Shown here: positions 1 through 27,697 of the stretch, in pieces
Position numbering within the stretch: position 1 is the first letter of the stretch
Layout of the letters: every line of letters starts with the position of its first letter
Origin: a virus
DNA: 27,697 nt
Virus record (IMG/VR): IMGVR_UViG_3300002144_000395
Span: 1 to 27,697 of that record
Direction: 5' to 3' (one strand)
Translations under genes and position numbers: made by a program
Notes under the pieces: model-generated
The model's database searches: none
Seen by the model: only the letters and a program-made list of their open reading frames with translations
What the model was told of the DNA's origin: nothing

Positions 1-344
1 ATCCAACTTTCAACAACTGTCAAGCCTTTAATTTCTTTGTTATGTTCTAAAGTCCAATTATTTTGATTACCATTTTTAAAGAATAATTGACTCGCTTTAT
101 TTACTGTATCTTTTGAAAAATAGATATAGTACTCATCTTCCCCATTTTTACGATAAATAGGTTTTTCAGGAATTAAAACCGCACCCATTAAAATACGTTT
201 TTCGCTATCTACTTGTGCAAGTTTGATTTCTTCTGACTTTAACGCTACGAAATTGGACTCTATGGCAGGAGCAGAGACTACGCTTATCGCGTCTACTCCG
301 CTTAACTCATCTGTCTCATCAATTATTAATTCAATTAAATTCAT
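1..344 (-). CDS. Phage head maturation protease, XkdF-like (partial, C-terminus cut by window start)
   Basis: Partial gene, 114 codons visible, starting at ATG 344 and running out of the window. It begins MNLIELIIDETDELSGVDAIS, followed by a segment containing SAPAIESNFV and ending in LEHNKEIKGLTVVESW. This pattern (acidic N-terminus, APAIE, EHN and ESW) is typical of XkdF/PBSX-like putative serine proteases that process the prohead scaffold or capsid in Bacteroidota phages. The family assignment is from memory of such proteins; catalytic residues cannot be fully checked because the C-terminal part is missing. It lies after the tape measure gene, separated by a terminator and about 120 bp, so it probably starts a new head-gene transcript continuing outside the window. 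Confidence 0.7.
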   Translation of the reverse strand, partial: MNLIELIIDETDELSGVDAISVVSAPAIESNFVALKSEEIKLAQVDSEKRILMGAVLIPEKPIYRKNGEDEYYIYFSKDTVNKASQLFFKNGNQNNWTLEHNKEIKGLTVVESW

Positions 345-385
345 ATCTTTTTTTAAATTAAAACACTATTATTAAAAATTTGTTT

Positions 386-393
386 TATATTTG
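386..393 (+). promoter_or_regulatory. Candidate plus-strand promoter -7 box (TATATTTG)
   Basis: TATATTTG matches the Bacteroidota -7 consensus TAnnTTTG and points right, towards the hairpin terminator at 439-466, with no gene between. No TTG is visible at the expected -33 distance, so it could be chance in AT-rich DNA. It overlaps a 7-bp inverted repeat, TTGTATG (391-397) and CATACAA (408-414). No clear promoter for the protease gene is seen on the minus strand here. Confidence 0.3.
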
Positions 394-438
394 TATGTCT
401 TTGTTTCCATACAATTTAATTTTTTAAAGTTATTCATT

Positions 439-466
439 AAAGCCACCCTTTTGGAGTGGCTTTTTT
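439..466. terminator. Hairpin terminator after the tape measure gene
   Basis: Stem AAAGCCAC (439-446) pairs with GTGGCTTT (456-463), continued by CC/GG around a TTTT loop with one bulged A. A run of T follows on the plus strand; on the minus strand the U-tract is shorter (TTTAAT). It begins two bases after the stop codon of the tape measure gene (468), so it probably ends that late transcript and may act in both directions. Confidence 0.65.
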
Positions 467-467
467 G

Positions 468-2408
468 TTATCCTAAACTTGCGTTGTTTACTATATTTCT
501 ATCTAAACTTTGTTGAGTAGTTACATTGTTGGCTACCACATACGCTTGCATAGGTTGTTGATTTCCTAAAGTTTGAGCAATTTGATTTACTCCACTATTA
601 CCTACTACGTTGAAACTCGGAGCAGGAGCACCGCCACCACCTGCAGCACCTCCACCACTTGGAGTACTTGAACTTCCAACACTTGTACTATTCCCTTTAA
701 TCGCTTGTATTGATTTAACTGAACTTGCAATAGTTGAACCAATAGTTAAAGCACCTTTTAAGGTATTTAAAGCAACATAAGGCATACCACCTGTAAGAGG
801 TGACGCAGCTACTGCTTTAGCGTTTGCGACACCAATACTTGAAACAGTTTCGGAAACGGATTTTGTGGCTGTTCTTACTACATCAGCAATAGCTAATGCT
901 TTTGCAACTTTATTTAATTTACCACCACCTAAAGATAAAATATTTTGTAAGTTATCATAAGTACTTCTATATTGCTCTTCTTTAAACTTTCTTTCTTCTT
1001 CTGCTATTGTTTTAGCTTTTTCGGCATCTTCTTTTTGTTTGTCTAATCTATATTGTGCAATTTCATCTTCTTTAGCTATAATATTATTATCAATTTCTTG
1101 TTTTCTTAATGCGTATTCATTTTCAGCGTCTATCCTTGCCTGTGTACCCTCTTTATAAATATTAATATTATTTTTCAAACGCTCTAATTCTAAAGTGCGT
1201 TCGTTTTCCATTGCCATTTTTTGGGCTTCAAGTTTAGCTACTTCGTCTTTTAATCTTTCAGCATCAAATAACTTTTGATTAATAGCAAGTTGTGTTTCAG
1301 TTTCTGACTTTGATTTTAATAAATCAATAGATTCTTTTATTAAAGCATTTTTGTTTGAGTCTTGTTCAGACCTTAAACCTTCAATTTGTGAAAGTACTCC
1401 TTCTGCATTTGCTAAAGCGTTTGTAACTGCTGCTCTATTTTCTATACTTTTATTTTGTTGATAGGTCGCTTGTGCTGCTGCTACTTGTGCATTAGCTTGT
1501 GCCAACATAGCTGCTTCTTGTTTTTCTAAAACTTTTAATAAATCATCATTTGCTTTTTGTCTTTCTGCTATTGTATTAAATTCGTTATCTCTAATTTGAC
1601 GTAATTTTTCGGCTTGTCTATCGTATTGTTCAACTAAACGAGCTTGTTCTGCTTCAGCTAACTTTGCGGAATTTTGTAATTGTACATTTGCTTTTGCTTG
1701 CTCATATGCTCCTGCAATTGATATTTTACTCACACCATCAATAGTACCTTCTACAACTGCACCTACTTCTGTAATTGCTTTGCCGATATTATTAGCAACT
1801 TGTATACCTGCTTCAATTGCATCTGTACCTACTTCTTTTAAACTTCCTTTTGTTTCTTCAATTCTTTTAGTTAGCTTTTTAATTGTTTCAGAATCTCCAT
1901 CTCCAAATATAGACTCTTCCCAAGCCAAACGAACCTCATCAATAGTTAATTTAATTGCGTAGAAAGCTGCTTTTAATGGTGTTAAACTTAAAGTAAGTAA
2001 GCCCCCTATTGTTTTGCTTAATCCTTCAAAACCATTTGATGCACTACCTACCTTCTCAACCATTGAAACAATTATATTTGTAACTTGTGAAAAGATATTT
2101 GATACAGTACCCATAACTGCTGAAAAAGTATCAGCAACTTTTTGATTGCCCATAAATACTTCTTTTAAAGTACTTAATGCACCAATTATCAACCCAATAC
2201 CCATAGCTTTAATGGCTAAACCTACGCCTTTAAAACCATCTGATAAAGTTTTTGTAGATTTTTCAGTACTTTCTACACCTTTTTCAATATTCTTTATTGA
2301 CTTTGCGGAGGCTTTTCCTAAATCTTCAAATTGTTCAACTAATTTATTTACATCTTTTTCAGCAGCCTGCGAGTTAACATCAATTTCTATAGTCTTGGTA
2401 ATTGCCAT
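468..2408 (-). CDS. Tail tape measure protein
   Basis: 646 aa. The tape measure sets tail length and is packed inside the tail tube. Visible layout: a lysine/glutamate-rich N-terminus (about 1-58), a hydrophobic Gly/Ala/Ile segment (about 60-85, GLIIGALS), further amphipathic segments to about 150, a very long Ala/Glu/Lys/Gln-rich coiled-coil region (about 235-480), a small-residue hydrophobic C-terminal region (about 495-570), and a Gly/Ser/Pro-rich linker (about 575-600, SGGGAAGGGG). This composition and the position at the end of the tail cluster fit a siphovirus tape measure. The length is short to average; by the usual rule of about 0.15 nm per residue it would imply a tail near 100 nm (inference). 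It is followed directly by a terminator. Confidence 0.85.
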   Translation of the reverse strand: MAITKTIEIDVNSQAAEKDVNKLVEQFEDLGKASAKSIKNIEKGVESTEKSTKTLSDGFKGVGLAIKAMGIGLIIGALSTLKEVFMGNQKVADTFSAVMGTVSNIFSQVTNIIVSMVEKVGSASNGFEGLSKTIGGLLTLSLTPLKAAFYAIKLTIDEVRLAWEESIFGDGDSETIKKLTKRIEETKGSLKEVGTDAIEAGIQVANNIGKAITEVGAVVEGTIDGVSKISIAGAYEQAKANVQLQNSAKLAEAEQARLVEQYDRQAEKLRQIRDNEFNTIAERQKANDDLLKVLEKQEAAMLAQANAQVAAAQATYQQNKSIENRAAVTNALANAEGVLSQIEGLRSEQDSNKNALIKESIDLLKSKSETETQLAINQKLFDAERLKDEVAKLEAQKMAMENERTLELERLKNNINIYKEGTQARIDAENEYALRKQEIDNNIIAKEDEIAQYRLDKQKEDAEKAKTIAEEERKFKEEQYRSTYDNLQNILSLGGGKLNKVAKALAIADVVRTATKSVSETVSSIGVANAKAVAASPLTGGMPYVALNTLKGALTIGSTIASSVKSIQAIKGNSTSVGSSSTPSGGGAAGGGGAPAPSFNVVGNSGVNQIAQTLGNQQPMQAYVVANNVTTQQSLDRNIVNNASLG

Positions 2409-2530
2409 TTGATTTGGTTTTTAAGTTCTTTAAAATTTTCAGGAAATTTATATTTTCCTTTCGCTATGTCTACACTCTCGCTTTGCCCCAACTTTTGGAA
2501 TTCAAGCATTTCAATAATTATTTTAAGCAT
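2387..2530 (-). CDS. Small conserved-position protein between tail protein and tape measure (47 aa)
   Basis: A 47-codon frame begins MLKIIIEMLEFQKLGQ and ends KNQIKWQLPRL. Its ATG overlaps the stop of the upstream 747-aa gene (ATGCTTAA, 8-bp overlap) and its end overlaps the tape measure start by 22 bp, so it fills the only gap between those two genes and would be translationally coupled. I do not recognise the family. A minor tail or tape-measure-associated factor is possible from position only. It could also be a chance frame, but the tight coupling argues for a real gene. Confidence 0.45.
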   Translation of the reverse strand: MLKIIIEMLEFQKLGQSESVDIAKGKYKFPENFKELKNQIKWQLPRL

Positions 2531-4766
2531 TTTGTATGATTGGTATTTCTATATCTTGAACTACTCCGTTTTCGTCTTTCCATTTACCATTTAAACTACC
2601 TACTCTTTCAAGTCCTGTTGCGTTTGCTGAAATAGTAACTGTTACTGTTTCGTTATCTGTATAACTTGCTGTTGTATAAGTTATCCAAGCGTCTACTGAA
2701 GGTGTTAATACAATTATAGGACTAACATTTTTTAATAATAAAATCTCTAAATCTTGTGCAGTATTATCAACTTCATAAAATGGCTCAAAAGAAAACCTAT
2801 TCCCTATTGCAACTTCTCCACTTCTGTAATCTGTTAATAATTCAAGTGAAGTTTCACCGCTTGTTAAATCAGTTGTCATTTTATTAATTGTGTACTTCTT
2901 ATCCCTTATAATAATTCTGTCGTTTAATTTAATATCTATTAATTCAATAGGATTGAAGTAACATTTTACGATTACTAATCTACTTTTAATGTTAAAAATA
3001 TTACCTAAATAATTCTCGTAATGTCTTTTGTATAGTCCATTAATTATGCTGCTTAGATACCAACTACTTATTTCTTCACCCCAATTTAAAGACATTAATG
3101 TTCCGTTATTAATATCATTTGAAAACCTACGATAAGAAGATATGTCTGTATAACCCCCTGTGTTTAAATTAATTCTAATATCAGGGCTTACGTCTTGCCT
3201 TCCATTATCATACATCAATAAAGGTTTAGGTACATAATTATTTAAATCTTTATTTTTAAAAGTTATCGTTTGAAAGTCCTCCTCACTTTCATACATTGCG
3301 TTTTCAAAAGGCAGTTCAACTGTAAACGTGCTGCTCTCTAAACTATCTATTTGCTCATAAGCTAAATTGCCATAAGCAAAGTTTCGAGTTGACAAAAACA
3401 AATTATTAAAAGCGTTGTTTAATATATTTTCAGAATCTTGATATTTGAAATTAATGTTTTTATACATCGAAGTCTTTTTTAACTCAATGTTATCTGAAAT
3501 TACATTTGCCGAAATATCTTTGTACGCTCCGTTATTGTAATATAATTCTAAAGGAATTAACTCGTATGTCGTTTCATCTTGCGGAATAATAACAAGGTTA
3601 AACATTTTAATTAATCCCGTAAATAAATCAATTACTTTTAAATCAGGTGCGTAAGTACCTATATTAATATTCGCTACCGTTGTTTGACTTGTACCGCTTG
3701 CTGTAAAGTCTGAATCAAAAACACGTGAATAAAATAATTGACTTGTAAAGGTCATAGGTGTTTCGCTCTGAACTTCAATAGTATATTTATCGTTTAACTC
3801 TTGTGTTGAAAATTGACTATTAAAAAAAGTGTTTGTTTTTGTACCTAATTGATTTATAAAACTATTAAACAAAACTCCATTTTTATAAATTAAAACATCA
3901 TAAGGTATAGTACCACTTGTTGGAATTATTTGTATTCTTAAATTTCTTAATCTATAATCTAATATTGTAACAATAAAACCTATTTCATCAGTAGTTAAAT
4001 TAATCTCATTATTTGTTCCACCTGTTTTACTTGTAAAATTTACTTTTAAAGGTTCTGTTTTAACTTGTAACGTTTCAGCATTTTTAAACAACATCCATAA
4101 CCTTGAAAATTGAATGTAATCTAAAAAAGCACCTGTAAAAGTTACCCCGTATTTAGTTTGTATAAAGTCTAAAATCTTACTTAACTTAACAGCAGGAAAA
4201 AGACTATTCCATTTTATAGAACCAGCATTATTTGTAATGTCACTTGAACCGCCTGTATTATAATCGTATAGTCTATCGTGTGCAAATAACGGATAAGCAA
4301 CAAATCCCGTAGTTGAATTTATTTTAGCTAATACTTCTGTACTTGTAAAGCTATGGTCTAAACTACTGAAATCTAAACTCGCAATTTTATCTTCTTTAAA
4401 TAAATCTTTTATACTTTTAGCCTTTCCATAAAATACAATAGAATAAGAATCTAGCATGTTATTTTTATACTTAACATCATTTAAAGCAAATGAACCAACT
4501 CTAAAGGTAAAAGTATCTATTTCAATATATCCATCATATTTTACCCTATGGTCAAAACCACCATCTAAACTACTTTCGTACCAATGCTTAAATATTTCAT
4601 TATTAGTATTACTTGCAGGAATAGTAAAAGATTGAGTAAAATCAGTCTTTGCTTTTGATACATCAGCAATATCTTGAACAGATGAAGTAACGCTTATCTT
4701 TTCATCTTCGAATAATTCAATACGTTTCGCTATTCCATCAACATAAATATAAAGTGCTACTATCAT
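2523..4766 (-). CDS. Large phage tail protein (baseplate/hub-like), Bacteroidota type
   Basis: 747 aa. The N-terminal 150 residues carry the pattern I associate with tail proteins of Bacteroidota phages: EDEKISVTSSVQDIADVSK, then TDFTQSFTIPAS, then a segment on displaced or deformed strands (NDVKYKNN, SYSIVFYGK, LFKEDKIASLDFS). The middle and C-terminus are beta-rich, with a final Ig-like or TFIIIB-like repeat region (about 680-747, TASYTDNETVTVTISANAT). Position just before the tape measure gene suggests a virion tail component; hub or distal tail function is inferred. It overlaps the upstream 323-aa gene by 4 bp (ATGA), indicating coupled translation. Confidence 0.7.
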   Translation of the reverse strand: MIVALYIYVDGIAKRIELFEDEKISVTSSVQDIADVSKAKTDFTQSFTIPASNTNNEIFKHWYESSLDGGFDHRVKYDGYIEIDTFTFRVGSFALNDVKYKNNMLDSYSIVFYGKAKSIKDLFKEDKIASLDFSSLDHSFTSTEVLAKINSTTGFVAYPLFAHDRLYDYNTGGSSDITNNAGSIKWNSLFPAVKLSKILDFIQTKYGVTFTGAFLDYIQFSRLWMLFKNAETLQVKTEPLKVNFTSKTGGTNNEINLTTDEIGFIVTILDYRLRNLRIQIIPTSGTIPYDVLIYKNGVLFNSFINQLGTKTNTFFNSQFSTQELNDKYTIEVQSETPMTFTSQLFYSRVFDSDFTASGTSQTTVANINIGTYAPDLKVIDLFTGLIKMFNLVIIPQDETTYELIPLELYYNNGAYKDISANVISDNIELKKTSMYKNINFKYQDSENILNNAFNNLFLSTRNFAYGNLAYEQIDSLESSTFTVELPFENAMYESEEDFQTITFKNKDLNNYVPKPLLMYDNGRQDVSPDIRINLNTGGYTDISSYRRFSNDINNGTLMSLNWGEEISSWYLSSIINGLYKRHYENYLGNIFNIKSRLVIVKCYFNPIELIDIKLNDRIIIRDKKYTINKMTTDLTSGETSLELLTDYRSGEVAIGNRFSFEPFYEVDNTAQDLEILLLKNVSPIIVLTPSVDAWITYTTASYTDNETVTVTISANATGLERVGSLNGKWKDENGVVQDIEIPIIQNA

Positions 4767-5734
4767 ATTACATCATTTATTAGTCCGTAGTTGTATTCGA
4801 ATTCAATTTCGTAGTTAATGTTTTTGTCTTTCAAATGTGTTTTAATATCAAAACTTTGGCTTTTAACTATTGCAGGTTTATTGTCTAATAATACTACTTC
4901 ACTTAATAACAAATCTTGTATCAAATCGCTATAGTTTTCATCAACCCAACCTGTGTTGCATTTAATCTTTTGCGTACCTTGAAAATTAAAACGTTGTTTT
5001 TGCCCTTGTAACGGATTAAAATCTATTGAACTTGATAAAAGATTATAGTCTTTTGATTTTACGTCTATACCTTGACTATTTGCTTTAAAGAAAGTAAGAT
5101 ACTGCCAACCCCCAAAACCATTAATAAACGTGCAAGTTACAGGTGTGTATTTAGGCTCACAAAGTTCTTCCGCATAAAAAAAACTATCTTCTACATTTTC
5201 AGTTTCTTGCAATATTGGAAACTTCCAAATAGCAGGCTCGGTAACATCTACATAACCATAAGAAGTATCATAGTATTCAACTTCTAAAAAGAAACTAACA
5301 TAATTTGTATCAAAATCTTTTACGTAGTTTTTAATTGAAGTATTGAAAAGTGGCACTATTGTATCTGTTGTACTTTGATTATAGCCATCTAAATATTGAG
5401 TATATCCGTTTAAACACACAAAGGTTTCAGTATCTAATAAAACATCATCAGAATATCTTTTTACTTTCATATAACACCACGTGTTTACATTTTCTTCAGT
5501 AGGTACTGTAACTGTTACGGGTGCAATAGGTTTAATGAATCCCTTTGCTAAATTAGAAATATTCCAAGATAACTTTGTTTGTGTTGCACTCGGTACTTGT
5601 TTTGTAAAAGTATAGTTTGCATCTGTCGGCTCTGTCGTTCCTTTATTCCACAAAAATACTTCTATCTTTGCCGATGTTTGAGCAACCTCATCTACTTCGA
5701 TGAAATATGGACTTCTTATAAATATCTTTTTCAT
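4763..5734 (-). CDS. Structural protein of the tail cluster, unknown role
   Basis: 323 aa beginning MKKIFIRSPYFIEVDEVAQT. It is rich in aromatic and beta-forming residues and has no membrane segment or signal peptide. Visible features are two cysteine-containing stretches (about 194-201, LCEPKYTPVTC) and WQYLTFF near 212. I associate this type of protein (YFIEV/EI near the start, followed by an expectation-like fibronectin fold) with virion proteins in Bacteroidota phages, but no specific family is certain. It sits between the tail completion-like and 747-aa tail genes and shares 4-bp ATGA overlaps with both neighbours, so it is very probably co-expressed and structural. Confidence 0.6.
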   Translation of the reverse strand: MKKIFIRSPYFIEVDEVAQTSAKIEVFLWNKGTTEPTDANYTFTKQVPSATQTKLSWNISNLAKGFIKPIAPVTVTVPTEENVNTWCYMKVKRYSDDVLLDTETFVCLNGYTQYLDGYNQSTTDTIVPLFNTSIKNYVKDFDTNYVSFFLEVEYYDTSYGYVDVTEPAIWKFPILQETENVEDSFFYAEELCEPKYTPVTCTFINGFGGWQYLTFFKANSQGIDVKSKDYNLLSSSIDFNPLQGQKQRFNFQGTQKIKCNTGWVDENYSDLIQDLLLSEVVLLDNKPAIVKSQSFDIKTHLKDKNINYEIEFEYNYGLINDVI

Positions 5735-6306
5735 TTCTTATTAATTGTATATTCTAAAAATTGTTCAACATCCAAACCATACGCTTCAACCAATTCATCG
5801 GGCAATCTTTCAAATGCTTTCTCAAATGGTTTAGTAAAAAATAAACTCGGTTTAATACCACGAGCATAAATATTACTTGCAACTACTTGTGCCATTGATT
5901 TTGCGTTTCCATCTCTGTATTTGCCTTTAGAATCACGAAATCTTAAACCTTTTGATTTAACCCATTTTTCTAATTTATTTTTAAAATCACCCCATTGACC
6001 CTTGAAGTTACCACTACCAAACCTATATGGAGAATTAGGTGCTTGTTGTCCTCTTATCTTTGCGTTTGGTGATACGTTACTTGGATTCGCACCCTTAACA
6101 CCTTTGTCAACAAACTTTCCGTAATCTTCCATTAAAAACGCTAAACGAAAACTATTTGCTCCTACTTCAATTTGTTTATCTAAACTATTGTATAATTTTT
6201 TTTCATAATTCTTGCCACCCTTTGACAAATTACTTCTACTCTGCTGAATTACATATTTAGCAAATGCGTTTAAATACTCTTTTGTGTTCTTATTATCTAA
6301 TCGCAT
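5731..6306 (-). CDS. Neck/tail-completion-like structural protein (HK97 gp10-like candidate)
   Basis: 191 aa. Key stretches are LAFLMEDYGKFVDKGVKG (about 54-71), QAPNSPYRFGSG (about 87-98) and ARGIKPSLFFTKPFEKAFE (about 149-167). Proteins with this E-Y-x-x-F-V-D-x-G-V-x-G and RGI-x-P-S-x-F-F-x-x-P pattern are frequent in siphovirus morphogenesis modules and resemble HK97 gp10-like head-tail joining or tail-completion proteins. The exact step is inferred from this resemblance and position. It overlaps its downstream neighbour by 4 bp and the upstream gene by 10 bp. Confidence 0.6.
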   Translation of the reverse strand: MRLDNKNTKEYLNAFAKYVIQQSRSNLSKGGKNYEKKLYNSLDKQIEVGANSFRLAFLMEDYGKFVDKGVKGANPSNVSPNAKIRGQQAPNSPYRFGSGNFKGQWGDFKNKLEKWVKSKGLRFRDSKGKYRDGNAKSMAQVVASNIYARGIKPSLFFTKPFEKAFERLPDELVEAYGLDVEQFLEYTINKK

Positions 6307-6722
6307 ATAGTCATATCATTACGAACTAATACATCAAATGTAACCGCCCACCCCGCTAAATCGTTTTCAAATCGTTCAGTAAATGGTTCAAAGTTTGGAG
6401 AACCTGTCAACTCCCAAAAGTCACTTCTTAAATCACCTCTGTTTAACCTATCTAAAACACGAACTCCTACTGCCATTTGAGTATTCCAAATATCAACCTT
6501 ATTACTTTCATCTTTTTGATTAAGCAAATCCATCATTAAAATAGTAACATTGAATTGTATTGTATTACCTTGATGCGTTGCACTGTTTATCATAATATGC
6601 GACAAAGGGAATAGAGTACGTTTAGCTAAATCAACTTCGAATATATCACCTTCAGTAGCTGTGTTTACAAAAGGTTCTTCTAATAACGCTTCTTTAATCT
6701 TATTTATTAAACTATACACCAT
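6297..6722 (-). CDS. Conserved phage morphogenesis protein, tail terminator-like position
   Basis: 141 aa. Characteristic stretch: DLAKRTLFPLSHIMIN (about 31-46), then QFNVTILMMDLLNQKDE, NTQMAVGVRVLDRL, and ERFENDLAGWAVTFDVLVRNDMTIC at the end. I recognise this combination as a widely conserved structural protein of Bacteroidota phages. The alternating beta pattern and its place beside the gp10-like gene fit a tail terminator or completion protein, but that function is inference. The start overlaps the end of the frameshift extension of the tail chaperone by 11 bp (ATGGTGTATAG). Confidence 0.6.
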   Translation of the reverse strand: MVYSLINKIKEALLEEPFVNTATEGDIFEVDLAKRTLFPLSHIMINSATHQGNTIQFNVTILMMDLLNQKDESNKVDIWNTQMAVGVRVLDRLNRGDLRSDFWELTGSPNFEPFTERFENDLAGWAVTFDVLVRNDMTICD

Positions 6723-6981
6723 TTCGTTTTATATTATTCATTTCTATTTGTGTTTTTTCCTTTTCAAATAATAACCACGTCATTAAAGTAGTTATTGGTA
6801 ATTTAGTTACATATTCAAAGTTGAGAATGTTTCCCTGAGCTGCTGCGTAAATTGATTGATACCAACCCCATTTTTTTCCAAAAGATTCTTCACTTGCTCC
6901 GATTGTTCCACTTCGTTCTGTATATAGTCCGTCAAACCTATTACGCAATCGTTGAGCAAAGTCGAAAAAAAAAGCATACAA
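6712..6981 (-). CDS. C-terminal extension of tail assembly chaperone, read by -1 frameshift (gpGT-like)
   Basis: This frame has no ATG; it opens at a TTG beside a run of nine T and continues past the upstream chaperone's stop. It is in the -1 frame relative to the 6807-7454 gene. Frameshifting at the slippery site would enter it at 6966 and add 84 residues, including FGKKWGWYQSIYAAAQGN, FEYVTKLPITTL and FEKEKTQIE, to the first 163 residues, giving a 247-aa fusion. The W-G-W-Y and VTKLP pattern is what I know from C-terminal parts of tail chaperones in related phages. Independent translation is unlikely. Confidence 0.75.
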   Translation of the reverse strand: MYAFFFDFAQRLRNRFDGLYTERSGTIGASEESFGKKWGWYQSIYAAAQGNILNFEYVTKLPITTLMTWLLFEKEKTQIEMNNIKRNGV

Positions 6982-7454
6982 CCTAACGCAATATCTAAAG
7001 GCATATACTTTAAAACCTCTGAATACTTATCTGAACTTTCGTATTCTTCAATAGTATAAAGTTTGTTTGACTTATGCTTAATAGGTCTGAATAAAACCGC
7101 CATTGCTTTATGAAGTGTTTGAACATCTCCTAAATAGTTTTCGATGTCGATATACTCACCAGCGGTTAAATCTTCTAACTTCGGAATAAAGCCAAACTCA
7201 TAAGCACCTAATTTAAAGGTAGTTGTAAGTTTTGGTTTGTGTTGTAATAACTCGTTAATATGTTTTAAAATTTCGCTTACTTCTGCGATTCTTATTCTTG
7301 CTACATCTTTTAAATCAATATTGCAAAAGATTTCAATAGTCTTTTGGTTTACGAATTCACTCGGCTCGTTATCCTTTATCAACTTTTCAAATCGTTGGTA
7401 TTGATAAAGAGTAATTTCGTTTAGGTTTTCGGGTATGGTAATATTTATCTTCAT
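6807..7454 (-). CDS. Tail assembly chaperone, short form (gpG-like)
   Basis: 215 aa from ATG 7454 (MKINITIPENLNEITLYQY). A TTG at 7472 would add six residues but has no support. The product is expected to bind the tape measure protein during tail assembly, together with the longer frameshift product. Visible: ITLYQYQRFEKL (about 13-24), FGFIPKLEDLTAGEYIDIE (about 87-105) and HKAMAVLFRPIKHKS (about 114-128), a pattern common to Bacteroidota phage chaperone candidates. The short form ends VGINQFTQQLRETFSTLNM. Two overlapping conserved-looking frames with a slippery run are the hallmark of the lambda G/GT system; the function rests on that arrangement. Confidence 0.7.
   Translation of the reverse strand: MKINITIPENLNEITLYQYQRFEKLIKDNEPSEFVNQKTIEIFCNIDLKDVARIRIAEVSEILKHINELLQHKPKLTTTFKLGAYEFGFIPKLEDLTAGEYIDIENYLGDVQTLHKAMAVLFRPIKHKSNKLYTIEEYESSDKYSEVLKYMPLDIALGCMLFFSTLLNDCVIGLTDYIQNEVEQSEQVKNLLEKNGVGINQFTQQLRETFSTLNM
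6965..6973 (-). other. -1 ribosomal frameshift slippery site (U9)
   Basis: In the mRNA the run of nine U follows the codon frame CUU UUU UUU UCG, so a perfect U UUU UUU heptamer sits at 6972-6966 in the X XXY YYZ register. Slipping back one base leads into the 6712 frame. No clear downstream pseudoknot was seen by eye. Confidence 0.7.
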
Positions 7455-7488
7455 ATCATTATTAAAACACAATTAGTGTATTTTTGTA

Positions 7489-7644
7489 TTAAGTGTTTGT
7501 TGCTATTTTATAAGCGTGAATAAGTTTCTTTATTTCCCCTACATTTCGAGGCATGTTTATTGTAACGTTTTTACCTGTCTTTTTTAAAACATATATTTCC
7601 ACCATTTCAATCATTTCTCCGTATGTAGGTTGATTAGTAGACAT
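7489..7644 (-). CDS. Small unknown protein after large terminase (51 aa)
   Basis: 51 codons from ATG 7644, beginning MSTNQPTYGEMIEMVE and ending KLIHAYKIATNT. The start overlaps the terminase stop by 11 bp (ATGTCTACTAA), so it would be coupled to it; the end lies 34 bp before the chaperone start. It is charged, soluble and carries the motif GKNVTINMPRNVGEIKKLI, a possible short alpha/beta fold. Not recognised. Position between packaging and tail genes suggests a minor morphogenesis factor, no more. Confidence 0.6.
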   Translation of the reverse strand: MSTNQPTYGEMIEMVEIYVLKKTGKNVTINMPRNVGEIKKLIHAYKIATNT

Positions 7645-8902
7645 AGTAGTTACCTTTGTTTGGATTTACACTAAACCACATACGCATCATTAAAGCATCT
7701 GAATAATCGGGTGACCTTCCAATACGTTTTTTAATTTCGTCTTTACTCATTAATCTTATTCGTGTTGTATCTATTTCTTTTGGCAGCCTTATCATTTCAA
7801 GTTCTTCTGTTAAATGCTTTTCTATTTTTTCATTGCAGTCAACATACAATTCATTTCTATTTATTTTTTCAGCTAAATAGTAATAGCATTGGTCTTTTAA
7901 AGATGCAAAGTTATCTTTAACACCGTTTACTTTAATTGGAACGCTATTATTTACAAACCCATTACAATGTAAGTAATCTACAACGCCACCACCTACACCA
8001 TCTTCATCTACTATTACATTGTTATCATTTATATTATATTGTTTCTGTAAAGCCTTTATTTCGCTTACTATAAAATCAATGCGGCTTATGTCATACTCTT
8101 TTATTTCTATTACTCTGAAATCATCCCAAACATAGACAACTGTTTTGTCTTTTCCTAAACGTGCTATATCGGCTGTAATATATTTAACACCGCTTTCAAT
8201 ATGTGTATTAGAAAATACTTTTACAATACTTTGATTATTTATTAACTGACCGTCATCTTCGCTTGCTTCTGCTTCGTAAAGTTCTTTAAAAATCTTTTCA
8301 GGTAAATCTTTTTTAGCTTGTAATACTTCATCTTCTGACAATATTCCCTCACGAATTGCATCCCAACAAGTCACTTTAAAATATGCGTAGTTTTTATCTG
8401 TTTTAGATTTATCTTTTAACTTATGAACCCAATTAGATATTCCACCAAAGTTACCAATTAATTTACAAGGTGCTTCTGTTGCCGTTAAAGTAGAACGCAA
8501 AGCAAACCAAGCGTCCTCTTTTGCTCTCGGTGCTTCATCAAATACACACGCATAAACATCCTCTCCGTATAAGTTATCAGGATTATCAGCAGATTTAAAA
8601 TGTATTTCAGCACCATTGGGACAAGTTATAATTAAATTACTTTCGTTAAAATTATAAACGCCATAACGTGATAAGTTACGGCGTAGTCTTTTAAATGCTA
8701 TTTTAGATTGAGAGAATACAGGAGCAACCCACCAATAATTTTTTCCATCTCCATTTTCGTATTCGTGTGCTTTACCAAATAACCAAATAATATGCGAGTG
8801 TGTTTTACCTACTTTAGTACTTGCTTCAGTAATTGTAAAACGTGCATCACAAAATAATATATCTTTTTGGTAAGAAGTTAAATGTGGTTTGTTTATTTCC
8901 AT
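7634..8902 (-). CDS. terL: Terminase large subunit (TerL)
   Basis: 422 aa. ATP-driven motor and headful/site nuclease that packages DNA through the portal. N-terminal ATPase: Walker A ASTKVGKTHS (about 27-36), Walker B YACVFDEA with D122/E123, and a coupling region around TATEAPCKLIGN (140-151). C-terminal RNase H-like nuclease: D245 in YITADIA, D299 in VIVDEDGVGGG and D402 in RSPDYSDALMM, the three acidic residues expected. Length is normal. The start overlaps the small-subunit stop by 10 bp. The Walker A has K-V-G-K-T rather than the common G-x-x-x-x-G-K-T, within the variation of phage terminases. Confidence 0.93.
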   Translation of the reverse strand: MEINKPHLTSYQKDILFCDARFTITEASTKVGKTHSHIIWLFGKAHEYENGDGKNYWWVAPVFSQSKIAFKRLRRNLSRYGVYNFNESNLIITCPNGAEIHFKSADNPDNLYGEDVYACVFDEAPRAKEDAWFALRSTLTATEAPCKLIGNFGGISNWVHKLKDKSKTDKNYAYFKVTCWDAIREGILSEDEVLQAKKDLPEKIFKELYEAEASEDDGQLINNQSIVKVFSNTHIESGVKYITADIARLGKDKTVVYVWDDFRVIEIKEYDISRIDFIVSEIKALQKQYNINDNNVIVDEDGVGGGVVDYLHCNGFVNNSVPIKVNGVKDNFASLKDQCYYYLAEKINRNELYVDCNEKIEKHLTEELEMIRLPKEIDTTRIRLMSKDEIKKRIGRSPDYSDALMMRMWFSVNPNKGNYYVY

Positions 8903-9153
8903 TCATTCATATCAATTTTAGGAAATTGTAATTCTGTTTTTTGTTCTATTGTTTGTTTAGGTAGTCCGTATCTATAACTCAACCATAATTTAATTGCATT
9001 TACATCGCTATCTAATACCTTTGCATATAACATTTTCCATACTGTATCAGGTACGCTAATTGCATCCATAGACTCGATTAAAGATATTACTTCATCTTTC
9101 TTTAATCTTCCTGAATTTGGTCTTGCTCCACCTCTTTTTTTTGTTTCATTCAT
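8893..9153 (-). CDS. Terminase small subunit candidate (TerS)
   Basis: 86 aa beginning MNETKKRGGARPNSGR. The basic G-G-A-R-P-N-S-G-R start followed by a helical body is common in small phage DNA-binding proteins placed directly before TerL. It overlaps the TerL start by 10 bp. TerS normally recognises the packaging site and regulates TerL. It is shorter than many TerS proteins, and assignment is by motif and position rather than by a full fold, so another DNA-binding role is possible. Confidence 0.65.
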   Translation of the reverse strand: MNETKKRGGARPNSGRLKKDEVISLIESMDAISVPDTVWKMLYAKVLDSDVNAIKLWLSYRYGLPKQTIEQKTELQFPKIDMNEWK

Positions 9154-9183
9154 ATTGAAAAAATTTGAAATCCAAAATTATTT

Positions 9184-9372
9184 TTATCTCATTTCTTTAG
9201 TAGTGTACTTTAATGATAACACAATACTATCATTTTTGTTGTCAGTATAATTAACTTGTGTTGAACTTAAATCCTCTTTATCTAACTTACCTGATTTAAT
9301 ATAAGTTATAAAATCTTCTAATACTTTTATAGTATTTTCTTTAAATCTTTCTTTGTCTATATTATTTTTCAT
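9184..9372 (-). CDS. Small unknown protein (62 aa)
   Basis: 62 aa, start MKNNIDKERFKENTIKVLEDF, hydrophilic with no membrane segment or cysteine. The first half is probably helical, the second (TQVNYTDNKNDSIVLSLKY) probably beta. The start overlaps the end of the upstream 125-aa gene by 11 bp; the end is 31 bp before TerS. Not recognised; co-transcription with packaging genes is the only clue. Confidence 0.6.
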   Translation of the reverse strand: MKNNIDKERFKENTIKVLEDFITYIKSGKLDKEDLSSTQVNYTDNKNDSIVLSLKYTTKEMR

Positions 9373-9739
9373 CTGTTTGAGTTTTATAAACCTTTTCGAT
9401 TTCGTTAATCATATCTCTCCAACAACTCCCACAAGTTGAACCACGATATGGAGTATTAAAAACTCTTTCGTAGATTGCTTTTAACTGCTCTTGCATTTTG
9501 ATTGTTAGTTGATTTGGTTTAGTTGGTAAAAATTCATTCAACCAAATTAAATCTGTTTCGTTTATGCAACTTACTTGCTTGTAGGTCCATAGTTTATTAA
9601 GTGCTTCTTTACGTTCTTCACATCCGCATCCAACTCCTGTTACTTCTGAAATTTTATCTACAACTGCTTTTATACCTGTTGCTTCTGTGAATTGTTCTAT
9701 TGTATCACCTAACCCTTTTACTTTTCTACCTCTTGCCAT
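9362..9739 (-). CDS. Cysteine-containing phage protein upstream of terminase (125 aa)
   Basis: 125 aa. The N-terminus is basic (MARGRKVKGLGDTIEQFTEA), followed by ATGIKAVVDKISEVTGVGCGC. Cysteines at 38, 40, 58, 103 and 106 form C-x-C and C-x-x-C pairs that could bind a metal. I recall similar small proteins with a GCGC-ERKE-LNK motif in many Bacteroidota phages, usually near the terminase or other late genes, without an assigned role. Zinc binding is inference. It lies two bases downstream of a 58-aa coiled-coil gene. Confidence 0.65.
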   Translation of the reverse strand: MARGRKVKGLGDTIEQFTEATGIKAVVDKISEVTGVGCGCEERKEALNKLWTYKQVSCINETDLIWLNEFLPTKPNQLTIKMQEQLKAIYERVFNTPYRGSTCGSCWRDMINEIEKVYKTQTDEK

Positions 9740-9741
9740 TG

Positions 9742-9918
9742 TTATAATTTTATGTTATTTCTTAAAGTAGTATTTTCTAATTTAATATTTTTAATAATTT
9801 CGTTAGCAGCTTGATTCATTTTTTCTAAATCTTTATTTTTTTTAGATAGTTTAAAATTTTCAATTTTAGCTTCAACTATTTTATCAATTAACATTTCTAA
9901 TATTTCTTCGTTTTCCAT
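9742..9918 (-). CDS. Small coiled-coil protein (58 aa)
   Basis: 58 codons from ATG 9918, beginning MENEEILEMLIDKIVEAKIE and ending NTTLRNNIKL. The sequence is almost entirely helix-forming with regular hydrophobic spacing, so a short coiled coil is likely. Its ATG shares the A of the sigma gene stop (TAATG), and its stop lies two bases before the next ATG. Not recognised. Operon position supports a real gene. Confidence 0.6.
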   Translation of the reverse strand: MENEEILEMLIDKIVEAKIENFKLSKKNKDLEKMNQAANEIIKNIKLENTTLRNNIKL

Positions 9919-10427
9919 TATTTTAAATTATTATAATCGTTTTGAAATAAATCTTTTAATTTTCTTTTGTGTTCTTTAAGCGAATGAAAAATACTCGTTT
10001 TGCTTATTTTTGTTTCGTTTGATAGTTCTTGCATACTCATTCCGCTATCTCTATAAATCGTAAATAACTTTTTATCGTAGGCATCCCAACTATTAACTTC
10101 TGCTTCGCATTTAGTTCTAAACTTATACCAATCAATTTCCTCATCTTCATTAAATTCATCAACTATTAAATATTTTTCATCTACATCGCCTTCATTATAA
10201 AACGATTCGTAATTGTCTTTTTTTAAAAACTGTCTAATAAATACGCTACGAATACAAATAAAAATATAACTTTTGTTTAGTACATCGTTTGTAAAACATT
10301 TGTCATATGATGAATATAAGTGTAACTTTATATAAGTTTCTTGTACTATGTCCTCTGCATCTTGTTTAGAGAATACCGAAGCCATTTTAATTAACTCTTT
10401 ATGATATTTGTATAATTCTTGAAGCAT
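9918..10427 (-). CDS. Sigma-70-like RNA polymerase sigma factor of ECF type
   Basis: 169 aa. Region 2 is visible as SKQDAEDIVQETYIKLHLY (about 20-38), the D-A-E-D-I-V-Q-E-T pattern of sigma region 2.2. Region 4 is a C-terminal helix-turn-helix, SGMSMQELSNETKISKTSIFHSLKEHKRKLK (about 128-158; S-x-x-E-L-S...I-S-x-x-S-I...R-K-L-K). Between them lies an acidic linker with DEFNEDEEIDW. The protein probably redirects host RNA polymerase to phage promoters, most simply late ones since it leads the packaging genes. ECF-like proteins of this kind are known next to terminase genes in Bacteroidota phages. It could instead be a sigma-derived regulator that no longer initiates. Confidence 0.75.
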   Translation of the reverse strand: MLQELYKYHKELIKMASVFSKQDAEDIVQETYIKLHLYSSYDKCFTNDVLNKSYIFICIRSVFIRQFLKKDNYESFYNEGDVDEKYLIVDEFNEDEEIDWYKFRTKCEAEVNSWDAYDKKLFTIYRDSGMSMQELSNETKISKTSIFHSLKEHKRKLKDLFQNDYNNLK

Positions 10428-10633
10428 TAATTTAAACTTAAATCTATTTTTTTTAAAGTAACAAAATCTAATTCCATTTGTAGTTCTCCTTCTATTTCTA
10501 AATATGGGAAATTATTTATACAAATCGTTTCGGCTTCATCCCAATTATTAGCGACAATGTTTTGACCTTGAAACTTTTTAGTTGTTCCATCATTTAAATC
10601 TAAAGCAAAGAAGTTAGTGCAAAATGTTTTCAT
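10427..10633 (-). CDS. Small unknown protein leading the sigma/terminase operon (68 aa)
   Basis: 68 aa from ATG 10633 (MKTFCTNFFALDLNDGTTKKF). An upstream GTG at 10639 lies inside the -7 promoter box and is rejected. The protein has alternating beta-like strands and an NNWDEAETICINNFPYLEI segment (about 29-47), reminiscent of small beta-alpha-beta proteins; a similar plan (VYYWKY then NFDEAYLAF) occurs in the 51-aa protein at 21165. Function unknown. Its stop overlaps the sigma ATG. Confidence 0.6.
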   Translation of the reverse strand: MKTFCTNFFALDLNDGTTKKFQGQNIVANNWDEAETICINNFPYLEIEGELQMELDFVTLKKIDLSLN

Positions 10634-10638
10634 AATCA

Positions 10639-10646
10639 CAAATATA
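10639..10646 (-). promoter_or_regulatory. Promoter -7 box of the sigma/terminase operon, giving a near-leaderless mRNA
   Basis: The minus strand reads TATATTTG here, a match to TAnnTTTG. The expected start of transcription, 4-6 bases after the final G, falls at or next to ATG 10633, so the mRNA would have almost no leader. No clear -33 TTG is seen. Confidence 0.55.
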
Positions 10647-10651
10647 ATAAT

Positions 10652-10792
10652 TTATTTGATACCATAGTAAAAATAATCTAATTTTTTTATAATTTCTTTT
10701 AAACGTGTTGGATTTTGTTTAGATACATAAAGTTTATTTTTCTCTATTTCCAATTCTTGAAAGGATTGTTGTTTAGGTTTTTGTTGTTTCAT
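10652..10792 (-). CDS. Small basic protein (46 aa)
   Basis: 46 aa from ATG 10792, beginning MKQQKPKQQSFQELEIEKNK and ending LDYFYYGIK. It is lysine/glutamine-rich and probably helical. An in-frame upstream start at 10843 would put 17 hydrophobic residues in front, but these lie inside the nuclease gene, so the shorter form is preferred. It overlaps the nuclease end by 20 bp. Not recognised. Confidence 0.5.
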   Translation of the reverse strand: MKQQKPKQQSFQELEIEKNKLYVSKQNPTRLKEIIKKLDYFYYGIK

Positions 10793-11042
10793 TTGGATAT
10801 ATTTTTCCTTTAGTGTCTTGAAGGCAAAAAGCATCAAAACCATTTTTAATTAAGTCATCTATAATAAATTTTTGTAATTCTTTTAATGTATCGTTTTTTT
10901 CTTTACATTCAATAAAAATTACTTTACCATTTTTAAGACACATCAAATCAGGATAGCCATTAACTGCTAATTTAATAATTTTTAAAACTTTGTATCCTTT
11001 TTGTTCATATTCTTTTTTTACTTTAGTTTGAAATACGCTCAT
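10773..11042 (-). CDS. VRR-NUC domain nuclease
   Basis: 89 aa, the usual length for stand-alone phage VRR-NUC proteins. The PD-(D/E)xK core is visible: D32 in NGYPDLMCL, E45 and K47 in VIFIECKEK, and Q57 in LKELQKFI. These enzymes are structure-specific nucleases, often considered Holliday-junction or replication-fork processing enzymes, and are usually found next to helicases in phage replication modules. Here the gene overlaps the end of an SF2 helicase gene by 20 bp, so the two probably act together on branched phage DNA (inference). Confidence 0.85.
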   Translation of the reverse strand: MSVFQTKVKKEYEQKGYKVLKIIKLAVNGYPDLMCLKNGKVIFIECKEKNDTLKELQKFIIDDLIKNGFDAFCLQDTKGKIYPNETTKT

Positions 11043-12240
11043 AAGCCTTTAATGTAAAATTCTTTTTTTGTTCAACTACTTTTAAAATATTGTAATCTAA
11101 TGTATTTTTAGCAAGTATAAAATATACTTCTGTTTCTTTTCGTTCTTTTATCGTTAACCTATCTAATGACTGTACAAAGTTTGTGCCACTAAAACCAAAG
11201 TTAAGATAAATAAGTTTATCTGCTTTACTTAAATTAACACCCATTGCTGAACTATATTGTTGTCCTATAAAATGTTTATCAGTTGTGTTAAATTCGTTTA
11301 AATCTGTAGTTGCTTTATCTTTAAAAATATCTAATAACATTTCTAACTCTTGTTTAAAATAATAAAATATAGCTAACTTGCCATTAAAGTTTTCTTTTAT
11401 GTAAATAGCTTTTGAGTTGTCAATAATTCCAGTATTACCACTATCAAAAATAATTGTACCACTTCCTAACTGATGCTGTTTACTCATTAATTTTACTGCT
11501 GAATCTGCTAAAATAGTTTCATTTTTACCTTGTATAACTTTGTCTTTTTTTAGTTGGTTTATTAGTTTGTATGTTATCGGCTTCATATCTATAAAAATAT
11601 TTTTCTTTACAATAACATTTTCAAAACCTGCTTCTTCTTGCGTAAATTTATGTAATACCTTTTCAATACGTTTTGAAATTAAATCATTTTTAGCATTAGA
11701 ATAATCATTGCTTTGTCCGTATGCTGTATAAATTAATTTAGGAATAACATAATCTTTAGCATATTTGTAGAAATTTGTATATTCTTTAAACGGACTATTT
11801 TTAGAAATCCAAAATTGATGATACCATTGTGAATAAGATTCACTTGCTGGAGTTCCTGACAAATAAACTATTTTAGTATTAAAGAATAATTCTTTTAATA
11901 ATTTAGTTCTTTTACTTGGTTTTGGAAAAGCACCAATCGAGTGTGCTTCATCTAATATGCATAAATCGTATTTATCTTTAACCTTATGCAACGATTCATA
12001 ATTTACTACTACTAACTCATAATTAAAATTAAAGTCCTTAAAATCGCTTAAAATCGAGTCAATCGCTTTTTTCTTTGTAATAAAAATAACTTTAGTTGCT
12101 TTTATATTTTCTGCTATTTGTAGAGCGGTTAATGTTTTGCCTGTTCGTTGAGTATGTTGTAAATAAACTATCCCGTTTTTAGTTAAAATTTCGGTACATT
12201 CATTTGCATTTTTTATCTGATAATCTCGTAACTCCTTCAT
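11023..12240 (-). CDS. SF2 (SNF2/DEAD-like) DNA helicase
   Basis: 405 aa. Motif Q-like start RDYQIKNANECTEIL, Walker A QRTGKTL (about 31-37), motif Ia region KVIFITKKKAI (50-60), DEAH box LDEAHS (96-101), motif III YLSGTPAS (126-133), and a motif VI-like stretch FVQSLDRLTIKER near the C-terminus. The second RecA domain is present but motif VI deviates from Q-x-x-G-R-x-x-R. It fits the helicases paired with VRR-NUC nucleases in phage replication modules. The 4-bp overlap with the upstream HNH-like gene and 20-bp overlap with the nuclease show a tight replication operon. Confidence 0.85.
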   Translation of the reverse strand: MKELRDYQIKNANECTEILTKNGIVYLQHTQRTGKTLTALQIAENIKATKVIFITKKKAIDSILSDFKDFNFNYELVVVNYESLHKVKDKYDLCILDEAHSIGAFPKPSKRTKLLKELFFNTKIVYLSGTPASESYSQWYHQFWISKNSPFKEYTNFYKYAKDYVIPKLIYTAYGQSNDYSNAKNDLISKRIEKVLHKFTQEEAGFENVIVKKNIFIDMKPITYKLINQLKKDKVIQGKNETILADSAVKLMSKQHQLGSGTIIFDSGNTGIIDNSKAIYIKENFNGKLAIFYYFKQELEMLLDIFKDKATTDLNEFNTTDKHFIGQQYSSAMGVNLSKADKLIYLNFGFSGTNFVQSLDRLTIKERKETEVYFILAKNTLDYNILKVVEQKKNFTLKAYERISN

Positions 12241-12869
12241 AATTTTTCTCTTTTTTTAGACCTATTAGCGTTTATTGAAGTAAATCTTAAGGTAGTGTTT
12301 TCATTGTGAAATTTAATAAAATAAGCTCTTAAATCTTTATTATTAAAATATCTTTTTGTTTCGTGTTGGAAAACATATTTATATAAATCATTATAAGTTT
12401 TATTATATTTTTTCAAAAACAATTCTACTATAACTGCAAAATCGTGATTATGGTGGTCTACATCGTAAAAGTTATTTTTCAAAATTACTCCTGTGATTGC
12501 ACATTTTGTAACATTAGGGATAAAAGTTTTTTTAAATTCTTGTATCTCCTCAAGGATAGTACTTCTAAAAGCTTTTAAAACCTCAATTTTTTGCAAATCC
12601 TTTACATTTTTCTTTATACTAAACAAATACGATATTGCTATTTTATTATTGTCGTCATCTAAAATATAAAAACAATGATTTTTATTTCCCCAAGTTTGGT
12701 TTTTTGAATAAATATAACCATTAAAACCATTAGATATTTTTTCCTCAAAATCAGGATGGTTTTTTAAATAAGAATGTATTTTATTAAATGTTTCGCAATA
12801 AAAATATAATTTGTCTTTTTCTATTGTTTCTTTAAACACTTGTAGCTCTTTTAATGTCATTTCTTTCAT
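12237..12869 (-). CDS. HNH-like protein of DUF3223/DCL type (candidate endonuclease)
   Basis: 210 aa. The first 115 residues are charged and helical. The C-terminal half has KCAITGVILKNN (122-133), DVDHHNHDFAVIVELFL (136-152), FHNENTTLRFTS (187-198) and NANRSKK (200-206). The C-x-x-T-G...D-H-H...F-H-x-x-N...L-R...N-x-x-R pattern resembles the DUF3223/DCL family, which has an HNH-type core; H139/H140 and N200/N202 would be the active-site candidates. Whether it cuts DNA is not shown. It is the first gene after the putative origin and overlaps the helicase ATG by 4 bp. Confidence 0.6.
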   Translation of the reverse strand: MKEMTLKELQVFKETIEKDKLYFYCETFNKIHSYLKNHPDFEEKISNGFNGYIYSKNQTWGNKNHCFYILDDDNNKIAISYLFSIKKNVKDLQKIEVLKAFRSTILEEIQEFKKTFIPNVTKCAITGVILKNNFYDVDHHNHDFAVIVELFLKKYNKTYNDLYKYVFQHETKRYFNNKDLRAYFIKFHNENTTLRFTSINANRSKKREKL

Positions 12870-13158
12870 TTTTATTATTTTTTATAGGTGTAACATAGTG
12901 TAACATTTTAGTGTAACCTTTTTTAGGCAAATGTTACACCTGTTTTTCAATGTTTATAGTACTTCGCAAGGTTTTTTAGGTGTAACGGTTACACTTGGTA
13001 AATTTTTTTTTATTTTTTTTATTTTTTTTATTTTTAATTATAGGTGTAACATAGGTTACACGTTACACCTATTTCCTTCCTTAAGCCTTATAAACATTGA
13101 TTTTTAGGTGTAACATCGTAGTGTAACCTACTGTAACCTTTTTTTAAAAAATGTTACA
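12870..13158. repeat. Candidate replication origin with 12 GTGTAAC iterons and an A/T-tract
   Basis: This non-coding stretch holds the heptamer GTGTAAC or its complement twelve times. Plus orientation: 12888, 12898, 12911, 12980, 13044, 13108, 13121. Inverted (GTTACAC): 12933, 12988, 13055, 13062, 13153. One variant, CTGTAAC, lies at 13131. Seven of these form GGTGTAAC or GTTACACC. Two copies make the perfect 15-bp palindrome GTGTAACGGTTACAC (12980-12994). Between 13001 and 13042 lies a run of T-tracts with 9-bp spacing, expected to be bent and easily melted. Iterons beside an AT-rich stretch, directly after the PrimPol-ATPase-HTH gene, are the classic layout of a theta-type origin. An operator cluster for the downstream HNH gene is the alternative. 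Confidence 0.65.
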
Positions 13159-15408
13159 CTATTTGCCTTCAATCTGTTTTAAAAGTCTATTTACTTGCTG
13201 TCTACTGATTCCTAAAATTTCAGCAGTTTGACTTCTATTAAAATCAGGATTTTCTTCATAAATCAATTTTAACTTTTCTAAATTATTTTTACCACCTTTA
13301 GTAGTTGATTTTATATTTGAAACCTCAACAGAATTTACTTTTACTTTTTTAGCAGTAGCTATAAAGTATTTACTTAATTTTTCCGCTTTTAAGACACTAT
13401 CTTTTGTAATTAGTAAAGTATTACCACCTGTGCTAAAAAATTCATTAAAAGCGTGTATTACTAAAGCAAAACGAGGAATATAAGATTTTTGCTTTGGGTA
13501 CATTGATTTTAAATATTCGTTTTCATTCTCATCGTTTTGAAAATTAGAAATTTCATTAAATATACGCTTCCATTCAATTTTAGCTTCTTCATTAAATTTA
13601 GCTGTTAGACTTTCAATATTACCTTCTTTATCACGTTGTATAACTGATTTAATAGTATCATAAAAACATATCATATTATCTTTATACCATTCAAGTAATT
13701 CATACTCTAATTCATTTTCATTATACAATTCTATTTTGGAATCAGGAAAACTTAAAAGCATCCTATCCATAAATCCGTTGTCTTTATTTTCTTCTGTATA
13801 AAATGAATTTAATATATTTGGTTGAATACCACCAAGAACAGGAATAAAAGGTTTTTCAACAAAAGAACCTTTTCGAGTTAAACGATTTAAAGAAACTGAT
13901 TTACCGCTCCAACAAGATAGCCAAAATTCTAAATCAGAACCTGCTCTGTATTTATTCATATCTTTTAACCAACCTGCAAGTTCATCTTTAAAAACTCCTA
14001 CTGCGTTATCACTTTCTTGATGCAAATCAACTAAAGCCTCTAAAGTAATATCATTAGCTATAAATTGCTTTTTAATTGGCTTTTGAACTTCTATACTTTC
14101 TTCTTTTTCTTTTTTGCTTAAATTATCGTAATACTCGAATTTATCAAGTTCTTTATAATAGTTTTTAATTTCTCTACTATTTACTTTTTGCAAAGGAAAA
14201 ATAACATTGTTTATACTTGGTGTTTTACCTATACCAGCTTTACCAACTAAAGAAATCCAAAGTGTAGCGTTTTCATTCCAACCTCTTTTAACTTCTATTT
14301 CAATAGCATTACCAATGCTAACAGAAATTAACCAAAGTAAAGAGCAACCCATATAATCAATATTAGAATCTAATTTAGAATTACATTCTAAAATATAACT
14401 TTGTATTGGCTCTGGAAATATATCAATAGGAAAAACTAAATCAGTTTTATTGTATTTAAAATCTTCAATTAATTTATCTGTATTAGGCAAAGAAATAGTT
14501 TCTTTTAAAATTCTTTTAACTCTACTACCAAAACCTTCTTTGTATAATGCTTTTGTACTTTCAGAAAAATCTCCTCTATGATATTTTATTGTGTATGCTA
14601 AAAAAGGAGTTATAAGTTTTTCATGTGGATAATTAGTGCCTGTGCTAAATAGATACATAAAACCTGTATCTTTAAAAATATAACCACTATGTACAGAAGA
14701 TGCTCCATGTCTTTTAATAACGATATGTTTTTTATTATTTGAAACAATAGAAAACTCATCGCAAATAATATCCCAAATATTTGTGTTATCGTTATAATCT
14801 TGCCAAGGTGTAATTTCTCCAACTTCAAAAGATACGCTTTCTTTTTTAGGAATATCAATCGGAGTTTCTTCAACGTAATTATACATTTTAGCTGAACTTA
14901 AAAGAATTTCTCTATCTTCTTCTGTAATTTCTTGAATTTTAGAATAACTATCTAATTTTGAAATAAAGTTTTCATAAATTATAACCATTCCACCTATACC
15001 TCGAGTTTCAAAAATAGCTTCTGTATGTCCTTTTAATCTTGCAAGTTTTTTGTTTCCTTCTATTTTTTTGCATCTATATAAAATATGATACCCATTTTTT
15101 TGAGTTTTAGCAATTACAAATTTATCGTCAAAATCATAAATATTATCTTTTATAAAATTTATAAATTCATCCCAAAATTCTTTTTGTTCTCTTGCACTTG
15201 GTAAAACTTTTAAATCAATATCTAAAACTTCAACATCATTTACACCAGTTACTAAACCATAAAGAGGAGCTTCTAATTTTTCTACTTCTTCAATACTTCT
15301 TGCTTGTTCTTGATATTTTTTCCATTGACCAATAGGTACTTTTAACTCTGAACAAGGTATAATTGAATAACCATTTTGAGCTAATAATTTTAATTTGTTT
15401 TTATCCAT
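13159..15408 (-). CDS. PrimPol-DUF3987-type replication protein with C-terminal HTH (primase/helicase initiator)
   Basis: 749 aa, probably a single-polypeptide replication protein. N-terminal PrimPol-like domain (about 10-170): VPIGQWKKYQ, GLVTGVNDVEVLDIDLK with D63 and D65 as metal ligands, and H108 in KNGYHILYR. Middle ATPase domain of DUF3987/D5-like type: Walker A GKAGIGKT (389-396), Walker B-like VFKDELAGWL (D475/E476), followed by sensor-like stretches. C-terminus: helix-turn-helix NRSQTAEILGISRQQVNRLLKQI (about 722-744). Such fusions synthesise primers and unwind DNA. The iteron cluster begins at its 3' end, so the HTH may bind the iterons (inference). Expressed from the promoter at 15521 through a structured leader. 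Confidence 0.82.
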   Translation of the reverse strand: MDKNKLKLLAQNGYSIIPCSELKVPIGQWKKYQEQARSIEEVEKLEAPLYGLVTGVNDVEVLDIDLKVLPSAREQKEFWDEFINFIKDNIYDFDDKFVIAKTQKNGYHILYRCKKIEGNKKLARLKGHTEAIFETRGIGGMVIIYENFISKLDSYSKIQEITEEDREILLSSAKMYNYVEETPIDIPKKESVSFEVGEITPWQDYNDNTNIWDIICDEFSIVSNNKKHIVIKRHGASSVHSGYIFKDTGFMYLFSTGTNYPHEKLITPFLAYTIKYHRGDFSESTKALYKEGFGSRVKRILKETISLPNTDKLIEDFKYNKTDLVFPIDIFPEPIQSYILECNSKLDSNIDYMGCSLLWLISVSIGNAIEIEVKRGWNENATLWISLVGKAGIGKTPSINNVIFPLQKVNSREIKNYYKELDKFEYYDNLSKKEKEESIEVQKPIKKQFIANDITLEALVDLHQESDNAVGVFKDELAGWLKDMNKYRAGSDLEFWLSCWSGKSVSLNRLTRKGSFVEKPFIPVLGGIQPNILNSFYTEENKDNGFMDRMLLSFPDSKIELYNENELEYELLEWYKDNMICFYDTIKSVIQRDKEGNIESLTAKFNEEAKIEWKRIFNEISNFQNDENENEYLKSMYPKQKSYIPRFALVIHAFNEFFSTGGNTLLITKDSVLKAEKLSKYFIATAKKVKVNSVEVSNIKSTTKGGKNNLEKLKLIYEENPDFNRSQTAEILGISRQQVNRLLKQIEGK

Positions 15409-15516
15409 AATATTATTTAAAAGAGAAAACCCCTAAATGTGCATCACTACATTTAAGGGTTTCTCGGTTACGTTAAAAAATTAACGTTAAACTTTCCTTG
15501 TCGGTGATGCTTCGAC
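15409..15516 (-). promoter_or_regulatory. Structured 5' leader of the PrimPol gene with predicted kissing loops
   Basis: Read on the minus strand. Hairpin 1 (15516-15500): stem GUCG/CGAC with a 9-nt loop AAGCAUCAC, at the predicted 5' end of the RNA. Hairpin 2 (15487-15470): ACGUUAA/UUAACGU with a 4-nt loop. Hairpin 3 (15465-15423): a 16-bp stem with one bulge and one mismatch, loop AGUGAUGC. The loops of 1 and 3 are complementary over 7 nt (GCAUCAC/GUGAUGC). Hairpin 3 ends 14 nt before the ATG, so it can control translation or RNA stability. The same plan occurs at 19445-19549. Confidence 0.65.
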
Positions 15517-15520
15517 TTTA

Positions 15521-15528
15521 CAAATATA
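15521..15528 (-). promoter_or_regulatory. Promoter -7 box for the PrimPol gene
   Basis: Minus strand TATATTTG. It is preceded by an A-run (TTAAAAAAATGT), and a TTTTG lies at a plausible distance further upstream (22-nt spacer). The predicted transcription start near 15516 coincides with the first base of leader hairpin 1. Confidence 0.6.
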
Positions 15529-15544
15529 AACATTTTTTTAATAC

Positions 15545-15578
15545 AAAAAACAAAATCCCTAATTTTCATCAAGGATTT
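15545..15578 (-). terminator. Terminator after the SSB-like gene
   Basis: On the minus strand AAATCC (15578-15573) pairs with GGATTT (15558-15553), followed by a T-rich tail (TTGTTTTTTG). The stem is short with a 14-nt loop, so it is a weak terminator. It separates the recombination genes from the PrimPol promoter. Confidence 0.45.
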
Positions 15579-15622
15579 CTAAATCAAATGTTTCGATTAA
15601 CATTTTTAACATCGGATGTTTA

Positions 15623-15916
15623 CTAAAATGGTAAACTATCTACGTCAGGAATATCATTTGCTTGTATTGGTTCTTCCGTTGGAGTTGATTCCTTAAGATT
15701 ACCAAAGTAAAACTTATCTTCCTTTTGAGCACCCTTAAAATTAGATTGGAACGATGCACAATTTCCGTATTTGTCTAATTCATCATTTACCCAAACTCTC
15801 ACGTTTAAATAAATTTTTCCGTTTTCGTTTTTAGTAAACGCTTTGTTACCTGCTTTTGCTTGTTCCATTAACTTACTGAAATCAATCGAACCATAAAATG
15901 AAGTTTTAACTCCCAT
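15623..15916 (-). CDS. Single-stranded DNA-binding-like protein
   Basis: 97 aa beginning MGVKTSFYGSIDFSKLMEQA. Beta strands GKIYLNVRVWVNDELD (about 33-48) and CASFQSNFKG (about 53-62) fit a small OB fold. The C-terminus DIPDVDSLPF (88-97) resembles the acidic D-x-L-P-F tip by which SSB proteins contact partner enzymes. It lies 11 bp after the ERF annealase gene. Assignment as SSB rests on the tip motif, size and neighbours; the OB fold itself is not certain. Confidence 0.65.
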   Translation of the reverse strand: MGVKTSFYGSIDFSKLMEQAKAGNKAFTKNENGKIYLNVRVWVNDELDKYGNCASFQSNFKGAQKEDKFYFGNLKESTPTEEPIQANDIPDVDSLPF

Positions 15917-15927
15917 AATAAATAAAA

Positions 15928-16422
15928 TTAAAGATTAATAAATTCTTGTTGTTGTTGTGTTGTAATTGTGTATTTAGTTTTGATTTGTTCCAATGAAAAG
16001 CCACCTTGTTTCGCCTTAAGTAAAATTTCAGTTGTTGCGTTTGGTTTTTGTTGAACTGCTTTTTGTCCGTCATCGTCATCAGCACCTACGCAAACAAAAG
16101 ATTGTAAAGCGTATCTTCTTGCGTAACTTATTCCGCTACCTTGTGCTTGTGCATCGTTTTGTTTGTTGTAGATAATTTCAGTAAGCGAGTCCATTAACTC
16201 GCCTGATTCGTGAAGTAAAATAGTTTTTACAAAGTTCTTGCCGTCAACGTGAACAATAGGTTGTAAAACACTTATTCCGTTTTCGTTTAACGTAGGTATA
16301 ACTGCCTCACGTATTGCGTTTAAATCAGCGTATTTTGATTTAAAAAACGGATTTGTAGCACCCTTTTTAGGATTGCTCATTTCAGATTGTGCTTTTAATA
16401 AAGCGGTTGCAATTTGTTTCAT
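15928..16422 (-). CDS. erf: ERF-family single-strand annealing recombinase
   Basis: 164 aa. ERF proteins anneal complementary single strands in phage recombination and genome circularisation. Signature stretches are FKSKYADLNAIREAVIPTL (27-45) with the following NENGISVLQPI, and QGSGISYARRYALQSFVC (95-112) with GADDDDG. The length is on the short side, with an unstructured tail rich in Gln after position 120. The SSB-like gene follows 11 bp downstream; annealase plus SSB is the usual pair. Confidence 0.88.
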   Translation of the reverse strand: MKQIATALLKAQSEMSNPKKGATNPFFKSKYADLNAIREAVIPTLNENGISVLQPIVHVDGKNFVKTILLHESGELMDSLTEIIYNKQNDAQAQGSGISYARRYALQSFVCVGADDDDGQKAVQQKPNATTEILLKAKQGGFSLEQIKTKYTITTQQQQEFINL

Positions 16423-16449
16423 AAGATAAGATATTTAATTAAAGATTTT

Positions 16450-16457
16450 CAAATATA
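16450..16457 (-). promoter_or_regulatory. Possible promoter -7 box before ERF
   Basis: Minus strand TATATTTG, about 28 bp upstream of ATG 16422, in the short gap after the 149-aa gene. There is no clear -33 TTG; read-through from 16935 is also likely. Confidence 0.4.
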
Positions 16458-16462
16458 CAAAA

Positions 16463-16912
16463 TTAAAATGATATAGCCAAACTTGATTTTCTTGGCGTGC
16501 TACTTACTTTTGTTACTTCAACTCCTTCGCTGTCGTAAATAGTGTCTTTTGACTTTGTAGCTACTTTGATAAGTTCAGCACGTTCTTTTAATTTAGCTTC
16601 AAGTTCAGCATAAACTAAATCCTCTTTGTAGTTTAAAGTTTCGCCACCGCTTCGGTAAGTTCCTTTGACTCCAAACGCTTCAAAGTTTTCTTGCGGAATT
16701 GAATTTTTAAGTTCATCTGTTACGATTTGTAATGCCTCGTTAATTCTAACAGCTTGTGCATAAAGTTCCATTTTATCAGTTGTTCCAGCATCTAAAAGAT
16801 TGCTAACGAATGATTTTGCAGAAAGTTGTATTTCTTTTTTTGTTGGTAAGAAATTGTTTGTTTCTACAGATTGCTCCTGTAACATCAGGAATAAGTTCGA
16901 GTTTGCTCCCAT
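16463..16912 (-). CDS. Unknown protein leading the ERF/SSB operon (149 aa)
   Basis: 149 aa beginning MGANSNLFLMLQEQ. Helix-rich body with SAKSFVSNLLDAGTTDKMELYAQAVRINEAL (about 31-61) and a charged helix LEAKLKERAELIKVATK (about 103-119), then a Ser/Thr/Lys tail. No membrane segment. I recall proteins of this type next to ERF genes in Bacteroidota phages, but not a function. A recombination accessory role is inferred only from the operon. It starts about 23 bp after a strong promoter box. Confidence 0.6.
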   Translation of the reverse strand: MGANSNLFLMLQEQSVETNNFLPTKKEIQLSAKSFVSNLLDAGTTDKMELYAQAVRINEALQIVTDELKNSIPQENFEAFGVKGTYRSGGETLNYKEDLVYAELEAKLKERAELIKVATKSKDTIYDSEGVEVTKVSSTPRKSSLAISF

Positions 16913-16930
16913 AATTTTGATTTTTAAAGT

Positions 16931-16961
16931 TATGCAAATATAACGTTTTTTTGTTAATTAA
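16931..16961 (-). promoter_or_regulatory. Phage promoter, copy 1 of a 31-bp near-identical repeat
   Basis: The minus strand has TTAATTAAC, an A7 run and TTATATTTGCATA. The -7 box TATATTTG is at 16935-16942. 30 of 31 bases match the promoter at 19552-19582. Transcription would start near 16930 for the 149-aa, ERF and SSB-like genes. The conserved TTAATTAAC lies near -33 in place of TTG. Confidence 0.65.
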
Positions 16962-17005
16962 AAAATAAATTAGATAAAAAACGATTAACCTATACATCGT
17001 GAGGT

Positions 17006-17053
17006 AAGACAAGTTATATAAAATCAAATCACTAAATTAATATTTCTTGTCTT
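17006..17053. repeat. 8-bp inverted repeat downstream of the methyltransferase gene
   Basis: AAGACAAG (17006-17013) and CTTGTCTT (17046-17053) are exact complements around a 32-nt AT-rich spacer. It lies between the methyltransferase stop (17062) and the next promoter. There is no U-tract, so it is not a typical terminator; an mRNA 3'-end stem or operator is possible. Nothing else is visible in 16962-17061. Confidence 0.4.
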
Positions 17054-17061
17054 TTGTTGGT

Positions 17062-18075
17062 TTAAAAAAGTGTTTCTTGTTTTACACTTTCTTTAAATCT
17101 TTTGTTTGCTTCTTCTAAATTTAATTTAGCTTGTTTAAAGTAACTATCTTTTAACTCGATACCGATAGCTTTACGTCCCATTGAAACAGGGCTAAAAACA
17201 TCACTACCTACACCCATAAAAGGACTAAAAACAACTTCATCAGGATTTGAATATAAATCTACTAATCTATCTAAAACATCTAACTGAGTAGGTGTTACGT
17301 GTTTTTCGTCATCATCTTCTTTGCTATCGTGATAAGATATTACATTACCCTCTCTTACGTCATCCCAAACACTCGATGCGTAACGTTGCCAAATGTAATG
17401 ATTCAATTTAGTTATTTTACCATCTTCTTTAGTTTTCAATAAGTGTTCCCACATTTCATCAGCTGTAAAATCCGTTTTGTTAGTATTGTTATAAGCTCTT
17501 AACATATTTGGCAAAATAGGTATTTCACCAGCATAATGAGTTAAACCAAATGGATGAACTACAGGTACTTTGTTTTCTCCTTTTTTCTTAAATATTAAAA
17601 TATAATCAGGATTTGCTGTAAAACATTTTGTACTATCTTCTACTATGAATTTATGCATTAAAGATTGTACCATAGTTCTTATTCTTACTTTTAATGGCTC
17701 TTTCCAAACTGTTATTTTATTTTTATATTCAAAACCATATTTTTTATGAAGTTTAATTATTTCATTTGGAAAATCTGAAAGCGTACCACTAACATCACAA
17801 ATATCAGTAATATGTATCGCATTAATACGCCCTTTTTTAGTAACCCTACTCATTTCTTTTACTAAAAATTCGTATTGCTGTAAAAATTCTGGAATATCTG
17901 AAACATTGCTCATATCTCTTTCAGAACTTGAATAAGTATATAAATTTGCAAAAGGAGGTGAATATATTGCTAAATCAATACTTTCATTATCTAAAGTTGG
18001 TAAAACCTCCATACAATCACTATTATAGATTGCGTAACGGTCTGTAACGATTTGGTCTTTTACTTTGTTTTCCAT
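17062..18075 (-). CDS. DNA methyltransferase, N4-cytosine/N6-adenine, beta-type motif order
   Basis: 337 aa. Catalytic motif IV SPPF (39-42) comes first and the SAM-binding motif FSPFMGVGSDVF (283-294) near the C-terminus, with ELKDSYF (307-313) after it. This order (IV before X and I) is the beta class of amino-methyltransferases. HVTPTQLDVLDRLV (about 259-273) fits motif X. SPPF allows N4 or N6 methylation. No restriction enzyme gene is adjacent, so an orphan methylase protecting phage DNA or regulating it is likely. It starts 1 bp after the SNF2 helicase gene ends and shares its transcript. Confidence 0.85.
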   Translation of the reverse strand: MENKVKDQIVTDRYAIYNSDCMEVLPTLDNESIDLAIYSPPFANLYTYSSSERDMSNVSDIPEFLQQYEFLVKEMSRVTKKGRINAIHITDICDVSGTLSDFPNEIIKLHKKYGFEYKNKITVWKEPLKVRIRTMVQSLMHKFIVEDSTKCFTANPDYILIFKKKGENKVPVVHPFGLTHYAGEIPILPNMLRAYNNTNKTDFTADEMWEHLLKTKEDGKITKLNHYIWQRYASSVWDDVREGNVISYHDSKEDDDEKHVTPTQLDVLDRLVDLYSNPDEVVFSPFMGVGSDVFSPVSMGRKAIGIELKDSYFKQAKLNLEEANKRFKESVKQETLF

Positions 18076-18076
18076 G

Positions 18077-19444
18077 TTATAAAAAGTTTGGTTTAATTAA
18101 TTCTTTGTTAAATTCTTTTACTTTATTTTCAAAACTACGATTAACATTTTCAGTTAAATTTTTATGTAGCTGTATTGCTTTTTTTGTTTTTTGTTCCAAT
18201 GCTTCTAAAACCCTTGTTTGTCCGTCTGAAATTACCATATCAATAGTAACATCATTTTTTTGTCCGAATCTCCAAAAACGTCTTATTGCTTGGTAGTATT
18301 GTTCATAGCTCCACGTTGGAAAAAATACGGAATGATTACAATGTTGCCAGTTTAAACCCATTGAAGTCATTTTTGCCTTTGTTATTAGCCTTTCAATTTC
18401 TCCATTTGCAAAAGCTAAAAGTATTTCTTCTTTTTTATCAATACTTTGACTTCCTATAATTTCAACAGCTTTTGAATCTGAACTTTTTAAAATGCTACTT
18501 TCATTATTTGTGTTACACCAATAAACCGAAGTTTTACCACTTGCCAACTCGATAGCTTTTTCACATCGTTTTTCTTCTGTTTGCTTTTGTTCGTGTCTTA
18601 CTTCTGTCATTGACTTTGCAATAGGTGTAAACATTTGTATTTGTCCGTCAACATCTATTAAACTTTGATTTTCTATAATATGCTTATTTGTTATTAATTT
18701 TGGCAAATTATAACGCTCATTACTAAAACCTAAATCGCTAGGCATCTTTGCCATAATTGACCATTGATTAACCCACGCAAAGAAATCCTTTTCGGCATGA
18801 GGTTTTAAATAAAACTTTTCCCCTATATTATGTCTTCCACCTGTATCGTTTTGGTTATTCTTAAAAAACTTACCTAACATATCCATATAACCCATATAAC
18901 CTAAAGCCTCGCTACTTGTACCCAATTCTATAAAATCGTTTGGACTTGGTGTTGCTGTGCTTAAAAATCTATAAGGTATTTTTTTAACAAAACTTGTAAC
19001 TTCTTGTTTGATTTTTCCGTCAAAGTTTTTTAAAATAGAACTCTCATCTAAAATTACAGCCTCGAAATCATTTTCATTAAAATAATGTAAACGCTCGTAA
19101 TTACAAATAATAATTTTTTTAGTATGTTTTCCGTCTTTTGAATATTCAACATCTTCGATACCTAACTTTTCAGCTTCTAAAACAAATTGAAAAGCAACCG
19201 CTAAAGGTGTTAATATTAATACTTTTTTATTTGTGTGATTCACTATATTTTTTGCAATAGATAACTGAACTAAAGTTTTACCTAAACCAGTGTCTAAAAA
19301 TACAGCTACACGACCTTTTTCAACAGCTTTTTCAATAACGTGTTTTTGAAAGTCAAAAGCTATGTCAGGAATGTAATTTGCTTTAAAACCAAAGTTCCCT
19401 ATTGAGTGCCTTTTTGATTCTAAAAATTTTTCGTAATCTGTCAT
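18077..19444 (-). CDS. SNF2-family helicase/ATPase
   Basis: 455 aa from ATG 19444 (MTDYEKFLESKRHSIG); an in-frame upstream start at 19480 lies inside the leader hairpin and is rejected. Motifs: DFQKHVIEKA (31-40), Walker A DTGLGKT (51-57), Ia LILTPLAV (76-83), DESS box ILDESS (131-136) in place of DEAH, motif III STATPSPNDF (162-171), and motif VI QAIRRFWRFGQ late in the protein. A related SNF2 helicase followed by a methyltransferase is a recurrent phage pair. It may track DNA for the methylase or act in replication; this is inference. Expressed from 19556 through a structured leader. Confidence 0.85.
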   Translation of the reverse strand: MTDYEKFLESKRHSIGNFGFKANYIPDIAFDFQKHVIEKAVEKGRVAVFLDTGLGKTLVQLSIAKNIVNHTNKKVLILTPLAVAFQFVLEAEKLGIEDVEYSKDGKHTKKIIICNYERLHYFNENDFEAVILDESSILKNFDGKIKQEVTSFVKKIPYRFLSTATPSPNDFIELGTSSEALGYMGYMDMLGKFFKNNQNDTGGRHNIGEKFYLKPHAEKDFFAWVNQWSIMAKMPSDLGFSNERYNLPKLITNKHIIENQSLIDVDGQIQMFTPIAKSMTEVRHEQKQTEEKRCEKAIELASGKTSVYWCNTNNESSILKSSDSKAVEIIGSQSIDKKEEILLAFANGEIERLITKAKMTSMGLNWQHCNHSVFFPTWSYEQYYQAIRRFWRFGQKNDVTIDMVISDGQTRVLEALEQKTKKAIQLHKNLTENVNRSFENKVKEFNKELIKPNFL

Positions 19445-19549
19445 AATATTTAAAATAAAAATGCCTATCTGTATTTGCATCGGCTTCGACCTCGATACTC
19501 CTACAAATAGGCTAATGTTTTAAAGTTACTAATTTGTCGAAGCGTAACT
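19445..19549 (-). promoter_or_regulatory. Structured 5' leader of the SNF2 helicase gene with predicted kissing loops
   Basis: Read on the minus strand. Hairpin 1 (19549-19524): stem AGUUAC/GUAACU, 14-nt loop holding GCUUCGAC (19543-19536), at the predicted 5' end. Hairpin 2 (19512-19463): outer stem GCCUAU/AUAGGC, a 3-bp GUA/UAC inner helix, and an inner stem AUCG/CGAU with a 10-nt loop holding GUCGAAGC (19490-19483). The two loops are complementary over 8 nt. Hairpin 2 ends 18 nt before the ATG. The plan matches the PrimPol leader but the loop sequences differ. Confidence 0.65.
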
Positions 19550-19551
19550 GT

Positions 19552-19582
19552 TATGCAAATATAATGTTTTTTTGTTAATTAA
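19552..19582 (-). promoter_or_regulatory. Phage promoter, copy 2 of a 31-bp near-identical repeat
   Basis: The -7 box TATATTTG on the minus strand is at 19556-19563, preceded by an A7 run and TTAATTAAC. One base differs from 16931-16961. The stop codon of the preceding 41-aa gene (19575-19577) lies inside it. The predicted transcript start near 19551 is just before leader hairpin 1. Confidence 0.65.
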
Positions 19583-19700
19583 TACTATTTTTCAAAAGTT
19601 TTTTATATTCATCATTAATTTTTTCGTTATTCTGACCTCTTTTTTCGAGTTTACGCATAATTCTTTTAATTTGTTCAAAGCGTTGTTCTTGTGTTTTCAT
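19575..19700 (-). CDS. Small basic helical protein, last gene of the small-gene chain (41 aa)
   Basis: 41 codons from ATG 19700, MKTQEQRFEQIKRIMRKLEK then RGQNNEKINDEYKKLLKNSIN. Strongly basic and helical, which would suit nucleic-acid or protein binding. The ATG overlaps the upstream stop (ATGA). The stop lies within the promoter of the next operon. Not recognised. Confidence 0.55.
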   Translation of the reverse strand: MKTQEQRFEQIKRIMRKLEKRGQNNEKINDEYKKLLKNSIN

Positions 19701-19906
19701 TTTTTAAATTTTTCGTTATAGTATTGTTCAGGTTTATAACCTCTTTTAGGTACGCTTATTTGGTCTGCACAACCATTATGATAAGCATAAATAATCTGCT
19801 CCTTTTCCATTTCTTTGGCTTGTTTAAGATATTCACTCATATCTTCATAAATGTAATTTTGTTTATGAATTATTTCATATAACCATTCTACTGCTGTTTG
19901 TTTCAT
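19697..19906 (-). CDS. Small phage protein with MEKEQI motif (69 aa)
   Basis: 69 aa: MKQTAVEWLYEIIHKQNYI, then EYLKQAKEMEKEQIIYAYHNG, then a C-terminal GYKPEQYYNEKFKK. I know this pattern (TAVEWL...QAKEMEKEQI..A...G...EQYYNETF) from many Bacteroidota phages and prophages, where it is a frequent short hypothetical protein. No function is assigned. It forms ATGA overlaps with both neighbours, which confirms its boundaries. Confidence 0.75.
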   Translation of the reverse strand: MKQTAVEWLYEIIHKQNYIYEDMSEYLKQAKEMEKEQIIYAYHNGCADQISVPKRGYKPEQYYNEKFKK

Positions 19907-20067
19907 TTTAATAAATATTTAATCGGTTTATTTTTTATGTGATTCATTTCTTTTACTTTCTCTAAAACTTCTTTAGCTTTTAAAGTAGTTTCTTTTTGAA
20001 TTTCGTATGCTGTCGGGATTCGCTTTCCTACTAATACTGAACTTTTACGCTTCGATAATTTCGACAT
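19903..20067 (-). CDS. Small basic protein (54 aa)
   Basis: 54 codons from ATG 20067, MSKLSKRKSSVLVGKRIPTA then a lysine/glutamate-rich helix KAKEVLEKVKEMNH. The N-terminus is highly basic. It overlaps the HTH gene by 23 bp and the 69-aa gene by 4 bp (ATGA). Not recognised; DNA or RNA binding is possible from charge only. Confidence 0.55.
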   Translation of the reverse strand: MSKLSKRKSSVLVGKRIPTAYEIQKETTLKAKEVLEKVKEMNHIKNKPIKYLLK

Positions 20068-20242
20068 AATAATCTAATTCCATTTTAGATAATACCTTTT
20101 CAAAAAAGTCAATCCCGCATCTGTTTTCGTTTGTAATGACGTGATTTAAAGTTGAGTAACTAATTTCGTAATGTTTCGCAAAATCTCGCTGATTCATTCC
20201 GCTATCTTGCTGGAGTTGTTTTATAATTTTATTTAGCTTCAT
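20045..20242 (-). CDS. XRE-type helix-turn-helix regulator (65 aa)
   Basis: 65 aa. HTH: DSGMNQRDFAKHYEISYSTL (about 13-32) followed by NHVITNENRCGIDFFEKVLSKM, the usual 5-helix Cro/CI layout. The size is that of a bare HTH domain, Cro-like. It sits in the middle of the small-gene chain rather than at the divergent promoter, so it may regulate early or middle genes; the target is unknown. The operator dyad at 21719 is one candidate. Confidence 0.75.
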   Translation of the reverse strand: MKLNKIIKQLQQDSGMNQRDFAKHYEISYSTLNHVITNENRCGIDFFEKVLSKMELDYYVEIIEA

Positions 20243-20462
20243 AATTCATTTTTGATTCGTAAATGTGATATGTTTCAGTAATGTAAACAGGTCGGTAAAT
20301 TGTAACGGTTATATCGTTTACTAATTTTTGCATTTCAAAAATATTATAAAATTTCATTCCGTCTTTTTCAACGTACTTTAAATCGTGTGCTTTTGCTATT
20401 TCTTTTAGCGTTACTCTGTCTACTCCTAATTCGTTAGACATTTTTAACAAAGTCATTTTCAT
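20229..20462 (-). CDS. Small winged-helix-like protein (77 aa)
   Basis: 77 aa from 20462 (MKMTLLKMSNELGVD); an internal ATG at 20456 is also possible. The N-terminal SNELGVDRVTLKEIAKAHDLKY (about 9-30) fits a MerR/excisionase-like winged helix, followed by a beta turn MKFYNIFEM. The C-terminal 30 residues are beta-rich (VTIYRPVYITETYHIYES). A DNA-binding adaptor is plausible, not proven. It overlaps neighbours by 14 and 4 bp. Confidence 0.55.
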   Translation of the reverse strand: MKMTLLKMSNELGVDRVTLKEIAKAHDLKYVEKDGMKFYNIFEMQKLVNDITVTIYRPVYITETYHIYESKMNYEAK

Positions 20463-20686
20463 AATTTAAAATGTGCGTTAATGTTGTATAAAACCCTGTT
20501 TTTTGTTTCTTGGTATGCTTCGTTGTTTCTTACTACTTCGTGGCTGTAAATAGCCTCTAATTGCTTTTCAAGTAGTTGTTTTAAAAGTTTACCATTTTCA
20601 TTAAGCGGTCTACCATCATCAATAGCTTCTAAAAGTAAATCGGAGCAAACCGCAATAGTTTTAAGTTGTAAATCTTTAGTTCTCAT
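20459..20686 (-). CDS. Small unknown protein (75 aa)
   Basis: 75 aa, MRTKDLQLKTIAVCSDLLLEA, with a helical middle GKLLKQLLEKQLEAIYSHEV and the end VLYNINAHFKL. Soluble. The 11-bp overlap upstream and 4-bp overlap downstream place it firmly in the chain. Not recognised. Confidence 0.55.
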   Translation of the reverse strand: MRTKDLQLKTIAVCSDLLLEAIDDGRPLNENGKLLKQLLEKQLEAIYSHEVVRNNEAYQETKNRVLYNINAHFKL

Positions 20687-20888
20687 ATTCTTTTAACCAC
20701 AATTTAATAACGTTAATACTTTTTTCTAAATCTGTTTTAAACTCGCCTTTTTTTTCTGCTCGTTCTAATCTTTTAACTATATCAAAAAGATATGAATTCC
20801 ATCCTCTCTCGGTTGCTACTTTATAAAGTGTGCCTTTACTGTTATCGTAGTGTTTCGGTGTTTCTAATGTTTCATCTAAATATGTCAT
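20676..20888 (-). CDS. Small unknown protein (70 aa), faintly DUF3310-like
   Basis: 70 aa, MTYLDETLETPKHYDNSKGT, then a helical part FDIVKRLERAEKKGEFKTDLEKSINVIKLWLKEY. The HYDNSKGTLY...A...R...KGE...DLEK...I..L pattern recalls the small DUF3310 phage family, but too weakly for assignment. The start shares one base with the upstream stop (TAATG). Confidence 0.55.
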   Translation of the reverse strand: MTYLDETLETPKHYDNSKGTLYKVATERGWNSYLFDIVKRLERAEKKGEFKTDLEKSINVIKLWLKEYEN

Positions 20889-21004
20889 TATTCGTAAGAT
20901 TTTATAAATTGTTCTAATGCGTTTTTTTCGTTTGGGTTAAGTTCGTGGAATAGTTTTCCGTTTACGTGCCATTTTGCGTTTACAAGTTCAATAATTAATT
21001 TCAT
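20888..21004 (-). CDS. Very small unknown protein (38 aa)
   Basis: 38 codons, MKLIIELVNAKWHVNGKLFH then ELNPNEKNALEQFIKSYE. A beta hairpin followed by a helix is likely. Its ATG overlaps the upstream TGA (ATGA) and its TAA shares a base with the next ATG, so it fits perfectly between two genes. Not recognised. Confidence 0.55.
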   Translation of the reverse strand: MKLIIELVNAKWHVNGKLFHELNPNEKNALEQFIKSYE

Positions 21005-21168
21005 AATGTTTTAATGATTTTAGTTAATTTTTCAGTTAGTTTACGTTGTTTGTACTCTAAATTAGAATCGTTCCCGAAGCATATTAATTCAGTTTCTATG
21101 CTTTCAATTTTCTTTGCGAGTTGTTTTAATTTAGTCAACTTTTCCTCGCTTATAATTGTTCCGTTCAT
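21001..21168 (-). CDS. Small helical protein (55 aa)
   Basis: 55 codons, MNGTIISEEKLTKLKQLAKK, then IESIETELICFGND, then QRKLTEKLTKIIKTL. Two helices in a coiled-coil-like hairpin are likely. ATGA-type overlaps at both ends. Not recognised. Confidence 0.55.
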   Translation of the reverse strand: MNGTIISEEKLTKLKQLAKKIESIETELICFGNDSNLEYKQRKLTEKLTKIIKTL

Positions 21169-21320
21169 ACTATTTCATTTATGCATCTAATTTTTGCCTT
21201 TCTTTGCGAATCTTTAAAAGCTAAATAAGCCTCATCAAAATTGCTTGCTATAATGTCAATTTCAAAATCTTGATAATCGTCATTTTTGTACTTCCAATAA
21301 TAAACTCTAAACTTTTTCAT
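21165..21320 (-). CDS. Small unknown protein (51 aa)
   Basis: 51 codons, MKKFRVYYWKYKNDDYQDFE, then IDIIASNFDEAYLAFKDSQRKAK. A beta-beta-alpha plan is likely, similar to the 68-aa protein at 10427. It overlaps the upstream gene by 14 bp and the downstream one by 4 bp. Not recognised. Confidence 0.55.
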   Translation of the reverse strand: MKKFRVYYWKYKNDDYQDFEIDIIASNFDEAYLAFKDSQRKAKIRCINEIV

Positions 21321-21525
21321 TATTAAATAATTTATCTACGTTTTCAATTAGTGTTGGTTCTCCTGTTGTTTCTTGAAGTAAGAATATAATGCTTTCAAAT
21401 TTTAAGCTACTCCAAGCCACCTCCATTTTTAATTCGTATTGCAATTTAGTTGCTAAATACTTATAAGAACTTGACTTAATTTTTTGTCTGTTTTCTTTTG
21501 ATAATCGTTTCCAAAGTGTTTCCAT
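21307..21525 (-). CDS. Small unknown protein (72 aa)
   Basis: 72 aa, METLWKRLSKENRQKIKSSS, then YKYLATKLQYELKMEVAWSS and a tail EPTLIENVDKLFNNEKV. Mostly helical. It starts one base after the stop of the 37-aa membrane peptide. Not recognised. Confidence 0.55.
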   Translation of the reverse strand: METLWKRLSKENRQKIKSSSYKYLATKLQYELKMEVAWSSLKFESIIFLLQETTGEPTLIENVDKLFNNEKV

Positions 21526-21526
21526 T

Positions 21527-21640
21527 TTATTTGTTTTTAAAGATTAATATTCCACATACAAGCAATGCTCCTGACATTACTAAAAAATTATCGGTACTCA
21601 TTCCGATAGTTGCAACTGATAAAAAGATGATTGTTTTCAT
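21527..21640 (-). CDS. Tiny membrane peptide, first gene of the small-gene chain (37 aa)
   Basis: 37 codons: MKTIIFLSVATIGMSTDNFL then VMSGALLVCGILIFKNK. Two hydrophobic stretches (3-13 and 20-34) suggest a membrane peptide, the first with a signal-like character. It is the first gene after the promoter at 21661, with a leader of about 15 nt, so it would be made early and strongly. Superinfection exclusion or a host membrane effect are possibilities without proof. Confidence 0.5.
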   Translation of the reverse strand: MKTIIFLSVATIGMSTDNFLVMSGALLVCGILIFKNK

Positions 21641-21660
21641 AATTTGTTATTTTGATAAGG

Positions 21661-21690
21661 CAAATATAATATCTTTTTTTAGATAAACAA
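21661..21690 (-). promoter_or_regulatory. Leftward promoter with full TTG-N19-TATATTTG consensus
   Basis: On the minus strand TTG (21690-21688), a 19-nt spacer and TATATTTG (21668-21661) match the Bacteroidota consensus best in the window. It drives the twelve-gene chain. It is divergent to the plus-strand promoter at 21757. Confidence 0.75.
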
Positions 21691-21718
21691 CACAATGAAG
21701 TTAATTTATATTGATTCT

Positions 21719-21740
21719 AAATAACGTTTCTATGTTATTT
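21719..21740. promoter_or_regulatory. Operator-like inverted repeat in the divergent region
   Basis: AAATAAC (21719-21725), 8-nt spacer, GTTATTT (21734-21740): a perfect 7-bp dyad. It overlaps the -33 region of the plus-strand promoter and lies between both promoters, a natural site for a repressor such as the HTH protein at 21779 or 20045. Confidence 0.5.
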
Positions 21741-21756
21741 GTATTAAAATAGTATG

Positions 21757-21764
21757 TATTTTTG
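21757..21764 (+). promoter_or_regulatory. Rightward promoter -7 box (TATTTTTG)
   Basis: TATTTTTG fits TAnnTTTG. A TTTG ends at 21741, but with only a 15-nt spacer, so the -33 match is imperfect. Transcription would start near 21769, about 10 nt before ATG 21779. A GTG at 21764 overlaps the box and cannot be the start. Confidence 0.6.
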
Positions 21765-21778
21765 TGAAAAATAAAATT

Positions 21779-21991
21779 ATGATACACAAAATACAACAAC
21801 TAATTGACCGAAAATCATTTGTCAATAATATGGCAAGGAAATTAAAAGTAAAGCCTGAAACAATAGAGTATTATTTTCGCACTGAAATACCTATGAAGAA
21901 TAAAGTAATTATCGAAGCGTGTTTAGACTTGCAGTTAAAGTTAGATAAAGAGTTTAAACAAATTGAAGTAAAGGCTTGGGAATTACTTTAA
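21779..21991 (+). CDS. Small HTH-type regulator, the only plus-strand gene (70 aa)
   Basis: 70 aa from ATG 21779 (MIHKIQQLIDRKSFVNNMAR). The stretch KSFVNNMARKLKVKPETIEYYF (about 12-33) fits a helix-turn-helix (V-x-x-M-A-R-K-L-x-V-K-P-E-T-I), followed by helical KNKVIIEACLDLQLKLDKEF. An in-frame GTG at 21764 lies in the promoter. Alone on the plus strand, divergent to the small-gene chain and with an operator-like dyad in between, it has the layout of an early repressor or Cro/CI-type switch protein. It ends at a bidirectional terminator. Without an integrase in view, lysogeny control is uncertain. Confidence 0.65.
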   Translation: MIHKIQQLIDRKSFVNNMARKLKVKPETIEYYFRTEIPMKNKVIIEACLDLQLKLDKEFKQIEVKAWELL

Positions 21992-21996
21992 TTAAA

Positions 21997-22022
21997 AAAC
22001 CACCTATAACAAGGTGGTTTTA
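21997..22022. terminator. Bidirectional terminator between convergent genes
   Basis: AAACCACCT (21997-22005), loop ATAACA, AGGTGGTTT (22012-22020): a perfect 9-bp stem, T-rich on both sides. It ends the plus-strand regulator and the minus-strand spanin gene. The spanin stop codon (22004-22006) lies inside the hairpin. Confidence 0.8.
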
Positions 22023-22390
22023 TTTTTTATAAAGCTATAAATCAAATAGAGTATAAAAAAGCACGTAAACATTAAAATTAGCTTATTTGCGACTATATTA
22101 ATTGTTTTTGAATAGTCAACCTCTTTGCTTTGTTTTTCTTCTTTAAAATCGACGTTTTGCTTTTCCTTAATTACTTCTTTGGAATTGTTATAAATAACAC
22201 GTGTGTTATAAATTGTGTCTTTTCCTAACAGTATAGGCTTATCTAAATTTACAGGCTCTAAAGTAAACGAATTACTAAACTTTGTTATATCGGTTTTAGT
22301 TTCCGTTTTAACTTCAGTTTCTTCACTTGACTTTTTAACTGAACCGCAAGATGTTAGAAATATTGATAAAATTATTAGTTTAATTTTCAT
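22004..22390 (-). CDS. Candidate unimolecular spanin (u-spanin): lipoprotein with C-terminal membrane segment
   Basis: 128 aa. N-terminus MKIKLIILSIFLTSCGSVKK is a lipoprotein signal with lipobox L-T-S-C, cleavage before C15. Then a hydrophilic, Glu/Lys/Thr-rich body of about 75 residues, and a C-terminal transmembrane helix IVANKLILMFTCFFILYLIYSF (about 98-119) followed by a short basic tail. Outer-membrane lipid anchor plus inner-membrane helix in one protein is the topology of u-spanins such as T1 gp11, which fuse both membranes at lysis; the length is similar. Such proteins share no conserved sequence, so the call is topological. It is in the lysis region and ends the operon started at 23708. 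Confidence 0.7.
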   Translation of the reverse strand: MKIKLIILSIFLTSCGSVKKSSEETEVKTETKTDITKFSNSFTLEPVNLDKPILLGKDTIYNTRVIYNNSKEVIKEKQNVDFKEEKQSKEVDYSKTINIVANKLILMFTCFFILYLIYSFIKNKTTLL

Positions 22391-22541
22391 ATTGATTCAT
22401 TATTTCTATTATATTTTCTTTTGAGTAACCAACACAAATAAGCAAATTTACTAATATTTCAATTATTTCTTCGCTTGTAAAATCTTCATACTCACTTTCG
22501 AATATATGTTTTTTTTTATAGTTTTCTATTGTTATTTTCAT
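22380..22541 (-). CDS. Small phage protein (53 aa)
   Basis: 53 codons, MKITIENYKKKHIFESEYED, then FTSEEIIEILVNLLICVGYS and KENIIEIMNQYEN. This plan (MKITIEN-Y, then acidic D-x-S/T-x-E-E, LLxxxGY, end NVEExF) is a frequent short hypothetical of Bacteroidota phages. Function unknown. It overlaps the spanin start by 11 bp and lies one base after the phosphoesterase gene. Confidence 0.6.
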   Translation of the reverse strand: MKITIENYKKKHIFESEYEDFTSEEIIEILVNLLICVGYSKENIIEIMNQYEN

Positions 22542-22542
22542 T

Positions 22543-23682
22543 TTAAAATATATAAGTTAATCTTTGAATTTGTCCGTGTTCTTTGTCGTGAATATATCCC
22601 TCGACAGCTTTTGGTGCATGCTGATATCCATTTCTATGATGCCAACTATCAGTACCGCTTGGACTTCTTAATGTTTCAACACACACTCCCATATAATCTT
22701 TACTTACTTTATGATGTAAATGATGACTATAAATATACTTATGTTTACAATTACTCCAATCTTTTGATTCGTGTGCCATTAACATAGGCAAGTCTTGCGG
22801 TTTTGCTCCATCTCCGTGAGTTGTACCTATTAAATTTTTACCATAAGTAAAATATTTTCTATGTGCTATTGTAGTGTCAAACGTTACATTTTTGCAGTCT
22901 TTAAAATGCGTTTCAATTACTTGTGCTAAAAAGAATCCATTTGTATAATCGTGGTTACTTGGATTATAAACTACGTGAACATCAGCAACACTCATTAATA
23001 TTTCAATAATATCTACATATAAAGATTTTGCTATTAAAAAATTAGTATGCCACATTCCGTCTGTATCTTGTGGCGTTCCACTTGTGGTTGTTCTTTTTGC
23101 ATTATCAATATGTAAAATATCGTTCCCTATTACAAATAATATCTTATCTATACTATCTGTATTAATTTCGTTTAAAATACCTTTACAACCTTTTAAAACA
23201 CGTTGTACAGCTATTTGATTGTTGTATGTTTCTCCAACTTCAAAAGCACTACATAATTTGCCTATATGAATGTCTGCAGGATCAAAAACAAATAGCCTTT
23301 TATTTTCGTTTGTTTCTCTTTTTAGTTGTGGATATTTAGGAACGTAATTTTTTAAATCTTCAATTACTTCTTTTGCTAATTTTTCAAAGTTAAATTCTTT
23401 CGGTGCTTTGTATAATGGATTTGTAACACGTACACTTTCATTTTTTGTCTTTAGCCATAGCATTGGAGTTGCTTCTGGACTTATTCCAACATTATTACAA
23501 GCGTCTAAAATTCCTTTATTTTTTTCCTTGTATCTTTTTACATAAGTTCTTAATAAATCCACATCTGTATTATCAACTATTTTAACATTATTTTTTAAAA
23601 TAATTTTAGCTATTTGACTATTACTTTCAATAGATTGAATTAGTTCAAATATTTCTGAATCGTATTTTGACCATTTAGACAT
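22543..23682 (-). CDS. Calcineurin-like metallophosphoesterase
   Basis: 379 aa. Metal-binding motifs of the family in order: DPADIHIGK (D137, H139), GNDILH (G186-N187-D188), NHD (243-245), THGDG (H289, D291) and SHHLHH (319-324). The N-terminal 125 residues, before the catalytic domain, are helical and hold a possible HTH-like part (NSQIAKIILKNN). Family members cleave phosphomonoesters or diesters; phage ones are usually of unknown substrate and may act on nucleic acid ends or modified nucleotides. It leads the operon with the u-spanin gene, an unexpected place for a DNA-processing enzyme. Confidence 0.85.
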   Translation of the reverse strand: MSKWSKYDSEIFELIQSIESNSQIAKIILKNNVKIVDNTDVDLLRTYVKRYKEKNKGILDACNNVGISPEATPMLWLKTKNESVRVTNPLYKAPKEFNFEKLAKEVIEDLKNYVPKYPQLKRETNENKRLFVFDPADIHIGKLCSAFEVGETYNNQIAVQRVLKGCKGILNEINTDSIDKILFVIGNDILHIDNAKRTTTSGTPQDTDGMWHTNFLIAKSLYVDIIEILMSVADVHVVYNPSNHDYTNGFFLAQVIETHFKDCKNVTFDTTIAHRKYFTYGKNLIGTTHGDGAKPQDLPMLMAHESKDWSNCKHKYIYSHHLHHKVSKDYMGVCVETLRSPSGTDSWHHRNGYQHAPKAVEGYIHDKEHGQIQRLTYIF

Positions 23683-23707
23683 AAAAGTTTTTTTTAATTA
23701 ATTATCA

Positions 23708-23715
23708 CAAATATA
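23708..23715 (-). promoter_or_regulatory. Leftward promoter -7 box of the phosphoesterase/spanin operon
   Basis: Minus strand TATATTTG, 26 bp before ATG 23682. It overlaps back-to-back with a plus-strand TATATTTG 12 bp away. No TTG at -33 on this strand. Confidence 0.5.
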
Positions 23716-23727
23716 TAAAAAAAATAT

Positions 23728-23735
23728 TATATTTG
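23728..23735 (+). promoter_or_regulatory. Rightward promoter -7 box (TATATTTG) without a downstream gene
   Basis: Preceded by an A8 run and TAT, the layout of other promoters here (A7-8, 2-4 nt, TTATATTTG). It points to a strong terminator at 23772-23801 with no open frame between. Confidence 0.45.
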
Positions 23736-23739
23736 TACG

Positions 23740-23803
23740 GGGACTCTTAATTGTTTAGTTTTAGTTAATTAAAAAACCGCTCTATTAGTAGGGCGGTTTT
23801 TGT
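23740..23803 (+). ncRNA. Candidate short plus-strand RNA ending in a strong terminator
   Basis: From a predicted start near 23740 the transcript would be about 64 nt, begin with GGGGACUC-like sequence and end at the hairpin and U-tract at 23803. No coding frame was seen. It would run convergent to the endolysin transcript without overlapping its coding part. Existence rests on one promoter box and one terminator, so it is tentative. Confidence 0.35.
23772..23801. terminator. Bidirectional terminator after the endolysin gene
   Basis: AAAAACCGC (23772-23780) pairs with GCGGTTTTT (23793-23801), and TCTA pairs with TAGG (one T-G) around loop TTAG: 13 bp in total. T-runs on both sides. Ends the late transcript 10 bp after the endolysin stop (minus), and any plus-strand RNA. 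Confidence 0.85.
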
Positions 23804-23811
23804 ATTATAAT

Positions 23812-24186
23812 TTACCAACGTGCTTTTACTCCTCGAATATCATAATGGGTAAAGTTTGGATAGATACCTATTCCGCCTTGTTTCATTTTACCCTGTTCAA
23901 TTAGTCCTTCAATTACTAAAGCTACTTCTTTAGGTGTCATTCCTGAAACTCTTAAATCACTTGCTTTGCCTTTCACGTGTTGGCTATTTTTTACGCCACC
24001 GATTTTAGCGTTATACTTCGGACTCCTATAACCGCTATTAATTGTAATAGGTTTACCGATAGCATCTCTTAAAACTTGTAAATTTTGTGCTAAAGTGCTA
24101 ATATTTTTTAGGACTTCATTTGGAATCTCTCCGCCATCTTTGCACTTAAATTCATTAAGTGAAAAGTTATTCGTTAGTTTTGCCAT
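23812..24186 (-). CDS. Endolysin, peptidase M15 type (D-Ala-D-Ala carboxypeptidase-like)
   Basis: 124 aa, a bare Peptidase_M15_3 domain. Key residues: SGYRSPKYNAKIGG (51-64), S68-Q-H70 and D77 (SQHVKGKASDLRV), and H114-Y-D116 near the C-terminus, giving the zinc ligands H70, D77 and H114. It cleaves peptide cross-links of peptidoglycan. No signal peptide, so release depends on a holin. Two small membrane proteins stand directly upstream; the first overlaps by 20 bp. Confidence 0.88.
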   Translation of the reverse strand: MAKLTNNFSLNEFKCKDGGEIPNEVLKNISTLAQNLQVLRDAIGKPITINSGYRSPKYNAKIGGVKNSQHVKGKASDLRVSGMTPKEVALVIEGLIEQGKMKQGGIGIYPNFTHYDIRGVKARW

Positions 24187-24340
24187 CGTTTTTCTTTTTA
24201 ATTAATTCAATAGTTTTCATTAACGTATAAACAATAGAAGCTAAAAGCAAAACTATTTTTAAAGTAGATTCAATATTGCTAAAACTTAATGCCATAGCTA
24301 AAGAATTTAAAGTATATAATTTCAAATCGCTAATTGACAT
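24167..24340 (-). CDS. Small single-pass membrane protein, holin/antiholin candidate (57 aa)
   Basis: 57 codons, MSISDLKLYTLNSLAMALSF then a membrane segment TLKIVLLLASIVYTLMKTIEL (about 26-46) and basic end IKKKNDGKTNE. It overlaps the upstream holin candidate by 11 bp and the endolysin start by 20 bp. One strong helix (perhaps a weak second at 10-22) with a charged C-terminus suits a holin partner or antiholin. The role is inferred from position. Confidence 0.6.
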   Translation of the reverse strand: MSISDLKLYTLNSLAMALSFSNIESTLKIVLLLASIVYTLMKTIELIKKKNDGKTNE

Positions 24341-24530
24341 TTCTTGCTTTCATTAAACGTTCTACAATATTTGTTGCTCCCTCGATTGCAATATAAGAAG
24401 TTGCAATAATAACCCAATCAGTTGAAGTTATAACTCCGCTAAATAAACCAGCAGAAGCCACTACAAAAACAGTCAATTTACGACTAACCCATTTTGAAAG
24501 GAATAAGTCTATTTTTTCTTTTCTACTCAT
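24330..24530 (-). CDS. Holin-like membrane protein, Bacteroidota phage type (66 aa)
   Basis: 66 aa from ATG 24530 (MSRKEKIDLFLSKWVSRKLT); a start at 24551 inside the upstream gene is less likely. Two membrane segments: KLTVFVVASAGLFSGVI (about 18-34) and WVIIATSYIAIEGATNI (about 39-55), with basic ends. The KWVSRKL...ASAGLFSG...DWVIIAT-YI-IEG pattern is one I associate with small holin-like proteins beside endolysins in Bacteroidota phages. The ATG overlaps the upstream stop by 8 bp (ATGAGTAG). Confidence 0.72.
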   Translation of the reverse strand: MSRKEKIDLFLSKWVSRKLTVFVVASAGLFSGVITSTDWVIIATSYIAIEGATNIVERLMKARNVN

Positions 24531-24726
24531 CTGCAAAATGTGTATATTCAATTCGTTCTAATTCGTTTAATTGGTTGTGAATTTCTGAAAAGTTAGGGTC
24601 GTTTAAGACTTCTAATCCAACTATCCATCTATCGCTACCATCTTTTACAAATAGTAATTCAGATGCGTTATTTCTATAACCATTCAATGCGTTATATTGT
24701 TCTAAATTTGGGTGTAAAACTATCAT
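24523..24726 (-). CDS. Small unknown late protein (67 aa)
   Basis: 67 aa, MIVLHPNLEQYNALNGYRNN, then ASELLFVKDGSDRWIVGLEV and a helical end HNQLNELERIEYTHFADE. The beta-hairpin centre (ELLFVKDGSDRWIVGLEVL) recalls short proteins between tail-fibre and lysis genes in related phages. No function known. It starts one base after the virion protein gene ends. Confidence 0.6.
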   Translation of the reverse strand: MIVLHPNLEQYNALNGYRNNASELLFVKDGSDRWIVGLEVLNDPNFSEIHNQLNELERIEYTHFADE

Positions 24727-24727
24727 A

Positions 24728-25588
24728 TTATAAAGAATTTAAATAAGTATCAAAAGCATTAACAAAGTCTGTGTTTTCAGTTACCAAAGAAGAACCCATT
24801 GCATACATAGATATTTTAGCATTTACATAAATATTTAATTGTCTGAAAATCCATTGATTTGCATTAGGCAAACCTGTTGATAGTAAAGTTCTTGCTCCTC
24901 CAATTGAATCATTATATAAAGTAACATCAGTTGAGCTTGTACGATGTATAGACTTCATTCCTTTAGTTGTAGTATATGTAAAAGCAGAATCTAAAGTGTT
25001 TATAGAACCTGAATTTATCTTATTTGTGTTAAAAGTACCTATACGAATATTATTTGTATCAATTGAATTACCATCTAACCGTTGATTTAAAGAGCCAGAA
25101 AATAAATACATATATCTACCTGCATTATTGGTAACGTAATTTGTACTTTGAGTGCTTGGATTAAAATTTGTATCAACATAACTACTTGTACCATTACCCA
25201 TAAAACCCTCATTAGTTGTAAAAGAAGGACTATTAACGGCAGTTAAAAGTGATAATCTTTTCCAATCAATTAAAGCAAAGTCTGAACTTCCATCTGTTGC
25301 AAAATTTGCAAACGTATCTAATTTATTCCATATACCACCTGCTTTTAAATCAATCACTAACTGATTTTGTAATAACTTTTGACTATCACTTGGCAAAGTA
25401 TAGCTTTGCGTTGTTGCATAGTCTAAAATAGCTTGATAGTCTGCGTCATAAATAGAAGAACCGCCTACAATATCAGTATCACCCGCCCAACTATCAGCGT
25501 GAACAGAACCCCAATTAATTGAGTTGTTAACTGCTCCTTGCCCCCAACCTATGTTATTATTTTTTGAACCTTGTCCCCAATCGCTCAT
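24728..25588 (-). CDS. WGQG-repeat virion protein, tail fibre/receptor-binding candidate (286 aa)
   Basis: 286 aa. N-terminus has short repeats with WGQG and WGS (DWGQGSKNNNIGWGQGAVNN, then INWGSV), a hallmark of many Bacteroidota phage virion proteins, perhaps a virion-attachment motif. It is followed by a domain with DYQAILDYATTQSYTLPS and a long beta-rich, Asn/Ser/Thr-rich C-terminal part (about 120-286) that resembles a concanavalin/LamG-like sandwich. It stands between head and lysis genes, where receptor-binding or decoration proteins often lie. The role is inference. Confidence 0.6.
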   Translation of the reverse strand: MSDWGQGSKNNNIGWGQGAVNNSINWGSVHADSWAGDTDIVGGSSIYDADYQAILDYATTQSYTLPSDSQKLLQNQLVIDLKAGGIWNKLDTFANFATDGSSDFALIDWKRLSLLTAVNSPSFTTNEGFMGNGTSSYVDTNFNPSTQSTNYVTNNAGRYMYLFSGSLNQRLDGNSIDTNNIRIGTFNTNKINSGSINTLDSAFTYTTTKGMKSIHRTSSTDVTLYNDSIGGARTLLSTGLPNANQWIFRQLNIYVNAKISMYAMGSSLVTENTDFVNAFDTYLNSL

Positions 25589-25679
25589 TTTCTATCTTTT
25601 TTAATTGTTCTACTTTAGCCAAATATAAATTTAACTTTTTAAAATTCTCTACTTTTGGTTTACTATAATTGCCAGCCAT
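25557..25679 (-). CDS. Small basic protein between connector and fibre genes (40 aa)
   Basis: 40 codons from ATG 25679, MAGNYSKPKVENFKKLNLYL then AKVEQLKKIENERLGTRFKK. It begins 17 bp before the end of the connector gene and overlaps the WGQG gene start by 32 bp. It fills the only gap in this cluster. Basic and helical. It may be real or a chance frame. Confidence 0.4.
   Translation of the reverse strand: MAGNYSKPKVENFKKLNLYLAKVEQLKKIENERLGTRFKK
25620..25627 (-). promoter_or_regulatory. Possible promoter -7 box before the WGQG gene
   Basis: Minus strand TATATTTG, about 32 bp upstream of ATG 25588. It lies inside the 40-codon frame. No clear -33 element, so weak. Confidence 0.3.
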
Positions 25680-26175
25680 TATAAAAATTATTTGTATCAG
25701 GATTAACATCATCGTTTGAATTTAGATAATATTCAGGATACGTGCTTTGGTTAAAACACATAAAATCAATAAATCTTTGTGTGTAACTTTCAGCGATATC
25801 CCTTTCTTTTTCGACTAAAAAATCTACTTCTGCTTTTTCAACGTTTGTAGAGTTTTCGCTTGTATGTTTAAACAACCCTTTATTACTTAAAGTATATGCT
25901 GCAAATGGCAAATAATAAACCATTGCCCAATGTATAAGCATAGGCTTGATATAAGTAGTTAATAAAGTTTTATAGGGTAAATATCCCACGTCATTAATTT
26001 CGTTGCTTAAAATCAATTCTTGTAACTTTTCGTAAAGTCTACTACCTAAATAGTTTTGTATAGTAATATCCTGACTAATTTTAATATATTCGATAAAATC
26101 GTCAGCATCTAAATTACCATTAGTAATTGTAAATTTCTTTACATCTTCTGTGCTTATTAATAATGCGTATGCCAT
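25663..26175 (-). CDS. Head-tail connector/head completion-like protein (170 aa)
   Basis: 170 aa. Helical N-terminus with LISTEDVKKFTITNGNLDADDFIEYIKISQDITIQNYLGSRLYEKL (about 5-50), then YKTLLTTYIKPMLIHWAMVYYLPFAAYTLSNKG (about 67-99). The I-x-x-A/S-Q-D...LG-x-x-L-Y-E-K-L plan with the W-x-x-x-Y-x-P-F helix is the one I know from head completion (DUF6712/gp6-like) proteins in Bacteroidota phages. It lies 7 bp after the portal gene, as expected for a connector. Confidence 0.68.
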   Translation of the reverse strand: MAYALLISTEDVKKFTITNGNLDADDFIEYIKISQDITIQNYLGSRLYEKLQELILSNEINDVGYLPYKTLLTTYIKPMLIHWAMVYYLPFAAYTLSNKGLFKHTSENSTNVEKAEVDFLVEKERDIAESYTQRFIDFMCFNQSTYPEYYLNSNDDVNPDTNNFYNGWQL

Positions 26176-26182
26176 AGCTTAA

Positions 26183-27697
26183 TTAGTTTTTAAATCCCAT
26201 TTTATCCCAATACTCTTTAGTATAACCTTTGTAAGGCATATCTTTAGGTTTCATTGCAACCTCTTTTGGATTTCTTAAACGATAACCATACTTTTCGGCT
26301 TTTGCAATAGACAAAGGTTTTGCATTTGGATTTGTAGGGTCTATTTTAGTGTCAAAACTTGCGTAAGTTCTACGAAGCCATTTATGGGAACATCGGGGGC
26401 CTCCTTTAAATTTCCATATTGAATACGTATCTGCACCATTTTTACCGAATCCAGCGTTAACCGCTACGTTATCCATTGCTAAAATATCTTCTTTTCTATA
26501 TACTTTTTCAGCACTTAACATTTTATTACAAAAATCCCTTTCGCCTTTTGTGTCGCCACTATAAACATAACGAGTTATAAAGTTAACACCGTCAATTTCT
26601 TTGTCATCTTCTGACTTTGTTCTTGGTCTTGCAGTTCCTGTACTTACTAAATTTACTATTTTAGAAAATAAACTTTGCTCTTTTTTCTTATTTAGATTTT
26701 CAATTTCTTCATCAAGTTCAGCTTCAAGTTCATAATCAACTTCGTTTTCATCTATTAAGTGCCATTCATCACTTAAAACTTCGCCTTTGTCAATTAATGC
26801 ATCTGCTAAATCAGGGTGAGTGTGTGCCGACAAATTAACTCCTGTTTCTTCTGCTACTTGCTCCGCTGTTTGTGCATTTTCTAAATCGGTAAACTCTAAA
26901 GGTTGTATCGTTTTAAAGTATAATTTTAGTTTGATATTGTTAACCGCTAAAATAATATCTAACGCCTCTATTATTTCTAATTGATAAGGTTTTATAACTA
27001 AATTATCATATAATAAAGTAGCGGTTTTGATTTCGTCTGCATTGTTTGAAAATCCACCGCCTGATTCACGAACTCCTAAAAGCATCGGAGAAGTAACTCT
27101 ATGTCCTACAACTAATTTTTCAAAACATTCCTTGCTTAAATATTCATAGTGTGCAGGTGCATCGTTTAACGGAATATCATCAACAGTAGTTTTATTTTCT
27201 ACACTTGCATTAAAAGATACAATTACTTTGTCACCACGTGAACCTGTTAATTTACGTTTAACATCGTTTGCAATTTGCTCTCTTTTTTCTTCACTTGGAA
27301 TATTATTATTGAAGTTTATAATTTTAGTACCACTAAAACCATTCATTACATCGTTAATCAAATAGTCTGAAATTTCTTCTTCTAATTTAGCATAAGGTAA
27401 AGCACCTGAATAATCAATAGGTGTGTAATAATGGTAACCACTAATATAAGGTTTAATAACGTATATTTCAACATCTTTTTTATTACCAAAACCAAAAGCA
27501 GGAATTCTTTTTACTTCTTCGCCTTGTTTCTTTTTAGTCCAATCAGGGTGATAATACCACGCTTCAATTTCTCCTTTATCATTACATTTTTCTGCTCTTA
27601 AAGTATGCATAGGAAAATGCTCAATAAAAGAAACTTCACCTTTATCGTAACCTATCTGCATTGCAGCCATTCCTAAAAGTTTTCTTTCAAGTGCTAC
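26183..27697 (-). CDS. Portal protein (partial, N-terminus beyond window end) with C-terminal Cys/His module
   Basis: The frame is open to the window edge: nine codons (VALERKLLG) precede the internal ATG at 27670, so the true start is outside. The visible 504 residues include the portal core (IPAFGF, YVIKPYISGYHYYTPIDYSGAL, a stem-clip region, VTSPMLLGVRESGGGFSNNADE) typical of the Bacteroidota phage portal family. An acidic linker (EAELDEEIENLNKKKEQS) leads to a C-terminal module with FCNKMLSAEKVYRKEDI and GGPRCSHKWLRR, a Cys/His pattern that I also recall from phage capsid-assembly proteins. The portal forms the DNA entry ring for the terminase. Confidence 0.82.
   Translation of the reverse strand, partial: VALERKLLGMAAMQIGYDKGEVSFIEHFPMHTLRAEKCNDKGEIEAWYYHPDWTKKKQGEEVKRIPAFGFGNKKDVEIYVIKPYISGYHYYTPIDYSGALPYAKLEEEISDYLINDVMNGFSGTKIINFNNNIPSEEKREQIANDVKRKLTGSRGDKVIVSFNASVENKTTVDDIPLNDAPAHYEYLSKECFEKLVVGHRVTSPMLLGVRESGGGFSNNADEIKTATLLYDNLVIKPYQLEIIEALDIILAVNNIKLKLYFKTIQPLEFTDLENAQTAEQVAEETGVNLSAHTHPDLADALIDKGEVLSDEWHLIDENEVDYELEAELDEEIENLNKKKEQSLFSKIVNLVSTGTARPRTKSEDDKEIDGVNFITRYVYSGDTKGERDFCNKMLSAEKVYRKEDILAMDNVAVNAGFGKNGADTYSIWKFKGGPRCSHKWLRRTYASFDTKIDPTNPNAKPLSIAKAEKYGYRLRNPKEVAMKPKDMPYKGYTKEYWDKMGFKN

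Follow-up and report, generated by a model that had tools for sequence, protein, structure and literature searches.

A putative kissing-loop leader RNA with a terminator-like hairpin at replication genes in viruses of Flavobacterium-like bacteria

The locus analysed here raises the question of whether two hairpins lying between a small ORF and a helicase gene form one leader RNA, in which the loop of the first hairpin pairs with the loop of the second, and what such pairing would do to the gene that follows. The sequence is a whole virus record of 27.7 kb (IMGVR_UViG_3300002144_000395, 27,697 nt, hereafter the window) with hattifnatt9-1 and snusmum, phages of Flavobacterium, among its relatives, and all features described below are on its minus strand. 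The −7 promoter box TATATTTG (19556-19563) follows the Bacteroidetes sigma-A sequence TAnnTTTG, and from the consensus position (PMC9723704) the RNA of this helicase leader (leader B) is expected to start near 19551. Hairpin 1 (H1; AGUUAC-GCUUCGACAAAUUA-GUAACU, 19524-19549) begins at about +3 of the transcript and has a 6-bp stem, which covaries among homologous leaders, and a 14-nt loop. The loop carries the kissing segment GCUUCGAC (19536-19543), the exact 8-nt complement of the segment GUCGAAGC (19483-19490) in hairpin 2, and this complementarity is found class-wide. An 11-nt linker (UUAAAACAUUA, 19513-19523), A/U-rich as linkers are throughout the class, leads to the terminator-like hairpin 2 (H2, 19463-19512), which is also found in relatives and reads GCCUAUUUGUA-GGA-GUAUCG-AGGUCGAAGC-CGAUGC-AAA-UACAGAUAGGC, that is, a basal stem of 11 bp with one mismatch, a GGA/AAA internal loop and an apical stem whose pairing partly overlaps the kissing segment. 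The U-rich tract AUUUUUAUUUUA (19451-19462), a feature of the class, lies 3′ of H2, and AUUUUUAUUUU separates H2 from the ATG at 19444-19442 by exactly 18 nt. Reading of the minus strand thus bore out the two hairpins, the 8-nt complement and the spacing given in the preliminary description. That description lacked the terminator-like nature of H2 with its U tract, the location of H1 at the extreme 5′ end and the occurrence of a class of such leaders before 31 gene clusters. Single-sequence folding of leader B is unremarkable (z −1.4) because ordinary folding cannot score the kissing pair, and since it is blind to kissing, comparative tests have to decide the question of chance.

Pfam identifies the genes behind leader B as an SNF2/DEAD-type helicase (18077-19444) and, downstream of it in the same unit, an N6_N4 DNA methylase (17062-18075), so the leader does precede a helicase-methylase pair as had been proposed. 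The longest helicase ORF starts at an in-frame ATG (19480) within H2, and the deposited start of the hattifnatt9-1 helicase (MN812207, 9441) likewise falls within H2. The true start is probably 36 nt downstream of the H2-internal ATG, at 19444, where the N-termini of homologues agree. It may be noted that a 33-nt promoter repeat, 97% identical (16929-16961 and 19550-19582), flanks the leader-helicase-methylase module, and that the filifjonk and mumin phages, from which the module is absent, have a single promoter copy at the corresponding place; this suggests that the module was gained or lost via recombination between promoter copies. Separately, the helicase of OP947161 (L002), labelled a Rhodobacteraceae phage, is 80% identical to the Flavobacterium-phage protein of the window, and its host label may be worth checking.

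The window holds another leader of this kind (leader A), which is real and shows the same kissing plan before a Prim-Pol/DUF3987 gene (ATG 15408-15406; Prim-Pol protein identified by Pfam). Its H1 (GUCG-AAGCAUCAC-CGAC, 15500-15516), recovered both in the whole-locus scan and in the scan without a tail criterion, carries the kissing segment GCAUCAC (15504-15510), and its H2 (15423-15465; fold z −2.9; found in relatives) has the loop GUGAUGC and is followed by UUUU. The two leaders have their architecture in common and not their sequence, and their loops have changed yet still pair (GCAUCAC/GUGAUGC in A vs GCUUCGAC/GUCGAAGC in B), both as described earlier. In detail leader A differs, its linker containing one more hairpin and its H2 being without internal loop. 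Prim-Pol-type leaders, leader A included, generally combine an H2 that is an almost perfect stem with this additional linker hairpin, and in the subtype (L101, L102, L108, L110, L144 and window 15465-15500) a ACCGAGAA-like stretch is common at the base of H2. That one control is common to both replication transcripts is a conjecture. The loop-2 8-mer of leader B, GTCGAAGC (19483-19490), recurs in H1 of leader A (15509-15516), with 3 matches in the window on both strands against 0.13 expected; pairing in trans between the two leaders through the shared GUCGAAGC was set aside, as relatives such as L101 do not have it in leader A. Elsewhere in the window, repeated and inverted GGTGTAACAT-like elements at 12842-13159, in the gap before the gene at 12237-12869, are possibly operators or replication iterons.

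The helicase leaders of hattifnatt9-1 and snusmum are nearly identical to that of the window, and distant relatives were needed because close ones give conservation without covariation. About 300 loci were therefore assembled from helicase homologues in IMG/VR and bacterial genomes and with Prim-Pol and two other downstream proteins as further queries. A handful of protein queries gathered these loci and some are near-duplicates, for which counts of unique loop pairs and a set of 85 mutually dissimilar leaders compensate. Upstream of the helicase the full plan was present in 21 of 98 relatives compared with 1 of 980 dinucleotide shuffles, and in many relatives without it the helicase lies closely behind another gene, with no space for a leader. 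The scan of whole loci gave 93 matches as opposed to 10 in shuffled sequence, while the scan anchored on TAnnTTTG (7,978 sites) gave 222 as opposed to 9 after shuffling of the downstream sequence, or 183 as opposed to 4 if a kiss of at least 7 nt is demanded. For an unselected test, 183 sites were picked solely for having the promoter, a hairpin after it and then a hairpin with a U tail, kissing not being a criterion. Exact loop-loop complementarity of at least 6 nt was found at 109 of them, with 78 different loop sequences, whereas swapping loop 2 among the sites gave a mean of 6.2 and a maximum of 16 over 200 permutations. We regard this permutation test, a comparison of sequences, as the main evidence that loop-loop pairing is under selection.

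The preliminary description took the two differing loop pairs of one genome as covariation. Two examples within a genome are thin for this purpose, and it is the relatives that uphold the idea, through their variety of loop sequences and through compensatory double changes; relatives lacking covariation, which were to count against it, are not what we found. In L199 and L212, whose leaders are 91% identical, the loop pairs GCGUCUCAC/GUGAGACGC and GCUUCUGAC/GUCAGAAGC differ by two independent compensated changes, and the cultured phages FCV-1, snusmum9-1 and hattifnatt9-1 also show compensated loop changes. We aligned 12 leaders, mostly before genes of HNH-endonuclease type, with MAFFT (alignment A5) and scored them against a fixed structure including the kissing helix. 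Both sides have changed in 17 of the 22 pairs and 85.6% of the cells are paired; none of 500 shuffles reaches any of the measures, and pairing falls to 31-51% when partners are slid. A covariance model built from this alignment without the kissing helix recovered the FCV-1 leader (E 0.0018), and its matches up to E 1 were all on the expected strand (15 of 15), with 0 in host contigs. Another MAFFT alignment (A6), of 19 leaders belonging to different types, misplaced the loops and was left out of the results.

In 124 leaders of the class the median distance from TAnnTTTG to the start of H1 is 5 nt. As this box occupies −12 to −5 in F. psychrophilum (PMC9723704), H1 begins at about +1 to +3. The H1 stem in these leaders is mostly 4-6 bp with a loop most often of 8 nt, the kissing segment is 7-9 nt, and the median length of the A/U-rich linker is 17 nt. 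H2 is about 46 nt and often has a purine-rich internal loop (GGA/RAA, UGAA/GGA, UGAY/UGAY or sarcin-ricin-like AGUA/GAA). No loop sequence is conserved across the class, and no near-invariant position was seen beside the kissing segments. In the scan without a tail criterion, the first positions 3′ of H2 are 51-75% T (58-75% at most of them), then about 30% where A dominates. This T-rich start followed by an A-rich region looks like the signature of an intrinsic terminator, for which the sequences also offer, downstream of the promoter and ahead of the gene, a G+C-containing hairpin with an immediate U tract.

Among complete isolate genomes, hattifnatt9-1 has three leaders, FCV-1 two, and filifjonk9-1 and phage 11b one each; none of them lies within the structural-gene block, and all are near replication and recombination genes. 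The downstream proteins form 31 clusters, in a census biased by the queries, including helicases, HNH nucleases, Prim-Pol, DnaD-like and ParB-like proteins and many small unknowns; the names were assigned by eye and only some were tested by profile. A phage has up to three leaders, each with its own loop pair and none shared within one genome. No excess avoidance of cross-pairing between leaders of a genome was seen: of 40 cross pairs, 2 attain 6 nt, as frequently as random pairs do. Also, three phages have one kissing pair, CGGGCAGG/CCUGCCCG, in common, with hairpins that are alike: phage 11b (L333) at 33620, L055 at 7146 and L142 at 215. It precedes the helicase in L055 and a different gene in 11b, which looks as though leaders were modules passed from gene to gene. 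No match was found at 235 promoter-like sites of host contigs (two MAGs, 173 kb), and no leader in phi38:1 (50 kb) or Bacteroides phage B40-8; crAss001 (50 kb) gave one unconvincing match inside a gene. By these sequence comparisons the leaders appear to be a widespread RNA class at DNA-replication genes in viruses of Flavobacterium-like bacteria, so far undescribed. A full-text literature search, whose coverage is without preprints and with few subscription papers and so does not prove absence, returned no description of such phage leaders.

From the structure, its covariation, the 5′-end position and the U tract we infer, with a probability of about 0.58, that the leader is a kissing-loop transcription attenuator in which kissing opposes the terminator H2. 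The promoter would start the RNA at or just before H1, which would fold first and display its loop of 7-9 nt, and the loop of H2 would pair with it as H2 emerges from transcription. H2 with its U tract would be an intrinsic terminator between promoter and gene, and kissing may hinder its full closure, as in guanidine-IV, so that the polymerase reads into the gene. Expression could then be set by whatever condition of phage or host disrupts or strengthens the kissing. The calculated energies (mean of −18 kcal/mol for H2, −1.6 for H1 and about −10 for the loop duplex) fit this direction, because a strong H2 presumably needs no help in terminating. The loop sequences can drift freely because complementarity alone matters, and as every leader of a phage has its own loop pair, each would act on itself.

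How kissing would oppose H2 was considered further. A classical antiterminator, in which upstream sequence pairs exclusively with the 5′ arm of the terminator, is not what we found, as this arm is not sequestered by the upstream sequence (pairing 0.38 vs 0.45 with shuffled upstream sequence), and the switch must therefore be steric or kinetic. Melting of H1 by an upstream ribosome was not supported either, since the median distance between the end of the upstream stop codon and H1 is 32 nt and the two do not overlap. A steric version through linker strain is possible. In the helicase leader the 11-nt linker could span roughly 72 Å against 95 Å for a collinear kissing complex with closed terminator, a rough estimate that fits strain with a long H2. 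Many other leaders carry longer linkers, and the linker is shorter than the collinear span in 29% of the short-linker leaders only, so linker strain probably does not apply to the class as a whole. Linker length and H2 arm length are negatively correlated, partly from the way the stem boundary is defined. We further hold as a tentative idea, one we would sooner doubt than assert, that such gates, free of ligand and of fixed sequence, make up a phage regulon in which private loop pairs override their own terminators as independent cis switches. If true, a single genome would hold several such switches, all built to the same mechanical design and each working in cis independently of the others.

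Other readings of the same structure have to be weighed. The kissing complex may be a stability element that hides the 5′ end from 5′-dependent decay, the U tract then being only an A/U-rich translation start. A start of H1 at about 3 nt or less from the transcript start in most leaders would suit this, as would loops free of conserved sequence, which is expected of a purely structural role; but the U tract abuts H2 directly and past it A, not T, dominates, and among genes that have the promoter and no leader, TTTT ahead of the ATG is half as frequent, in a comparison where the leader set is partly tail-selected. We consider this reading unlikely. Kissing may instead stabilise the terminator, giving a gate that is off by default and is opened by a phage factor that unpairs the loops or modifies the polymerase. 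Kissing and the terminator stem use separate nucleotides and could coexist on paper, and 71% of the short-linker leaders have the linker length for both. H2 is however already strong by itself, and in the nearest tested precedent, guanidine-IV, kissing gives read-through and not termination, which makes such a gate quite improbable. Control of translation, with H2 governing access to a start codon 12-25 nt downstream and kissing as modulator, would agree with a first ATG at a median of 16.5 nt past H2, yet H2 stops short of the start codon and leaves it uncovered, and behind H2 there is a U tract instead of the usual A-rich stretch; we give this reading little credence. That the loops pair by chance in an A/T-rich genome, for which the ordinary folding score of leader B could be cited, is refuted by the permutation test and is excluded as well by the helicase relatives, the compensated changes, the covariation of homologues and the promoter-anchored scan, and its likelihood is negligible.

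The attenuator reading may be compared with known systems. Rfam gave no match at gathering scores, the best hits at E ≤ 10 being unrelated and far below the cut-off. The closest known plan is that of the guanidine-IV riboswitch, a direct precedent. In guanidine-IV (GGAM-1 or mepA motif) and its variant Gd4v, a 5′ hairpin kisses a 3′ terminator hairpin (PMC7736828, PMC9788692, PMC11611296), and it has been suggested that kissing pulls the linker taut, which prevents formation of the outermost terminator pairs (PMC7736828, PMC11611296). Guanidine-IV also lies upstream of unrelated genes. The phage leaders share with it a 5′ hairpin and a terminator-like hairpin joined by loop-loop pairing, but the loop nucleotides making up the ligand pocket are about 97% conserved in guanidine-IV (PMC7736828) as opposed to 78 loop sequences in the phage leaders, which are not filed under guanidine-IV because this defining pocket is absent. 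They differ further by a longer kissing helix (7-9 bp), an H1 fixed at the transcript start and replication genes downstream. The put RNA of phage HK022 is likewise a structure of phage nascent RNA that governs termination without a dedicated protein, and it binds RNA polymerase and suppresses pausing and termination (PMC9378689). In the phage leaders, unlike put, it is the partner hairpin that resembles a terminator, and no conserved sequence for binding polymerase was seen. In the attenuators of pT181-type plasmids, whether transcription terminates depends on loop-loop pairing close to the 5′ end. There the loop pairs with an antisense RNA, a molecule of its own, whereas in the phage leaders both loops lie within one leader. 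A likeness is that the loops can be exchanged for orthogonal versions. Synthetic derivatives of the pT181 type are available (PMC3753616). Covariation in a tertiary contact is unusually clean in the phage leaders. They provide one kissing-terminator design in scores of natural versions that all differ from each other, and may serve as ready-made orthogonal switches for Bacteroidetes genetics. With them the question raised by guanidine-IV, of how loop-loop pairing outside the terminator stem alters termination, becomes directly testable.
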